From Agrococcus jenensis (GTDB taxonomy: Bacteria > Actinomycetota > Actinomycetes > Actinomycetales > Microbacteriaceae), in assembly GCF_003752465.1 (NCBI RefSeq), contig NZ_RKHJ01000001.1, forward strand, positions 1,922,001 to 1,986,000: DNA of 64,000 nt. The letters are read 5' to 3'. Below, piece by piece: positions 1 through 64,000 of this stretch. Every line of letters begins with the position of its first letter. Position 1 is the stretch's first letter. A program made the translations under genes and the position numbers. A model generated the notes under the pieces. The model saw only the letters and a program-made list of their open reading frames with translations, made no database searches and was not told the DNA's origin.

Positions 1-714
1 CACATGGTCGGGCTCGACAAGACCTACACGGCGACCGTCGCGCTCGGCGCCGCGACCACGACCGACGACGCCGAGGGCGAGGTCACCGCGACGAGGGATG
101 CGTCGCACCTGTCGGAGTCCGACCTCGTCGCGCCGATGGCGGCGCTCACGGGCGACATCGAGCAGGTGCCGTCGTCGGTGAGCGCCATCAAGGTCGACGG
201 CGAGCGCGCGTACGCCCGCGTGCGGGCGGGGGAGCAGGTCGAGCTCAAGGCGCGGCCGGTGACCGTCGCGCGGTTCGAGGTGGTCGCGTTCCGGCCCGGC
301 GCCGTCGCCGAGGCCGACGTCGTCGTCGACTGCTCGAGCGGCACGTACATCCGCGCGCTCGCCCGCGACCTCGGCGCGGCGCTCGGCGTCGGCGGCCACC
401 TGTCGGCGCTCCGCCGCACCCGCATCGGCCCGTTCTCGGTCGACGGCGCGCCCGATGCCGACGCGCTGCCCGAGGCCGCGCGCGACCTGCTGCTGCCGCC
501 CGCCGAGGCGGCCGCCCGCATCCTGCCGGTCGCGACGCTCGACGCCGAGCGCGCCGCCGACCTCGCCAACGGCCGCCGCACCGCTGCCCTCGAGGGGGAG
601 TCTGGCATCGTCGCGGCGGTCCACGGCGACCGGCTCGTCGGCATCGCGCGCGTCGCGGGCCGTCGGCTGCTGCCGGTCACGAACTTCCCGACCGGCACCG
701 GGGGCGCAGCGTGA
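1..714 (+). CDS. truB: tRNA pseudouridine(55) synthase TruB, 3' part
   Basis: C-terminal ~237 residues of the enzyme that isomerises U55 to pseudouridine in the tRNA T-loop. The frame is open through base 1, so the start and the catalytic Asp motif (usually GxLDPxATG) lie upstream of the window. Visible family motifs are [18 protein letters not shown] and the [15 protein letters not shown]...[15 protein letters not shown] block that contacts RNA. The tail matches the actinobacterial C-terminal extension. Its TGA overlaps the next GTG by 4 bp, so it is probably cotranscribed with the downstream membrane-protein gene. Confidence 0.95.
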
Positions 715-1082
715 TCAGCTGGCTCATGCTCGCGCAGGCGAGCGCCCTCGGGCTGATCGGCGCGGCCGTGGCCGTGGTCGGCCTCGCGCGCCGCCCGTTC
801 AACGACTGGGTCTTCGCCGGCGCAGCCATCGCGATGCTCACGCTCGTGGTCCAGACCGTCGCGTCGATCATCGCGCCGCTCGCGGGCGCCGGCCCCACCG
901 GCGACCTGCTCGAGTACTGGACCTACCTCATCACCGCGCTCATGATCCCGCCGGCCGCGGTGCTGTGGGCGCTCGTCGACAAGAAGGGCGAGTGGGCGAC
1001 CCTCGTCGTCGGCGTCGGCATCCTCGCGGTCGCGGTGATGGTCTACCGGATGCACCAGATCTGGTTCGTGCAGGTCGCCTGA
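711..1082 (+). CDS. small four-helix membrane protein, unknown function
   Basis: A 123-residue protein starting at GTG 711 inside the truB stop (GTGA overlap). It is almost entirely hydrophobic, with about four predicted membrane segments (roughly residues 5-25, 33-53, 65-85, 98-116) and a short charged loop containing DKKGEW before the last one. No catalytic motif or recognised domain is visible. Location between truB and ribF and tight coupling suggest a conserved actinobacterial small membrane protein, but no function can be inferred. Confidence 0.75.
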
Positions 1083-1119
1083 CCGCCCGCCGCCCGCGAG
1101 CGAGCGACCGTGCGAGGAC

Positions 1120-1125
1120 TAGGAT
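1120..1125 (+). promoter_or_regulatory. -10 TAGGAT, leaderless type
   Basis: TAGGAT ends 7 nt before GTG 1133, so transcription should begin at or next to the start codon. It supports GTG 1133, which has no Shine-Dalgarno sequence. Confidence 0.6.
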
Positions 1126-1132
1126 CGGACGA

Positions 1133-1534
1133 GTGAGCGAGCGGAAGCATGCGGGCATCGGCCGGGTCCTCGTGGCCGTCTACGCGGTGCTGGCGATGGC
1201 GGCCACCGGGCGCTCGTTCGTGCAGATCGTGCAGCGCTTCGACGAGGCGCCGCTCGCGTACTCGCTGAGCGCCGTCGCCGCCGTCGTCTACCTCGTCGCG
1301 ACCGTCGCGCTCGCGATGCGGGGCGACGCCTCGCGCACGGTCGCGCTCGCCGCCGTGTGCTTCGAGCTCGTCGGCGTGCTCGTCGTCGGCACGCTCTCGC
1401 TGGTCGCGCCCGAGCTCTTCGCGCACGACACCGTCTGGAGCCGCTACGGCATGGGCTACCTGTTCATCCCCGCGGTGCTGCCGTTCCTCGGCCTCTGGTG
1501 GCTGCGCGCGAGCCGCGAGCGGGTGACGGCATGA
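1133..1534 (+). CDS. four-helix membrane protein upstream of ribF, unknown function
   Basis: A 133-residue protein (VSERKHAGIGRVLVAVY...). The longer open frame upstream is antisense-type background. GTG 1133 was chosen because of the TAGGAT element 7 nt before it and because the membrane protein proper begins there. Four hydrophobic segments are predicted (about residues 8-27, 39-59, 66-87, 104-124) with a basic C-terminal tail (RASRERVTA). It overlaps ribF by ATGA, indicating translational coupling. No function can be assigned. Confidence 0.75.
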   Translation: MSERKHAGIGRVLVAVYAVLAMAATGRSFVQIVQRFDEAPLAYSLSAVAAVVYLVATVALAMRGDASRTVALAAVCFELVGVLVVGTLSLVAPELFAHDTVWSRYGMGYLFIPAVLPFLGLWWLRASRERVTA

Positions 1535-2481
1535 GCGGCATGGCCTGGATCGACGAGCTCGAGTCCGTCCCCTCCGCCATCACGGTCGGCAAGTTCGACG
1601 GCGTGCACATCGGCCACCAGCGCATCATCGAGCAGCTGCGCGCGCTCGCCGAGCCCGCTGAGCCGGGCGCGGAGCGGCTGTCGACCACCGTCGTCACGTT
1701 CGACCGCAACCCGCTCGAGGTGGTGCGCCCGGACCGCGCGCCGGTGCCGCTGGTCTCGCTCGCCCACAAGGTCGAGCTGCTCCGCGCCGCCGGCGCCGAC
1801 CGTGTGGTCGTCGTGCCCTTCACGCCCGAGACGGCCGCGCAGCCCGCCCGCGAGTTCGCCGAGCGCGTGCTCTTCGACGGCCTCGGCGCGCGCGTGCTGC
1901 TCGTCGGCGACGACTTCCGCTTCGGTGCCCGCGGCGCGGGCGATGCCGCGCTGCTGCGCGAGCTCGCCGAGCCGCGTGGCGCGCGCGTCGAGTCGATCGA
2001 CGACATCTGCTTCGCCGACGGCCGCCGCGTCTCGAGCACCTGGATCCGGGAGGCGCTCGCGCTCGGCCGCATCGACGAGGCGAACGGGATGCTCGGCCGC
2101 CGCCACCTGCTGCGCGGCGACGTGGTGCGCGGCTTCCAGCGCGGCCGCTCGCTCGGCTACCCGACGGCGAACCTCGGCGCCCCGGTCGAGGGGTTCATCC
2201 CCGCCGACGGCGTCTACGCCGCCCTCGCGCACGTCGACGCCGGCACCTTCGCCGCCGCCGTCTCGATCGGCGACAACCCCACCTTCGACGGCGTCGCCGC
2301 GAAGACCGTCGAGGCGTACCTGCTCGACGTCGACATCGACCTCTACGACCGGCCGATCGCGCTCGAGCTCGTCGACTTCGTGCGCCCGATGCACCGCTTC
2401 GAGAGCCTCGACCAGCTCATCGCGCAGATGGGCCGCGACGTCGAGCGGACGCGCGAGCGCATCACCGCCGCGACCGCCTGA
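1531..2481 (+). CDS. ribF: bifunctional riboflavin kinase / FAD synthetase RibF
   Basis: 316 residues, the usual RibF length. It phosphorylates riboflavin to FMN and adenylates FMN to FAD in the cytosol. The N-terminal FMN adenylyltransferase half shows the nucleotidyltransferase signature VGKFDGVHIGHQ (about residues 15-26) and the conserved ISSTWIRE-like segment (VSSTWIREAL). The C-terminal kinase half shows RGRSLGYPTANL and DGVYAALAHV. ATG 1531 overlaps the upstream stop; an alternative ATG lies three codons later. The truB-ribF neighbourhood is typical. Confidence 0.96.
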   Translation: MSGMAWIDELESVPSAITVGKFDGVHIGHQRIIEQLRALAEPAEPGAERLSTTVVTFDRNPLEVVRPDRAPVPLVSLAHKVELLRAAGADRVVVVPFTPETAAQPAREFAERVLFDGLGARVLLVGDDFRFGARGAGDAALLRELAEPRGARVESIDDICFADGRRVSSTWIREALALGRIDEANGMLGRRHLLRGDVVRGFQRGRSLGYPTANLGAPVEGFIPADGVYAALAHVDAGTFAAAVSIGDNPTFDGVAAKTVEAYLLDVDIDLYDRPIALELVDFVRPMHRFESLDQLIAQMGRDVERTRERITAATA

Positions 2482-2543
2482 GCATCGACCGTCGTCGCCC
2501 CGGCGAGCGCCCTCGGCGTCGCAGGGAGGGCGGGCTCGGCCGG

Positions 2544-2549
2544 TAGACT
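2544..2549 (+). promoter_or_regulatory. -10 TAGACT upstream of deoC
   Basis: Candidate -10 hexamer in the 135-bp ribF-deoC gap, predicting a leader of about 60 nt with a strong Shine-Dalgarno GGAGG at 2606-2610 before GTG 2617. No convincing -35. The rest of the gap shows nothing else. Confidence 0.4.
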
Positions 2550-2616
2550 GCCCTGCACCCGCAAGCCGCGACACACCTGGCGGAGAACCGCACCGCGGCG
2601 GAGCAGGAGGAACAGC

Positions 2617-3627
2617 GTGACCACACCCAGCGCAGCGCTCGCGCCCGCAGAGCGCGCCGTCCAGCTGCTCGGCAGCGACCTCTCGGAGGTCGCGCTCCGG
2701 CAGCACCTCGAGGGCCTCCCGACCGTCGACGCCGTGGGGCTCGAGGCCCGCGCCGCCGGCCTCGGGACGCGCTCGATCAAGACCACCTCGAAGCGCGCGG
2801 CGCTCGACCTCGTCATCCGGATGATCGACCTCACGACGCTGCAGGGCGCCGACACCCGCGGCAAGGTGCACTCGCTCGTCGCGAAGGCGCTCGTGCCCGA
2901 CGCATCCGACCCCTCGACGCCCCGCCCCGCGGCGGTCTGCGTCTACGGCGACATGGTCGGCAACGCGGTCGACGCGCTCGGCTCCGCCTGGAGCGCGGGC
3001 AAGGACGACGGCATCAACGTCGCGGCGGTCGCGACGGCCTTCCCGGCCGGCCGCGCGAGCCTGCCCGTGAAGCTGCAGGACACCCGCGACGCGGTCGCCG
3101 CTGGCGCCGACGAGATCGACATGGTGATCGACCGCGGCGCCTTCCTCGAGGGCAACTACGGCAAGGTCTTCGACGAGATCGTGCTGACGAAGGAGGCGTG
3201 CCGCCGGGACGACGGCACGTACGCGCACCTCAAGGTCATCCTCGAGACCGGCGAGCTCGTCACCTACGACAACGTGCGCCGGGCCTCCTGGCTCTCGATC
3301 CTCGCGGGCGGCGACTTCATCAAGACCTCGACCGGCAAGGTGCAGCCCGCCGCGACGCTGCCGGTGACGCTGCTCATGCTCCAGGTCGTGCGCGACTGGG
3401 AGCGGCTGACGGGGGAGCGCATCGGCGTCAAGCCCGCCGGCGGCATCTCGACCGCGAAGGACGCCATCAAGTACCTCGTCACGGTCGCCGAGACGTGCGG
3501 CGAGACCTGGCTCGACCCGCACCTCTTCCGCTTCGGCGCGTCGAGCCTGCTCAACGACGTGCTGCAGCAGCGCCAGAAGCTCTCCACCGGCCGCTACTCC
3601 GGCCCCGACTACGTCACGATCGACTGA
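2617..3627 (+). CDS. deoC: deoxyribose-phosphate aldolase DeoC
   Basis: 336 residues, matching the longer DeoC type. It cleaves 2-deoxy-D-ribose 5-phosphate to glyceraldehyde 3-phosphate and acetaldehyde. The Schiff-base lysine is K236 in DFIKTSTGK; the ADEIDMVIDRGAF strand and the KPAGGIS phosphate-binding segment are present. GTG 2617 follows a strong GGAGG. Two aldehyde-dehydrogenase-family genes follow with an 8-bp gap and then a 1-bp overlap, so acetaldehyde oxidation is the likely use of the operon. No deoA, deoB/pmm or deoR is in the window. Confidence 0.96.
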   Translation: MTTPSAALAPAERAVQLLGSDLSEVALRQHLEGLPTVDAVGLEARAAGLGTRSIKTTSKRAALDLVIRMIDLTTLQGADTRGKVHSLVAKALVPDASDPSTPRPAAVCVYGDMVGNAVDALGSAWSAGKDDGINVAAVATAFPAGRASLPVKLQDTRDAVAAGADEIDMVIDRGAFLEGNYGKVFDEIVLTKEACRRDDGTYAHLKVILETGELVTYDNVRRASWLSILAGGDFIKTSTGKVQPAATLPVTLLMLQVVRDWERLTGERIGVKPAGGISTAKDAIKYLVTVAETCGETWLDPHLFRFGASSLLNDVLQQRQKLSTGRYSGPDYVTID

Positions 3628-3635
3628 GGCACCCC

Positions 3636-5075
3636 ATGGCATTCCTCGACTACGCGCCGGCTCCCGAGTCGACCTCCATCCTCGACCTGCGCGACGACTA
3701 CCGGCTCTGGATCGGCGGCGAGTGGGTCGACGGCGGCGGCACGCCGTTCGCCTCGATCTCGCCCTCCACCGAGCAGCGGATCGCGATGTTCGCGTCGGCC
3801 GACGAGGGCGACGTGGATGCGGCGGTCGCTGCCGCGCGCACCGCCTTCCGCACCGTCTGGGGCCCGATGTCCGGCCGCGACCGCGGCAAGTACCTCTTCC
3901 GCATCGCGCGGCTGCTGCAGGAGCGCGCCCGCGAGCTCGCGGTCGCCGAGACGCTCGACAACGGCAAGCCGATCAAGGAGACCCGCGACGCCGACGTGCC
4001 GCTCGTCGCCCAGTGGTTCTTCCACTGCGCCGGATGGGCCGACAAGCTCGACCACGTCGGCCTCGGCGCCGCGCCGCAGCCGCACGGCGTGTCCGCGCAG
4101 ATCATTCCGTGGAACTTCCCGCTGCTCATGCTCGCGTGGAAGGTCGCCCCGGCGCTCGCCGCGGGCAACACGGTGGTGCTGAAGCCGGCCGAGACGACGC
4201 CGCTCACGGCGATGCTGTTCGCCGAGATCTGCGAGCAGGCGGGCCTGCCCGCTGGCGTCGTCAACCTGCTCACCGGAGCGGGCGACACGGGCGCCGCGCT
4301 CGTGCGGCACCCGGACGTCGACAAGGTCGCGTTCACCGGCTCGACCGCGGTCGGCCGCGAGATCGCGAAGGCGATCGCCGGCACCGACAAGAAGCTCACG
4401 CTCGAGCTCGGCGGCAAGGGCGCGAACATCGTGTTCGACGACGCCCCGCTCGACCAGGCGATCGAGGGCATCGTCAACGGCGTCTTCTTCAACCAGGGCC
4501 AGGTGTGCTGCGCCGGCAGCCGGCTGCTCGTGCAGGAGAACGTGCACGACGCGGTGCTCGAGCGCCTCAAGGAGCGCATGTCGACGCTGCGCCTGGGCGA
4601 CCCGCTCGACAAGAACACCGACGTCGGCGCCATCAACTCGGCCGAGCAGCTCGAGCGCATCACCCGGCTCGTCGACCGCGGCGAGGCCGAGGGCGGCGAG
4701 CGCTGGTCGCCCGCGTGCGAGATCCCCGCGCAGGGCTACTGGTTCCCGCCCACCGTCGTCACCGGCGTCGAGGCGTCGTCGACGATCGCGCGCGAGGAGA
4801 TCTTCGGCCCGGTGCTGTCGGTCCTCACCTTCCGCACGCCCGACGAGGCGATCGCGAAGGCGAACAACTCGCCGTACGGGCTGTCGGCCGGCATCTGGAG
4901 CGACAAGGGCAGCCGCGTGCTCGCCGTCGCCGACAAGCTGCGCGCCGGCGTGGTGTGGACGAACACGTTCAACAAGTTCGACCCGACGAGCCCCTTCGGC
5001 GGCTACAAGGAGTCCGGCTACGGCCGGGAGGGCGGCATCCAGGGGATGCAGGCATACCTGAAGGCAGGCAAGTGA
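3636..5075 (+). CDS. aldehyde dehydrogenase (NAD(P)+), full length
   Basis: 479 residues, normal family size. Catalytic features are intact: PWNFPLLM for cofactor binding, the KPAE lysine, the FTGSTAVGREI loop, the ELGGKGANIVF glutamate segment and the catalytic cysteine in FFNQGQVCCAGSRLLV, then EEIFGPVLSV near the C terminus. ATG 3636 is 8 bp after deoC. In this context acetaldehyde from deoxyribose breakdown is the natural substrate, but substrate choice cannot be read from sequence. It overlaps the truncated paralogue by one base (TGATG). Confidence 0.93.
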   Translation: MAFLDYAPAPESTSILDLRDDYRLWIGGEWVDGGGTPFASISPSTEQRIAMFASADEGDVDAAVAAARTAFRTVWGPMSGRDRGKYLFRIARLLQERARELAVAETLDNGKPIKETRDADVPLVAQWFFHCAGWADKLDHVGLGAAPQPHGVSAQIIPWNFPLLMLAWKVAPALAAGNTVVLKPAETTPLTAMLFAEICEQAGLPAGVVNLLTGAGDTGAALVRHPDVDKVAFTGSTAVGREIAKAIAGTDKKLTLELGGKGANIVFDDAPLDQAIEGIVNGVFFNQGQVCCAGSRLLVQENVHDAVLERLKERMSTLRLGDPLDKNTDVGAINSAEQLERITRLVDRGEAEGGERWSPACEIPAQGYWFPPTVVTGVEASSTIAREEIFGPVLSVLTFRTPDEAIAKANNSPYGLSAGIWSDKGSRVLAVADKLRAGVVWTNTFNKFDPTSPFGGYKESGYGREGGIQGMQAYLKAGK

Positions 5076-5947
5076 TGGCGACCACGAAGACGGCGACGCG
5101 CCTCGACGTGCCGAAGACCTACAAGCTCTTCATCGGCGGCGCCTTCCCGCGCAGCGAGTCCGGCCGCGTGACCGAGGTGCGCAGCCCCGACGGCGGCTTC
5201 GTCGCCAACGTCGCGAAGGCATCCAGGAAGGATGCGCGCGACGCCGTCCGCGCCGCCCGCAAGGCGCAGCCGGGCTGGGCTGGCGCGACTGCGTACAACC
5301 GCGGGCAGGTGCTCTACCGGGTCGCCGAGGTGCTCGAGGGGCGCAAGGCGCAGTTCGTCGACGAGCTCGTGCGCAGCGAGGGCCTCAGCGCCGCCCGGGC
5401 GCAGCAGCAGGTCGAGGACGCCGTCGACCTGTGGGTGTGGCACGCCGGCTGGACCGACAAGATCGCCCAGATCGGCGGCAGCGCCAACCCCGTCGCGGGC
5501 CCGTACTTCAACCTGTCGGTGCCCGAGCCGACCGGCGTGGTCGCGATCGTCGCCCCGCAGCAGCAGGGCCTCCTCGGCCTCACGTCGGTCATCGCACCCG
5601 CGCTCGTCACCGGCAACGCCGTCGTGGTCGTGCCCGCCGCGTCCTCGCCGCTCGCGGCGATCTCGCTCGGTGAGGTGCTCGCGACGAGCGACCTGCCCGG
5701 CGGCGTCGTGAACGTGCTCACCGGCGACCCGGCCGAGCTCGCGCCGTGGCTCGCGGGTCACGCCGACGTCAACGCGCTCGACCTCACCGGCGCCGGCGGC
5801 CTCGACTGGGTGGAGCTCGAGGTGATCGCGGCCGACACGCTCAAGCGCGTCATCCGCCCCGAGCCCGGCCTCGCGCCGGAGACGCCGCAGCGCATCCTCG
5901 CGCTGACCGAGACGAAGACGGTCTGGCACACGAAGTCGCGCCTCTAG
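5075..5947 (+). CDS. truncated aldehyde-dehydrogenase-like protein lacking the catalytic domain
   Basis: 290 residues against about 480 for an active enzyme. The N-terminal region aligns with the preceding dehydrogenase (YKLFIGGAFPRSESG..., LVTGNAVVVVPAA, LPGGVVNVLTGDP), but the normal PWN is APQQQ, KPAE is VPAA, the FTGST loop is LTGAG and nothing corresponds to the catalytic glutamate or cysteine. The end is a clean stop with a conserved-looking tail (TKTVWHTKSRL), not an obvious frameshift. It is translationally coupled to the active enzyme, so a structural or regulatory partner is plausible. Decayed duplicate is the alternative. Confidence 0.8.
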   Translation: MATTKTATRLDVPKTYKLFIGGAFPRSESGRVTEVRSPDGGFVANVAKASRKDARDAVRAARKAQPGWAGATAYNRGQVLYRVAEVLEGRKAQFVDELVRSEGLSAARAQQQVEDAVDLWVWHAGWTDKIAQIGGSANPVAGPYFNLSVPEPTGVVAIVAPQQQGLLGLTSVIAPALVTGNAVVVVPAASSPLAAISLGEVLATSDLPGGVVNVLTGDPAELAPWLAGHADVNALDLTGAGGLDWVELEVIAADTLKRVIRPEPGLAPETPQRILALTETKTVWHTKSRL

Positions 5948-5976
5948 CGGCGGCTCGGCAGCGGAGCGCCGTCGTC

Positions 5977-6906
5977 ATGGGCGGAGGCCACGTGCACGCG
6001 GATGCGCACGCCCACGGCAGCGGGGCGGGCACGAACCGCATCGCGATCGCCTTCGGCATCACGGCGGCGCTGTTCGCGGCGCAGGTGGTCGGCTCGATCG
6101 TCACGGGCAGCCTCGCGCTGCTCGTCGACACGGTGCACATGCTGACGGATGTGGCGGGACTCGGTGTCGCGCTCGGCGCGCAGGCGCTCGTGCGCCGGCC
6201 GCCGTCGGGGCGCCGCACGTGGGGACTCGTGCGCGTCGAGGTGCTCGCGGCCGCCGCGCAGGCCGCGGCGCTGCTCATCGTCGCGCTCGTCGTGGTCGTC
6301 GAGGGCGTGCGCCGGCTCGCGGAGCCGACGGAGGTGCCCGGCCCGCTGCTGCTCGCCTTCGGCGTCGTCGGGCTCGTGGGCAACCTCGTCGCGCTCGCCG
6401 TGCTGGCCGGTGGCCGCGGCTCGAGCCTCAACCTGCGTGCGGCGTTCCTCGAGGTGCTGAACGACGCGATCGGCTCGGTCGCGGTGATCGCGGCCGGCGC
6501 GGCGATCTGGCTGTGGGGCTTCCAGCAGGCCGACCTCGTCGCGAGCGCGCTCGTCGCGGCGCTCATCGTGCCGCGGTCGGTCGTGCTGCTGCGCGACACC
6601 GGGCGGATCCTGCTGGAGGCGGCGCCGGCGGAGCTCGACCTCGACGACGTGCGCGCGCACCTCGAGCAGCAGCCCCACGTGCTCGCCGTCCACGACCTGC
6701 ACGCCTCGACGCTCGGCACGGGCTCGCATCAGCTGACGGCGCACGTCGTCGTCGAGGAGGCATGCTTCCACGACGGGCACGCCCCGCGCATCCTCGACGC
6801 GCTGCAGACCTGCGTCGCCGAGCACTTCCCCGTGCCGCTCGAGCATGCGACGTTCCAGCTCGAGCCGCCCGGCCACGCGGACCACGAGCGCCCGACGCAC
6901 GCCTGA
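5977..6906 (+). CDS. cation diffusion facilitator (CDF) family metal efflux transporter
   Basis: 309 residues with a His-rich N terminus (H5, H7, H11, H13), six predicted membrane helices and a cytosolic C-terminal domain. It probably exports Zn2+ or a similar divalent metal by proton antiport. The TM2 metal motif is HxxxD (H54-MLT-D58). The TM5 motif is ExxxD (E159-VLN-D163), where the Zn-type members usually have HxxxD. ATG 5977 was chosen as the first plausible start; it follows the truncated dehydrogenase by 29 bp with no clear promoter of its own. Confidence 0.88.
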   Translation: MGGGHVHADAHAHGSGAGTNRIAIAFGITAALFAAQVVGSIVTGSLALLVDTVHMLTDVAGLGVALGAQALVRRPPSGRRTWGLVRVEVLAAAAQAAALLIVALVVVVEGVRRLAEPTEVPGPLLLAFGVVGLVGNLVALAVLAGGRGSSLNLRAAFLEVLNDAIGSVAVIAAGAAIWLWGFQQADLVASALVAALIVPRSVVLLRDTGRILLEAAPAELDLDDVRAHLEQQPHVLAVHDLHASTLGTGSHQLTAHVVVEEACFHDGHAPRILDALQTCVAEHFPVPLEHATFQLEPPGHADHERPTHA

Positions 6907-6948
6907 CGCGCGGTTGCCGTCTCCCAAACCGCGGTTGGGCGGTGATCT

Positions 6949-6999
6949 CCGGTACGGATCTGCGGGTCCAGGTCGCCCGCACCCGCAGATCGGTACCGG
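6949..6999. repeat. 51-bp near-perfect inverted repeat
   Basis: Two 19-bp arms (6949-6967 and 6981-6999) differ at one position and are separated by 13 bp. It lies between the CDF gene and the next membrane-protein gene. The arms carry a GGTACCG-type core shared with the 7509-7677 repeats. A weaker CCCAA...TTGGG dyad at 6925-6940 could be the terminator of the CDF gene. The element may be a bidirectional terminator or an extragenic palindrome. Confidence 0.8.
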
Positions 7000-7017
7000 A
7001 AACGTGCCGTCGCGAGT

Positions 7018-7023
7018 TAGGTT
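7018..7023 (+). promoter_or_regulatory. -10 TAGGTT
   Basis: Candidate -10 element 18 nt before ATG 7042, leaving a very short leader that carries the GAGGAGG Shine-Dalgarno sequence (7030-7036). Confidence 0.4.
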
Positions 7024-7041
7024 GGCCGCGAGGAGGCCCCG

Positions 7042-7452
7042 ATGGAGCGGATCGCGAACCCGGTGTCGGGGCGCGTCGACGAGGAGGCGCCGCGCGAGAC
7101 GACGACGCGCATGCTGCTGTGCCGCTACGCGCTCGCGATCGTCATACCTGTCTTCATCACGGTCTCGGTCGTCGGCCGCGATCAGCCGGGCTGGTGGTGG
7201 CCGCTGCCGTTCGTCATGCTCGTGGTGCTGCCGCTCAGCGCCGGTGCCAACGGCTCCTGGTGGGGGATGCCGTCATGGAGCGCCTGGCACACCGGCATGC
7301 TCGTCCAGAGCATGGTGCTGCTCTTGGCGCTCAGCGCGACGGTCGTATGGGGAGAGTCGCTCGTGCTGGTCATCGTCGCCGCAGTGAGTGTCGGCGTGGT
7401 CCTCGGCGTAGCCGCCGCGCAGGTCTGGCGCACGCTGCAGCCACGGCCCTAG
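7042..7452 (+). CDS. four-helix membrane protein, unknown function
   Basis: 136 residues; ATG 7042 has a good GAGGAGG ribosome site 5 nt upstream. After a charged N-terminal 23 residues come four hydrophobic segments (about 28-46, 55-71, 84-104, 106-127). The loop WGMPSWSAWHTGM is Trp-rich. No domain is recognised. It sits alone between two palindromic repeat regions, so context gives no hint about its role. Confidence 0.65.
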   Translation: MERIANPVSGRVDEEAPRETTTRMLLCRYALAIVIPVFITVSVVGRDQPGWWWPLPFVMLVVLPLSAGANGSWWGMPSWSAWHTGMLVQSMVLLLALSATVVWGESLVLVIVAAVSVGVVLGVAAAQVWRTLQPRP

Positions 7453-7508
7453 GCCGCACGTCCGGGTACGCCTGTACGGCGACGGAAGCACGGACGCCCC
7501 GCGCCGAC

Positions 7509-7563
7509 TTGCGGTACCGAATTGTCGCCTGAACGCCGCCGGAGCGACCATTCGGTACCGCAA
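7509..7563. repeat. palindromic repeat unit, copy 1
   Basis: 20-bp arms 7509-7528 and 7544-7563 with one mismatch around a 15-nt loop (7529-7543). The arms read from the outside TTGCGGTACCGAATnGTCGC. The loop is almost identical to that of copy 2, showing that the whole unit was duplicated. Confidence 0.85.
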
Positions 7564-7590
7564 ACGGGGGAGCGCAGACGCCCCGAGCCG

Positions 7591-7649
7591 GTTTGCGGTA
7601 CGAAGTGGTCGCCTGTACGCCGCCGGAGCAACCATTCGGTACCGCAAAC
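7591..7649. repeat. palindromic repeat unit, copy 2
   Basis: 22-bp arms 7591-7612 and 7628-7649 with four mismatches around a 15-nt loop that matches copy 1 at 14 of 15 positions. The left arm is the more diverged one. Confidence 0.85.
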
Positions 7650-7657
7650 CGCACGGG

Positions 7658-7677
7658 GACCACTCGGTACCGCAAAC
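7658..7677. repeat. palindromic repeat, right half only (copy 3)
   Basis: A single right arm (GACCACTCGGTACCGCAAAC) matching the right arms of copies 1 and 2 without its partner arm or loop, so it appears to be a partial unit. Confidence 0.75.
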
Positions 7678-7842
7678 GGACGACGACCAGACGAACGACG
7701 ACCGACCGCCACCGCGACCGACGCACCCACGCGCCCCGCACGGCATCCCGGCCGATCCGCCCCGTCAGCCAGCCGCTCCGGCTAGCGAGAGACCCGGCCG
7801 ACCCGGCCGACCCGCAACCCCGCAACCCCGCGAAGCGACCTC

Positions 7843-8247
7843 TCACCCGAGCCCCCGCACGAACCCCTCCCACGACACCCGCTCCACCAGGCCCGCCGCC
7901 GCCCCCACGAGCACCGGGTCGTCGGTCACGAGCACGTCGGCCTGGAGCGTCGCGACCGCGAGCGGCTCGGCGAGCGTCACGTCGTCCCAGTCGAGGTGCG
8001 TCGCGATCCTCCACGCGGTCGCGCGCGAGACGCGATCGCCGAGCAGCCGCATCTTCAGGCCCGCGATCCCGTCGAGCACCGCGCGCACCTCGCCCTCGTC
8101 GACCTCACCCGAGCGCACGGCGCCGTAGAGCAGCTGCATCGCCTGCGAGCGCAGCGCTCCCGCGCCGACGAGCTGGTGGTCGCCGACGTCGACGCCCTCC
8201 CGGACGATGCGCAGCGCGGTGGGCGCGTCGATGGCGAAGCGGGTCAT
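7843..8247 (-). CDS. PIN-domain protein (VapC-like ribonuclease fold)
   Basis: 134 residues. PIN-type features are FAIDAPTALRIV near the N terminus (first Asp), LRSQAMQLLY, a central acidic-spaced WDDVTLAEPLAVA segment and the TDDPVLVG motif near residue 113. Such proteins cleave RNA, often as toxins, but no antitoxin-sized gene is adjacent. The upstream partner is an M20 peptidase whose TGA overlaps this ATG (8245-8247), so it is the distal gene of a two-gene operon. Whether it is an active nuclease is unknown. Confidence 0.75.
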   Translation of the reverse strand: MTRFAIDAPTALRIVREGVDVGDHQLVGAGALRSQAMQLLYGAVRSGEVDEGEVRAVLDGIAGLKMRLLGDRVSRATAWRIATHLDWDDVTLAEPLAVATLQADVLVTDDPVLVGAAAGLVERVSWEGFVRGLG

Positions 8248-9554
8248 CAGCAGCTCTTCTCGATCAGGTCGGCGTACCAGCGGCAGCCGTCGAGCCAGGT
8301 GTCGATGCGGATGCGCTCGTCGCGCGCGTGCAGCGTCAGGCGCTCCTCGCGGGTCATGGCGAACGGCGTGAAGCGGTAGACGCGGTCGGTGATGCGGTGC
8401 GCGTGCCGGCCGTCGGTGCCGCCGAGCATCACGTACGGCACGGTGAGCACGTCGGGGCGCAGCCGCGCGACCGTCGCCTCGATGTCGACCCATCCCGGTC
8501 CGCTCGCGGGGCTCTCGGGGCTCGGGCCGTGCCCGTGCAGCACCTCGAGCTCGACGAGCGGGTCGGCGATCGCGCGCCGGAGGAGCGAGAGCGTGTCGTC
8601 GACGCTCGAGCCGGTCGCGATGCGCGCGTTCACGACGGCGACCGCCTCCTCGGCGAGCGCGTTCGGCGCGGCGGAGCCCGACAGCTGCGTCACGACCGCG
8701 GTGGTCGAGAGCATCGCGCGCGTCTCGTCACCGCGGGCCAGGATGCGCTCGACCACCGGGCGGGACCGCCGCACCCGCCGCAGGACGGCCCCCTGCGCGC
8801 CGCGCGCCTCCGCGCCGAGCAGCTCGAGCATGCGCAGCGACGGCTCGGGCAGCGAGCGGGGGAACGGCGCGCGGTCGAGCCGCCGGATCGCGCGGGCGAG
8901 CCGCGAGGTCGCCGCGAGCCGCGGCGGCGTCGACGCGTGCCCGCCGAGCTGCGCGACGCGCATCCGGATGTTCGCGAAGCCCTTCTCGGCAACGCCGACG
9001 ACCGCGACGTCGCGCTGGACGCCCGCGATCGGCGGCTCGATGATCGCGCCGCCCTCGTCGAGCGCCCACGCCGGCCGCACCCCCGCTGCGTCGAGCGCCG
9101 CGATGGCCGACGCGGCCCCGGTGCCCATAGTCTCCTCGTCGTGGCCGAAGACGAGCCACACGTCGCGCGCCGGCCGGAAGCCCTCGGCGAGCAGCGCCTC
9201 GATCGCCACGCAGATGCCGACGAGCGAGCCCTTGTCGTCGAGCGTGCCGCGGCCCCATACGTGCGTCGCGTCGCGGTGGCCGCTGTAGGGCGGATGCGTC
9301 CACCCCTCCGGCGGTGCGGGCACGACGTCCTGGTGCGCCATGAGCAGCGCGGGGCCGGCGCCGGGGTCGTCGCCGCGGCCGGGCCAGCGGGCGAGCAGCG
9401 TCGCGCCGACGGGCTCGACCTCGAGCGCCGAGAACAGCCGCGGGAAGCGATCGCGGAGCGCCGCCTGGAACGCGGGCAGCTGCTCCTCGCGCTCGGTCGG
9501 CAGCTGCACGAGCGCGATCAGGTCGTCGATCGCCCGGTCATCGATGCCCACCAC
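8247..9554 (-). CDS. M20-family metallopeptidase (PM20D1 / carboxypeptidase S-like)
   Basis: 435 residues, predicted cytosolic. Metal-site motifs of the M20 clan are clear: LLMAHQDVVP, WGRGTLDDKG, the HDEETMG catalytic glutamates, and a late GGTDGRHAHRITDRVYRFTPF block typical of the N-acyl-amino-acid hydrolase/carboxypeptidase S branch. It should hydrolyse a peptide or N-acyl amino acid bond; the substrate is not evident. GTG 9554 is fixed by a TAGCCT -10 ending 6 nt upstream. It is followed by the PIN-domain gene with a coupled stop/start. Confidence 0.9.
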   Translation of the reverse strand: MVGIDDRAIDDLIALVQLPTEREEQLPAFQAALRDRFPRLFSALEVEPVGATLLARWPGRGDDPGAGPALLMAHQDVVPAPPEGWTHPPYSGHRDATHVWGRGTLDDKGSLVGICVAIEALLAEGFRPARDVWLVFGHDEETMGTGAASAIAALDAAGVRPAWALDEGGAIIEPPIAGVQRDVAVVGVAEKGFANIRMRVAQLGGHASTPPRLAATSRLARAIRRLDRAPFPRSLPEPSLRMLELLGAEARGAQGAVLRRVRRSRPVVERILARGDETRAMLSTTAVVTQLSGSAAPNALAEEAVAVVNARIATGSSVDDTLSLLRRAIADPLVELEVLHGHGPSPESPASGPGWVDIEATVARLRPDVLTVPYVMLGGTDGRHAHRITDRVYRFTPFAMTREERLTLHARDERIRIDTWLDGCRWYADLIEKSC

Positions 9555-9560
9555 GCGAGC

Positions 9561-9566
9561 AGGCTA
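9561..9566 (-). promoter_or_regulatory. -10 TAGCCT, leaderless type, for the M20 gene
   Basis: Read on the minus strand, TAGCCT ends 6 nt before GTG 9554. Confidence 0.6.
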
Positions 9567-9607
9567 TCGTCGTCGCCGACCGGGGTTCCGGGGCGGACGG
9601 GGGAGCG

Positions 9608-10396
9608 ATGGCGGCTGCGCGCGCGGCGGATGCCCGGCTCGTGCACGCCCTGCGCGCGAGCGGCAGCGTCTTCGCCGAGGACGAGCTGGCCGAGCTCGGC
9701 CGCGCCGCGAGCGACGCTGCCGCGCTCGAGCTGCTGGTCGAGCGCCGGGTGGCGGGGGAGCCGATCGAGCAGATCGTCGGCACCGCCGCCTTCGCCGAGC
9801 TGCGCGTCGTCGTGCGGCCGGGGGTCTTCGTGCCGCGCCGGCGCACGGTGCTGCTCGCGACCATCGTCGCCGACGCCCTGCGCGCGCTGCCGCCGGGCGC
9901 GCGCCTGCTCGACCTGGGCTGCGGCTCCGGCGCGATCGCGGCGCTCGCGATGCACCGGGTGCCGGGCATCCAGGTGGTCGCGATCGACGCCGACCCCGTC
10001 GCCGTCGCGTGCGCCCGCGAGAACCTGCCGACCGCCCTCGTGCTGCAGGCCGACTCGCCCGACGTGCTCGACGCATCCGCCGCCTTCGACGTCATCGCCG
10101 CGAACCTGCCCTACGTGCCGACGCGCGAGCTCGCGCACCTGCCCCACGACGCCCGGGACCACGAGCCGCTGCTCGCGCTCGACGGCGGCGCCGACGGGCT
10201 CGCTCCGCTGCGCGCCCTCGCCCCGGCGATCGCGGCGCGGCTCGCGCCGGGTGGCACCGTGGCGATCGAGCTCGCCCCCGAGCAGGTCGATGTCGCGGGC
10301 GGCATCCTGCAGCGCGCCGGGCTCGGCGGCGTCGAGCAGCGCGCGGACGAGGAGCTGGGCGCGACCGTGCTCGTGGCGGTGCGCGCCGCGCGTTAG
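9608..10396 (+). CDS. PrmC/HemK-related putative protein N5-glutamine methyltransferase
   Basis: 262 residues. Class I SAM methyltransferase: motif I LLDLGCGSGAIAALA, an acidic IDADP for SAM ribose binding, and NLPYVPT in the position of the NPPY motif of release-factor glutamine methyltransferases. This NLPY/NAPY variant marks a PrmC-related actinobacterial family of unknown substrate, so it is unlikely to be the true PrmC. ATG 9608 has a GGGGGAG ribosome site. It is divergent from the M20 gene and its stop codon is part of the -10 element of the kynurenine operon. Confidence 0.85.
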   Translation: MAAARAADARLVHALRASGSVFAEDELAELGRAASDAAALELLVERRVAGEPIEQIVGTAAFAELRVVVRPGVFVPRRRTVLLATIVADALRALPPGARLLDLGCGSGAIAALAMHRVPGIQVVAIDADPVAVACARENLPTALVLQADSPDVLDASAAFDVIAANLPYVPTRELAHLPHDARDHEPLLALDGGADGLAPLRALAPAIAARLAPGGTVAIELAPEQVDVAGGILQRAGLGGVEQRADEELGATVLVAVRAAR

Positions 10397-10399
10397 CGT
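10394..10399 (+). promoter_or_regulatory. -10 TAGCGT for the kynurenine operon, built on the upstream stop codon
   Basis: TAGCGT begins with the TAG stop of the methyltransferase gene and predicts a ~20-nt leader containing AAGGAGG (10415-10421) before GTG 10427. Confidence 0.45.
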
Positions 10400-10426
10400 T
10401 GGGGCCAAGCATCGAAGGAGGCCCCC

Positions 10427-11296
10427 GTGGGCGTCGCGGACAACACGCGCGAGATCGAGTCGACCATCGTCACCGACCTGCGGGAGCGGATGAGCTACGG
10501 CTCCTACCTCGGCCTCGACACGCTGCTCGCGTCGCAGCACCCGCGGAGCGAGCCGGAGCACCACGACGAGCTGCTGTTCATCATCCAGCACCAGTCGACC
10601 GAGCTGTGGCTCAAGCTCGTGATCCACGAGCTCGACGACGCCCGCGCGCTGCTCGCCGCGGACCAGCTCGGCGCGGCGCTCAAGCGCATCGCGCGGGTGA
10701 AGCACATCCAGGAGGTGCTGACGCAGCAGTGGTCGGTGCTCGCGACGCTCACGCCCACCGAGTACGTGCAGTTCCGCGGCGCGCTCGCGAGCGCCTCCGG
10801 CTTCCAGTCGGCGCAGTACCGCCTCGTCGAGTTCGCGCTCGGCAACAAGCACGAGCGGATGCTGCAGGTCTTCGCCTCGAACCCGGCCGACCACGCGGCG
10901 CTCGCGGCCGAGCTCGAGCGGCCGAGCCTCTACGACGAGTTCCTGCGCTTGCTCGCCCGCCGCGGCCACGCGGTGCCCGACGAGGTGCTCGACCGAGACG
11001 TGCGCAAGGCGCACGTCTTCAGCGAGCCGCTCGTCGACGTCTTCACGCGCATCTACACCGACGCCGGGCAGCCGGAGGGCGCGGAGCACTGGCGCGAGTA
11101 CGAGGCGTGCGAGGAGCTCGTCGACCTCGAGGACAACTTCCAGCTCTGGCGCTTCCGGCACCTGCGCACGGTCTCGCGCACCATCGGCATGAAGACCGGC
11201 ACGGGCGGCTCGAGCGGCACCGACTTCCTGCGCCGCGCGCTCGACCTCACGTTCTTCCCCGAGCTCTACGCCGTGCGGACGCGGCTCGAGGGGTGA
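10427..11296 (+). CDS. kynA: tryptophan 2,3-dioxygenase
   Basis: 289 residues, typical family length. This heme enzyme opens the indole ring of L-tryptophan to N-formylkynurenine. The distal-pocket segment FIIQHQSTELWLKL holds H55. The heme-ligating histidine is H245 in RFRHLRTVSRTIG, followed by the GTGGSSGTDFLR signature that binds the tryptophan carboxylate. GTG 10427 has a strong AAGGAGG. It overlaps the next gene by 4 bp (GTGA). Together with the amidohydrolase and kynureninase it forms a tryptophan-to-anthranilate route. Confidence 0.95.
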   Translation: MGVADNTREIESTIVTDLRERMSYGSYLGLDTLLASQHPRSEPEHHDELLFIIQHQSTELWLKLVIHELDDARALLAADQLGAALKRIARVKHIQEVLTQQWSVLATLTPTEYVQFRGALASASGFQSAQYRLVEFALGNKHERMLQVFASNPADHAALAAELERPSLYDEFLRLLARRGHAVPDEVLDRDVRKAHVFSEPLVDVFTRIYTDAGQPEGAEHWREYEACEELVDLEDNFQLWRFRHLRTVSRTIGMKTGTGGSSGTDFLRRALDLTFFPELYAVRTRLEG

Positions 11297-12324
11297 CCGC
11301 GCCGATCATCGCCCGCGTCGACCGCGCGCGCATCGGCGGCCGGTGGGTGACGGATGCGGTGGTCGAGCTGAGCGAGACCGGCATGCGGCTCGTGCCGCCC
11401 GACGAGGCGCCCGAGCGCGTCCGCCGGCACGTCCAGGGTGTGCTCATGCCTCCGATCACCGACGCGCACGTGCACCTCGGGCTGGCGGAGGCCGGGGTCG
11501 CGGCGCCGAGCGCCCTCGGCCGGGTGCTCGACCTCGGCTGGGCACCGGAGGCGCTGCCCGGGCTGAGCGCCGCGGCGCGCGGTGCGCACCGAGGGCTCGA
11601 CGTGCGCGTCGCGGGTCCGTTCCACGCCGCGGTCGGCGGCTACCCCTCGATGCGGGAGTGGGCGCCGCCGGGCGCGGTGGTCGAGCTGGCGGACGCGAGC
11701 GACGCCGCCCGCGCCATCCGGGCGCACTCGGCCGCCGGCGCATCCGTCATCAAGGTCGCGCTCAACGCCGAGGACGGACCCGTGCCCGACGACGCGCTGC
11801 TCGCCGCGATCGTGGCCGAGACGCACGAGGTCGGGCTGCTGCTCGTGGCGCACGTGCAGGGCCCCGGGCAGGCCGAGCGGGCGCTCCTCGCCGGGGTGGA
11901 CGTGCTGGCGCACGCGCCCTGGACGGAGCGGCTGAGCGATGACCTCATCGCCGCGGCCGCCGCGAGCCAGACCTGGGTGTCGACGCTCGCCATGCACGGC
12001 CGCGACGGCGACGACATCGCCTTCGCTCGGGCGACCGACAACCTCGCGCGCTTCGCCGCGAACGGCGGCGCGGTGGCCTACGGCACCGACCTGGGCAACG
12101 GCATCACCCACTTCGACCTCGACCCCAACGAGCTCGCCGCGCTGCGGCAAGCGGGGATCGAGGGCACCGCGCTCGTCGACGCGCTGCTGTGCGAGTGGCT
12201 GCTGCTCCCAGGGCCCACCGTGACGCGGCTGCCAGCCGACGTCATCGATGACGAGTCGACGATCGAGCACCTGCACCGAGCGGGCCCGCTGCCCGTGACC
12301 TGGTTCGACATGGAGGACGCATGA
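11293..12324 (+). CDS. amidohydrolase-superfamily enzyme, candidate N-formylkynurenine formamidase
   Basis: 343 residues. A complete amidohydrolase metal set is visible: H59-x-H61 in DAHVHLG, K154 (possible carboxylated lysine, SVIKVAL), H187 (LVAHVQG), H207 (DVLAHAPW) and D266 (AYGTDLGNG). The fold therefore looks catalytically competent. It lies between tryptophan 2,3-dioxygenase and kynureninase with 4-bp overlaps on both sides, exactly where the formamidase step is needed. No KynB (cyclase-like) or alpha/beta-hydrolase formamidase gene is in the cluster. Function is inferred from context; an imidazolonepropionase-like or other hydrolase remains possible. Confidence 0.75.
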   Translation: MTAPIIARVDRARIGGRWVTDAVVELSETGMRLVPPDEAPERVRRHVQGVLMPPITDAHVHLGLAEAGVAAPSALGRVLDLGWAPEALPGLSAAARGAHRGLDVRVAGPFHAAVGGYPSMREWAPPGAVVELADASDAARAIRAHSAAGASVIKVALNAEDGPVPDDALLAAIVAETHEVGLLLVAHVQGPGQAERALLAGVDVLAHAPWTERLSDDLIAAAAASQTWVSTLAMHGRDGDDIAFARATDNLARFAANGGAVAYGTDLGNGITHFDLDPNELAALRQAGIEGTALVDALLCEWLLLPGPTVTRLPADVIDDESTIEHLHRAGPLPVTWFDMEDA

Positions 12325-13556
12325 CCACCCCAGCAGACACCGCAGCGCTCGCCGCCGCGCTCGACGCCGCAGATCCGCTCGCGGCGCACACCGCCGCGTT
12401 CGTGCGCGACCCGAGCGTCGTCTCCTACCTCGACGGCAACTCGCTCGGCCGACCGCTCACGGCGCTCGAGCAGCGCTTCGCGCGCTTCATCGGTCACGAC
12501 TGGGGCACGCGGCTCATCCGCGGCTGGGACGAGGGCTGGATGCGCCGCCCCTACGACCTCGGCGACCGGCTCGGCGCGCTCGTCGGCGCGGCCGCCGGTC
12601 AGGCCTTCATCGGCGACTCGACCACCGTGCTGCTCTACAAGCTCGTGCGCGCCGCGGTCGACGCGCAGTCGGCGAGCGGTCGCACCGAGATCGTCATCGA
12701 GGACGACAGCTTCCCGACCGACCGGTTCATCGTCGAGGGCGTCGCCGCGGAGCGCGGGCTCGAGATCCGCTGGATCGAGGTCGACCGCGCGGCCGGGGCG
12801 ACGCTCGAGCAGGTCCGCGCGATCGTGGGGGAGCGCACCGCGCTCGTGCTGCTCAGCCACGTCGCCTACCGCTCCGGCCACGTCGCCGACGTGGCGGGCA
12901 TCACCGCCGCAGCGCGCGACGCCGGCGCGCTCGTGCTGTGGGACCTGTGCCACTCGGCCGGCGTCATCCCGACCGCGCTCGACGCGAGCGGCGTCGACCT
13001 CGCGGTCGGCTGCACCTACAAGTACCTCAACGGCGGCCCCGGCTCGCCCGCCTTCGGCTACGTGCGTCGCGACCTGCAGACGGCGCTCGCGCAGCCGATC
13101 CAGGGCTGGATGGGCGCGGCCGACGTCTTCGCGATGGCGCCGCGCTACGAGCCGGCGCCCGACCTGCGCCGCTTCGCGAGCGGCACGCCGCCCGTGCTCG
13201 CGACCGTCGCGCTGGAGGCGATGGTCGAGCTGCTCGAGCAGGTCGGCGTCGACGCGGTGCGCGAGAAGTCGGTCGCGCTCACCGACTTCGCCGAGGCGTC
13301 GCTCGAGGCGCACGTGCTCCCGCTCGGCGCGCGCCTCGCGAGCCCGCCGGCGGGGCCGACGCGCGGCAGCCACCTCACCGTGACGCATCCGGCCTTCCGG
13401 GAGGTCACCGAGCGGCTCTGGGCGCGCGGCGTCATCCCCGACTTCCGCGGCCCCGACGGCATCCGGGTCGGCCTCTCGCCGCTCAGCACCACGTTCGCCG
13501 AGGTGGAGACCGGCGTCGCGGCGATCGGCGAGGAGCTCCGGGCCGCGCTGGCATGA
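12321..13556 (+). CDS. kynU: kynureninase
   Basis: 411 residues, the usual size. This PLP enzyme cleaves kynurenine to anthranilate and L-alanine. The PLP lysine is K234 in GCTYKYLNGGPGSPAF, a kynureninase hallmark; the LWDLCHSAGVIP segment carries the PLP-binding Asp. ATG 12321 overlaps the amidohydrolase stop (ATGA). No kynurenine monooxygenase or 3-hydroxyanthranilate gene is nearby, so the pathway appears to stop at anthranilate here. Confidence 0.95.
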   Translation: MTTPADTAALAAALDAADPLAAHTAAFVRDPSVVSYLDGNSLGRPLTALEQRFARFIGHDWGTRLIRGWDEGWMRRPYDLGDRLGALVGAAAGQAFIGDSTTVLLYKLVRAAVDAQSASGRTEIVIEDDSFPTDRFIVEGVAAERGLEIRWIEVDRAAGATLEQVRAIVGERTALVLLSHVAYRSGHVADVAGITAAARDAGALVLWDLCHSAGVIPTALDASGVDLAVGCTYKYLNGGPGSPAFGYVRRDLQTALAQPIQGWMGAADVFAMAPRYEPAPDLRRFASGTPPVLATVALEAMVELLEQVGVDAVREKSVALTDFAEASLEAHVLPLGARLASPPAGPTRGSHLTVTHPAFREVTERLWARGVIPDFRGPDGIRVGLSPLSTTFAEVETGVAAIGEELRAALA

Positions 13557-13564
13557 CCGGCGGC

Positions 13565-13570
13565 TACGCT
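13565..13570 (+). promoter_or_regulatory. -10 TACGCT upstream of aspA
   Basis: Candidate -10 in the 92-bp kynU-aspA gap; predicts a leader of about 72 nt. GGAG at 13640-13643 serves ATG 13649. Confidence 0.4.
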
Positions 13571-13648
13571 TCACATGCGAACCCCGCACCCGCGTCCGCG
13601 CCCGCGACGCCCACCCGGCCACCGGGCACCGAAGGCAATGGAGCCAGC

Positions 13649-15145
13649 ATGACCGACACCCCCACGTACAAGCTCGACCCCGCCCCGCAGGGCGAGCGCT
13701 TCTACGCCGGCCCGACGCGCATCGAGCGCGACTCGCTCGGCGAGCTGCCGGTGCCGGCCGACGCGTACTGGGGGATCCACACGGAGCGCGCGCTCAACAA
13801 CTTCCCCATCACGGGCCGCTCGATCTCGGTCTACTCCGACCTCGTCAACGCGCTCGCGGTCGTGAAGCAGGCGTGCGCGCGCGCCAACCGCGAGATCGGC
13901 GTGCTCGACCCCGACAAGGCCGACCTCATCGACCGCGTCTGCCGGCGCATCCGTGGCGGCGAGCTGCACGACCAGTTCAAGGTCGGCGTCATCCAGGGCG
14001 GCGCGGGCACCTCGACGAACATGAACACGAACGAGGTCATCGCCAACGCGTGCCTCGTCGAGCTCGGCCACGCCAAGGGCGACTACGAGCACTTCAGCCC
14101 CATCGACGACGTGAACCGCTCGCAGTCGACGAACGACACCTACCCGACGTCGATCAAGGTCGCGATGTCGTTCACGCTCCGCCGCCTGCTCGACGAGCTC
14201 GTGCGGCTGACGGACGCGTTCGACGCGAAGGCGGTCGAGTTCCGCGACGTGCTCAAGGTCGGCCGCACGCAGCTGCAGGACGCCGTGCCGATGACGCTCG
14301 GGCAGGAGTTCCGCGGCTTCGCCGTGACGCTGCGCGAGGATCGCGACCGGCTCGAGGAGACCATCGCGTGGCTCAGCGAGGTCAACCTCGGCGCCACCGC
14401 GATCGGCACCGGCATCACCGCCGACCCGCGCTACGCCGAGGCGGCATGCCGCCACCTCGCGGAGCTCACGGGCCTCCCGATCGTCGCGGCCGCCGACCTC
14501 ATCGAGGCGACGAGCGACACGGGCGTGTTCATGACGCTGTCGGGCACGCTCAAGCGCTGCGCCGTGAAGCTCTCGAAGATCTGCAACGACCTGCGACTGC
14601 TGTCGTCCGGTCCGCAGGCCGGGCTCGGCGAGATCACGCTGCCCCCGAAGCAGGCAGGCTCGTCGATCATGCCCGGCAAGGTGAACCCGGTCATCCCGGA
14701 GGTCGTCAACCAGGTCGCGTTCGCGGTCATCGGGTCGGATGCGACGGTCACCGCCGCCTCCGAGGCCGGACAGCTGCAGCTCAACGCGTTCGAGCCGGTC
14801 ATCGCGCACCAGATCCTGCAGAGCCTGCACTGGATGACGCAGGCGTGCCTGACGCTGCGCGTGAACTGCGTCGACGGCATCGAGGCGAACCGCGAGCGGC
14901 TCGGGCTGATGGTGGGCACGTCGGTCGGCGTCGTCACGGCGCTCACGCCCTACCTCGGCTACGCCGACTCGGCGAAGCTCGCGCACGAGGCGCTCACGAG
15001 CCACAAGTCGATCGCCGACCTCGTGGTCGAGGGCGGCCTCATGGACCGCGAGCGGGTCGAGAAGCTGCTCGCGCCCGCGCGGCTGTCGGGGCTCCAGCCG
15101 GTGACGCAGGCGATCCCGGTGATCGCGCCCGACGACCTGCCCTGA
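13649..15145 (+). CDS. aspA: aspartate ammonia-lyase (aspartase)
   Basis: 498 residues. It deaminates L-aspartate to fumarate and ammonia. Aspartase/fumarase superfamily motifs: GGAGTSTNMNTNEVIAN, SQSTNDTYPTSIKVA, GRTQLQDAVPMTLGQE and the mobile signature loop GSSIMPGKVN at residues 337-346 with its catalytic serine. The THxxxxxLNNFP-type N terminus and the TNDTYPT segment favour aspartase over fumarase C. ATG 13649 was chosen for its GGAG; the open frame upstream overlaps kynU and is not real coding. It is downstream of kynU but has its own candidate promoter. Confidence 0.93.
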   Translation: MTDTPTYKLDPAPQGERFYAGPTRIERDSLGELPVPADAYWGIHTERALNNFPITGRSISVYSDLVNALAVVKQACARANREIGVLDPDKADLIDRVCRRIRGGELHDQFKVGVIQGGAGTSTNMNTNEVIANACLVELGHAKGDYEHFSPIDDVNRSQSTNDTYPTSIKVAMSFTLRRLLDELVRLTDAFDAKAVEFRDVLKVGRTQLQDAVPMTLGQEFRGFAVTLREDRDRLEETIAWLSEVNLGATAIGTGITADPRYAEAACRHLAELTGLPIVAAADLIEATSDTGVFMTLSGTLKRCAVKLSKICNDLRLLSSGPQAGLGEITLPPKQAGSSIMPGKVNPVIPEVVNQVAFAVIGSDATVTAASEAGQLQLNAFEPVIAHQILQSLHWMTQACLTLRVNCVDGIEANRERLGLMVGTSVGVVTALTPYLGYADSAKLAHEALTSHKSIADLVVEGGLMDRERVEKLLAPARLSGLQPVTQAIPVIAPDDLP

Positions 15146-15182
15146 CCGGCACGCTGACCGCGAGGAGCGGGGCGGGACTCGC

Positions 15183-15188
15183 TACGCT
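15183..15188 (+). promoter_or_regulatory. -10 TACGCT, leaderless type
   Basis: Ends 6 nt before GTG 15195 and supports that start. Confidence 0.55.
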
Positions 15189-15194
15189 CCTTGC

Positions 15195-16442
15195 GTGACC
15201 GCCACCGCTCCACTGTCGCCGCTCGCGCAGCCCAAGGGCCCGGACGTCGGGCTGATCGCCGGCATCATCGGCATCGCCGTGCTCGCGCTCGCGTCCTTCG
15301 GCGTGATCCTCGTGCTGGGCGGGGCGATCGGCAACCCGCTCGTGGTCGCGACCTCCGGCGTGATGGCGCTCGTGCCGCTCTCGTTCGTCATCTGGGCGGT
15401 GCTCGCGATCGACCGCTGGGAGCCGGAGCCGCGCATCGCGATGTGGTTCGCGGCGCTGTGGGGCGGCGTCGCCGCGGTGCTGCTGACGCTCGCGCTCAAC
15501 ACGTGGGTGCTCGAGCCGATCGTCACGCCCTTCCTGCAGTCGCAGGAGCAGTACGAGTTCTACGCCACGGTCGTGCAGGCGCCGATCACCGAGGAGCTGT
15601 GGAAGTCCATTCCGGTGGTCATCATGTTCCTGTTCTTCCGGCGCACGTTCGACGGCCCGGTCGACGGCGTCGTCTTCGCGGCGCTCTCGGCCGCGGGGTT
15701 CGCGTTCACCGAGAACATCCTCTACTTCGGCACGTCGCTCGCGGAGTCGGGCGACGGCTCCTTCATCTTCTTCCTGCGCGGCATCATGAGCCCGCTCACG
15801 CACGCGATCTTCACCGCCGTCGGCATCGGGCTCGCGCTCGGCCTCGCCGCGCGGCTGCGCTCGCGCTGGTGGATCCTGCTCGCGTTCCCGGCCGGCTGGC
15901 TCGTCTCGGCGCTCCTGCACGCGCTGTGGAACTCGGCGAGCTGGTGGGTGCCCGGCGGCACCGTCGGCTTCTTCGTCTACTACCTCGTCGTGCAGGTGCC
16001 GCTCTGCGTGCTCGCGGCCGCGCTCGTCTGGCTGCTGCTGCGGCAGGAGATCCGCATCACCCGCGCTCGCCTGCACGACTACGGCCGTGCCGGATGGTTC
16101 ACCGCCGAGGAGGTCGAGCGCCTCTCGACGGGTGACGGCCGGGCCTCGCTCCTGGCCTGGGCGCGGAAGCGCGGCCTGCGGCGCACGATGCGCGACTACA
16201 TCATCACCGCCACCCGGCTCGCCAACAGCCGGCAGCGCGCGCTCGTCGGCCGCGATCGCAGCCGCAGCAGCATGGCCGACGAGGCCACGCTGCTCGCGCG
16301 CCTCGTGCAGCACCGTCGGGGGATGGCCTCCGCGGTGATGGGCCAGCCGGTGGCGATGGCGGTCGGCGCGCCCGTCGCGGCCCCGACCGCGCGCGTGCAG
16401 CGCTTCGGCGACCTCGACGCCGCCTGGCCGCCGCGCCGCTGA
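15195..16442 (+). CDS. PrsW-family glutamic-type intramembrane protease
   Basis: 415 residues with about eight or nine predicted membrane helices and a basic cytosolic tail from about residue 300. PrsW motifs are present: [10 protein letters not shown] (EExxK type), [10 protein letters not shown] (FxxxEN), a conserved histidine in [12 protein letters not shown] and HALWNSA. Bacillus PrsW cleaves an anti-sigma factor; the target here is unknown and no sigma/anti-sigma pair is nearby. It starts leaderless at GTG 15195 and precedes rpsO. Confidence 0.85.
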
Positions 16443-16456
16443 ACCCCCATCTCTGG

Positions 16457-16462
16457 TAGAGT
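16457..16462 (+). promoter_or_regulatory. -10 TAGAGT for rpsO
   Basis: TAGAGT in the 109-bp gap predicts an ~85-nt leader for rpsO ending in a GAGGAGAGAGG purine tract (16530-16540). The leader could carry an S15 autoregulatory fold, but none was demonstrable by eye. Confidence 0.5.
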
Positions 16463-16551
16463 CGAGCGGTTGCCGTAGACCGGCCGCGGACAGAGAGCGC
16501 TCCTGCATCGGGCAGGGGCACCGCGCTGCGAGGAGAGAGGGGTTTCACACC

Positions 16552-16821
16552 ATGAGCCTGAACGCAGAGATCAAGAAGGCCATCATCGAGGAGTACGCCA
16601 CGCACGAAGGCGACACCGGAAGCCCCGAGGTGCAGGTCGCGCTCATGTCGCGCCGCATCAAGGACCTCACGGAGCACCTGAAGGAGCACAAGCACGACCA
16701 CCACTCGCGTCGTGGTCTGCTGCTGCTCGTCGGGCAGCGTCGCCGCCTGCTCGGCTACCTCCAGGAGATCGACATCTCCCGCTACCGCGCGCTCATCGAG
16801 CGCCTCGGTCTACGCCGCTAG
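16552..16821 (+). CDS. rpsO: 30S ribosomal protein S15
   Basis: 89 residues, standard length. It binds the central domain of 16S rRNA and nucleates platform assembly. The S15 core is clear: [53 protein letters not shown]. It is followed by a GC-rich hairpin and then a triple tandem repeat, with a convergent membrane-protein gene and pnp beyond, so rpsO and pnp are not directly adjacent here. Confidence 0.98.
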
Positions 16822-16839
16822 CCTTCGAAGCGTTCGAGG

Positions 16840-16865
16840 AGGGCCGTCCCTGCGGGGGCGGCCCT
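16840..16865 (+). terminator. candidate terminator of rpsO
   Basis: GC-rich stem (AGGGCCGTCCC against GGGGGCGGCCCT) with a 3-nt loop 19 bp after the rpsO stop. A U-tract is missing, as is common in such genomes. Confidence 0.6.
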
Positions 16866-16939
16866 TCGTCGTCGCTCAGGGACCACCCTTCGTCGGTGCT
16901 CAGGGACCACCCTCCTTCGTCGCTCAGGGACCACCCTCC
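16865..16939. repeat. three tandem ~24-27 bp direct repeats
   Basis: Units 16865-16888, 16889-16915 and 16916-16939 share TTCGTC...GCTCAGGGACCACCC. Each contains a small AGGG-ACCA-CCCT dyad. A fourth TTCGTG fragment follows. They lie in the convergent gap between rpsO and the 16946 gene. Confidence 0.85.
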
Positions 16940-16945
16940 TTCGTG

Positions 16946-17785
16946 CTACGCGGCGGCGCGCACGAGCGCCTGCCCGACGGCGAGCGCGACCGCCGCGACG
17001 GCGACGCCCGCGCCGATCAGCAGCGCGCTCGCCGCTTGGCGCCGACCCGCCGCCGTGGAGGCGATGGGCGGCATCGGCACCGACGCGACCGCAGCGCGCT
17101 CGCCGTCGCGCGTCGCCGCGAGCGTGCGGATGCGGTGCACGAGCGCCTGCACCGCCGGATCGTCCATCCGCCACCCGGAGCGGGCCGTGACCGTGAGCGT
17201 GCCGCCCGCCACCTCGACGTCGAGCGGCATCGGTGCGTCGCGGAGCGCAGCGACGAAGCCGGGCGCCGGTGCGGCTGCCGCCCACGGCAGCTCGACGTAG
17301 CCGCGGAGCTCCTCATGCCCGCTGCGGGCGAGCAGCCGGTACCGCCAGACGCCCCACTCCGCACCATCCGGCGCGCGCAGGACGTCGCGCGCGACCCAGT
17401 CGAAGCCCTCCCGCAGCGCCGCGGCGGGTTTCGGCCCGAGCAGCGCGCGCTGCGCGTAGCCGAGCCCGTTCGCCTCCGCGAACGGCAGCAGTCGAGCGGT
17501 GCGTCGGAGCGCATCGCGTCGGCGGCCGGCGCGCCACGCGAGCAGGGCGGCGCCGATGCCGGCGAGCACGCCGCCCACGACCGGCATCGCCGGATCGGCG
17601 TCGCCTGGCAGCGCGGCGAGCACGAGCAGCGCGCCGGGCAGCAGCAGCACCCACCCGGCGACCGCGAGCCCGACGGCCGGCGCGTCCGCCGGCTGGCGGT
17701 GCGCGCGGAGCCACCGCCGCGCATGGCCGTCGGCCTCCCTCGAGCGCGGCTGCTGCAGGGGGCGGAGGTCGGGCTGCGGCAGCAT
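16946..17785 (-). CDS. membrane protein of unknown function
   Basis: 279 residues from ATG 17785 (GTG 17791 is an alternative). Two adjacent hydrophobic helices near the N terminus (about residues 28-75), a ~170-residue soluble middle ([29 protein letters not shown]...) and a C-terminal helix (about 252-275) suggest an integral membrane protein with one larger soluble domain. No domain was recognised. The very long open frame that extends it through pnp on the antisense strand is not coding. It lies convergent with rpsO and divergent from pnp. Confidence 0.65.
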
Positions 17786-17837
17786 GGGCACGGGTCGATT
17801 GAAGCGCGTCCTCCTGGGGTTCCGCGGCCCGTGCTGA

Positions 17838-17843
17838 TAGCCT
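17838..17843 (+). promoter_or_regulatory. -10 TAGCCT for pnp
   Basis: Predicts a leader of about 170 nt that contains the two hairpins listed next. Confidence 0.5.
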
Positions 17844-17907
17844 GTCCGAGGCCGCGTCTGCGGCCGTCGTGCGCCCGATTCGCACCTGCTCGAGAGCTGG
17901 TCGTTGG

Positions 17908-17941
17908 TGGAGGGTGCCGAAGTCGCCTTCGGCGCTCTCCA
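17908..17941 (+). ncRNA. pnp leader hairpin 1
   Basis: 15-nt arms 17908-17922 and 17927-17941 pair at 13 positions (others G-U compatible) around a TCGC loop. It falls in the predicted pnp 5' UTR. PNPase autoregulates through a leader stem in enterobacteria; a similar role here is inference. Confidence 0.6.
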
Positions 17942-17969
17942 CTGATGACCACTCCGTGCCGCGATCGGT

Positions 17970-17989
17970 GCACGACATCCATGTCGTGC
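17970..17989 (+). ncRNA. pnp leader hairpin 2
   Basis: Perfect dyad GCACGACAT / ATGTCGTGC separated by two bases, ending 13 nt before the pnp ribosome-binding site. Confidence 0.6.
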
Positions 17990-18019
17990 CCTCGCGGGCA
18001 CAGGAGAGGAGTGACCTTC

Positions 18020-20284
18020 ATGGAAGGTCCCGAGATCACATTCGCCGAGGCTGTCATCGACAACGGCCGATTCGGCACGCGCACCGTCCGGTTCGAGACC
18101 GGCCGCCTCGCGCAGCAGGCCCAGGGCGCAGCCGTCGCGTACATCGACGAGGAGACGATGCTGCTGAGCGCCACGAGCGTCTCGAAGCACCCGAAGGACA
18201 ACTTCGACTTCTTCCCGCTCACCGTCGACGTCGAGGAGCGCATGTACGCCGCGGGCCGCATCCCCGGCTCGTTCTTCCGTCGCGAGGGCCGCCCCTCGAC
18301 CGACGCGATCCTCACGTGCCGCCTCATCGACCGGCCGCTGCGCCCGTCGTTCGTGGAGGGCATCCGCAACGAGGTGCAGGTCGTCGTCACCGTGCTCGCC
18401 ATCGAGCCGGACGAGCTCTACGACGTGCTCGCCATCAACGCCGCGTCCATGTCGACGCAGCTCTCCGGCCTGCCGTTCGATGGCCCGATCGGCGGCGTCC
18501 GCGTCGCGCTGATCGACGGCCAGTGGGTCGCGTTCCCGAAGCACTCGCAGCTCGAGCAGGCCGTGTTCAACATGGTCGTCGCCGGCCGCGTGGTCACCGA
18601 CGCCGCAGGCGTCGAGGACGTCGCCATCATGATGGTCGAGGCCGAGGCCACCGACAACGCCTGGGAGCTCATCCAGGGCGGCGCGGTGAAGCCCACCGAG
18701 GAGATCGTCTCGCAGGGCCTCGAGGCCTCGAAGCCGTTCATCAAGCAGCTCGTCGCCGCGCAGGCCGAGGTCGCCAAGACCGCCGCCAAGCCGACGCAGG
18801 AGTACCCGCTCTTCCCGCCCTACTCGCCCGAGGCCCTCGAGGCCGTGCGCGGCATCGCGAAGGACCGTCTCGGCGAGGTCTACCGCATCGCGGGCAAGCT
18901 CGAGCGCCAGGACGCCGACGACCAGCTCAAGGAGCAGGTCAAGCAGGAGATCTCGCAGCGCATCGAGCGCGGCGAGCTCGACCCGATCGTCGCGACGCAG
19001 GTCTCCGGCGCCTACAAGGCGGTGACGAAGGAGGTCGTCCGCGGCCGCATCCTCACCGACCAGATCCGCATGGACGGCCGCGGCCTCGCCGACATCCGTC
19101 CGCTCGACGCCGAGGTGGCCGTCGTGCCGCGCGTGCACGGCTCCGCGATCTTCCAGCGCGGCGAGACGCAGATCATGGGCATCACGACGCTCAACATGCT
19201 CAAGCTCGAGCAGCAGATCGACTCGCTCAGCCCTGTCACGTCGAAGCGCTACATGCACAACTACAACTTCCCGCCCTACTCGACCGGTGAGACCGGCCGC
19301 GTGGGCAGCCCGAAGCGTCGCGAGATCGGTCACGGAGCGCTCGCCGAGCGTGCGCTCATGCCCGTGCTCCCGAGCCGCGACGAGTTCCCCTACGCGATCC
19401 GCCAGGTCTCGGAGGCACTCGGCTCGAACGGCTCGACGTCGATGGGCTCGGTCTGCGCCTCGACGCTCGCGCTCCTCAACGCCGGCGTGCCGCTGCGCGC
19501 TCCGGTCGCGGGCATCGCGATGGGCCTCGTCAGCGACACGGTCGACGGCCAGGTCCGCTACGCGGCGCTGACCGACATCCTGGGCGCCGAGGACGCGCTC
19601 GGCGACATGGACTTCAAGGTCGCCGGCACGCCCGAGTTCATCACGGCCATCCAGCTGGACACGAAGCTCTCGGGCCTGCCCGCCTCCGTGCTCCACGGCG
19701 CGCTGACGCAGGCGAAGGAGGCGCGCACGAAGATCCTCGAGGTCCTCAACGCCGCCATCGACGCCCCCGACGAGATGGCGCCCACCGCGCCGCGCGTCAT
19801 CAGCGTGCAGATCCCGGTCGACAAGATCGGCGAGCTGATCGGCCCGAAGGGCAAGACGATCAACCAGATCCAGGACGACACGGGCGCCCAGATCTCGATC
19901 GAGGACAACGGCACCGTCTACATCGGCGCCGTCGACGGCCCCTCGGCGGAGGCCGCGCGCGCCGCGGTCAACGCGATCGCCAACCCGCTCAACCCGGAGC
20001 TCGGCGAGCGCTACCTCGGCACCGTCGTGAAGACGGCGTCGTTCGGCGCCTTCGTCTCGCTGCTCCCGGGTCGCGACGGCCTGCTGCACGTCACCGCGAT
20101 GCGCGCCCTCAACGGCGGCAAGCGCATCGAGAGCGTCGAGGACGTCGTGTCGATCGGCCAGAAGATCCAGGTCGAGATCACGAAGATCGACGACCGCGGC
20201 AAGCTCTCGCTCGAGATCGTCGACGAGTCGGCGCCGGCTGCGGATGCGGTCGAGTCGACGGAGTCGGCGGACGCGGCCGAGTAG
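18020..20284 (+). CDS. pnp: polyribonucleotide nucleotidyltransferase (PNPase)
   Basis: 754 residues. Phosphorolytic 3'-5' exoribonuclease and (in actinobacteria) ppGpp-related GpsI. Order: first RNase PH domain (residues ~15-150), helical linker, second RNase PH domain (~340-560) with [11 protein letters not shown] and the catalytic Asp region [14 protein letters not shown] domain with the GPKG loop near residues 608-611, and S1 domain from about 665. ATG 18020 (MEGPEITF) is preferred over GTG 18011 because the GGAGAGGA tract is correctly spaced from ATG. Confidence 0.97.
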
Positions 20285-20291
20285 TCGCTCC

Positions 20292-20333
20292 ACGACGGAT
20301 GCCCTCACCCTCGCGGGTGGGGGCATCCGTCGT
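20292..20333 (+). terminator. strong terminator hairpin after pnp
   Basis: Perfect 13-bp outer stem ACGACGGATGCCC / GGGCATCCGTCGT plus an inner CACCC/GGGTG stem, 7 bp after the pnp stop. No U-tract. Confidence 0.75.
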
Positions 20334-20340
20334 CTGCGCC

Positions 20341-20346
20341 TAGGCT
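20341..20346 (+). promoter_or_regulatory. -10 TAGGCT, leaderless type
   Basis: Ends 6 nt before ATG 20353; begins right after the pnp terminator stem. Confidence 0.65.
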
Positions 20347-20352
20347 GGACGG

Positions 20353-21726
20353 ATGCCCGCAGTCCAGCTCCCGCTCGAGACCCCTGAGATCGCCATCGCA
20401 GCAGCGGGCGGTGCGCTCGTGCGCCGCGTCGTGCTGCCGAGCGGCGTGCGCGTGCTCACCGAGCGCGTGCCGGGGGCGCTGAGCGCGACGGTCGGCTTCT
20501 GGGTGCCGGTCGGCTCGCGCGACGAGCGCGACGACGCGCGCGGCGCCACGCACTTCCTCGAGCACCTGCTGTTCAAGGGCACGCCGACGCGGTCGGCGTT
20601 CGACATCGCGGTGGCCTTCGACGAGGTGGGTGGCGAGCACAACGCGCTCACCGCCAAGGAGCACACCTGCTACTACGCGAAGGTGCGCGACCGCGACCTG
20701 CCGATGGCGGTCGACGTGCTCGCCGACATGGTGACCTCGTCGCTGCTCGACCCCGACGAGTTCGAGCGCGAGCGAGACGTCATCCTCGAAGAGCTCGCGA
20801 TGGCCGACGACGACCCGGGCGACGTCGCGGGGGAGCGGCTGAGCGAGCTCGTGCTCGGGCTCGAGGCGCCGCTCGGCCGGCCGATCGGCGGCACGCCCGC
20901 CTCGATCACCGAGGTCTCGCGCGACCGGGTCGCCGAGCACTACCGCGAGCACTACGCCGCGGGTGACCTCGTCGTCACCGTCGCGGGCGCCGTCGACCAC
21001 GACGCGGTCGTCGAGCAGCTGCAGCTCGCGCTCGTGCGCTACGGCTGGTCCCTCGGCGCCGCGAGCCCGCGGCCGCGGCGCGACCGCGCGGCCCAGCCCT
21101 ACGCGGCCGGCGGGCTGACCGTCGTGCAGCGTCCGCTCGAGCAGGTGAGCCTCATGATCGGCACGCCCGGCATCACCGCGACCGACCCCCGGCGCGGCGC
21201 GATGGCGGTGCTCAACGCCGTCCTCGGGGCCGGCATGTCGTCGCGGCTCTTCCAGGAGATCCGCGAGAAGCGCGGCCTCGCCTACTCGGTCTACTCCTAC
21301 GCATCCGGCTACGCCGACGCCGGCCTCATGGGCATGGCGGCCGCGTGCGCGCCGCGGAAGACGCTCGAGGTGGCGCAGCTCATGCTCGGCGAGCTCGAGC
21401 GGCTCGCCGACGGCGCGAGCGACGAGGAGCTGCGGCGCGCGAAGGGCCAGCTCGCGGGCGGCTCGGCGCTCGCGCTCGAGGACTCCGACACGCGCATGTC
21501 GCGGCTCGGCCGGGCCGAGCTGACGCTCGGGGAGTTCCTGGACATCGACGCGACGCTCGAGCGCATCGATCGCGTCACCGACGCGGATGTGCGCGCGCTC
21601 GCCGCCGAGCTGGCATCCGGATCCCGCTCGATCGCGGCCGTCGGCCAGGTGCCGGAGGGCCTCGACACGCAGCTCGTGTCCCCCGGCTCGGCTAGGGTGG
21701 ATGGAGCGGCCGCAGCCGCTCCATGA
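20353..21726 (+). CDS. M16-family zinc metalloprotease (pitrilysin/PepR type)
   Basis: 457 residues, two M16 domains. The inverted zinc motif H67-FLE-H71 with the third ligand glutamate at E146/E147 (RDVILEELAM) makes the N-terminal domain active; the GGEHNALTAKEHTCYYAKV block is typical. The C-terminal domain keeps SRLFQEIREKRGLAYSVYSY. It is the usual downstream neighbour of pnp in actinobacteria. Physiological substrate unknown. The end of the gene (21701-21724) forms a perfect hairpin overlapping the stop codon. Confidence 0.92.
   Translation: MPAVQLPLETPEIAIAAAGGALVRRVVLPSGVRVLTERVPGALSATVGFWVPVGSRDERDDARGATHFLEHLLFKGTPTRSAFDIAVAFDEVGGEHNALTAKEHTCYYAKVRDRDLPMAVDVLADMVTSSLLDPDEFERERDVILEELAMADDDPGDVAGERLSELVLGLEAPLGRPIGGTPASITEVSRDRVAEHYREHYAAGDLVVTVAGAVDHDAVVEQLQLALVRYGWSLGAASPRPRRDRAAQPYAAGGLTVVQRPLEQVSLMIGTPGITATDPRRGAMAVLNAVLGAGMSSRLFQEIREKRGLAYSVYSYASGYADAGLMGMAAACAPRKTLEVAQLMLGELERLADGASDEELRRAKGQLAGGSALALEDSDTRMSRLGRAELTLGEFLDIDATLERIDRVTDADVRALAAELASGSRSIAAVGQVPEGLDTQLVSPGSARVDGAAAAAP
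21693..21698 (+). promoter_or_regulatory. -10 TAGGGT upstream of the histidine phosphatase gene
   Basis: Lies inside the 3' end of the M16 gene; predicts a start near 21705 and an ~85-nt leader. Confidence 0.35.
21701..21724 (+). terminator. perfect 10-bp hairpin at the end of the M16 gene
   Basis: ATGGAGCGGC / GCCGCTCCAT with a CGCA loop, reaching the stop codon (21724-21726). Terminator, or 5'-UTR element of the next gene. Confidence 0.6.
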
Positions 21727-21760
21727 CGATCACGAGGGCATTGACGCGCCCTGCACGGAC

Positions 21761-21778
21761 CGGCGCATCGATGCGCCG
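21761..21778. repeat. 18-bp perfect palindrome upstream of the phosphatase gene
   Basis: CGGCGCATCGATGCGCCG is identical to its reverse complement and ends 3 bp before the GGAGGA ribosome site (21782-21787). It could be an operator or a ribosome-site-proximal hairpin. Confidence 0.7.
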
Positions 21779-21790
21779 AGTGGAGGAACG

Positions 21791-22393
21791 ATGGCGCACC
21801 TGCTCTACCTGGTACGACATGGGGAGCAGGTCGACGCAGAGCACGGCGTCGAGGACGGCAGGCTCTCGCCGCGCGGCGTCCGGCAGGCGCACGCCATCGC
21901 CCAGCGGCTCTCGGGCGTGCACTTCGACAGCGCCTGGACGTCGCCGCTGCTGCGCGCGACCGAGACCGCAGCGATCATGCAGCAGCGGCTCCCGGCGGTC
22001 GAGTTCGAGCCGTCGTCGCTGCTGCTCGACTGCATCCCGTCGGGGCTCGAGCCGGACACGCCGCTGCCCTTCCAGTCGTTCCTGAAGAGCATCCGGCCCG
22101 CGGAGGCCGAGGCGGGCGCCGCGCAGATGCACGACGCGGCGGAGCACTGGCTGCGCCCGTCGCGCGGCGACGTCAACGAGCTGCTCATCACCCACAACTT
22201 CGTCATCGGCTGGTTCGTGCGCGAGGTCATGCAGTCGCCGCACTGGCAGTGGATGGGCCTCAACCAGGCGAACTGCGGCCTGACGATCATCCGGCGGCGC
22301 TCGGGCAAGCCGCCGCAGCTCGTCGTGCACAACGACCTCGGCCACCTGCCGCCGGAGGACCGCACCGGCCTCCCGATCCCGCAGCCGTACTAG
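21791..22393 (+). CDS. histidine-phosphatase (phosphoglycerate-mutase-like) family protein
   Basis: 200 residues, cytosolic. Catalytic features of the branch-1 histidine phosphatases: LVRHGE with H10, SPLLRATETA with R55, and the second histidine in LLITHNF (H135). It should remove phosphate from a small metabolite or protein; the substrate is unknown. ATG 21791 has GGAGGA at 21782-21787. It stands between M16 protease and the GNAT/dapB pair and is followed by an inverted repeat. Confidence 0.88.
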   Translation: MAHLLYLVRHGEQVDAEHGVEDGRLSPRGVRQAHAIAQRLSGVHFDSAWTSPLLRATETAAIMQQRLPAVEFEPSSLLLDCIPSGLEPDTPLPFQSFLKSIRPAEAEAGAAQMHDAAEHWLRPSRGDVNELLITHNFVIGWFVREVMQSPHWQWMGLNQANCGLTIIRRRSGKPPQLVVHNDLGHLPPEDRTGLPIPQPY

Positions 22394-22445
22394 CGGCGGA
22401 GCCAGCGAGCCCCGACCGACCCGCCGCGCCCCTCCGCGCCCCTCC

Positions 22446-22536
22446 GCACAACGCAAGCCCGCGGGTCCCGTCGCGCGGCTGACGGAGGGCCACTCCGTGG
22501 GCGGCGCGCCGATCGTCGATCGGGCTTGCGTTGTGC
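22446..22536. repeat. long inverted repeat with 16-bp perfect arms
   Basis: Arms 22446-22461 and 22521-22536 (GCACAACGCAAGCCCG and its complement) enclose 59 bp that contain a smaller ACGGAG...CTCCGT dyad. It lies in the convergent gap between the phosphatase and GNAT genes, so it could terminate both. No gene lies in the 22394-22568 gap. Confidence 0.8.
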
Positions 22537-22568
22537 ACGGGTGCGGATGCCGCGACCCGGAGGTGCGC

Positions 22569-23027
22569 TCAGGCGAGCGGCTTGCGGAACCAGGTCGTCG
22601 CGTTCGGGTTGTCGTTGTAGGCGGGCACGGATGCGTAGCCCCGGGTCGTGTAGAGCCGGTTCGCAGCCGTCAGCGCGCTGTTCGTGTCGAGCACGACCTC
22701 GGTCGCGCCGAGCTCGACCGCCCGCGCCTCGAGCGCGGTGAGCAGCGACGCGCCCGTGCCCATGCCGCGGCCCGCCGGTGCCACGTAGAGGTGCTTCACC
22801 TCGAACCGCTCCGGCGACAGCCGGCGCAGCGCGCCGCAGCCCACCGGCTCGCCGTCCGACCAGGCGACGAGGAACGCGCCCTCGGGGGCGCGCAGCGTCG
22901 CGGGGTCCGCGGGCTTCGGCGTGTAGACGCCGCCCACGAACGAGATCGCGCGGTCCGAGAAGTAGGCGCGCAGCAGGGCCTGCGCGACGGCGGAAGCGGG
23001 GTCCTCGGGTGCGATCGTGACAGCCAC
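22569..23027 (-). CDS. GNAT-family N-acetyltransferase
   Basis: 152 residues. The acetyl-CoA binding segment is VKHLYVAPAGRGMGTGASLLTALEARA (R/Q-x-x-G-x-G/A type), followed by EVVLDTNSALTAANRLYTTRGY, the usual strand 5/helix 4 region. Substrate not predictable. GTG 23027 is fixed by a TAGGCT -10 ending 6 nt upstream. It is divergent from dapB with a symmetrical promoter region. Confidence 0.85.
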   Translation of the reverse strand: MAVTIAPEDPASAVAQALLRAYFSDRAISFVGGVYTPKPADPATLRAPEGAFLVAWSDGEPVGCGALRRLSPERFEVKHLYVAPAGRGMGTGASLLTALEARAVELGATEVVLDTNSALTAANRLYTTRGYASVPAYNDNPNATTWFRKPLA

Positions 23028-23033
23028 CCGTCA

Positions 23034-23039
23034 AGCCTA
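23034..23039 (-). promoter_or_regulatory. -10 TAGGCT for the GNAT gene
   Basis: Minus-strand hexamer, 6 nt before GTG 23027; part of a 13-bp arm of the divergent inverted repeat. Confidence 0.6.
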
Positions 23040-23079
23040 CGACCGGTCCCCGCCCGCGGTCGCCGCGCGGGCGGGGCCG

Positions 23080-23085
23080 TAGGCT
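23080..23085 (+). promoter_or_regulatory. -10 TAGGCT for dapB
   Basis: Ends 7 nt before ATG 23093. The 13-bp sequence 23078-23090 is the exact inverted copy of 23029-23041. Confidence 0.65.
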
Positions 23086-23092
23086 TGACGCC

Positions 23093-23797
23093 ATGGCAGG
23101 CACCAGGCGCATCGGCATCGCGGGCTCGACCGGCAGGCTCGGCGCCCTGGCGCTCCGGTTGGTCGCTGCAGCCGACGACCTCGAGCCGGTGGAGCTCGAC
23201 GTGCGCGAGGGCCTCGACCTGTCGGGGCTCGACGCGGTCTTCGACGCGACCGTGCTCGATGCGAGCGAGCGGCTCGTCGACGCCGCCGTCGACGCGGGCG
23301 TGCCCGTCGTCGTCGGCACGAGCGGATGGACGCAGGAGCGCATCGGCGACCTGCGCGACCGCGGCGCGGAGGGCATCCGCATCGTGCCCAACTTCTCGCT
23401 CGGCAGCGTGCTCGAGACGCACCTCGCGACGATCGCCGCCCGGCACTTCACCGCGGTCGAGGTCGTCGAGGCCCATCACGACCGCAAGCGCGACGCCCCG
23501 AGCGGCACGGCGACCCGCACGGCCGAGGCGATCGGCGCGGTGCGCGGCTTCCGGCCCGCGACCCCCGATGAGCCCGGCCGCGGCACGATCATCGCCGGCG
23601 TGCCCGTGCACGCCCTCCGCCTCCCGGGCGTCGTCGCGCGCCAGGAGATCGTCTTCGGCGGCACGGGGGAGACCCTCACGATCCGGCACGACACGACCTC
23701 GAGCGACTCGTACAGCGCCGGCATCCTGCTCGCGCTGCGCGCCGAGCGGCAGCCGGGCGTGACCGTCGGCATCGACGACCTGCTGGGCTTGTCGTGA
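23093..23797 (+). CDS. dapB: 4-hydroxy-tetrahydrodipicolinate reductase
   Basis: 234 residues, slightly short for the family (about 240-270). It reduces HTPA to tetrahydrodipicolinate with NAD(P)H in lysine/diaminopimelate synthesis. N-terminal Rossmann motif IGIAGSTGRLG and the family signature EAHHDRKRDAPSGTA with the catalytic His-His and Lys are clear. ATG 23093 has no Shine-Dalgarno but has a leaderless -10. It overlaps the next gene by 4 bp; dapA and dapF lie further downstream in the window. Confidence 0.94.
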   Translation: MAGTRRIGIAGSTGRLGALALRLVAAADDLEPVELDVREGLDLSGLDAVFDATVLDASERLVDAAVDAGVPVVVGTSGWTQERIGDLRDRGAEGIRIVPNFSLGSVLETHLATIAARHFTAVEVVEAHHDRKRDAPSGTATRTAEAIGAVRGFRPATPDEPGRGTIIAGVPVHALRLPGVVARQEIVFGGTGETLTIRHDTTSSDSYSAGILLALRAERQPGVTVGIDDLLGLS

Positions 23798-24294
23798 CCG
23801 ATCGCCCCGCCGCGCGCGTCGGCCTCCGCAAGTCCGTCGCGCTCGCGATGGCGGCGCTGCTCGCGCTCTACGTCATCCTCGCGGGCGACCGCGCGGTGCG
23901 GTTCATCGCGACGGGTGAGCCCCTCGCGATCGTCGTCGGCGTCGCGGTCGTCGTCACCTTCCTCGCGGGCGCATGGGCGCTCGTCCGCGAGGTCGTGTTC
24001 GGCGCGCAGCTCGAGCGCGCCGTCGCGGAGCTCGAGGCCGAGGGCGGCATGCCCGCGCCGCTGCCCGGCACGCCGTCGGGCCGCGCCGACAAGGACGCCG
24101 CCGAGCAGGCGTTCCCGATCGCGAAGGCCGACGTGGAGGCGAACCCGGAGTCGTGGGCATCGTGGCTGCGGCTGTCGATGGCCTACGACGCGGCGCGCGA
24201 CCGCCGCCGCGCGCGACACGCTGCCCGCACATCCCTCGGCCTGCGCCGGCAGCTGCGGCGGCTGCGGAAGACTGGACGCCAGGAGGCATCATGA
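23794..24294 (+). CDS. membrane-anchored protein with a helical-repeat-like tail, unknown function
   Basis: 166 residues from GTG 23794 (GTGA overlap with dapB). Two membrane helices (about residues 14-30 and 43-65) are followed by a soluble part with [43 protein letters not shown], resembling one tetratricopeptide-type helical pair, and a very basic C terminus. It overlaps thyA by ATGA, so it belongs to a dapB-thyA-dfrA operon. A similar gene follows dapB in mycobacteria (recalled). Function unknown. Confidence 0.75.
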
Positions 24295-25106
24295 CCCCGA
24301 ACGAGCCCGGAGCGCACCCCTACGAGGAGCTCCTCGCCGACGTGCTCGCGCACGGCGAGCACAAGAGCGACCGCACCGGCACCGGCACGCGCTCGGTGTT
24401 CGGCCGCCAGCTGCGCTTCGACCTGTCGAAGGGCTTCCCGCTCATCACCACGAAGCGCGTGCACTTCAAGTCGATCGCGCTCGAGCTGCTCTGGTTCCTG
24501 CGCGGCGACTCCAACGTGCGCTGGCTGCAGGAGCGGGGCGTCACGATCTGGGACGAGTGGGCCGACGCGGATGGCGAGCTCGGCCCGGTCTACGGCGTGC
24601 AGTGGCGCTCGTGGCCGACGCCCGGCGGCGAGACGATCGACCAGATCCAGCAGGTCATCGACGAGATCCGCCGCAACCCCGACTCGCGCCGGCTGATCGT
24701 CTCGGCGTGGAACCCGGCCGACATCCCGAGCATGGCGCTCGCGCCCTGCCACGCGCTGTTCCAGTTCTACGTCGCCGACGGGAAGCTGTCGTGCCAGCTG
24801 TACCAGCGGTCGGCCGACATGTTCCTCGGCGTGCCCTTCAACATCGCCAGCTACGCGCTGCTGACGCACCTCATCGCCGAGCAGACCGGCCTCGAGGTGG
24901 GCGACTTCATCTGGACCGGGGGCGACTGCCACATCTACGACAACCACGTCGACCAGGTCACCGAGCAGCTCTCGCGCGAGCCGTTCCCGCTGCCGACCCT
25001 GCGGCTGCGGACGCATCGCGACTCGGTGCTCGACGTCGAGTACGACGACCTCGAGGTCGTCGGCTACGAGCACCACCCGGCGATCAAGGCGCCCGTGGCG
25101 GTCTGA
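24291..25106 (+). CDS. thyA: thymidylate synthase ThyA
   Basis: 271 residues. It methylates dUMP to dTMP using methylene-tetrahydrofolate, producing dihydrofolate. Catalytic cysteine C153 in [12 protein letters not shown], and the phosphate-binding arginines in [13 protein letters not shown] and [10 protein letters not shown] are present. It overlaps its upstream neighbour (ATGA) and the dihydrofolate reductase gene (TGATG), which regenerates the folate it oxidises. This is the ThyA type, not the flavin-dependent ThyX. Confidence 0.97.
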
Positions 25107-25612
25107 TGCTCGGCATGATCTGGGCGCAGGCGCGCGACGGTGTGATCGGCGAAGCGGGCGACATGCCGTGGCGCCTGCCGGAGGACATGGCGCGCTTCAA
25201 GGCGATCACCACGGGGCACCCGGTCGTGATGGGCCGCCGCACCTGGGAGTCGTTCCCGGAGCGCTTCCGCCCGCTGCCCGACCGCGACAACATCGTCATC
25301 ACCTCCGACCACGACTACGTCGCACCGGGTGCCCGCATCGTGCGGAGCCTCGACGACGCGCTCGAGACCGCGTGCGCGATCGGCGACGAGGTGTGGATCA
25401 TCGGCGGGGGCCGCGTCTACCGCGACGCGATGGACCGCGCCGATCGGCTCGAGGTCACCGACATCGACCTCGACGCATCCGGCGACACGACAGCGCCCGT
25501 CGCGGACGCGTCGTGGCGCGAGGTCGCGCGCGACCCGGCCGAGGGGTGGCACGTCAGCCGCACGGGCCTCCGCTACGCCTACCGCACCCTCGAGCGGGCC
25601 GCGCGCCGCTGA
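25106..25612 (+). CDS. dfrA: dihydrofolate reductase
   Basis: 168 residues, normal size. It reduces dihydrofolate to tetrahydrofolate with NADPH. Motifs: IWAQARDGVIGEAGDMPWRLPEDM (folate site with D in the MPW-LPED region), GHPVVMGRRTWESFP (NADPH site) and WIIGGGRVYRDAM. It is the last gene of the dapB-thyA-dfrA operon; the convergent wall-binding gene ends 1 bp away with no space for a terminator outside the coding regions. Confidence 0.96.
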   Translation: MLGMIWAQARDGVIGEAGDMPWRLPEDMARFKAITTGHPVVMGRRTWESFPERFRPLPDRDNIVITSDHDYVAPGARIVRSLDDALETACAIGDEVWIIGGGRVYRDAMDRADRLEVTDIDLDASGDTTAPVADASWREVARDPAEGWHVSRTGLRYAYRTLERAARR

Positions 25613-25613
25613 C

Positions 25614-27215
25614 CTACTGCAGGTCGAGCGACCAGTCGTCGGTCGCGTAGACGCTCAGGATGCTCGGCCCGGGGCCGATCGGCACGCGCTGCGTGCCGGC
25701 ACCCATCTCGACGACGAGGTAGCCGTCGAAGACGCCGTCCTGCTGGAAGAGCTCCCATGCGACGAAGGTGTCGCTGCCGCTGTACTTCGCGACCACCTCC
25801 GACGAGGATGCGCCGAACAGGTAGACGGCGTCGGAGTCGCCGGACGCGCTGCGCTGGAAGTCCGGCGCGTGCCGGACGTCGAGCACCTCGATGGTCCAGT
25901 CGCCGGTCGCGGTGATCCGGATCGACCGCGTCGACGGGCTGAGCTTGCCCTCGAAGAGGACGGTGCCCCGGTACGCGCCGGGCTGGTCGACCAGCAGCTC
26001 GTCCTCCGCGCCGTCCGCACCGAGCGTCACGGCACGGTGGTGGCCGGCGTCGGCGAAGGTCATCCGCACGATGCCCGTGGGCAGCGTGGCGCCGAGGTCG
26101 ATCGTGCGCGAGCCGGAGCCGGCGTACCAGCGCGGCGCGAACGTGCCGTACTCGGCGCCCATGGACGCCTGCAGCGACGTGAAGACGGGGCACGGCCCGA
26201 GCGACATCGCGGGATCGGTGAGCGACGCCGCGCTGCCGAGCCCCATGATCGTCTGGATGCCGCGACCGAGCGCCTCGCCGCGGAGGATGTCGGCGCGGTA
26301 GTCCTGGCAGCCGCCGGGGGAGAGGAACATCGGCGCCTGGCGCAGCGCGGCGTGGACGGCCCCTGCGAGCGCGTCGGGGAAGTTCTCGCCCGTGGCGACG
26401 AGCATCGTCGGGTCGCTCGGGGACGTCGGCGCGAAGGCGCGGTTGATCTCGATCGCGGTGAGGAAGCGGTCGGAACCCGCGTAGCGGTCGACGCTCAGGG
26501 GGCCGGCGCCGCGGAGCGCTGCCTCGTCTGCGGCGCTCACCGACGGCGTGCCGCCCGCGATGCGGACCGGGATGCCCTGCACGACGCCGCGCACGCGGTC
26601 GAGCCACGCGCTCGCACCCGCGGTCGTGCCGTCGTGGTAGTCGAGCACGATCGCACCGCGGTCGCGGCCGGCGACGGACGCCGCGACGAGCGCATCCGGG
26701 AAGGTGTGGCCGGATGCGACCCAGACGTTCGTGACGGGGCCCTGCGAGGCCAGGCGCTCGAGCAGCAGGAGCGAGGTCTCGACGCGGTCGCGTCCGCCGA
26801 GGCGCTCGACCTCCGCGTCCGTGGCGGCCTCGAGCTGGGTGGCGACGTTCGCCGAGATCGAGGCCTCGGAACCGACGATGACGATCGTGGCCGGGTCGAT
26901 CGCCTCGATCCGCGCCATCGTGGTGGCGTCGACCGCCTCGGGGCGGGTCAGCAGCAGGTGGCCGCCCTCCGCCGCGACCACCGGAGCGGCGGCGAGCGCG
27001 TCGGGGAACTTCAGGCCGGAGGCGAGGTAGACGGTGCCCCGCGGCGCTGCCCATCCCTCGGTCCACTTGGAGACCTCGACCGCCGTCGCGAAGCGGTCCG
27101 CGCCCTGGATGCGGATCGTGGACACCGCCTCGGCCGATGGGGCCGTCGAGAGCGGGGCCGCGACGAGCGCGAGTGCGAGGACGAGGGCGAGGGCGATGCG
27201 CTTGACGGCTGCCAC
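25614..27215 (-). CDS. secreted protein with three cell-wall-binding type 2 repeats (paralogue A)
   Basis: 533 residues. An N-terminal signal peptide (KRIALALVLALALVAAPLSTAPSAEA, about residues 5-30) leads into three CWB2 repeats (about 32-125, 133-233, 240-340), each with a [R]-x-x-G-x-[DS]-R-x-x-T-[AS] opening and an ASG/ATG-x-x-FPDAL core. Residues ~350-533 form a unique domain also found in paralogue B. CWB2 repeats bind anionic wall polymers non-covalently in Firmicutes. GTG 27215 has GGAG 6 nt upstream. No catalytic domain was seen. Confidence 0.88.
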   Translation of the reverse strand: MAAVKRIALALVLALALVAAPLSTAPSAEAVSTIRIQGADRFATAVEVSKWTEGWAAPRGTVYLASGLKFPDALAAAPVVAAEGGHLLLTRPEAVDATTMARIEAIDPATIVIVGSEASISANVATQLEAATDAEVERLGGRDRVETSLLLLERLASQGPVTNVWVASGHTFPDALVAASVAGRDRGAIVLDYHDGTTAGASAWLDRVRGVVQGIPVRIAGGTPSVSAADEAALRGAGPLSVDRYAGSDRFLTAIEINRAFAPTSPSDPTMLVATGENFPDALAGAVHAALRQAPMFLSPGGCQDYRADILRGEALGRGIQTIMGLGSAASLTDPAMSLGPCPVFTSLQASMGAEYGTFAPRWYAGSGSRTIDLGATLPTGIVRMTFADAGHHRAVTLGADGAEDELLVDQPGAYRGTVLFEGKLSPSTRSIRITATGDWTIEVLDVRHAPDFQRSASGDSDAVYLFGASSSEVVAKYSGSDTFVAWELFQQDGVFDGYLVVEMGAGTQRVPIGPGPSILSVYATDDWSLDLQ

Positions 27216-27260
27216 GGCGGCTCCATTCGAGTCGGTGCGCCGCGGCGCGCGGCTGTCCGA

Positions 27261-27266
27261 ATCCTA
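27261..27266 (-). promoter_or_regulatory. -10 TAGGAT for paralogue A
   Basis: Minus-strand hexamer predicting a ~40-nt leader to GTG 27215, so A has its own promoter downstream of B. The rest of the 104-bp gap shows only a weak GATCGCA/TGCGATT dyad near 27293-27308. Confidence 0.4.
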
Positions 27267-27319
27267 TGCTTGCCGAAAGCGCAAGAAGAGCCCCGATCGC
27301 ATTGCGATTCGGTAACGGC

Positions 27320-28894
27320 CTAGCGGAACCTGAGCGTCCAGGAGTCCTCGGCCATCACGCCGAGCACCGACGGGCCGGCGCGCAGCTGGCCCGAGCTCGT
27401 GAACGGCTCGCAGCACGCCGAGAACGGCCATGCCTGCGTCGCGTAGGGGCCCGCGACCTCCCGCACCCCGAAGAACGACGCCCCGCTGCTGCTCGCCTCG
27501 ACCGTGCGGGCGACGCCGCCGTACAGGTACACCGCGTCGGCGCTGCCGCTCGCGGAGCCGGTCAGCACGGGCGCGCTCGTAAGGTCGCTGACCTGGATCG
27601 TCCACGAGCCGGCCGACGTCACCTGGAGGAAGCGCGCCGGCGTGGCGCGGCTGTCGACCGCGAGCAGCGACGTGCCCGCGTAGGCGCCCGTGATCGACAG
27701 CGGCAGGTCGACGAGCTGGTGGCCGGCGTCGAGCGCGCCGATCTGGTTCATGCCGCCGCTCGGCATGCTGGCGCGGATCTGGGCGAAGGGGATGCCCGCA
27801 CCGAGATCGATGACCCGGTCGCCCGTGCCGCTGTAGGAGCGGGCCGCGAACCTGCCGTACGCGTCGCCCACCTCGTCGGCGAGCGTGCGGGGGCACGGCC
27901 CGAGGGAGAGCGACGTGTTGCTGATCGTGGTGGCGGTGCCCAGGCCGATCACCCGGGTGATGCCGCGCTGGGTCGCCTCGCCGCGGAGCATGTCGGCGAT
28001 CGCCGTGTTGCAGGTGCCGGTCGTCAGGTACATGGGCACGCCGCGGAGCGAGGCGTGCACGGCCCCGGAGAGGGCGTCCGGGAAGTTGCTGCCGGTGGTG
28101 AGGAGCATCGTCGGCTCGGCCGGCGTCGCGGCGAACGCGTCGTTGATGATGCGCGCTGTCGTGTAGCGGTCCTGCCCGGCGTAGCGCGTGACGGATGCGG
28201 CGCCGGCACCGCGGAGGGCCTGCGCGTCGGCGGCGCTCACCGAGGGCTCGCCGCCCGCGATCCGCACGTGGCGACCGCTGACGGCGGGACGCACCCGGTC
28301 GGCCCAGGCCCGCGCCGACGCCGCGTCGGCGGCGTGGTGGTCGAGCACGACGGCCGCCCGGGCCCGTCCGGCGACGGATGCCGCCACGAGCGCGTCGGGG
28401 AAGTCGAAGCCGGAGGCGACCCAGACGGTGCTGACCGCGCCGCGCGCCGCGAGCCGGTCGAGCAGCCGCAGCGACGTGTCGACGCGGTCCACGCCGCCGA
28501 TGCGGGTGACGCGCGCGCCGCTGATGCCCGCCGCCTGCGAGGCGACGGCGGCCGAGACGGAGGCCTGCGAGCCGACGACCACGATCTCGGTCGGCCGGAG
28601 CTCGCCGATGCGCTGGGCCACGATGGCCGGCAGCTGGCCGGGCGCGGTCAGCAGCAGGTGCGCCCGCTCCGCCGCCGCGACCGGGCCGGCGGCGAGCGCA
28701 TCCGGGAACTTCTCGCCGTTCGCGAGGAACACCGTGGTGCCGGCGTTCGTGGCGCGCGAGATGGCGACGCTCGTCGCGTAGCGGTCCGCACCGGCGTAGC
28801 GCTCGGTCGTCACCGCCTCGGCAGGCGCGGCAGCGGTGGTGAGACCGGCGACCACGAGGGCGAACGCGGCGGCGATGGAGATGAGGGCGCGCAT
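27320..28894 (-). CDS. secreted protein with three cell-wall-binding type 2 repeats (paralogue B)
   Basis: 524 residues from ATG 28894, which has AAGGA 8 nt upstream; longer versions of the frame lack support. A signal peptide (MRALISIAAAFALVVAGLTTAAAPAEA) is followed by three CWB2 repeats opening at about residues 31, 133 and 236 (ERYAGADRYATSVA, RIGGVDRVDTSL, RYAGQDRYTTARI). A C-terminal domain of ~170 residues follows, similar to that of paralogue A. Same orientation, adjacent and similar in length, so the pair arose by tandem duplication. Confidence 0.88.
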   Translation of the reverse strand: MRALISIAAAFALVVAGLTTAAAPAEAVTTERYAGADRYATSVAISRATNAGTTVFLANGEKFPDALAAGPVAAAERAHLLLTAPGQLPAIVAQRIGELRPTEIVVVGSQASVSAAVASQAAGISGARVTRIGGVDRVDTSLRLLDRLAARGAVSTVWVASGFDFPDALVAASVAGRARAAVVLDHHAADAASARAWADRVRPAVSGRHVRIAGGEPSVSAADAQALRGAGAASVTRYAGQDRYTTARIINDAFAATPAEPTMLLTTGSNFPDALSGAVHASLRGVPMYLTTGTCNTAIADMLRGEATQRGITRVIGLGTATTISNTSLSLGPCPRTLADEVGDAYGRFAARSYSGTGDRVIDLGAGIPFAQIRASMPSGGMNQIGALDAGHQLVDLPLSITGAYAGTSLLAVDSRATPARFLQVTSAGSWTIQVSDLTSAPVLTGSASGSADAVYLYGGVARTVEASSSGASFFGVREVAGPYATQAWPFSACCEPFTSSGQLRAGPSVLGVMAEDSWTLRFR

Positions 28895-29066
28895 GGCTGT
28901 CCTTGATGCTGAGGCGATGGTGCGGCGATCCTGCGCTTGCGGCGATGTGCAGCCTGCGCATGATCTGCTACCAGTGTCGCATGCGAACGATGTTGCAGAA
29001 TTGCGTTTCTTGCATCTCTGCATCGGGCCAGGACCCGCTGCACGCATGGCGCGGTACCCTGGGAGG
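28895..29066. other. 172-bp divergent gap between paralogue B and dapA
   Basis: Noticeably less GC-rich than its surroundings around 28965-29030. It contains a TCGCATGCGA palindrome (28977-28986) and the leaderless dapA -10. A clear -10 for the minus-strand gene was not identified. Confidence 0.5.
29055..29060 (+). promoter_or_regulatory. -10 TACCCT, leaderless type, for dapA
   Basis: Ends 6 nt before GTG 29067, which selects that start over upstream in-frame codons. Confidence 0.55.
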
Positions 29067-30038
29067 GTGAACGCCAATCCCTTCGGCCAGGTGCTCGTCG
29101 CGCTCGTGACCCCGATGGGCGTCGATGGCGAGGTCGACTGGGACGACGTCGAGCGGCTCATCGACGACGTCGTGACGAACGGCGCCGACGGCATCGTCGT
29201 CTCCGGCACGACCGGCGAGACGTCGACGCTCACGGACCCCGAGAAGATCCGCCTCGTCGAGGTTGCGAAGGCCGTCGCGGGGGACCGGGCGAAGATCATC
29301 CAGGGCGGCGGCTCGAACGAGACCGCGCACGCGATGGACCTCTACCGGCAGGCCGAGCTCGCGGGCGCCGACGGCGTGATGATCGTGACGCCGTACTACA
29401 ACAAGCCGACGCAGTCGGGCATCCTCACGCACTTCCGGATGATCGCCGACGCGACCGATCTGCCGGTCATCCTCTACGACATCCCCGGCCGGTCGGGCAT
29501 CCCGATCCGCTTCGAGACCCTCGTCCGCGCCGCCAAGCACCCGAACATCCTCGCTGTGAAGGACGCCAAGGGCGACTTCGCCGAGGTGAGCCGCGTGCTC
29601 AACCAGACCGACCTGCTCTACTTCTCGGGCGACGACGCGAACGTGCTGCCGCACCTCGCGATCGGCGCCTCCGGCCTCATCGGGGTGACCGCCAACATCG
29701 CCCCGCGTCCGTACCGCACCATGATCGACGCGGTGAACGCGGGCGACCTGCACACGGCGCAGGAGCAGCACAAGGCGCTCGAGCCGCTCGTGCGCGCCAC
29801 CATGACGCACGTGCCCGGCACGGTCGCCAGCAAGTACATCCTCCACGGCCTCGGCCGCATCGGCAGCCCGCGCGTGCGCCTGCCGCTCGTCGGCCCCGAG
29901 GACACCGAGGCCGCGCTCATCGAGGACGAGATCGCCCTCGTCCGGGGCGTCGACGGCCTCGACCTCAGCCGCTTCCGGCCGGACCGCAACGCGGCCGCCG
30001 GCGGCGCGCTGCCCAAGGTGCACGGCACCACGCGATAG
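29067..30038 (+). CDS. dapA: 4-hydroxy-tetrahydrodipicolinate synthase
   Basis: 323 residues. It condenses pyruvate with aspartate semialdehyde, the first committed step to lysine/diaminopimelate. Schiff-base lysine K165 in LAVKDAKGD, GTTGETSTLT (phosphate-like loop) and the catalytic tyrosine in VTPYYNKPTQSG are present. It has a C-terminal extension past the usual ~295 residues (RFRPDRNAAAGGALPKVHGTTR). It precedes rnj by 96 bp, as in other actinobacteria. Confidence 0.95.
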   Translation: MNANPFGQVLVALVTPMGVDGEVDWDDVERLIDDVVTNGADGIVVSGTTGETSTLTDPEKIRLVEVAKAVAGDRAKIIQGGGSNETAHAMDLYRQAELAGADGVMIVTPYYNKPTQSGILTHFRMIADATDLPVILYDIPGRSGIPIRFETLVRAAKHPNILAVKDAKGDFAEVSRVLNQTDLLYFSGDDANVLPHLAIGASGLIGVTANIAPRPYRTMIDAVNAGDLHTAQEQHKALEPLVRATMTHVPGTVASKYILHGLGRIGSPRVRLPLVGPEDTEAALIEDEIALVRGVDGLDLSRFRPDRNAAAGGALPKVHGTTR

Positions 30039-30134
30039 CCCCGCAGGCTCCGCCCCGCAGACGACAGCGCGCCCGGCGCGCGCACCCCACCGCATCCGCT
30101 CGCCGCACGGCGGGCTCCATACGAAGGAGGGCCA

Positions 30135-31808
30135 TTGACGGCCATCATCCAGCCTGCCCCGCTCGAGGCAGGCACGCTCCGCATCATCCCGCTCGGCGGC
30201 CTCGGCGAGGTCGGCCGCAACATGACCGTCTACGAGCTCGACGGCAAGCTGCTCATCGTCGACTGCGGCGTGCTCTTCCCCGAGGAGCACCAGCCCGGCG
30301 TCGACCTGATCCTGCCCGACTTCGGGCCCATCCGCGACCGCCTCGACGACGTCGTCGGCGTCGTGCTCACGCACGGGCACGAGGATCACATCGGCGCGGT
30401 GCCCTACCTGCTGCGCCTCAAGGCCGACATCCCCCTGCTCGGCTCGCAGCTGACGCTCGCCCTCATCGAGGCGAAGCTCAAGGAGCACCGCATCAAGCCC
30501 TACACGCACACGGTGCGCGAGGGCCAGATCGAGCAGCTCGGCCCGTTCGAGACCGAGTTCATCGCCGTCAACCACTCCATCCCCGACGCGCTCGCGGTCG
30601 CGATCCGCACGCGTGCCGGACTCGTGCTCCACACCGGCGACTTCAAGATGGACCAGCTGCCGCTCGACGACCGCATCACCGACCTGCGCGCCTTCGCGCG
30701 GCTCGGCGAGGAGGGCGTCGACGCGTTCCTGGTCGACTCGACGAACGCCGACGTGCCCGGCTTCACCGCGCCCGAGCGCGAGATCGGCCCGGTCATCTCG
30801 CAGGTGATCGCGAAGACCACCGGCCTCGTCGTCGTCGCCTCGTTCTCGAGCCACGTGCACCGCGTGCAGCAGGTCCTGGACGCGGCGGCCGAGAACGGCC
30901 GCAAGGTCGCGTTCGTCGGCCGCTCGATGGTGCGCAACATGGGCATCGCCGCCGAGCTCGGCTACCTCAAGGTGCCGGACGGCGTCGTCATCGAGCAGAA
31001 GCGCGCCGAGAACCTGCCGCCGCGCGAGGTCGTCTACATGTCGACCGGCTCGCAGGGCGAGCCGATGGCCGTGCTGAGCCGCATCGTGAACGGCGAGCAC
31101 CGCATCGAGGTCGGCGCGGACGACACCGTCATCCTCGCGTCGAGCCTCATCCCGGGCAACGAGAACGCGGTCTTCCGCATCATCAACGGGCTCATGCAGC
31201 TCGGCGCGAAGGTCGTGCACAAGGGCTCCGCGAAGGTGCACGTCTCGGGCCACGCGTCCGCCGGCGAGCTGCTCTACTGCTACAACATCCTGGGACCCGC
31301 CAACGTCATCCCGGTGCACGGCGAGTACCGCCACCTGCACGCGGCGGCGCAGCTCGCGATCGACACCGGCGTGCCGCGCGAGCGTGCGTTCGTGGGCGAG
31401 AACGGCACCGTCTGGGACCTCAAGGACCACCGGATCCGCGTGGCCGGCCAGGTCGAGATCGGCTTCGTCTACGTCGACGGCTCCTCCGTCGGCCGCATCG
31501 ACGAGGCCGACCTCAAGGACCGGCGGATCCTCGCCGAGGAGGGCTTCATCTCGATCTTCATCGCGCTGGAGCCGCAGACCGGCAAGGTCATCGTCGGGCC
31601 GGAGATCCACGCCCGCGGCTTCGCCGAGGACGACAAGGTCTTCGACGAGATCCGCCCGAAGATCGTCAAGGCGCTCGCTGAGGCGGGGGAGCAGGGCGTG
31701 CGCGACCAGCACCAGTACCAGCAGGTCGTGCGCCGCACGGTCGGCCGCTGGGTCGGCACGCGCATCCGCCGCCGCCCGATGATCGTCCCGGTGGTCATCG
31801 AGGCCTAG
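30135..31808 (+). CDS. rnj: ribonuclease J
   Basis: 557 residues. Metallo-beta-lactamase/beta-CASP ribonuclease for mRNA decay and rRNA processing. Metal motif H80-x-H82-x-D84-H85 (THGHEDHIGAVPYLL), HTGDFKMDQ, DSTNADVPGFT and the beta-CASP motif C region VHVSGHASAGEL are visible. The start is TTG 30135, preceded by AAGGAGG at 30123-30129. The 96-bp upstream gap contains a small GCGCGC/GCGCGC stem (30067-30081) and no clear promoter. Confidence 0.96.
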   Translation: MTAIIQPAPLEAGTLRIIPLGGLGEVGRNMTVYELDGKLLIVDCGVLFPEEHQPGVDLILPDFGPIRDRLDDVVGVVLTHGHEDHIGAVPYLLRLKADIPLLGSQLTLALIEAKLKEHRIKPYTHTVREGQIEQLGPFETEFIAVNHSIPDALAVAIRTRAGLVLHTGDFKMDQLPLDDRITDLRAFARLGEEGVDAFLVDSTNADVPGFTAPEREIGPVISQVIAKTTGLVVVASFSSHVHRVQQVLDAAAENGRKVAFVGRSMVRNMGIAAELGYLKVPDGVVIEQKRAENLPPREVVYMSTGSQGEPMAVLSRIVNGEHRIEVGADDTVILASSLIPGNENAVFRIINGLMQLGAKVVHKGSAKVHVSGHASAGELLYCYNILGPANVIPVHGEYRHLHAAAQLAIDTGVPRERAFVGENGTVWDLKDHRIRVAGQVEIGFVYVDGSSVGRIDEADLKDRRILAEEGFISIFIALEPQTGKVIVGPEIHARGFAEDDKVFDEIRPKIVKALAEAGEQGVRDQHQYQQVVRRTVGRWVGTRIRRRPMIVPVVIEA

Positions 31809-31817
31809 GCGTCGCAT

Positions 31818-31852
31818 CGACGCCGCCGCGGAGCGCCTCCGCGGCGGCGTCG
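31818..31852 (+). terminator. strong terminator after rnj
   Basis: Perfect 16-bp GC-rich stem (31818-31833 with 31837-31852) and a 3-nt loop, 9 bp past the stop; no U-tract. Confidence 0.8.
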
Positions 31853-31863
31853 GCGCCCGCGCT

Positions 31864-31869
31864 TAGGGT
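31864..31869 (+). promoter_or_regulatory. -10 TAGGGT, leaderless type, for ftsK
   Basis: Ends 6 nt before ATG 31876, which argues for ATG rather than the in-frame GTG 31870. Confidence 0.55.
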
Positions 31870-31875
31870 GTGCGC

Positions 31876-34701
31876 ATGTCCACGACCAAGCCGACGCGCC
31901 CGCGTTCGACCAGCGCCGCCTCGAAGGGCAAGGGTGCCACCGCGACCACGAAGGTGCAGCGCACGCGCGGGGCCACCGCGCAGCCGACCTTCGAGGACCA
32001 CGGTCCCGGCGTCGGCCAGCGCGTCTGGATGGGCCTCGCCCACGCCACCGGCGCCGGCGCGCGGGTGTTCGGCCGCGAGTCGCTCGCGAAGGACGAGCGC
32101 CGCGACGGCGTGCCGTTCCTGCTGACGCTGCTCGCCATCGCGGGCGCCATCGTGGAGTGGATCCTGCCGACCAGCCCGGTCGCGCAGGCGATCTCCGCCT
32201 ACACGTTCGGCGGGCTCTTCGGCCAGGTCGCGATCGCGCTGCCCGTCGTGCTCGTGCTGCTGGCGCTGTGGATGTTCCGGCACCCGGCCTCCGTGAGCGA
32301 CAACGGCCGCGTCGGGGTCGGCCTTGCCATGCTGCTCATCGCCGTCGCCGGCCTCTGCCACGTCGTGCTCGGCATGCCGGACGCCTCGCTCGGCATGCCC
32401 GCGCTCGCCGACGCCGGCGGCATCCTGGGATGGGTCATCGCCGCGCCGCTCGCCGCGCTCGTCACCGGCATCGGCGCCGGCATCATCTGCGGCCTCATCG
32501 CCGCCTTCGCGGTGCTCGTCATCACCCGCACCGCCCCCAACCGCATCCCCGACCGCCTCCGCGAGCTCTACGGCTACCTGTTCGGCGTCGAGACCGCGAC
32601 GCCCGAGGAGCGCGAGACCGCGCGCCGCGAGCGCCGCGACGCCAAGGAGCTCGCCAAGGCGGAGGCCGCCCAGATCGCCGACGACGAGCTCGTCGACGAT
32701 CCCGACGCGCTGCCGTTCTGGCGCCGCAACGCCACAGGCCGCGAGGTCGACCCCGCCTACGACACCCCGGTGCTCGTCGACCGCGAGCAGCCGACCACGC
32801 ACGTCGACCGCGTGCCGGCCGCCGTCGTCGAGCCGCTGCCGGCCGCCGACGCCGACGAGCACGACGACTACGCCACGGCTGTGCTCGCCTCGCTCGAGCA
32901 GGCCGAGGAGGCGATGCGCAAGCACACCGGCGAGATCGTCGGCGACGACGAGGCCGTCGAGGTCGCGGATGCCGTGGCGCCGGCCGCGCCCGCCGCGCCC
33001 CCGCGCGAGCGCCCCTACCGCCTGCCCTCGATCGCCTCGCTCGGTCAGGGCGACCCGCCCAAGGCGCGCTCGGCCGCGAACGACGAGATCGTCGCCTCCC
33101 TCACGCAGGTGCTCAGCTCGTTCAACGTCGACGCGAAGGTCACCGGCTTCTCGCGCGGCCCGACCGTCACGCGCTACGAGGTCGAGGTCGCGCCCGGCGT
33201 CAAGGTCGAGCGCGTCACGGCCCTGTCGAAGAACCTCTCCTACGCCGTCGCGTCGAACGAGGTCCGTATCCTCTCGCCCATCCCGGGCAAGAGCGCGATC
33301 GGCATCGAGATCCCGAACCCAGACCGCGAGATCGTCAAGCTCGGCGACGTGCTGCGCTCGCGCGCGGCCGCCGACTCGAAGCACCCGATGACGATCGGCA
33401 TCGGCAAGGACGTCGAGGGCGGCTACGTCGTCGCGAACCTCGCGAAGATGCCCCACCTGCTCGTCGCCGGCTCGACCGGCTCCGGCAAGTCGTCGTTCGT
33501 GAACTCGATGATCACGAGCCTGCTCATGCGCTCGACCCCCGCCGATGTGCGGATGGTGCTCGTCGACCCGAAGCGCGTCGAGCTCACGGCCTACCAGGGC
33601 GTGCCGCACCTCATCACCCCGATCATCACGAACCCCAAGAAGGCGGCAGAGGCGCTGCAGTGGGTCGTGAAGGAGATGGACATGCGGTACGACGACCTCG
33701 CGTCGTTCGGCTACAAGCACATCGACGACTTCAACAAGGCCGTGCGCGCCGACGAGATCGTGCTGCCCGCCGGCAGCCAGCGCGCGCTCAAGCCCTACCC
33801 GTACCTGCTCGTCGTCGTCGACGAGCTCGCCGACCTCATGATGGTCGCACCGCGCGACGTCGAGGACTCGATCGTGCGCATCACCCAGCTCGCCCGCGCG
33901 GCCGGCATCCACCTCGTGCTCGCGACGCAGCGCCCCTCGGTCGACGTCGTCACCGGACTCATCAAGGCGAACGTGCCGAGCCGCTTCGCGTTCGCGGTCT
34001 CGAGCGTCACCGACTCGCGCGTCATCCTCGACCAGCCGGGCGCCGACAAGCTCATCGGCCAAGGCGACGGCCTCTTCCTGCCCATGGGCGCGAACAAGGC
34101 GATGCGCGTGCAGGGCGCCTGGGTCGACGAGGCCGAGATCCAGCGCGTCGTCCAGCACGTCACCGGGCAGGCGCAGCCCGAGTACCGCGACGACGTCGCC
34201 GAGGTCGCCGAGAAGCGCGAGATCGACAGCGACATCGGCGACGACCTCGAGGACCTCTGCGCCGCGGCGGAGCTCGTCATCTCGACGCAGTTCGGCTCGA
34301 CGTCGATGCTGCAGCGCAAGCTGCGCGTCGGCTTCGCGAAGGCCGGTCGACTCATGGACCTGCTCGAGTCCCGCGAGATCGTCGGTCCGTCGGAGGGGTC
34401 GAAGGCGCGCGACGTGCTCGTGCCGCCGGACAACCTCGCCACGGTGCTCGCGTCGCTGCGCGGGGAGGGCCCGACCGCTGCGCCGCGCGCGGCCGCCGCG
34501 CCGGCGCCGGCGCCCGCGCCCGCGTCGCGGGAGGACAGCGCCGACGACGTTGACGACGCCGCGGACGACGACGGCGCCGCCTGGATCGAGGCCGACGACC
34601 GCTACGCCGACCCGTTCGACGAGGCGAACCGCGACGGGCTGGAGGTCGTGGAGGCCGACGACGACGACCAGGACGCCTGGTCGCTCACGGGCCGCGACTG
34701 A
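31876..34701 (+). CDS. ftsK: DNA translocase FtsK/SpoIIIE
   Basis: 941 residues. Septal ATPase that pumps chromosomal DNA during division. A basic N terminus, about four or five membrane helices (residues ~80-230), an acidic/Ala-Pro linker (to ~380), the motor with Walker [10 protein letters not shown] (532-540) and Walker [14 protein letters not shown], and a C-terminal gamma winged-helix domain ([29 protein letters not shown]) that reads KOPS-type sequences. It ends with an acidic tail. The start was chosen from the leaderless -10. Confidence 0.95.
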
Positions 34702-34724
34702 CCGACCCGCTCGGCTCGAGTCGG

Positions 34725-34730
34725 TAGCCT
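34725..34730 (+). promoter_or_regulatory. -10 TAGCCT, leaderless type, for pgsA
   Basis: Ends 6 nt before ATG 34737. Confidence 0.6.
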
Positions 34731-34736
34731 CGCAGC

Positions 34737-35336
34737 ATGGGGATCCTCAGTCCGTGGCGCGGCCGCATCTGGCGGCGCGGCGACGAGCCGGCGAGCGTCG
34801 CCAGCGTGCCCAACCTCATCTCGTTCGCGCGCATCCTGCTCACCCCGGTCTTCATCGTCGTCGCGCTCACGAACCCCGAGCCCTCGCTCGCGCGCACGAT
34901 GGCGGCCGTGCTGTTCGCGGTGCTGATCGCCACCGACTTCGTCGACGGGCAGATCGCGCGCGGACGCGGCCTCGTGACCGATCTCGGCAAGCTCATCGAC
35001 CCGATCGCTGACAAGGCCATCACCGGCAGCGCGTTCGTCGTGCTCTCGCTGCTCGGGGAGCTGCCCTGGTGGATCACGATCGTGGTGCTCGTGCGGGAGG
35101 TCGGCATCACCGTGTACCGGCTCGTGGTGGCGCAGCAGGTGGTCATCGCGGCCGATTGGGCCGGCAAGGCCAAGACGATGGCGCAGGCGATCGCGCTGCC
35201 GCTCGCGCTGCTGCCGCTGCAGGCGTGGCTGGGGGACTGGGCGGTGTGGGTGTGCGTCGTCACGATGACGATCGCCGTCGCCCTCACGGTCTACTCGGGG
35301 ATCGAGTTCGTGGTGCACGCAGTGAGAGGACGATGA
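34737..35336 (+). CDS. pgsA: CDP-diacylglycerol-glycerol-3-phosphate 3-phosphatidyltransferase
   Basis: 199 residues, membrane protein. It transfers a phosphatidyl group from CDP-diacylglycerol to glycerol 3-phosphate in phosphatidylglycerol/cardiolipin synthesis. The CDP-alcohol phosphotransferase motif is DFVDGQIARGRGLVTDLGKLIDPIADK (D-x2-D-G-x2-A-R-x8-G-x3-D-x3-D). Several hydrophobic helices follow. It overlaps the CinA gene and lies upstream of clgR, matching the mycobacterial pgsA3-clgR order (recalled). Confidence 0.94.
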   Translation: MGILSPWRGRIWRRGDEPASVASVPNLISFARILLTPVFIVVALTNPEPSLARTMAAVLFAVLIATDFVDGQIARGRGLVTDLGKLIDPIADKAITGSAFVVLSLLGELPWWITIVVLVREVGITVYRLVVAQQVVIAADWAGKAKTMAQAIALPLALLPLQAWLGDWAVWVCVVTMTIAVALTVYSGIEFVVHAVRGR

Positions 35337-35872
35337 TGGAAGCACAGGAGCTGGCCGCCCGGATCGTCGCGCGAGCCGCGGCGCGGGGCGTGACGATCGC
35401 GGTGGCAGAGTCGCTCACCGGCGGCCTGGTCGCGGAGACGCTCGTCCGCACGCCGGGCGCCTCGGTCGTGCTGCGGCTCGGCGTCGTGGCCTACGCGACG
35501 GAGATGAAGCAGCGGGTGCTGCACGTGCCGGCGTCGCTGCTGGCGGAGCGCGGCGCGGTGGACCCCGACGTGGCGATCTGGATGGCGAGGGGCGTGCGGC
35601 AGCTCGCGGCGCTCGACCGGTCGGCATGCACGATCGGGCTCGGGACGACCGGCGTCGCAGGCCCGGGCGCGCAGGACGACCACCCGCCGGGCGAGTTCCA
35701 CATCGGCATCGAGCTCGAGACGAACGACGGGCTCGTCGCCGAGGCGTCGTCGCACGTCGTGCTCGGCGACCGTGAGGCCGTGCGGCACGCGGCGCTCGAG
35801 GCGGCGCTCGCGGACCTCGACGCCGCGCTCGATCGCACCGACCTCGTGATGCACAGCGAATCCACATCCTGA
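35333..35872 (+). CDS. cinA: CinA C-terminal-domain protein (nicotinamide-nucleotide amidohydrolase type)
   Basis: 179 residues, the stand-alone CinA C-terminal (PncC) domain without the N-terminal MoCF domain. Such enzymes deamidate NMN to nicotinate mononucleotide. Signature [36 protein letters not shown] and [22 protein letters not shown] are visible. ATG 35333 or 35336 (adjacent ATG codons) overlaps the pgsA stop; AGAGGA lies just upstream. Confidence 0.92.
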
Positions 35873-35906
35873 CCAGGGGCCGGTGCGGAATGCCGGATGT
35901 GACACT

Positions 35907-35921
35907 GATGTTGTCAACATC
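35907..35921. promoter_or_regulatory. 15-bp palindrome upstream of clgR
   Basis: GATGTTGTCAACATC, perfect apart from the central base, 36 bp before the candidate clgR -10. A possible operator for ClgR or another regulator; it does not resemble the CGC-spacer-GCG type of site described for ClgR. Confidence 0.5.
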
Positions 35922-35956
35922 GAACCGAGCACGGCTGGGCGCAGGGAGCCTGCGAC

Positions 35957-35962
35957 TATGCT
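35957..35962 (+). promoter_or_regulatory. -10 TATGCT for clgR
   Basis: Predicts a ~25-nt leader carrying GAAGGGGGAG (35981-35990) before ATG 35994. Confidence 0.45.
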
Positions 35963-35993
35963 GATGCATCCGGCCACGGTGAAGGGGGAGACC

Positions 35994-36323
35994 ATGGTGC
36001 TGGTACGACAGGAGATCGGCGACGTCCTGCGCGACGTCCGCCTCCGACAGGGCAGGACGCTGCGCCAGGTCGCCTCGCGCGCCTCGGTCGCGCTGGGCTA
36101 TCTCAGCGAGGTCGAGCGCGGTCAGAAGGAGGCCTCGAGCGAGATCCTCGCCTCGGTCGCCGACGCCCTCGAGGTGCCGCTGTCGAAGATCCTCCGAGAG
36201 GTGGGCGACCGGCTCGCGGTGCTCGAGGGGCTCAGCTACGGCGAGCTCGACTCGATCGGCTCGACGGTGCCCGACACGCTGCCCGACGAGCTCGTGGCGG
36301 AGTTCGACGCGGCCGTCCGCTGA
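35994..36323 (+). CDS. clgR: ClgR-like XRE-family transcriptional activator
   Basis: 109 residues. The helix-turn-helix (about residues 8-62) reads [48 protein letters not shown], nearly the ClgR signature. ClgR activates clp protease genes and stress genes in actinobacteria and is itself degraded by ClpP. ATG 35994 was chosen for its purine-rich ribosome site; the frame is open upstream but weak. Position after pgsA/cinA and before DUF3046-recA matches the mycobacterial arrangement (recalled). Confidence 0.9.
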
Positions 36324-36333
36324 GGGAGCGCGG

Positions 36334-36555
36334 GTGAGGACGAGCGAGCTGCAGCTCGCGGTCACAGAGGAATTCGGCGCCCTCGGCGCGGTGCTCATGA
36401 CCGACATGACGCTGGGGAGCCTCGGCGGCCGCACGGCCGCTGAGGCCCTTGCCGCCGGTGTGCCCGCGCGCGCCATCTGGCAGGCGCTGTGCGACGCGAA
36501 GGACGTGCCGGCCGAGCGCCGCCACGGCCGCGGGATGCGCGCGCCGCGCGCCTGA
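36334..36555 (+). CDS. DUF3046 family small protein
   Basis: 73 residues from GTG 36334, 10 bp after clgR. The sequence (FGALGAVLMTDMTLGSLGGRTAAEALAAGVPARAIWQALCDAKDVPAERR) matches the DUF3046 proteins that precede recA in actinobacteria. No catalytic motif; function unknown. Probably cotranscribed with clgR. Confidence 0.85.
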   Translation: MRTSELQLAVTEEFGALGAVLMTDMTLGSLGGRTAAEALAAGVPARAIWQALCDAKDVPAERRHGRGMRAPRA

Positions 36556-36582
36556 GCGGGGTCGCGACACGCCGCCCGTCGT

Positions 36583-36598
36583 TCGAAGACTCGTTCGA
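36583..36598. promoter_or_regulatory. LexA (SOS) box of recA
   Basis: TCGAAG-ACTC-GTTCGA matches the actinobacterial SOS consensus TCGAAC-N4-GTTCGA at 11 of 12 positions. It covers the likely -35 region of the promoter whose -10 is TAGGCT at 36607-36612. Confidence 0.85.
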
Positions 36599-36606
36599 TG
36601 CGCGCG

Positions 36607-36612
36607 TAGGCT
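36607..36612 (+). promoter_or_regulatory. -10 TAGGCT of the LexA-controlled recA promoter
   Basis: Nine bases downstream of the LexA box; predicts a ~95-nt recA leader. Confidence 0.6.
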
Positions 36613-36663
36613 GATGAGGCACGACGGCACCGTCATCCACAGGCGGGTGCTGGGGCCGCACGC

Positions 36664-36686
36664 ATGTCAGCGGCCCGCCGTAGCGT
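36664..36686 (+). promoter_or_regulatory. RecA-NDp (PafBC-type) second recA promoter
   Basis: ATGTCAGCG, eight bases, then TAGCGT (36681-36686). The described RecA-NDp motif is TTGTCRGTG-N8-TAnnnT; this matches 7 of 9 in the first block, the exact spacing and the -10. It would give a LexA-independent damage-inducible transcript starting ~24 nt before the start codon. Confidence 0.7.
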
Positions 36687-36714
36687 GAGCGCACCACCGA
36701 CGGAAGGCCCAGCA

Positions 36715-37781
<1,067 letters not shown>

Positions 37782-37785
<4 letters not shown>

Positions 37786-38378
37786 GCGACTCCGACCGTC
37801 TGGCGGGCGTCACCGAGCTCTCGGCCTGGGTCGCCCGCGACGCCGAGCGCGACGCGGAGGGGTTCGGCGACGAGCCAGCGGCGATGGAGCCCGTCGACGA
37901 GGAGTCGGCGCGCTCCATCGCCCTGCGCGCGCTCGGCCGCCGCGCAGCGAGCCGGCAGGAGCTCGACCGCACGCTCGAGCGGCGCGACGTCGAGCCGGAG
38001 GTGCGGGCCGCCGTGCTCGACCGGCTCGAGGCCGAGGGGCTCGTCGACGACGCGCAGCTGGCCCGCGACACTGCGGAGCGGCTGCGCGAGCGCAAGCACC
38101 TGGGCGAGCGCGGCGTGGCGGCAGAGCTGCGCAAGCGCGGCCTCGACCCCGACGAGCTCGACGAGGCGGATCGTGACGACGAGCTCCAGCGCGCGATCGA
38201 CGCCGCTGCCGAGCGACGACGCCGTTCGGGGAGCCTCGACGACGAGACGGCCGAGCGCCGCCTCACCGGCTACCTGCAGCGGCGCGGCTTCTCCGGCGGC
38301 ACGGTGAGGATCGCGATCGAGCGCACGAGGCCGCAGCGATCCAGGGGCCCGAGCACGCAGGGGCCGCGGTTCCGCTGA
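37782..38378 (+). CDS. recX: regulatory protein RecX
   Basis: 198 residues from GTG 37782 (GTGA overlap with recA). It modulates RecA filaments. The three-helix repeat architecture is visible: [69 protein letters not shown] and [25 protein letters not shown]. The N-terminal ~40 residues are an acidic, less conserved extension, common in actinobacterial RecX. Confidence 0.93.
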
Positions 38379-38448
38379 CCGATCGGCAGAGAGCACCGAC
38401 CGGAAGAAAACTCAGCGCGTGTGCAGGTACGAACGCTCAGCCGCAGGA

Positions 38449-38454
38449 TAGGTT
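38449..38454 (+). promoter_or_regulatory. -10 TAGGTT, leaderless type
   Basis: Ends 6 nt before ATG 38461. Confidence 0.55.
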
Positions 38455-38460
38455 GCTCCC

Positions 38461-38931
38461 ATGAAGACGACCCGCCTCCTCGCTGTCCCCGCCCTCGCAG
38501 GCGCCTCGCTGCTCGCACTGACGGGCTGCATCCAGCTGCCTCCGATGGGCGGCGCACCCGTGGCCACGCAGGCACCGGTCGTCTCGGGCGACCCCGGCTC
38601 CGGCGACCCCGGCGCGGGCACCGGCGACCTCGCCGGCACGAGCTGGACCGGTGACTTCAACGGCCAGGTGACCGACATCGCCTTCACCCTCAACGAGGAC
38701 GGCACGATCGACTTCGCCGACTGGGCGGGGAGCGAGTTCGACTCGCCCGGCGACGTGTGGACGCTCAGCGGCGACACGCTCGACATGACCATCACGCAGA
38801 TCTCCGTCGACGAGAGCGGCAGCGAGACGTTCGACGTGTCGCTCTCCGGCACGGCCACCGACGGCTCGATGAGCCTGTCGGGCCAGGGCACCGACGGGAA
38901 CACCTACGAGCTGAACGCGACGCAGGGCTGA
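38461..38931 (+). CDS. small secreted lipoprotein, unknown function
   Basis: 156 residues. A signal peptide with lipobox LTGC (cysteine at residue 23) predicts lipid anchoring on the outer face of the membrane. A Gly/Pro/Asp-rich spacer (~30-58) precedes a beta-rich domain starting [30 protein letters not shown], with repeated short strands ([29 protein letters not shown]), reminiscent of lipocalin-like META/calycin folds. No family was recognised. It stands between recX and miaB with its own leaderless promoter. Confidence 0.8.
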
Positions 38932-38946
38932 CGAGCGCAGCGCTCG
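38932..38946 (+). terminator. weak terminator-like hairpin
   Basis: CGAGCG / CGCTCG with a CAG loop directly after the lipoprotein stop; the right arm also belongs to an alternative 14-bp palindrome (38941-38954). Confidence 0.35.
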
Positions 38947-38958
38947 ATCGAGCGCGGG

Positions 38959-38964
38959 TAGCCT
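38959..38964 (+). promoter_or_regulatory. -10 TAGCCT, leaderless type, for miaB
   Basis: Ends 7 nt before ATG 38972. Confidence 0.6.
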
Positions 38965-38971
38965 GGGCGAC

Positions 38972-40447
38972 ATGTCCGTGATCGCTCCAGCGCGCACCTA
39001 CGAGGTCAAGACGTTCGGCTGCCAGATGAACGTCCACGACTCGGAGCGCCTGCGCGGCTCGCTCGAGGCGGCGGGCCTCGTCGAGGCGGAGGACGGCGCG
39101 CCCGACGTCGTCGTCATCAACACCTGCGCGGTGCGCGAGAACGCCGACCAGCGGCTCTACGGGCACCTGGGGCAGCTCGCCAAGACCAAGCGCGAGCGGC
39201 CCGGCTTCCAGATCGCGGTGGGCGGCTGCCTCGCGCAGAAGGACCGCTCGACGATCGTCGAGCGCGCGCCCTGGGTCGACGTCGTCTTCGGCACGCACAA
39301 CATCGGCTCGCTGCCGACGCTGCTCGAGCGCAGCCGCCACAACGGCGAGGCGGAGGTCGAGATCCTCGAGGCGCTCGAGGTGTTCCCGTCGACGCTGCCC
39401 TCGAAGCGGGAATCCACCTACGCGGGCTGGGTGTCGATCTCGGTCGGGTGCAACAACACGTGCACGTTCTGCATCGTGCCGTCGCTCCGCGGCAAGGAGC
39501 GCGACCGCAGGCCCGGCGACGTGCTCGCCGAGCTGCAGGCGCTCGTCGACGACGGCGTCGTCGAGGTCACGCTCCTGGGCCAGAACGTCAACTCGTACGG
39601 TGTCGAGTTCGGCGACCGACTCGCGTTCGGCAAGCTGCTGCGGGCCGCGGGCGAGATCGACGGCCTCGAGCGCATCCGCTTCACGAGCCCGCACCCGGCG
39701 GCGTTCACCGACGACGTGATCGACGCGATGGCCGAGACGGATGCGGTGATGCCGCAGCTCCACATGCCGCTGCAGTCGGGCTCCGACCGTGTGCTGCGCG
39801 CGATGCGGCGCTCCTACCGCTCGACCCGGTTCCTCGGCATCCTCGACCGGGTGCGCGAGCGCATCCCGCACGCGGCGATCACGACCGACATCATCGTCGG
39901 CTTCCCCGGTGAGACCGAGGAGGACTTCGCCGAGACGCTCCGGGTCGTCGAGGCGTCGCGCTTCGCGTCGGCGTTCACGTTCCAGTACTCGATCCGGCCG
40001 GGCACCCCTGCGGCGACGATGCCCGACCAGGTGCCGAAGGAGGTCGTGCAGGAGCGCTTCGAGCGCCTCGTCGCGCTCCAGGACCGCATCGCCTTCGAGG
40101 AGAACCGCGCGCAGGTCGGCCGCACGGTCGACGTGCTCGTCTCGAACAGCGAGGGCAGGAAGGACGTGACGACGCACCGGCTCAGCGGCCGCGCCGAGGA
40201 CAACCGGCTGGTGCACTTCGCGCCCGGCGCCGACGTGCCGCGCCCCGGCGACGTCGTGACGGTGGCCGTCACGCACGCGGCGCCGTTCCACCTCATCGCC
40301 GACGACGGGCCGGTCGCGCTGCGGCGCACGCGCGCGGGCGACGCGTGGGATCGCGCGCAGGCGGACTCGTGCGCCGTGCCGGCGCCCGTCGCCGGCGGCG
40401 GCCCGCGCCCCGTCTCCCTCGGCCTGCCCGTGCTCCGCGCCACGTGA
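38972..40447 (+). CDS. miaB: tRNA-2-methylthio-N6-dimethylallyladenosine synthase MiaB
   Basis: 491 residues. Radical-SAM methylthiotransferase acting on i6A37 of tRNA. The N-terminal UPF0004 domain carries three cluster cysteines ([20 protein letters not shown]); the radical-SAM cluster is C160-x3-C164-x2-C167 ([12 protein letters not shown]). A TRAM domain follows (~375-445). About 35 residues beyond TRAM form a low-complexity Ala/Pro/Gly tail. It overlaps miaA, which makes its i6A substrate, by GTGA. Confidence 0.95.
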
Positions 40448-41352
40448 CCCTCATCGCCGTCATCGGGGCCACCGGCACCGGCAAGACGGCGACGTCGCTC
40501 GACATCGCCGACGCCGTCGCGCGCCTCGGCGGAACCGCCGAGATCGTCAACTGCGACGCGATGCAGCTGTACCGCGGCATGGACATCGGCACAGCGAAGG
40601 CGGGCGTCGACGAGCGCCGCGGCCATCCGCACCACCTGCTCGACGTGCTCGAGCCCTGGCAGGACGCCGCCGTGCCGGCCTACCGCGATGCCGCGCTGGG
40701 AGCGATCGCGGCGATCGAGGCGCGCGGCGCCGTGCCGATCCTGGTCGGCGGCAGCGGCCTCTACGCCTCGAGCGTGCTCTACGACTTCGCCTTCCCCGCG
40801 ACGGACGCAGCGCTCCGCGCCGCCCTCGAGGCCGAGCTCGAGGCGTCGGGCGCAGCGGCGATGCACGCGCGGCTCGCGGCCGTCGACGCGAGCGCCGCCG
40901 CCGCGATCGGCCCGCACAACGGCAGGCGGCTCGTGCGCGCGCTGGAGGCGGTCACGCTCACCGGCGAGCCCTTCCGCGTGGGGCTGCCGCCCGAGAAGTC
41001 GCTCGTGCGGCCGACGATCATCCAGCACGTGCGCGCGGACCGCGCCGCGCTCGTCGAGCGCCTCGACGCGCGCGTCGCGGGCATGTGGGCGCTCGGCATC
41101 GTCGACGAGGCGCGCGCGCTGCGCGAGGCCGGTATCGAGCGGGGCACGACCGCGCAGCAGGCGATCGGCTACCGCCAGGCGCTCGACCAGCTCGACGGGC
41201 GCATCGACGAGGCGGAGGCGGTGGAACGCACGCAGGCGCTCACGCGCCGCTACGCCCGCCGCCAGGTGTCGTGGTTCCAGCGCTACCCGGCCGCGCCCCC
41301 GATGGACTCGGCCGAGCTCGCGCGCCGAGCGGTCGGTAGCCTGGGAGCATGA
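40444..41352 (+). CDS. miaA: tRNA dimethylallyltransferase MiaA
   Basis: 302 residues from GTG 40444. It adds a dimethylallyl group to A37 of tRNAs reading UNN codons. P-loop GATGTGKT (about residues 8-15), the DxxQ element [31 protein letters not shown] and the Q-A-IGYRQ region that contacts tRNA are present. Its last bases hold the -10 and start of dapF (41337-41349). Confidence 0.95.
41337..41342 (+). promoter_or_regulatory. -10 TAGCCT, leaderless type, for dapF
   Basis: Inside the 3' end of miaA; ends 6 nt before ATG 41349. Confidence 0.55.
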
Positions 41353-42215
41353 CGCAGGTGATCCCGCAGGGCTTCTCGAAGGGGCACGGGACCGGCAACG
41401 ACTTCGTGCTGGTCGCCGACGCCGACGGCAGCGCGCCGCTCACGCCCGAGCGCGTCCGCGCGCTCGCCGACCGGCGCTTCGGCGTCGGCGGCGACGGCGT
41501 CATCCGCGCGGTGCGTGCGGGCGCCACGGGCGTCGCGATCCTCGACAGCGCGGCCGAGGGCACCTGGGCGATGGACTACTGGAACGCCGACGGCAGCGTG
41601 AGCGAGATGTGCGGCAACGGCGTGCGCGTGTTCGTGCGCTACCTGCTCGAGGCGGGGCTCGAGGAGCTGCCGGACGGCGGTGCGATCGACGTGGCCACGC
41701 GCGCGGGCGTCAAGCGCGTCGTGCGCCGCGGGGAGCTGCTCTCCGTCGACCTCGGCCCCTTCGAGCTCGGCGAGATGGCCCTGGTCGCCGCCGACGGGCT
41801 GGAGGTCGACCGGCCGGGCCTGCTGGTGTCGACCGGCAACCCGCACGTCGTGGTCGCCCTCGCGAGCGAGGACGAGCTGGCCGGCCTCGACCTGCACCGG
41901 GCGCCGTCGCTCGACCCGGCACCCGTCGACGGCGCGAACGTCGAGTTCGTCGTGCCCGGGGCGATCGCCGACGGCATCGGCTCGATCCGCATGCGCGTGC
42001 ACGAGCGGGGCGTCGGCGAGACGCTCTCCTGCGGCACGGGCGCCGTCGCCGCGGCGATGGCGACCCGGCACTGGTCGGGGGACGCCGCCGACCGCTGGAT
42101 CGTCGACGTGCCGGGCGGCCGGCTCGAGGTCGACGTCGACGAGCGCGGCCACGCCTGGCTCACCGGGCCCGCCGAGATCGTCTTCCGCGGAGAGACGCTC
42201 AGTCCGGCGCGGTGA
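41349..42215 (+). CDS. dapF: diaminopimelate epimerase
   Basis: 288 residues. It interconverts LL- and meso-diaminopimelate. The two catalytic cysteines are in MCGNGVRVF and SCGTGAVAAA; GHGTGNDFVL opens the protein and WNADGSVSEM precedes the first cysteine. With dapA and dapB in the same window most of lysine synthesis is represented. Its 3' end overlaps the convergent methyltransferase gene by 17 bp. Confidence 0.95.
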   Translation: MTQVIPQGFSKGHGTGNDFVLVADADGSAPLTPERVRALADRRFGVGGDGVIRAVRAGATGVAILDSAAEGTWAMDYWNADGSVSEMCGNGVRVFVRYLLEAGLEELPDGGAIDVATRAGVKRVVRRGELLSVDLGPFELGEMALVAADGLEVDRPGLLVSTGNPHVVVALASEDELAGLDLHRAPSLDPAPVDGANVEFVVPGAIADGIGSIRMRVHERGVGETLSCGTGAVAAAMATRHWSGDAADRWIVDVPGGRLEVDVDERGHAWLTGPAEIVFRGETLSPAR

Positions 42216-42804
42216 CGGCGATGATGCGGTACGTCTTCCGGGAGTCGGCGCGCTCGACGTCGAAGCCCTCGAAGCGCTCCGCGAGCCACCGCAGCAGCGA
42301 GTCGGCGCCGAGGTGCTTCTGCACCACGAGCCACGCCGTGGCCCCGGGCGCCAGCCGCGGGATCCACCGCTCCAGCAGCGCGTGCAGCTCGGCCTTGCCG
42401 ATGCGGATGGGCGGGTTCGACCAGATGACGTCGAACCGCACGTCCTCCGGCACGAGCTCGGGCGAGGCGGCCGTGATGTTCGATATGCTGAGCAGCTCGG
42501 CATTCCGCTCCACGAGCGAGAGCGCTCGGGCATTGACGTCGACCGCCCACACGCGGGCGGCGGGGGAGCGGAGCGCGAGCGTCGTGGCGATCGGCCCCCA
42601 GCCGCAGCCCAGGTCCAGCAGCTCGCCGGCCTCGGGGGGTGCGGGCACGGCATCCAACAGCACCGCGGTGCCGACGTCGAGGCGGTCTCCGGAGAAGACA
42701 CCGGTGGCCGTGACCATCTCCCGCTCCTCGCCCGCGATGGGCACCCGGATGGTCCGGATGGACGAGGGCGCGGCGGGATCGGGTGAGAAGTAGTGGTCCG
42801 GCAC
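42199..42804 (-). CDS. class I SAM methyltransferase (RsmC/RlmG-like, MTS domain)
   Basis: 201 residues. Motif I LLDLGCGWGPIATTLA, acidic VDVNARAL and the N-P-P catalytic motif IWSNPPIRIGK mark an N-methyltransferase of the small-domain RsmC/RlmG group that methylates guanine N2 in rRNA; the exact target is uncertain. GTG 42804 (VPDHYFSPDP) was chosen because a minus-strand TACTGT ends 7 nt upstream; GTG 42810 is the alternative. The longer frame reaching 42936 is not supported. Confidence 0.85.
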   Translation of the reverse strand: MPDHYFSPDPAAPSSIRTIRVPIAGEEREMVTATGVFSGDRLDVGTAVLLDAVPAPPEAGELLDLGCGWGPIATTLALRSPAARVWAVDVNARALSLVERNAELLSISNITAASPELVPEDVRFDVIWSNPPIRIGKAELHALLERWIPRLAPGATAWLVVQKHLGADSLLRWLAERFEGFDVERADSRKTYRIIAVTAPD

Positions 42805-42811
42805 GGACACG

Positions 42812-42817
42812 ACAGTA
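42812..42817 (-). promoter_or_regulatory. -10 TACTGT, leaderless type
   Basis: Minus strand; 7 nt before GTG 42804. It overlaps the region just upstream of hflX. Confidence 0.4.
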
Positions 42818-42831
42818 GCGAAGGACGAAGC

Positions 42832-44370
42832 ATGGCAGCACCGCAGGACAGCGGACCCACCGGTCCCGGGCGCGCGACGGAGCGCATCCTGGCCTGGGCG
42901 GCGTCGGAGGACGACGTGCTCGGCGAGCGCGCGCAAGCGCTGCAGGACGACGACACCGCGCTCGACGCGGGGTTCGGCGACGACGTCGACGGCGCGCAGC
43001 TCGAGCGCGCGGATCGCGCTGCGCTCCGACGGGTCGACGGGCTGCGCACCGAGCTCGAGGACGTCACCGAGGTCGAGTACCGCCAGCTCCGGCTCGAGAA
43101 CGTCGTGCTCGTCGGCGTCTACTCGGGCGGCGCGAGCGGTGCGGAGGACGCCGAGAACTCGCTGCGCGAGCTCGCCGCGCTCGCCGAGACAGCCGGCGCT
43201 CGGGTGCTCGACGGCATGCTGCAGCGCCGCCCCAACCCCGACCCCGCGACCTACGTCGGCCGCGGCAAGGCGGAGGAGCTCGCCGCCATCGTCAAGGAGC
43301 TCGGCGCCGACACCGTGATCGCCGACAGCGAGCTCTCACCGAGCCAGCGCCGCGCGCTCGAGGACCAGGTGAAGGTCAAGGTGATCGACCGCACGGCGGT
43401 GATCCTCGACATCTTCAGCCAGCACGCCACGAGCCGCGAGGGCAAGGCGCAGGTCGAGCTCGCGCAGCTCGAGTACCTGCTGCCGCGACTGCGCGGCTGG
43501 GGCGAGTCGATGTCGCGCCAGGCTGGTGGCCAGGTCGGCGGCCAGGGCGCGGGCATGGGCTCGCGCGGACCGGGTGAGACGAAGATCGAGCTCGACCGCC
43601 GTCGCATCCACACCCGCATGGCGCGGCTGCGGAAGCAGATCAAGGGCTTCGGGCCCGCGCGGCAGGCGAAGCGCGCGAACCGCGACCGCTTCGAGGTGCC
43701 GGGCGTCGCGATCGTGGGCTACACCAACGCCGGCAAGTCGAGCCTGCTCAACCGCATCACCGGCGCGGGCGTGCTGGTCGAGAACGCGCTGTTCGCGACC
43801 CTCGACGCGACGGTGCGGCGCTCGACCACGCCCGACGGCCGCGAGTTCACGATCGCCGACACGGTCGGCTTCGTGCGCAACCTGCCGCACCAGCTCGTCG
43901 AGGCGTTCCGCTCGACGTTCGAGGAGGTGGCGGAGTCGGACGTCGTCGTGCACGTCGTCGACGCGAGCCACCCGGACCCGGCGGCGCAGATCGCGACCGT
44001 GCGCGACGTGCTGGGCGAGACGGGCGCGCGCTCGATCCCCGAGGTCGTCGTGTTCAACAAGGCCGACCTCATCAGCGACGACGAGCGGCTCGTGCTGCGC
44101 GGTCTGCAGCCGGACGGCGTCTTCGCCTCCGCGCGGACGGGCGAGGGCGTCGACGCGATCCTCGCGAGGATCGCCGAGCTGCTGCCGCGGCCCGAGGTCG
44201 CGGTGTCGCTGCTCGTGCCGTTCGACCGTGGCGACATCATCGCGATGCTCCACGACCGCTTCGAGGTGCTGCGCGAGGCCTACGAGGAGGCGGGCACGCG
44301 CGTCGACGCGAAGGTCACCGAGGCGGCGCTCGCGCAGCTGGCGGAGTTCCGGGTCGAGCCGGCCGCCTGA
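42832..44370 (+). CDS. hflX: ribosome-associated GTPase HflX
   Basis: 512 residues. HflX splits stalled ribosomes. An acidic N-terminal extension (~1-75) precedes the HflX nucleotide-binding-like domain (LLQRRPNPDPATYVGRGKAEEL), a coiled coil with GSRGPGETKIELDRRRI, and the G domain: G1 GYTNAGKSS (296-304), G3 DTVGFVRNLP, G4 NKAD. ATG 42832 has AAGGA 6 nt upstream; the ATG at 42793 is rejected. Confidence 0.94.
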   Translation: MAAPQDSGPTGPGRATERILAWAASEDDVLGERAQALQDDDTALDAGFGDDVDGAQLERADRAALRRVDGLRTELEDVTEVEYRQLRLENVVLVGVYSGGASGAEDAENSLRELAALAETAGARVLDGMLQRRPNPDPATYVGRGKAEELAAIVKELGADTVIADSELSPSQRRALEDQVKVKVIDRTAVILDIFSQHATSREGKAQVELAQLEYLLPRLRGWGESMSRQAGGQVGGQGAGMGSRGPGETKIELDRRRIHTRMARLRKQIKGFGPARQAKRANRDRFEVPGVAIVGYTNAGKSSLLNRITGAGVLVENALFATLDATVRRSTTPDGREFTIADTVGFVRNLPHQLVEAFRSTFEEVAESDVVVHVVDASHPDPAAQIATVRDVLGETGARSIPEVVVFNKADLISDDERLVLRGLQPDGVFASARTGEGVDAILARIAELLPRPEVAVSLLVPFDRGDIIAMLHDRFEVLREAYEEAGTRVDAKVTEAALAQLAEFRVEPAA

Positions 44371-44373
44371 CGC

Positions 44374-44997
44374 CTAGACGGCTCGCAGCACGGCGACGAC
44401 GCGACCCAGCACGTCGGACTCGTCGCCGAGGATCGGCTCGAACGCCGAGTTGCGGGGCAGCAGCCACGTGTGGCCGTCGCGCTGCTTGAAGACCTTCACG
44501 GTGGCCTCGCCGTCGAGCATCGCGGCGACGATGTCGCCGTTGTCGGCCGTCTGCTGCTGTCGCACGACGACCCAGTCGCCGTCGCAGATCGCGGCGTCGA
44601 TCATCGAGTCGCCGACGACCTTGAGCATGAAGAGGTCGCCGGTGCCGACGAGCTGCTTCGGCAGCGGGAAGACGTCCTCGACCTGCTGCTCCGCCGTGAT
44701 CGGGATGCCGGCGGCGATGCGGCCGACGAGCGGCACGAACGTGGCCTGGTCGACGCTGCCGGCGGTCTCGTCGACCTCGTCGTCGACGAGCACCTCGATG
44801 GTGCGGGGGCGCGAGGGGTCGCGGCGGATCGCGCCGGCGAGCTCGAGCTGGCCGAGCTGGTGGGTGACGCTCGAGAGCGAGGAGAGCCCGACGGCGTCGC
44901 CGATCTCGCGGTAGCTGGGCGGGTAGCCGCGCTGGCGCACCGCTCGCTGGATCATCTGCAGGATCGCCTGCTGCTTGTCCGTCAGCTGCCTCGCCAT
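44374..44997 (-). CDS. lexA: SOS repressor LexA
   Basis: 207 residues. N-terminal winged helix with [25 protein letters not shown] for operator binding; cleavage site A96-G97 (RIAAG); catalytic dyad S131 (GDSMID) and K168 (ATVKVFK). Autocleavage is triggered by RecA filaments. Its promoter -10 TACGCT (minus strand, 45055-45050) sits inside a LexA-like box, so it should autoregulate. Convergent with hflX, only 3 bp apart. Confidence 0.97.
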
Positions 44998-45044
44998 GCC
45001 CGCCCGCTCTCGATGTCAGTAGCCCCTGCTTGACTCCTGGTGGT

Positions 45045-45060
45045 TCGAAAGCGTATCCGA
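45045..45060. promoter_or_regulatory. LexA-like box 1 (lexA side)
   Basis: Minus-strand reading TCGGAT-ACGC-TTTCGA, 9 of 12 consensus positions, containing the lexA -10 TACGCT. Confidence 0.6.
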
Positions 45061-45073
45061 CAGGGTGCCCGGA

Positions 45074-45089
45074 TCAAACGGATGTTCGA
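45074..45089. promoter_or_regulatory. LexA box 2
   Basis: TCAAAC-GGAT-GTTCGA, 11 of 12 consensus positions, between the two divergent promoters. Confidence 0.75.
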
Positions 45090-45136
45090 GCGTGTCGTGG
45101 AGATTCTCCGCGACAGGGCTTGACGCATCCGTGGAA

Positions 45137-45152
45137 TCGAAGATAGGTTCGA
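45137..45152. promoter_or_regulatory. LexA box 3 overlapping the LysM-gene promoter
   Basis: TCGAAG-ATAG-GTTCGA, 11 of 12 positions and the same single deviation (C to G) as the recA box. The -10 TAGGTT (45144-45149) of the LysM gene lies inside it. Confidence 0.8.
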
Positions 45153-45218
45153 AACAGAGATTCGCGGCCGGTGCTCCCGGCCGAGCACCGGCTGCGGATC
45201 CCACGAGAGGAGCAGGCC

Positions 45219-45581
45219 ATGACTGCCATCGCCACCGCACGCATCACCGGCACGCCGACCGTCCGGGTGCGCATGACGCCGCGCGGTCGCCGCGCCCTCG
45301 CGCTGCTCGTCGCCGCCCCCGTCATCGTCGCGGGCACCCTTGCCGGTGCCGGCGTCCTGGGCGGCGCGCTCGCCGGCGCCGTCGCGTCGTCCTCCACCAG
45401 CACCGCCGAGTTCGAGCACATCACGGTGCTGCCGGGCCAGTCGCTCTGGCAGATCGCCGAGGCCGTCGCCCCCGAGGCCGACCCGCGCGACGTGATCGCC
45501 GAGATCGAGCTGCTCAACGGCATCGCCGGCGCGATCCAGCCCGGCGAGCAGCTGGCGATCCCCGCGCACTACTCGCGCTGA
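45219..45581 (+). CDS. SOS-regulated membrane-anchored LysM protein, candidate cell-division inhibitor
   Basis: 120 residues from ATG 45219 (GAGAGGAGC upstream). A basic N terminus, one membrane helix (about residues 26-55) and an extracellular LysM domain (about 66-116: ITVLPGQSLWQIAEAV...LLNGIAGAIQPGEQLAIP). A small LysM protein divergent from lexA is the arrangement of mycobacterial ChiZ/Rv2719c and, in Bacillus, YneA, which block division during SOS. No separate hydrolase domain is present, so it looks like a YneA-type suppressor. Three LexA-like boxes upstream support SOS control. Confidence 0.85.
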   Translation: MTAIATARITGTPTVRVRMTPRGRRALALLVAAPVIVAGTLAGAGVLGGALAGAVASSSTSTAEFEHITVLPGQSLWQIAEAVAPEADPRDVIAEIELLNGIAGAIQPGEQLAIPAHYSR

Positions 45582-45618
45582 GCGCGGGGCCGCGCCCGGC
45601 GCGGCTCGCGCGCCGTCC

Positions 45619-45624
45619 TAGGCT
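45619..45624 (+). promoter_or_regulatory. -10 TAGGCT, leaderless type, for hisC
   Basis: Ends 6 nt before GTG 45631. Confidence 0.6.
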
Positions 45625-45630
45625 GGTTCG

Positions 45631-46710
45631 GTGACGAGCCTCGACGACCTCCCCATCCGCGACGACCTGCGCGGGCTGACGCCGTACGGCGCCCCGCAGC
45701 TCGACGTGCCGGTGCGGCTCAACGTCAACGAGAACGCCTACCGCGTGCCGGAGGCGGTCGCGCTCGACATCGTGCAGGAGATCGCTCGCGCGCTCCCGGA
45801 CGCGAACCGCTATCCGGACCGCGAGTTCGACGCGCTCCGCCGTGCCTTCGCCGACTACCTCGGGCACGGCCTCGAGCCCGCGCAGCTGTGGGCGGGCAAC
45901 GGCTCGAACGAGGTGCTGCAGCACGTGCTGCAGGCCTTCGGCGGCCCCGGCCGCTCGCTGCTGTCGTTCACCCCCACGTACTCGATGTACCCGCTGCTCG
46001 CGCAGGGCGTCGGCATGCGGTGGGTGCCGGTGCCGCGCGCCGCCGACTTCACCATCAGCCCGGACGCCGTGCGCGCCGCGATCGCCGAGCACGACCCGGA
46101 CGTCGTCTTCCTCTGCTCGCCCAACAACCCCACCGGCACGGCGATCGGCCTCGACGTCGTCGAGGCCGCCGCCGAGGCTGCGCGCGGCATCGTGCTCGTC
46201 GACGAGGCGTACGCCGAGTTCGCGCACGACCGCAGCCAGACCGCGCTCTCGCTGCTCGACCGGTACCCGCGCCTGCTGGTCTCCCGCACGATGAGCAAGG
46301 CGTTCGCGTTCGCCGGCATCCGCGTCGGCTACCTCGCCGCGCACCCCGCGGTCGTCGATGCGCTCCGGCTCGTCCGGCTCCCGTACCACCTGTCGGCGAT
46401 CACGCAGGCTGCTGCGGTCGCCGCGCTCCGCCACAGCGACGAGATGCTGTCGCGCGTCGACGAGCTGCGCACCCAGCGGGACCGGATCGTCGACGAGCTG
46501 ACGGCCATGGGCTTCGACCCCTACCCGTCCGACGCCAACTTCGTGCTCGTCGGCGGCGTCGCCGATCCGCAGGCGACGTTCCGCGCGCTGCTCGACCGCG
46601 GCATCCTCGTGCGCGACGTCGGCCTGCCGCACACGCTGCGCATCACCGCCGGCACGCGGGCCGAGACGAGCGCGCTGCTGGCCGCGATGGCCGAGCTCGG
46701 CGCGGAATAG
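45631..46710 (+). CDS. hisC: histidinol-phosphate aminotransferase
   Basis: 359 residues. PLP enzyme converting imidazole-acetol phosphate to histidinol phosphate. PLP lysine in [29 protein letters not shown] and the VDEAYAEF aspartate segment are present; [12 protein letters not shown] is the family N terminus. It opens a hisC-B-H-A run; hisD is not upstream, its usual place, because lexA and the LysM gene are there. Confidence 0.95.
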
Positions 46711-46713
46711 GAT
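46708..46713 (+). promoter_or_regulatory. -10 TAGGAT for hisB, built on the hisC stop codon
   Basis: The TAG of TAGGAT is the hisC stop. It ends 6 nt before ATG 46720. Confidence 0.5.
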
Positions 46714-46719
46714 CGACGC

Positions 46720-47319
46720 ATGGCCCGCACTGCTTCCATCGAGCGCACGACGAGCGAGTCGAGCATCCGCCTCTCGCTCGACCTCGACGGCGACGGCACC
46801 TCGTCGATCTCGACGACCGTGCCGTTCTACGACCACATGCTGACGGCCTTCGCGAAGCACTCGCTCATCGACCTCACGGTCGAGGCGTCCGGCGACACCG
46901 ACATCGACGCGCACCACACCGTCGAGGACACCGCGATCGCGCTCGGCCTCGCGCTCGCAGAGGCGCTCGGCGACAAGGCAGGGGTGCGGCGCTACGGCGA
47001 CGCCACCGTGCCGCTCGACGAGGCCCTCGCGCGCGCCGTCGTCGACCTCTCCGGTCGCCCCTTCCTCGTGCACGGCGGCGAGCCGGCCGGCTTCGAGCTC
47101 CACCGCATCGGCGGCCACTTCACCGGCTCGCTCGTGCGGCACGTCTTCGAGGCGATCACCCTGAACGCCCGGATCACCGCGCACGTCGAGGTGCTCGCCG
47201 GCCGCGATCCCCACCACGTCGCGGAGGCCGAGTTCAAGGCCTTCGCGCGCGCGCTCCGGGTCGCGGTCGAGCGCGACCCCCGCGTCACCGGCGTGCCGTC
47301 GACCAAGGGCGCGCTCTGA
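46720..47319 (+). CDS. hisB: imidazoleglycerol-phosphate dehydratase
   Basis: 199 residues, monofunctional actinobacterial HisB. It dehydrates imidazole glycerol phosphate to imidazole-acetol phosphate using Mn. Motifs: [28 protein letters not shown] and [11 protein letters not shown], with the His-rich metal sites; [13 protein letters not shown] near the end. It overlaps hisH by one base (TGATG). Confidence 0.96.
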
Positions 47320-47954
47320 TGGCGGCGCGTCCCCGCGTCGCCCTGCTCGACTACGGGCTCGGCAACGTGCACTCCGCCGCGAAGGCGCTCGAGGCGGCCG
47401 GCGCCGACGTGACGCTCACCGCCGACCGCAGCGCGGTCATGGAGGCCGACGGCCTCGTCGTGCCGGGCGTCGGCTCGATGGCCGCGTGCATGGCCGGCAT
47501 CCAGGCGATCCGCGGCGGCGAGCTCATCGGCCGACGCCTCGCGGGCTCTCGCCCGGTGCTCGGCATCTGCGTGGGCATGCAGGTGCTCTTCTCGAGCGGC
47601 GAGGAGGGCGGCAGCCCGACCGTCGGCCTCGACGAGTGGCCCGGCACGATCCGCCGGCTGCAGGCCGACATCCTGCCCCACATGGGCTGGGCGCAGGTCG
47701 ACGCCCCCGACGACTCCACGCTCTTCGCCGGGCTCCGCGACGAGCGCTTCTACTTCGTGCACTCCTACGCGGCCACCGAGTGGAGCATCGACCCGCACCC
47801 GCGCATCCGCCAGCCGCGCGTGACGTGGGCCGAGCACGGCGAGCGATTCATCGCCGCCGTCGAGAACGGCCCCCTCGCCGCCACCCAGTTCCACCCCGAG
47901 AAGTCGGGCGACGCGGGCATCCGCCTGCTGCGGAACTGGGTCAGCGGCCTCTGA
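47319..47954 (+). CDS. hisH: imidazole glycerol phosphate synthase glutaminase subunit HisH
   Basis: 211 residues. It supplies ammonia from glutamine to HisF. Class I amidotransferase triad: Cys in [11 protein letters not shown], His-Glu in [25 protein letters not shown] is the family N terminus. The partner hisF is not in the window. A 30-bp gap precedes hisA. Confidence 0.95.
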
Positions 47955-47984
47955 GCTCCTACCCCCGGAAGGCATCGAACCCCC

Positions 47985-48734
47985 ATGACCGACTTCAACC
48001 AGTCGCCCAAGCTCCAGCTGCTGCCCGCCATCGACGTCGCCGACGGCAAGGCGGTGCGGCTGACGCAGGGCAAGGCCGGCACCGAGACGTCGTTCGGCAG
48101 CCCGGTCGAGGCCGCCGAGGACTGGGTGCGGCAGGGCGCCGAGTGGCTGCACCTCGTCGACCTCGACGCCGCCTTCGGCCGCGGCGACAACCGCGGCGTG
48201 ATCAAGAAGGTCATCAAGGCGGTCCGCGGCCGGGTGCAGGTCGAGCTCTCGGGCGGCATCCGCGACGAGTCCTCGCTCGAGGCCGCGCTCGCCACCGGCG
48301 TGAAGCGCATCAACCTCGGCACCGCGGCCCTCGAGAACCCGGAGTGGACGGCCTCCGTCATCGCGGAGTACGGCGAGCAGATCGCGGTGGGCCTCGACGT
48401 GCGCGGCACCACGCTCGCGGCACGAGGCTGGACCCAGGACGGCGGCGACCTGTGGGATGTGCTCGATCGGCTCGAGGCCGCCGGGTGCAGCCGCTACGTG
48501 GTCACCGACGTCACGAAGGACGGCACCCTCCAGGGCCCGAACATCGAGCTGCTGCGGCAGGTCGCCGAGCGCACCGAGAAGCCCGTCGTCGCCTCCGGCG
48601 GCATCGCGAGCCTCGACGACATCGCCGCGCTCCGCGAGCTCGTGCCGCACGGCGTCGAGGGCGCCATCGTCGGCAAGGCGCTCTACGCGGGCGCGTTCAC
48701 GCTCGCCGCCGCGCTCGACGTCGCGAGTGCCTGA
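47985..48734 (+). CDS. hisA: phosphoribosyl isomerase HisA/PriA
   Basis: 249 residues, TIM barrel. It isomerises ProFAR to PRFAR; the actinobacterial PriA form also acts as TrpF on [18 protein letters not shown] (catalytic Asp), [23 protein letters not shown] and [13 protein letters not shown] (second Asp) with VASGGIAS are present. Whether it is bifunctional cannot be decided here, though RGW-region and actinobacterial origin favour PriA. It overlaps the SseB gene by 8 bp. Confidence 0.95.
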
Positions 48735-49548
48735 GGCGGCAGACTCGGCCGGGCGGCCGTGGGCCGGCCGCTCGTTCGACCACCACGACACCGCCTACGC
48801 CGGCGACGACGGCTCGCCGCCCGCCGGCTACCGGGAGGCGGTGCGCGCCCTCGCCGACGGGACCGCCGGCCGGGCAGCCGTCGTCGACGCGCTGCGCGGC
48901 GAGCGCCTGCTCGTGCCGCTGCTCGCGGCGGCGGGGGAGATGGGCGTCGACGACCGCGGCAGGACCGTCGACAAGACGCAGGAGCTGTCGATCGTCACGG
49001 TGCTGGGTCCCGACGGCGAGCCGATCCTGCCGATGTTCTCGGGCGTCGACGCCATGCAGGCGTGGAACCCGCGGGCACGCCCGGTGCCCACGAGCGTCCA
49101 GCGCGCCGCGGCTGCCGCGCTGGACGGACCGGCGCGCATCGTCGTCGACCCGGGCGGCGAGGGCGAGTTCGTGCTCGGCCGCTCGATGCTCACCGCGCTG
49201 CTGACCGACGAGCCCTGGCGCTGGGGGGTCGAGGATCCGGCCGTGCACGCCGCCGTGCTCGACGCGCTGCTCGCAGCACCGGCCGTGCAGGCGGTCGTGC
49301 TCGCGACGGGCGATCCGCGCTGCACGCTGGTCGGCGCGGAGCTCGAGGTGCACGCGCTCGTCGACCGCACGCCCGACGCCGCCGGCCAGGTGCAGCGCGC
49401 GGCGCAGGCGCTCGGCGGCGCGGAGGTCGTGCGGGAGCGCATCGCGAGCGTCGCCGTGCGGGTGCACCGCTGGGACGGCGGTGCCGCGAGCCTGCCGCTC
49501 GTGGCGCCCGCAGCGCTCGCCGTCACGCGCGCCGAGCTCGAGCGCTAG
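48727..49548 (+). CDS. SseB-family protein
   Basis: 273 residues from GTG 48727, inside the end of hisA. The central segment [17 protein letters not shown]...[36 protein letters not shown] matches the SseB N-terminal domain, and [18 protein letters not shown] is typical of the actinobacterial members adjacent to hisA. No catalytic residues are known for the family. Its stop shares a CTAG with the convergent DUF1844 gene. Confidence 0.82.
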
Positions 49549-49901
49549 TTGACCGGCCCGGTGAACTTCTCGCCCGGACCCTTGCCGGGCGCGTCGGGGA
49601 TGGTGCTCGCCTCGCGGAAGGCGAGCTGCACCGAGCGCAGGCCGTCGCGCAGCGGCGCGGCGTGGATGCCGCCGATCTCGGCCGCGGCGGCCGTCACGAG
49701 CCCTGCGAGGGCGTTGATGAGCTTCCGCGCCTCGTCGAGGTCGAGCTGCTGCTCGGGGTCGTCGGCGAGCCCGACCTTCACGGCGGCCGCGCTCAGCAGG
49801 TGGATCGCGACGGTGTTGATCAGCTCGACCGCGGGCACCTCGGCGATGTCGCGCATCTCGGCGATGGCGTCGTCGTGGTCGTGCTGCATCGCGTCGGTCA
49901 T
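49545..49901 (-). CDS. DUF1844 family protein
   Basis: 118 residues. VPAVELINTVAIHLLSAAAVKVGLADDPEQQLDLDEARKLINALAGLVTAA matches the DUF1844 core (paired helices), with an acidic His-rich N terminus and a charged tail ([11 protein letters not shown]). Function unknown. ATG 49901 has GGGAGAAGAG upstream. Such genes commonly sit beside infC in actinobacteria. Divergent from infC, convergent with SseB. Confidence 0.85.
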   Translation of the reverse strand: MTDAMQHDHDDAIAEMRDIAEVPAVELINTVAIHLLSAAAVKVGLADDPEQQLDLDEARKLINALAGLVTAAAAEIGGIHAAPLRDGLRSVQLAFREASTIPDAPGKGPGEKFTGPVN

Positions 49902-49931
49902 CGCACTCTTCTCCCGAAGGTCGGTCTCTGG

Positions 49932-49937
49932 TAGGCT
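49932..49937 (+). promoter_or_regulatory. -10 TAGGCT for the infC operon
   Basis: Predicts a transcript start near 49944 and a ~180-nt untranslated leader. Confidence 0.55.
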
Positions 49938-49943
49938 TCTGCA

Positions 49944-50125
49944 GGTTTCGGGCTTCGCGCCCGGAGGTGAAAGAGGAGCAATCCCACCCGCAGTCGTTCC
50001 AGGCTAACGGGTCAACGGCACCGCGACGCTTCGTCGCCAGGTGCTGAGCCGCGCAGCAGATCCGCGCGTCGGCTCCTCGTTCGCCGTGCACCAGCACACA
50101 GCACGCAAACGAGAAGGAGCCCGCG
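49944..50125 (+). ncRNA. infC operon leader
   Basis: About 180 nt without a credible gene. It begins with a CGGGC/GCCCG hairpin (49949-49963) and ends with GAGAAGGAG (50111-50119). infC-rpmI-rplT leaders regulate through L20 or attenuation in other phyla; no recognised L20 leader could be confirmed by eye. Confidence 0.4.
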
Positions 50126-51202
50126 ATCAGCGATCCCCGCACCAATGAGCGCATCCGCGTCCCTGAAGTCCGACTGGTCGGCCCTGCCGGCGAGCAGGTC
50201 GGCGTCGTCCGGGTCGAGGATGCCCTTCGCCTTGCCCGCGAGGCAGAGCTCGACCTCGTCGAGGTCGCGCCCGACGCCCGCCCGCCCGTCGTCAAGATCA
50301 TGGACTTCGGCAAGTTCAAGTACGAGCAGGCTCAGAAGGTCAAGGAAGCACGTCGCAACCAGGCGAACACGGTCCTCAAGGAGGTCCGGTTCCGGCTCAA
50401 GATCGACGAGCACGACTACGAGACCAAGCGCAAGCGCGCCGAGGGCTTCCTGAAGGCCGGCGACAAGGTCAAGGCCATGATCCTGTTCCGCGGCCGCGAG
50501 CAGTCGCGCCCCGAGCTGGGTGTGCGCCTGCTGCAGCGCTTCGCGGAGGACATCGGCGAGTTCGGCTCGGTCGAGTCGTCGCCGACGATCGACGGACGCA
50601 ACATGGTCATGATCGTCGGTCCGATGCGCTCGAAGTCGGACGCGAAGGCGGAGCTCAACGCCGCCCGCTCGGCCCAGCGCGCCGCCGACCAGGAGAAGCG
50701 TCGTGCCGAGGCCGAGCGCCAGGCGGCGCACCAGGCCGCCCTCGATGCCGAGCGTCCCGCTCGTCCGGTGCTGCCCGCCCGCAGCGCCGCGACCGGTGAC
50801 TCGGAGTCGCGCTCGTCGCGCCCCTCGACCGGCACCTCGCGGCCGGCCAGCAGCTCGCGCCCCGCGAGCAGCTCGTCGTCGCGCCCGTCGAGCGCCTCGA
50901 GCTCGTCGCGCCCGTCGTCGGAGTCGTCGGACTCGCGCCCCCGCCAGACGGCGCGCACCGTGCAGCCGACCCCGGCCGGCGCACCGCGCCCGTCCATGGC
51001 GCCGCGCCCCGCGTCCGCGTCGCCCGCCGCCGCGAAGCCGGCCGGCACCCCTTCCGCCGCGCCCGCGGCTCCGAAGCCCGCCGCGAAGCCCGCGGTCCCG
51101 AAGCCCGCGGCCACGCCCGCGGCGCCCTCGGCGGCCGGCAAGCCCGCAGCGCCCAAGGCCAAGCCCGCAGGTCCGCCCGCCGGCAAGCCAGCATCCGAGT
51201 AG
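50126..51202 (+). CDS. infC: translation initiation factor IF-3 with ATC start and long C-terminal extension
   Basis: 358 residues if started at ATC 50126 ([19 protein letters not shown]...), the only start that restores the complete IF-3 N-terminal domain; no ATG, GTG or TTG exists in frame upstream before the TGA at 50045. AAGGAG is 7 nt before it. The IF-3 core (residues 1-~168, with [13 protein letters not shown] at the linker and [10 protein letters not shown] near the end) is normal. Residues ~169-358 are a Ser/Pro/Arg then Ala/Pro/Lys low-complexity tail, about doubling the usual size. Confidence 0.92.
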
Positions 51203-51212
51203 GAGAAAAAGA

Positions 51213-51407
51213 ATGCCCAAGCAGAAGACGCACTCCGGTGCGAAGAAGCGCTTCAAGATCACCGGCACCGGCAAGATCCGCAAGCAGCAGGCCGGCATGC
51301 GCCACAACCTCGAGGTGAAGTCGTCGGTCCAGACGCGCCGCCTCAACAAGGACAAGGTGCTCGCGCCCGCCGACGCCAAGATCATCAAGAAGCTGCTCGC
51401 CCGCTGA
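51213..51407 (+). CDS. rpmI: 50S ribosomal protein L35
   Basis: 64 residues, standard. MPKQKTHSGAKKRFKITGTGKIRKQQAGMRHNLEVKSS and the basic C terminus are diagnostic. ATG 51213 follows AGGAGAAAAAG and is 10 bp after infC. The longer open frame upstream is the infC tail read out of frame. Confidence 0.98.
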   Translation: MPKQKTHSGAKKRFKITGTGKIRKQQAGMRHNLEVKSSVQTRRLNKDKVLAPADAKIIKKLLAR

Positions 51408-51441
51408 CGCGCGCGACTGAGAGACAAGAGAGAACAGACTC

Positions 51442-51828
51442 ATGGCACGTGTCAAGAGGGCGGTCAACGCCCACAAGAAGCGTCGCGTCATCCTCGAGCA
51501 GGCCTCCGGCTACCGGGGCCAGCGCTCGCGCCTGTACCGCAAGGCGAAGGAGCAGCTGCTCCACTCGCACGTCTACGCCTTCCGTGACCGCAAGGCCAAG
51601 AAGGGCGACTTCCGCCGCCTGTGGATCCAGCGCATCAACGCCGCGTCGCGCGCGAACGGCCTGACCTACAACCGCCTGATCCAGGGCCTCGGCCTCGCGG
51701 GCATCGAGGTCGACCGTCGCATGCTCGCCGAGCTCGCCGTGCACGAGCCCGCCACGTTCGCGACCCTCGTCGAGGCAGCGAAGGCGGCCCTGCCGGCCGA
51801 CACGTCGGCGCCGAAGAACGCAGCCTGA
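51442..51828 (+). CDS. rplT: 50S ribosomal protein L20
   Basis: 128 residues. Early 23S rRNA assembly protein. [38 protein letters not shown] and [22 protein letters not shown] are the L20 hallmarks; an Ala/Pro tail ends the protein. The methyltransferase start follows 1 bp after the stop, so termination of this operon may use the hairpin inside that gene. Confidence 0.98.
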
Positions 51829-51829
51829 C

Positions 51830-52639
51830 ATGCTCGACAGCCCCCGCGCGCCCCGCGTGCGAGAGGCTGCGAGACTCCAGCAGCGAACAGCCCGGTCATC
51901 GACCGGGCTGTTCCTGTTGGAGGGCCCCGCGTCGCTCGACGAGGCGGTGCGCTGGCAGCCCGCGCAGCTCGTCGAGGTCTTCGTCACCGACGCCGCGCGC
52001 GAGCGCCACGCCGACCTGCTCGAGCGGGCCGGGCAGCATGCCACGCTGACCGCCGTCTCCGACCGCGCGCTCGCCGCGCTCGCCGACACCGTGCACCCGC
52101 AGGGCGTCGTGGCCGTCGCCCGCCAGTCGCCCGTGCGGCTCGAGGACGCGATCGAGCGCGCCGCCGCAGAGGAGCACCCGCTCGTCGCGATCCTCCACGA
52201 GGTGCGCGACCCCGGCAACCTCGGCACGATCCTGCGCGCGGCCGACGCCGCCGGCGCATCCGCCGTCATCGTCACGGCCAACTCCGTCGACCCCTACGCG
52301 CCCAAGGTCGTGCGCGCCACCACCGGGTCGCTCTTCCACGTCGACATCGCCGTCGGCGCCTCGACGCTCGACGCCGTCGAGGCCGCTGCGGCCGCCGGGC
52401 TCTCGGTGCTCGCGGCCGACGTGACGGGGGAGGACCTCGTCGCGCTGCAGGCCGAGGGCGTGCTCGCCCGACCCACCGCGTGGCTGTTCGGCAACGAGGC
52501 GCGCGGGCTCGACGCCAAGACGCTCGCCCTCGCGGACCGCGCGGTGCGGCTGCCCGTCTACGGACGCGCGGAGTCGCTCAACCTCGCGACCGCTGCGTCG
52601 GTCTGCCTCTACCAGAGCGCGTTCGCCCAGCGCAGCTGA
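51830..52639 (+). CDS. SpoU-family 2'-O-ribose rRNA methyltransferase
   Basis: 269 residues. N-terminal RNA-binding domain (ARSSTGLFLLEGPASLDEAV), then the SPOUT knot: motif 1 LHEVRDPGNLGTILRAADAAGAS, motif 2 LFGNEARGLD and motif 3 RLPVYGRAESLNLATAASVCLYQ, which form the SAM-binding trefoil. Target nucleotide unknown (TsnR/RlmB-like). ATG 51830 is next to the rplT stop; the gene between rplT and pheS is also a SpoU methylase in mycobacteria (recalled). Confidence 0.92.
   Translation: MLDSPRAPRVREAARLQQRTARSSTGLFLLEGPASLDEAVRWQPAQLVEVFVTDAARERHADLLERAGQHATLTAVSDRALAALADTVHPQGVVAVARQSPVRLEDAIERAAAEEHPLVAILHEVRDPGNLGTILRAADAAGASAVIVTANSVDPYAPKVVRATTGSLFHVDIAVGASTLDAVEAAAAAGLSVLAADVTGEDLVALQAEGVLARPTAWLFGNEARGLDAKTLALADRAVRLPVYGRAESLNLATAASVCLYQSAFAQRS
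51885..51913 (+). terminator. terminator-like hairpin inside the methyltransferase gene
   Basis: Perfect 13-bp stem (51885-51897 with 51901-51913) and a 3-nt loop, followed by CTGTTGG, located 57 bp after the rplT stop and within codons 19-28 of the next gene. Confidence 0.6.
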
Positions 52640-52705
52640 CGGGCGCCGTGTAACCGTTTCGTTTCGATCCGGGGATCGCGCGCTCAGCCGGGCCATAGGT
52701 CGTGC

Positions 52706-52711
52706 TTTGAT
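52706..52711 (+). promoter_or_regulatory. candidate -10 TTTGAT for gluA
   Basis: Ends 6 nt before ATG 52718 (leaderless spacing) but departs from TAnnnT, so support is weaker. The 78-bp gap also has TTTCGTTTCG at 52658-52667 of unknown meaning. Confidence 0.35.
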
Positions 52712-52717
52712 GGCGGC

Positions 52718-53455
52718 ATGCAGCCCCTCGTCGAGCTCGACCACGTCAACAAGCACTACGGCGAACTCCACGTGCTGAACGACATCAACGTCAGCATCCC
52801 CAAGGGCCAGGTCGTCGTCGTCATCGGGCCCTCCGGCTCCGGCAAGTCGACGTTCTGCCGCGCCATCAACCGCCTCGAGACGATCGACGACGGCGAGATC
52901 CGCATCGACGGCGTCAAGCTGCCCTCCGAGGGCAAGGGCCTCGCGCAGCTGCGGGCCGACGTCGGCATGGTCTTCCAGTCGTTCAACCTCTTCGCGCACA
53001 AGTCGATCCTCGAGAACGTGACCCTCGGCCCGATGAAGGTGCGGGGCAAGAAGCGCAAGGAGGCGGAGGAGCAGGCGATGGTGCTGCTCGAGCGCGTCGG
53101 CATCGCCAACCAGGCCAACAAGATGCCCGCCCAGCTCTCGGGCGGGCAGCAGCAGCGCGTCGCGATCGCCCGTTCGCTCGCGATGGAGCCGAAGCTCATG
53201 CTCTTCGACGAGCCCACGAGCGCGCTCGACCCCGAGATGATCAACGAGGTGCTGGACGTCATGGTCGAGCTCGCGCACGGCGGCATGACCATGATCACGG
53301 TCACGCACGAGATGGGCTTCGCCCGCAAGGCGGCGGACCGCGTGCTCTTCATGGCCGACGGCAAGGTGCTCGAGGACTCGACGCCGGAGTCGTTCTTCTC
53401 GAACCCGCAGACCGAGCGGGCCCAGGACTTCCTGTCGAAGATCCTCACCCACTGA
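52718..53455 (+). CDS. gluA: amino-acid ABC transporter ATP-binding protein (GluA type)
   Basis: 245 residues, cytosolic. Walker A GPSGSGKST (about residues 37-45), Q-loop FQSFNLFAH, signature LSGGQQQR, Walker B LMLFDEPTSALDPE, switch histidine in TVTHEM. It belongs to the polar-amino-acid importer family. Gene content and order (ATPase, binding protein, two permeases) match gluABCD glutamate importers of corynebacteria; substrate is inferred from that. Confidence 0.9.
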   Translation: MQPLVELDHVNKHYGELHVLNDINVSIPKGQVVVVIGPSGSGKSTFCRAINRLETIDDGEIRIDGVKLPSEGKGLAQLRADVGMVFQSFNLFAHKSILENVTLGPMKVRGKKRKEAEEQAMVLLERVGIANQANKMPAQLSGGQQQRVAIARSLAMEPKLMLFDEPTSALDPEMINEVLDVMVELAHGGMTMITVTHEMGFARKAADRVLFMADGKVLEDSTPESFFSNPQTERAQDFLSKILTH

Positions 53456-53493
53456 CCCCTTCCCGAAGCACCACCACTCAAGGAGAAGCACCC

Positions 53494-54417
53494 ATGCGCA
53501 CCAAGCTGACGCTGGGCGTCGCCGCCGTCGCGGTCCTCGCCCTCACCGCGTGCGGCGGCCCTGCCGGCACCACGTCGTCCGAGGCCCCCGAGGAGCCCGC
53601 GGAGACGGGCGCGGCCACCGAGCACCCCTACGGCCTGGAGGTCGCCGAGGCGCCCGAGTTCGAGGCCGGCACCACCATGGCCGAGCTCGCCGAGGCAGGC
53701 TCGATCACGATCGGCACGAAGTTCGACCAGCCGCTGTTCGGCCTCGTCGGCCCGGACGGCGCGCCCGAGGGCTTCGACGTCGCCGTCGGCTCCCTGATCG
53801 CGGCCGAGCTGGGCATCCCGTTCGAGGGCATCCAGTGGGAGGAGACCGTCTCCGCCAACCGCGAGACGTTCATCGAGAACGGCACCGTCGACCTCGTCGC
53901 GGCGACGTACACGATCAACGACGCCCGCAAGGAGAAGATCGACTTCGCCGGGCCGTACTACGAGGCCGGCCAGGCGCTCATGGTGCTGGCGGGCAACCCC
54001 GAGGGCCTCACCGGTCCCGATGACGTCTCCGGCCTCCAGGTCTGCTCCGTCGAGGGCTCGACCCCGGCAGCGCGCATCGTCGACGAGTACGGCGCCGTGC
54101 TGAACGCGACCGACACCTACTCCAACTGCCTCGACCCGCTGCGCAACGGGCAGGTCGTCGCGGTCACGACCGACAACGTGATCCTGGCCGGCTTCGTCGA
54201 CCAGAACGCCGGCGAGTTCGAGCTCGTCGACGGCGGCGCGACCTTCACGCAGGAGCCCTACGGCCTCGGCATCGAGAAGGGTGACGACGAGTTCCGCACG
54301 TTCATCAACGACGTGCTCGAGGAGGCCGTCGCCGACGGCACCATGGCGTCGCTCTGGGAGCAGACGGCAGGCGCTGTGCTGCCGACCCCCGAGTTCCCGG
54401 CACCCGACCGCTACTGA
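53494..54417 (+). CDS. gluB: amino-acid ABC transporter substrate-binding lipoprotein (GluB type)
   Basis: 307 residues. Signal peptide with lipobox LTAC (Cys at residue 19) anchors it outside the membrane. SBP family 3 features: ITIGTKFDQPLFGLVGPDGAPEGFDVAVGSLIAAELG, DLVAATYTINDARKEKIDFAGPYYEAGQ and VCSVEGSTPAARI. It should bind glutamate or a related amino acid. RBS AAGGAG at 53479-53484. A strong hairpin separates it from gluC. Confidence 0.9.
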   Translation: MRTKLTLGVAAVAVLALTACGGPAGTTSSEAPEEPAETGAATEHPYGLEVAEAPEFEAGTTMAELAEAGSITIGTKFDQPLFGLVGPDGAPEGFDVAVGSLIAAELGIPFEGIQWEETVSANRETFIENGTVDLVAATYTINDARKEKIDFAGPYYEAGQALMVLAGNPEGLTGPDDVSGLQVCSVEGSTPAARIVDEYGAVLNATDTYSNCLDPLRNGQVVAVTTDNVILAGFVDQNAGEFELVDGGATFTQEPYGLGIEKGDDEFRTFINDVLEEAVADGTMASLWEQTAGAVLPTPEFPAPDRY

Positions 54418-54430
54418 TCGATCACCCGAG

Positions 54431-54462
54431 CCGGGTGCGGGAGGTCCTCCTCCCGCACCCGG
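54431..54462 (+). terminator. intra-operon hairpin between gluB and gluC
   Basis: Perfect 14-bp GC-rich stem (54431-54444 with 54449-54462), TCCT loop. Probably a partial terminator or 3'-end stabiliser that keeps binding-protein mRNA more abundant than permease mRNA. Confidence 0.7.
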
Positions 54463-54480
54463 CCGCCGGATGAGGGACTG

Positions 54481-55128
54481 ATGCAAGCACTTCTCGAGAA
54501 CTGGCCGCTCTGGCTGCAGGGCATGGGCGCGACACTGCTGCTGACCGCAGTCGTGACGCTCATCGGCCTGCCCATCGGCATCCTGCTGGCGGGCATGCGG
54601 GTGTCGCCCGTGGCCGCGCTGCGCGTGGTGGCGGCCGTCTGGACGGAGGTCGCGAGGAACACCCCGCTGACGCTCGTGTTCTTCTTCACCGCCTTCGTGC
54701 TCCCCAAGCTCGGCATCGTCCTCGACTTCACCCTCGGCGCGATCATCGCCCTCACCTACTACACGAGCGCCTTCTTCGCCGAGGCGGTGCGCTCGGGCAT
54801 CAACTCGGTGCCGCTCGGCCAGGCGGAGGCGTCCCGGTCGATCGGGCTCGGCTTCGGCCAGACGATGAGCCTCGTGATCCTGCCGCAGGCCTTCCGCAGC
54901 GTGCTGCCGCCGGTCATCAACGTCGTGATCGCGCTCGTCAAGAACACGTCGGTGGCGCTCGGCTTCTTCGTCTTCGTGCTCGTCTCGGTCGCCCAGCGCC
55001 TCTCCAACACCTACGGCGACCAGTCGCTCCAGATCTTCCTGGGGATCGCGCTGAGCTACCTCATCATCACGGTGCCGCTCGGCCAGCTGGTCGACGCCCT
55101 CGAGCGCAAGTGGAGCGTGCAGCGATGA
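54481..55128 (+). CDS. gluC: amino-acid ABC transporter permease (GluC type)
   Basis: 215 residues with about five membrane helices. HisMQ-type permease; the EAA loop reads EASRSIGLGFGQTMSLVILPQAFRSVLPP and contacts the ATPase. NTPLTLVFFFTAFVLP is the family helix-2 region. It overlaps gluD by ATGA. Confidence 0.9.
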   Translation: MQALLENWPLWLQGMGATLLLTAVVTLIGLPIGILLAGMRVSPVAALRVVAAVWTEVARNTPLTLVFFFTAFVLPKLGIVLDFTLGAIIALTYYTSAFFAEAVRSGINSVPLGQAEASRSIGLGFGQTMSLVILPQAFRSVLPPVINVVIALVKNTSVALGFFVFVLVSVAQRLSNTYGDQSLQIFLGIALSYLIITVPLGQLVDALERKWSVQR

Positions 55129-56066
55129 GCGGCTCGGTCCTCTTCGACGCCCCCGGGCCCAACGCGATCAAGCGGTCGCGCATCCTCTCGATCGTCTTCG
55201 CGGTCGTCGCAGTCGCCGCGCTCGCGCTCGCCGCCTACCAGCTGTGGCTCGGCGGGGCCTTCTACCAGGACCGCTGGGACATCTTCCAGGACCCGCAGCT
55301 GTGGTTCGGCGCGCGCGGCCTCATGGTCGGCCTCGGCACCACGCTCTCGATCGCCGCCATCGCCGCCGTCGGCGCGATGGTCCTCGGCATCGTCTTCTCG
55401 ATCCTGCGCAACGCCTACACGCCGTGGGTGCGGGTGCCGGTCACGATCGTGCTCGAGTTCTTCCGCGGCATGCCCGTGCTGCTGATGATGCTGTTCATCC
55501 TCATCGTCTTCTCGACCGGCGCCTACTGGGCCGTCGTCTGGGCGCTCATCGTCTACAACGGCGCGATCATCGGCGAGGCCCTCCGCGCCGGCATGAAGTC
55601 GCTGCCGAAGGGCCAGCGCGAGAGCGGACTGGCGATCGGCCTCACGCCGCTGCGCACGACGCTCGAGATCGAGCTGCCGCAGGCGCTCCGCATCATGCTG
55701 CCGATCATCCTCGCGCAGCTCATCGTGCTGCTGAAGGACACCTCGCTCGGCTACATCGTCGGCTCGCCGGAGATCATCCGCATCGGCCGTCAGCTCGTCG
55801 ACTTCTACGACCGCCAGGGCGGCCCCTACGCGCTCTCCATGTTCTTCGTGATGCTCGCGATCTTCCTCGCCATCAACCTGAGCCTGTCCGCCATCGTGCG
55901 CGCGCTGGCCAAGCGGATGGCGCGCCCGCGCCGCGGCGGACGCAACCTCGACGGCACCGCGACGCAGGCGATCCCGCTCTCGACGCAGGCGATGCGCGAG
56001 GTCACCGACCCGCAGGCGGACATCACGCGGCTGCCGGGCGCGGGCGTGGGCGGCCAGGGAGGCTGA
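55125..56066 (+). CDS. gluD: amino-acid ABC transporter permease (GluD type)
   Basis: 313 residues. Second HisMQ-type permease; EFFRGMPVLLMMLFIL, the EAA loop ESGLAIGLTPLRTTLEIELPQALRIMLP and KDTSLGYIVGSPEI are family features. Longer than GluC because of an N-terminal region with an extra helix and a ~50-residue C-terminal hydrophilic tail. ATG 55125 is coupled to the gluC stop; the in-frame ATG 55110 is inside gluC. Confidence 0.9.
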   Translation: MSGSVLFDAPGPNAIKRSRILSIVFAVVAVAALALAAYQLWLGGAFYQDRWDIFQDPQLWFGARGLMVGLGTTLSIAAIAAVGAMVLGIVFSILRNAYTPWVRVPVTIVLEFFRGMPVLLMMLFILIVFSTGAYWAVVWALIVYNGAIIGEALRAGMKSLPKGQRESGLAIGLTPLRTTLEIELPQALRIMLPIILAQLIVLLKDTSLGYIVGSPEIIRIGRQLVDFYDRQGGPYALSMFFVMLAIFLAINLSLSAIVRALAKRMARPRRGGRNLDGTATQAIPLSTQAMREVTDPQADITRLPGAGVGGQGG

Positions 56067-56081
56067 CCCCTCGGCGCTCGG

Positions 56082-56087
56082 TAGGAT
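56082..56087 (+). promoter_or_regulatory. -10 TAGGAT, leaderless type, for pheS
   Basis: Ends 6 nt before GTG 56094. Confidence 0.6.
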
Positions 56088-56093
56088 CGTCGG

Positions 56094-57140
56094 GTGCCAA
56101 CCCCCGATGCTCACGCCGACCTCGGCGCGCGCGTCGACGCCGCGGTGACCGCGGCGCTCGCCGCGATCGACGCCGCCTCGACGACCGCCGACCTGCAGGC
56201 CGCGAAGTCCGCCCACAACGGGCAGGGCAGCGAGCTCGCCTCGCTCAACGCGAGCCTGCGCGACATCGCTCCCGCCGACCGCAAGGCGGCGGGTCAGACG
56301 ATCGGCGCCGGCCGCGCTCGGGTCGCCGACGCGATCGCCGCGCGCCAGGCAGAGCTCGCGCTCGTCGAGGAGGCCGCGCAGCTCGAGGCTGAGCGGGTCG
56401 ACGTCACCGCGCTGCCGCGCATCCGGTCGCGCGGCGGGCGCCACCCGCTGACGATGCTCATGGACGAGATGAGCGACGTCTTCGTCGGGATGGGCTGGGA
56501 GGTCGCCGAGGGACCGGAGCTCGAGCACGAGTGGTACAACTTCGACGCGCTCAACGTCGACCCCGACCACCCCGCCCGCAGCGAGTCCGACACCTTCTAC
56601 GTCGCGCCGGCCGACCGGCACATGGTGCTGCGCACGCAGACGAGCCCCGTGCAGGTGCGCACGCTGCTGACCCGCGAGCTGCCGACGTACATCGTCGCGC
56701 CCGGCCGCGTCTACCGCACCGACGACATCGACGCCACGCACCTGCCGGTGTTCACGCAGCTCGAGGGCCTGGCCGTCGACAAGGGCATCACGATGGCGAA
56801 CCTCCGCGGCACGCTCGAGCACCTCGCGCGCGCCATGTTCGGCGAGGAGGCGAAGATCCGCCTGCGCCCCAACTACTTCCCGTTCACCGAGCCGAGCGCC
56901 GAGATGGACGTGTGGCACCCCGGCATGCGCGGCGGCGCGCGCTGGGTCGAGTGGGGCGGGTGCGGCATGGTCAACCCGAACGTGCTGCGCGCCGCGGGCG
57001 TGGACCCCGACGTCTACTCCGGCTTCGCGTTCGGGATGGGCATCGAGCGCACCCTCCAGTTCCGCTACCTGCTCGACGACATGCGCGACATGATCGAGGG
57101 CGACGTCCGCTTCACGGAGCAGTTCGGGATGGTGATCTGA
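56094..57140 (+). CDS. pheS: phenylalanyl-tRNA synthetase alpha subunit
   Basis: 348 residues from GTG 56094. N-terminal coiled coil (~1-90), then the class II catalytic core: motif 1 GGRHPLTMLMDEM, motif 2 PGRVYRTDDIDATHLPVFTQLEGL, RPNYFPFTEPSAEMDVW and motif 3 GFAFGMGIERTLQFRY. It overlaps pheT by one base. The pheST pair is followed by arginine genes, a common actinobacterial order. Confidence 0.97.
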   Translation: MPTPDAHADLGARVDAAVTAALAAIDAASTTADLQAAKSAHNGQGSELASLNASLRDIAPADRKAAGQTIGAGRARVADAIAARQAELALVEEAAQLEAERVDVTALPRIRSRGGRHPLTMLMDEMSDVFVGMGWEVAEGPELEHEWYNFDALNVDPDHPARSESDTFYVAPADRHMVLRTQTSPVQVRTLLTRELPTYIVAPGRVYRTDDIDATHLPVFTQLEGLAVDKGITMANLRGTLEHLARAMFGEEAKIRLRPNYFPFTEPSAEMDVWHPGMRGGARWVEWGGCGMVNPNVLRAAGVDPDVYSGFAFGMGIERTLQFRYLLDDMRDMIEGDVRFTEQFGMVI

Positions 57141-59608
57141 TGCGGATCCCGCTGTCATGGCTCGGCGAGCTGGTCGAGATCCCGAAGGACGACACCGCCG
57201 ACTGGCTGCACGCGACGCTCGTGCGCGTGGGCTTCGAGGAGGAGGCCGTCCACGGCGGCGAGCTCCGCGGTCCGATCGTCGTCGGCCGCGTGCTCGAGAT
57301 CGTGGAGGAGCCGCAGAAGAACGGCAAGACGATCCGCTGGTGCCAGGTCGACGTCGGCGAGGCCAACGGCGGCGTGCGCGGCATCGTCTGCGGTGCGCTC
57401 AACTTCGTCGAGGGCGACCGCGTGGTCGTCACCCTGCCCGGTTCGGCGCTGCCCGGCGGCTTCGAGATCGCCGCCCGCAAGACCTACGGCCACGTCTCCG
57501 ACGGCATGATCGCCTCGGAGCGCGAGCTCGGCCTCGGCGACGACCACGACGGCATCATGCGCCTCGACGTGCTCGGCATCCCCGGTGAGATCGGCGACGA
57601 CGCGCTCGCCATCCTCGGGCTCGACGACCAGGCCGTCGAGATCAACGTCACGCCCGATCGCGGCTACGCGCTGTCGCTGCGCGGCATCGCCCGCGAGGTG
57701 GCATCGGCGACCGGGCAGGCCTTCCGCGATCCAGCGGCGCTCGAGCCGGGCACGGCATCCGGATTCCCGGTCGAGCTGCGCGATGCGGCGCCCATCCGGG
57801 GTCGCGCGGGCTGCTCGCGCTTCGTCGCGCGCGTCGTGCGCGGCATCGACCCGAGCCGGCCGACCCCGACCTGGCTCGCGTCCCGCCTGCGGCTCGCGGG
57901 CATCCGCTCGATCTCGCTCCCGGTCGACATCACGAACGCCGTGATGCTCGAGCTCGGCCAGCCCATCCACGGCTACGACCTCGGCAAGCTCCGCGGCGGC
58001 ATCGTCGTGCGGCGCGCGGCCGAGGGGGAGCGCCTCACGACGCTCGACGGCGCAGACCGCGCGCTGTCGACCGAGGACCTGCTCATCACCGACGACCGCG
58101 GCGCGATCGGCCTCGCCGGCGTCATGGGCGGCGCCGAGACCGAGATGGACGCGTCGACGACCGACGTGCTCATCGAGGCCGCGACGTTCGACGCGGTCAC
58201 GATCGGCCGCACCGCCCGCCGCCACAAGCTGTTCTCCGAGGCGTCCAAGCGCTACGAGCGCGGGGTCGACCCGGCCGTCGCCGCTGCCGCGGCGGCGCGC
58301 GTCGCCCAGCTCCTCGTCGAGCTCGCGGGCGGCACGATCGACGAGCTCGGCGCCGACGTGGGCGACGTGCCCGCGATGGCGCCCATCACCATCCCGGTCG
58401 GCTACTGGAGCACCTACACCGGTGCCGACTACACCGTCGACGAGGCGCGCGACGCGCTCGAGCGGATCGGCGCGACCATCGACGAGGCCCCGGATGCCTG
58501 GACGGTCACGCCGCCCACGTGGCGCCGCGACCTCGTCGACCGCGAGGGCCTCGTCGAGGAGGTCGCCCGCATCGTCGGGTTCGACCGCATCCCCTCGGTG
58601 CTGCCGGTCGCGCCTCCCGGGCGCGGCTACACGCGGCCGCAGCGGCTGCGCCGGCGGGTCGCTGACGCCCTCGCCTCGACCGGGCTCACCGAGGTGCTCG
58701 TCGCGCCCTTCGTGAGCGAGCAGCAGGCCAGGCTCACCGGCGCCGAGCCCGTGCGGCTCGAGAACCCGCTCGACGGCGAGCGCCCGTGGCTGCGCACCGC
58801 GCTGCTGCCGGGCATGCTCGACACCGCGCACCGCAACCTCGGCCGCGGGCTCACCGACCTCGCGCTCTTCGAGCTCGGCCGGGTGTTCCACGCGGTCGAC
58901 GGCCAGGGCACGGAGTCGCTGCCCGCGTCGACCAGCCGCCCGGAGGATGACGCGCTCGCCGAGCTCGACCGCCTGCCCGCCCAGCCCGACCACGCGGCCG
59001 TGCTGCTGGTCGGCGAGCGGGTGCGCAAGCAGCCCGGTGTCGCAGCCGTGCGCTACGGCATCGCCGACGCGGTCGAGGCGGCGGAGCGCATCGCCCGCAC
59101 GCTCGGCCTCGAGCTCGAGCTGCGCCAGTCGGAGCGGCCCTGGCTGCACCCCGGCCGCACGGCGGAGCTGCTGCTCGGCGAGACGGTCGTCGGGCTGGCG
59201 GGCGAGCTGCTGCCCGCGGTCGCGGCGGCAGCGGACCTGCCGCGCGTCGTCGCGGTGGCCGAGCTCGACCTCAGCCTGCTCATCGCACGAGCCCGCGTCA
59301 GCCTCGACACGCAGCGCATCGCGCCCGTGCCCGCCGCGACGCAGGACCTCTCAGTGGTCGTCCCCGTCGACGTGCCGGCCGGCGACGTGCGTCGCGCGGT
59401 CCGCGACGGCGCCGGTGCGCTGCTCGAGCACATCGCGCTCGTCGACGACTACCGAGGCGCCGGGCTCGGCGAGGACGAGAAGTCGCTCACGTTCGCGCTC
59501 CGGTTCCGCGCCGACGACCGCACGCTCACCGCGGCCGAGGCATCGGAGGCGAAGCTCGCCGGCCTCGCGGTCGCGACCGAGCGGCACGGCGCGCGCCTGC
59601 GGGAGTAG
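57140..59608 (+). CDS. pheT: phenylalanyl-tRNA synthetase beta subunit
   Basis: 822 residues. Domains in order: N-terminal tRNA-binding (EMAP II-like) domain (GPIVVGRVLEIVEEP..., about residues 40-150), B3/B4 editing domain (~210-370), B5 domain (~395-470), catalytic-like core with RRRVADALASTGLTEVLVAPFV and the C-terminal anticodon-binding FDX-ACB domain (last ~95 residues, PAATQDLSVVVPVDV...). Complete and ungapped. Confidence 0.96.
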   Translation: MRIPLSWLGELVEIPKDDTADWLHATLVRVGFEEEAVHGGELRGPIVVGRVLEIVEEPQKNGKTIRWCQVDVGEANGGVRGIVCGALNFVEGDRVVVTLPGSALPGGFEIAARKTYGHVSDGMIASERELGLGDDHDGIMRLDVLGIPGEIGDDALAILGLDDQAVEINVTPDRGYALSLRGIAREVASATGQAFRDPAALEPGTASGFPVELRDAAPIRGRAGCSRFVARVVRGIDPSRPTPTWLASRLRLAGIRSISLPVDITNAVMLELGQPIHGYDLGKLRGGIVVRRAAEGERLTTLDGADRALSTEDLLITDDRGAIGLAGVMGGAETEMDASTTDVLIEAATFDAVTIGRTARRHKLFSEASKRYERGVDPAVAAAAAARVAQLLVELAGGTIDELGADVGDVPAMAPITIPVGYWSTYTGADYTVDEARDALERIGATIDEAPDAWTVTPPTWRRDLVDREGLVEEVARIVGFDRIPSVLPVAPPGRGYTRPQRLRRRVADALASTGLTEVLVAPFVSEQQARLTGAEPVRLENPLDGERPWLRTALLPGMLDTAHRNLGRGLTDLALFELGRVFHAVDGQGTESLPASTSRPEDDALAELDRLPAQPDHAAVLLVGERVRKQPGVAAVRYGIADAVEAAERIARTLGLELELRQSERPWLHPGRTAELLLGETVVGLAGELLPAVAAAADLPRVVAVAELDLSLLIARARVSLDTQRIAPVPAATQDLSVVVPVDVPAGDVRRAVRDGAGALLEHIALVDDYRGAGLGEDEKSLTFALRFRADDRTLTAAEASEAKLAGLAVATERHGARLRE

Positions 59609-59624
59609 CGCCAGGCGCCACGAG

Positions 59625-59630
59625 TAGCAT
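59625..59630 (+). promoter_or_regulatory. -10 TAGCAT, leaderless type
   Basis: Ends 7 nt before ATG 59638 and argues against the in-frame ATG 59629. Confidence 0.5.
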
Positions 59631-59637
59631 GCGGCGC

Positions 59638-60303
59638 ATGGTCGAGATCCTGGTGCGCGGCGAGGCCGTCGAGCGAGCGGCCGCCGAGCGCGCCACCGTC
59701 ACCGTCCAGTCGCGGTGGCAGGCGGATGCGCCGGACGAGGCGATGGGCCGGGTCGCGACCGGGCACGCCCGGGTGGCGGCCGAGGCGAAGGCCTTCGCCG
59801 CCTCGGGCGCCGTCGAGTCGTGGCACGCCGACCGCGTCTGGGTCTCGCACCACCGGGAGTGGGTGGGGGAGGGCCAGCCGCAGCGACTGGTCTTCACCGC
59901 CTCCGCATCCGTGACCGCGACCTTCGTCGACGTCGAGGCGCTCGGCGCGTGGATCGGCGACCTCGGCGTGGAGCAGCTGCACGAGGTCGGCGGCATCGCG
60001 TGGTCGCTCGCCGAGGGCACCGAGCGCGAGCTCGCCGGCCGCGCCCGCTCCCGCGCCATCGCCGACGCCGTGGCTCGGGCCGCCGACTACGCGGCGGCGG
60101 CCGGGCTCGGCACGCCGGCCATCACGAGCATCCGCGAGCCGGAGGCGACGGCACCGCGCCCGCCGATGGCGAAGGCGCGCGGCATCGAGCTCATGGCGGC
60201 GAGCGACAGCGGCGCCGCCATCGAGCTGGCCGCTGGCGAGCTCGAGGTGCGCGCCGCCGTCGAGGTCGGCTTCGCGGCGGAAGCGGATCGGGCGGGCGAC
60301 TAG
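59638..60303 (+). CDS. SIMPL-domain (DUF541) protein
   Basis: 221 residues. Opening VEILVRGEAVERAAAERATVTVQSRWQ and closing ELEVRAAVEVGFAAEA resemble the first and last strands of SIMPL proteins, with RARSRAIADAVARAADYAAAAGLG in the middle. No signal peptide is visible, so it is probably cytosolic, unlike many SIMPL members. Function unknown. It is inserted between pheT and argC; its TAG stop is part of the argC -10. Confidence 0.75.
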   Translation: MVEILVRGEAVERAAAERATVTVQSRWQADAPDEAMGRVATGHARVAAEAKAFAASGAVESWHADRVWVSHHREWVGEGQPQRLVFTASASVTATFVDVEALGAWIGDLGVEQLHEVGGIAWSLAEGTERELAGRARSRAIADAVARAADYAAAAGLGTPAITSIREPEATAPRPPMAKARGIELMAASDSGAAIELAAGELEVRAAVEVGFAAEADRAGD

Positions 60304-60306
60304 CCT
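60301..60306 (+). promoter_or_regulatory. -10 TAGCCT for argC, built on the upstream stop codon
   Basis: TAG is the stop of the SIMPL gene. The hexamer ends 6 nt before ATG 60313. The intervening GGAGG could also act as a ribosome site on a longer transcript. Confidence 0.55.
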
Positions 60307-60312
60307 GGAGGC

Positions 60313-61359
60313 ATGAGCCTCTCCGTCGCCGTCGCAGGCGCGAGCGGGTACGCGGGCGGCGAGCTGCTCCGGCTGCTCGCCCAGCACCCCGAGCTGGAGG
60401 TGCGCACGGTCACGGCGCACGCCAATGCCGGGCAGCCCCTCGTCTCCGTCCACTCCAACCTGCGCTCCCTCGCCTCGCTGACCTTCCAGGAGACGACTGC
60501 GGAGGTGCTGGCGGGGCACGACGTGGTCTTCCTCGCGCTCCCGCACGGGCACTCGGGCGGCATCGCCGCGCAGCTCCCGGAGTCGACGCTCATCGTCGAC
60601 GCGGGCGCCGACCACCGGCTCCACGACGCCGCCGACTGGCAGCGCTTCTACGGCACGGAGCACGCCGGCTCCTGGCCCTACGGCATGCCGGAGCTCATCC
60701 TCGCCGACGGCGGCCGGCAGCGCCGCGAGCTGCGCGCCGCGCGCCGCATCGCGGTGCCCGGCTGCAACGCGACCGCGGTGACGCTCGCCGCCGCACCCGG
60801 CATCGCCGCGGGCCTCATCGACGCGACGGCGCTCACGTCGGTGCTCGCCGTCGGCTCCTCCGGCGCCGGCCGCGCCGCGAAGACGAACCTGCTCGCGGCC
60901 GAGCTCACCGGCTCCGCGACGCCCTACGGCGTCGGCGGCACGCACCGCCACCTGCCCGAGATCGCGCAGAACCTGCGCGCGGTCGGGGCCACCGACATCC
61001 GCCACTCCTTCACGCCGGTGCTCGTCCCGATGACGCGCGGCATCCTCGCGACCGTCACGGCACCGCTCGTCGGCGATGTGACGGCCGACGAGGTGCGCGG
61101 CGCGTGGCTGTCGGCGTACGGCGAGGAGCGCTTCATCCACATGCTCCCGGCGGGCACCTTCCCGCGCACCGCCGACGTGCTCGGCTCGAACTCCGTGCAC
61201 ATCGGCGTCGGCCTCGACGACGAGGCCGGCCGCGTCGTGATGATCGCCGCGATCGACAACCTCGGCAAGGGCACGGCGGGTGCGGCGATCCAGTCGGCCA
61301 ACATCGCGCTCGGCTTCGACGAGCAGATGGGTCTGCCGATCGACGGGGTCGCGCCGTGA
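60313..61359 (+). CDS. argC: N-acetyl-gamma-glutamyl-phosphate reductase
   Basis: 348 residues. It reduces N-acetylglutamyl phosphate to the semialdehyde with NADPH. Rossmann motif [14 protein letters not shown], catalytic cysteine in [12 protein letters not shown] and the HRHLPEI substrate loop are present. First gene of the arginine operon, overlapping argJ by GTGA. Confidence 0.96.
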
Positions 61360-62523
61360 GCGTGACCGCCGCGAGCGGCTTCCGGGCGGCCGGTGTCGCC
61401 GCGGGCGTCAAGGCGTCGGGTGGCCTCGACGTGGCCCTCGTCGTGAACGACGGGCCGCTCGACGCGGCGGCCGCCGTCTTCACCTCGAACCGCGCGAAGG
61501 CCAACCCGGTGCTCTGGAGCCAGCAGGCGATCGCCGGCGGCACCGCGCGAGCCGTGATCCTGAACGCGGGCGGCGCGAACTGCTTCACGGGCGCGTTCGG
61601 CTTCCAGACGACGCACCAGACGGCCGAGCGGGTCGCCGAGCGGCTCGGCACGGCAACGCAGCCGATCGGCGCGATCGACGTGCAGGTGTGCTCGACCGGA
61701 CTCATCGGCGTCGGCGACGAGGCGTTCCGCGCCGCCGTGCTGCGCGGGGTCGACCTGACCGCGGATGCGCTCGCGGCCGACGACGCTGCCGGCCTCGCCG
61801 CCGCGCAGGCGATCATGACGACCGACTCGAAGCCCAAGCAGGCGGTCGTGACGACCGACGGCTTCACCGTCGGCGGCATGGCGAAGGGCGCCGGCATGCT
61901 CGCGCCGGGGCTCGCGACGATGCTCGTCGTGCTCACCACCGACGCCCAGGCCGACGCCGACGTGCTCGACCGGGCGCTCCGGGCGGCCACCAGCACGACG
62001 TTCGACCGGCTCGACTCGGACGGCTGCATGTCGACGAACGACACCGTGCTGCTGCTCGCGTCGGGCGCGTCCGGCTCGCGGCCCGACGAGGCGGCGCTCA
62101 CCGCCGCCGTCACCGCGGTGTGCGACGACCTCGCGGCGCAGCTGCACGGCGACGCCGAGGGCGCCACCCACGACATCGCCATCGAGGTGCGCTCCGCCGC
62201 GAGCGAGGAGGAGGCGGTCGTCGTCGCCCGCTCGGTCGCGCGGTCCAACCTGTTCAAGGCGGCGATCTTCGGCAACGACCCCAACTGGGGCCGCGTGCTC
62301 GCCGCGATCGGCACGACCGATGCGTCCTTCGATCCCTACGCCGTCGACGTGCACTTCAACGGCGTGCGCGTCTGCCACGCGGGCGAGCCCGACCGGCCGC
62401 GCGAGGAGGTCGACCTCTCGCCGCGCGCGACGCACATCCTCATCGAGCTGTTCGCGGGCGACGCGACCGCGACCGTGCGCACGAACGACCTCACGCACGA
62501 CTACGTCCACGAGAACTCCGCAT

Positions 62524-62534
<11 letters not shown>
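61356..62534 (+). CDS. argJ: glutamate N-acetyltransferase / amino-acid acetyltransferase ArgJ
   Basis: 392 residues from GTG 61356. It recycles the acetyl group from N-acetylornithine to glutamate. Autocleavage site A187-T188 in [12 protein letters not shown] leaves Thr188 as nucleophile; [10 protein letters not shown] and [14 protein letters not shown] are family blocks. Whether it is mono- or bifunctional is not readable. It overlaps argB by 11 bp. Confidence 0.95.

Positions 62535-64000
<1,466 letters not shown>

Follow-up and report, generated by a model that had tools for sequence, protein, structure and literature searches.

The middle gene of a kynurenine operon in Agrococcus jenensis probably encodes a third, non-orthologous class of kynurenine formamidase, with a predicted fold unrelated to those of KynB and of the alpha/beta-hydrolase type (probability roughly 0.85). 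Its product is an amidohydrolase-superfamily (AHS) protein, encoded between the genes of tryptophan 2,3-dioxygenase (TDO) and kynureninase (kynU). The operon lies in a window of 64,000 nucleotides, the whole stretch of DNA analysed, within a host genome that consists of a single contig of 2.96 Mb. Its features, in window coordinates, are:

10427..11296, + strand: TDO, tryptophan 2,3-dioxygenase (PF03301, 215.7 bits; TIGR03036, 372.6 bits, cut-off 390.7)
11293..11296, + strand: 4-bp overlap GTGA, start of the AHS gene and stop of TDO
11293..12324, + strand: AHS protein, proposed kynurenine formamidase, 343 aa (ligand set and fold model)
12321..12324, + strand: 4-bp overlap ATGA, start of kynureninase and stop of the AHS gene
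12321..13556, + strand: kynureninase, kynU (TIGR01814, 217.7 bits, cut-off 246.4; Pfam Aminotran_5 and KYNU_C)

The original prediction had joined the three genes by 4-bp overlaps, and both the overlaps and their coordinates proved exact. TDO starts with GTG, preceded by a GGAGG that ends 5 nt upstream. TDO and kynureninase have a clear Pfam identity, yet each scores slightly below its NCBIfam equivalog cut-off. Together, the three genes form an operon that would lead from tryptophan to anthranilate. TDO would open the indole ring to give N-formyl-L-kynurenine; the middle protein, a putative short TIM barrel in which K154, probably carboxylated, would bridge a binuclear metal site, would release kynurenine and formate from the N-formyl anilide by attack of a metal-bound hydroxide; and kynureninase would convert kynurenine to anthranilate and alanine. 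The substrate, metal occupancy, lysine carboxylation and mechanism in this scheme are those that we infer for the middle protein. An end of the pathway at anthranilate, as predicted, fits a PF06052 search, in which 3-hydroxyanthranilate dioxygenase had no match at E <= 1e-3 in the host genome. Elsewhere in the window, positions 7484-7679 hold two 82-nt repeats that are 85% identical, together with a further partial copy and inverted repeats around TTGCGGTACCGAA / CATTCGGTACCGCAA, and a direct repeat of three copies with a 24-nt period (16855-16943) lies upstream of a gene that by eye resembles polynucleotide phosphorylase.

The middle protein carries the binuclear ligand set of the AHS, comprising HxH (strand 1), K (strand 4), H (strand 5), H (strand 6) and D (strand 8). 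The residues previously named as metal ligands (H59, H61, K154, H187, H207 and D266) are correctly numbered and are identical in all 51 rows of its clade, as well as in 14 of 14 outgroup rows; the set also aligns with 8ihq. The predicted structure (pLDDT 95.7) has the AHS TIM-barrel fold, and the solved folds closest to the model are N-acyl-amino-acid carboxypeptidases and ochratoxin amidohydrolases (3mtw Cc2672, 3be7 and 8ihq ADH3). These proteins share 18-22% identity with the middle protein over the fold and are longer (403-427 residues versus 343); unlike them, the clade of the middle protein has a conserved loop, GGYPSxRxWAP, and its predicted substrate is also different. Identity to four Agrococcus homologues (four loci) is 67-75%.

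Searches of Pfam, NCBIfam and PDB sequences gave no functional family for the middle protein. At E <= 1e-3 it matched no Pfam family, PF01979 included, and neither PF04199 nor TIGR03035. One homologue (L051) reaches 19.8 bits against PF01979, below the cut-off of 25, and some database homologues do carry this domain; we read the missed cut-off as distance from the model, which does not make the fold absent. The sole NCBIfam match, Xaa-Pro dipeptidase NF051886, was rejected at 25 bits (cut-off 500; 33-42 bits in four relatives) and taken as distant superfamily kinship. Database homologues are named only 'hydrolase' or 'imidazolonepropionase-like'. No alpha/beta hydrolase family of Pfam matched the protein either, and the sequence contains no HGG; an AHS barrel is predicted instead. 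The earlier impression that the protein resembles neither KynB nor the alpha/beta-hydrolase formamidases is thus borne out by these searches and by the model.

We surveyed 150 genomes of the family, the host genome included, taking E < 1e-14 as a strong AHS match and counting neighbours within 2.5 kb. The AHS protein was found in 42 genomes at this threshold and in 48 at E <= 1e-3, and TDO in 52. TDO is present in 37 of the 42 AHS genomes versus 15 of the 108 others (Fisher p = 1e-17, uncorrected for the kinship of the genomes and, like our other p values, inflated by their relatedness). In 33 of the 150 genomes, that of the window included, TDO, AHS and kynU are contiguous, on the same strand and in the same order (33 of the 37 with TDO and AHS), and because of this the arrangement goes beyond chance. 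Locus genes were called with our own heuristic script and as plain ORFs; AHS starts in relatives were picked mechanically, so exact overlaps there are approximate. Overall, 40 of the 42 strong AHS genes adjoin TDO, kynU or both, and two (G034, G109) lie apart from either. As read, four of the 42 are broken or partial (G139, G041, G106, G141).

The incomplete arrangements bear on a different order of reactions, in which kynureninase acts on N-formylkynurenine directly after TDO and the middle protein deformylates the resulting N-formylanthranilate. Kynureninases may accept formylkynurenine, and three genomes with AHS-kynU pairs and no TDO (G004, G035, G110) would suit this order. Against it stand the TDO-AHS pairs in which the recognised kynU lies elsewhere (4 of 37: G041, G051, G064, G121), two similar pairs in another family of the class (G456, G464), and the position of the AHS gene between TDO and kynU in 33 of 33 contiguous cases. 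We regard this alternative as highly improbable. That other family (f33) has four strong AHS loci, namely one full operon, the two TDO-AHS pairs (L170, L171; a stop interrupts the AHS gene of G456) and one AHS-kynU pair with TDO on another contig.

In a survey of the class, 39 of 345 genomes match the AHS protein at E <= 1e-20. In fifteen loci scoring at least 293 bits and in one partial locus, TDO, kynU or both lie no more than 1.5 kb away; 6 of these 16 genomes belong also to the family sample. Among 27 weaker rows, the locus was examined for 14, and neither TDO nor kynU was found in 14 of 14. A quick tree of 65 rows, with long branches, places the 51 clade rows apart from 14 weaker rows on one branch with an SH-aLRT of 99. 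Forty-nine genomes supplied the clade rows (two rows each from G078 and G142), among which are the G034 and G109 genes; the tree omits L086, L090 and some duplicates.

A non-orthologous formamidase should occur with kynA and kynU and in the absence of the known formamidases. The co-occurrence is strong, as the 37 of 42 AHS genomes with TDO show; the absence of kynB is only partial, holding in 12 of the 37 TDO+AHS genomes, where TIGR03035 has no match, and the other 25 have distant or weaker cyclases (73-97 bits in 14, that of the window included, and weaker in 11). The host genome encodes one such protein:

G000:C1:2673227-2673847 (= L001:1327-1992), - strand: PF04199 cyclase (PF04199, 110 bits; TIGR03035, 80 bits, cut-off 223)

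This cyclase, a distant relative of KynB and isatin hydrolase, matches solved KynB at 58 bits (E 1e-14), but its best solved match is 1r61, an unassigned metal-dependent hydrolase. It could have formamidase activity. The formamidase might accordingly be a KynB-like cyclase encoded elsewhere in the genome, with another role in the operon for the middle protein, and cyclases of at least 70 bits are indeed mildly enriched both with TDO (16/30 versus 36/120, p = 0.02) and with the AHS gene (14/30 versus 28/120, p = 0.02). However, the host cyclase is far below the equivalog cut-off, and its frame overlaps an NCS1/CytX-like permease and no kyn genes. G049, a genome of the same genus estimated to be 100% complete, has no TIGR03035 match and no alpha/beta match. 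This explanation also gives the conserved middle gene no account, and we consider it very unlikely. As a general answer across the family, a KynB-like cyclase was rejected: TIGR03035 matches occur in 83 of 150 genomes, over the cut-off in one only (G019), and whether a genome has a match at all shows no relation to the presence of the AHS gene (25/83 versus 17/67, p = 0.59). KynB (TIGR03035, PF04199 cyclase fold) shares with the middle protein the proposed reaction, a binuclear metal site and a place in kyn clusters, but is unrelated to it in sequence and fold.

Support for the middle protein as the formamidase also comes from its exchange with putative serine-dependent enzymes. Serine alpha/beta kynurenine formamidases comprise the eukaryotic KFase (e.g. 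4e11) and a bacterial HGGxW type, candidates of which stand at this operon position in relatives; they have a serine triad and an alpha/beta fold, whereas the middle protein is modelled as a metal-dependent TIM barrel. Among the 44 genomes with the TDO type of the window, 37 have the AHS protein only, six the alpha/beta type only, none both and one neither (G084), an exclusion with p = 1e-6, uncorrected for kinship. An HGGxW-like alpha/beta hydrolase adjoins TDO or kynU in four of the six (G026, G093, G116, G066), and in the other two (G138, G009) the candidate lies away from the operon. That of G009 (L177) is split over two frames; the kynureninase of this genome is likewise split (L036:4699-5924). 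The exchange occurs even within one genus (g75), where G075 has the AHS gene within the operon and G138 has TDO followed directly by kynU, with its alpha/beta candidate elsewhere.

Used as a query, the G026 alpha/beta protein finds matches at E <= 1e-3 in 72 of 150 genomes; most of the proteins matched are generic hydrolases. Strong matches (E <= 2e-14, a cut-off chosen after inspection of the list, in which the first AHS genome, G075, appears only at E 4.8e-9) occur in 17 of 150 genomes, comprising 0 of the 42 AHS genomes versus 17 of the 108 others, so that strong matches to the two types are never found in one genome (n = 150). Streptomyces-like loci show the alpha/beta type in three arrangements: after kynU, between TDO and kynU (L182), and as a fusion to the kynureninase C-terminus (L188). 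The fused protein (L188:1679-3634, - strand, 651 aa) begins with a kynureninase (TIGR01814, 257 bits, over the cut-off) and ends in an alpha/beta hydrolase domain that carries HGGWW. The fusion connects kynureninase with the alpha/beta type of bacteria, and by context, motif and fusion the alpha/beta proteins are formamidase candidates. In sequence searches, the best solved match of those of L039 and L182 is carboxylesterase 9x6a; kynurenine formamidase 4e11 matches the L039 protein at E 2e-4 and gave no match for that of L182.

The operon place thus belongs to a probable formamidase in relatives, and by this pattern of replacement the AHS gene fills that place in the window. From operon position and replacement pattern we infer kynurenine formamidase function (EC 3.5.1.9) for the middle protein. 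The prediction of a non-orthologous formamidase is supported by the co-occurrence with TDO and the mutual exclusion with the alpha/beta type, the activity itself being predicted. Very probably, the short AHS clade, found in Microbacteriaceae and in one or more further actinomycete families, is an independently evolved formamidase that has been swapped with the alpha/beta type within the family, and even within a genus.

Another pattern is seen in eight of the 15 genomes that have TDO but no AHS protein. All eight are small, and the TDO of their kynU-TDO pair is divergent, scoring 103-177 bits against the TDO of the window, compared with at least 371 bits in 43 of the 44 other TDO genomes (in the remaining one, G106, TDO is in two pieces of 294 and 116 bits). 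Sequence searches of the eight whole genomes turned up no AHS protein and no alpha/beta candidate, which shows that TDO need not have a recognisable formamidase as its neighbour. A KynB-like cyclase of 97 bits is encoded in one of the eight, G131. In four small Microbacteriaceae genomes (L037, L038, L042, L045), the divergent kynU-TDO pair lies beside folate one-carbon genes, identified by NCBIfam as folD, glyA (SHMT) and purU in L037 and as SHMT and purU in L042, and otherwise by eye; these four genomes likewise yielded no formamidase of the AHS or alpha/beta type. In L038, a patatin-like gene of RssA type (5269-6120, - strand; 195.6 bits, cut-off 272) is located between kynU and TDO. The middle protein might instead be an accessory amide hydrolase whose substrates are, for instance, acylated or peptide-bound forms of tryptophan or kynurenine, while the formyl group is lost spontaneously or through another enzyme, as its carboxypeptidase and ochratoxin amidohydrolase relatives and these eight genomes would allow, but this is exceedingly improbable given that HGGxW alpha/beta hydrolases hold the same operon place in relatives without the AHS gene and that the two do not co-occur.

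Two kynurenine formamidase folds have been described, the step being catalysed by unrelated folds; KynB represents a new amidase fold of which only the metal chemistry was likened to the amidohydrolase superfamily (PMC4243253, in excerpt). Excerpts of PMC5341072, on a PF04199 esterase, file PF04199 proteins under the amidohydrolase superfamily, which is another use of the term. For mycemycin biosynthesis, the 513-aa 'amidohydrolase' MymD/MyeD has been proposed by its authors to convert N-formylkynurenine to kynurenine, and deletion of myeD abolished mycemycins A and B (PMC5867642, in excerpt). This is the step proposed here for the middle protein of 343 aa, in a comparison made by published description. 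No partner of about 513 aa was found beside TDO in nine TDO loci of seven Streptomyces-like genomes (genus g115); five ORFs of 440-580 aa in these loci neither adjoin TDO nor look amidohydrolase-like by eye. Among the matches listed for open-access PMC, the titles and abstract openings hold no AHS TIM-barrel kynurenine formamidase besides the mycemycin proposal, and the excerpts of PMC10608976 and PMC10781810 contain nothing on one. The reaction and the superfamily are therefore known, and the proposed isofunctional class would be new.

If the proposed function is correct, the pathway step that is missing in many actinobacterial genomes would be accounted for by a third fold, and this AHS clade would gain a substrate. 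The operon would also be a clear example of non-orthologous replacement at a fixed operon place, and a gene annotated merely as 'hydrolase' would become directly testable with one protein and one substrate.
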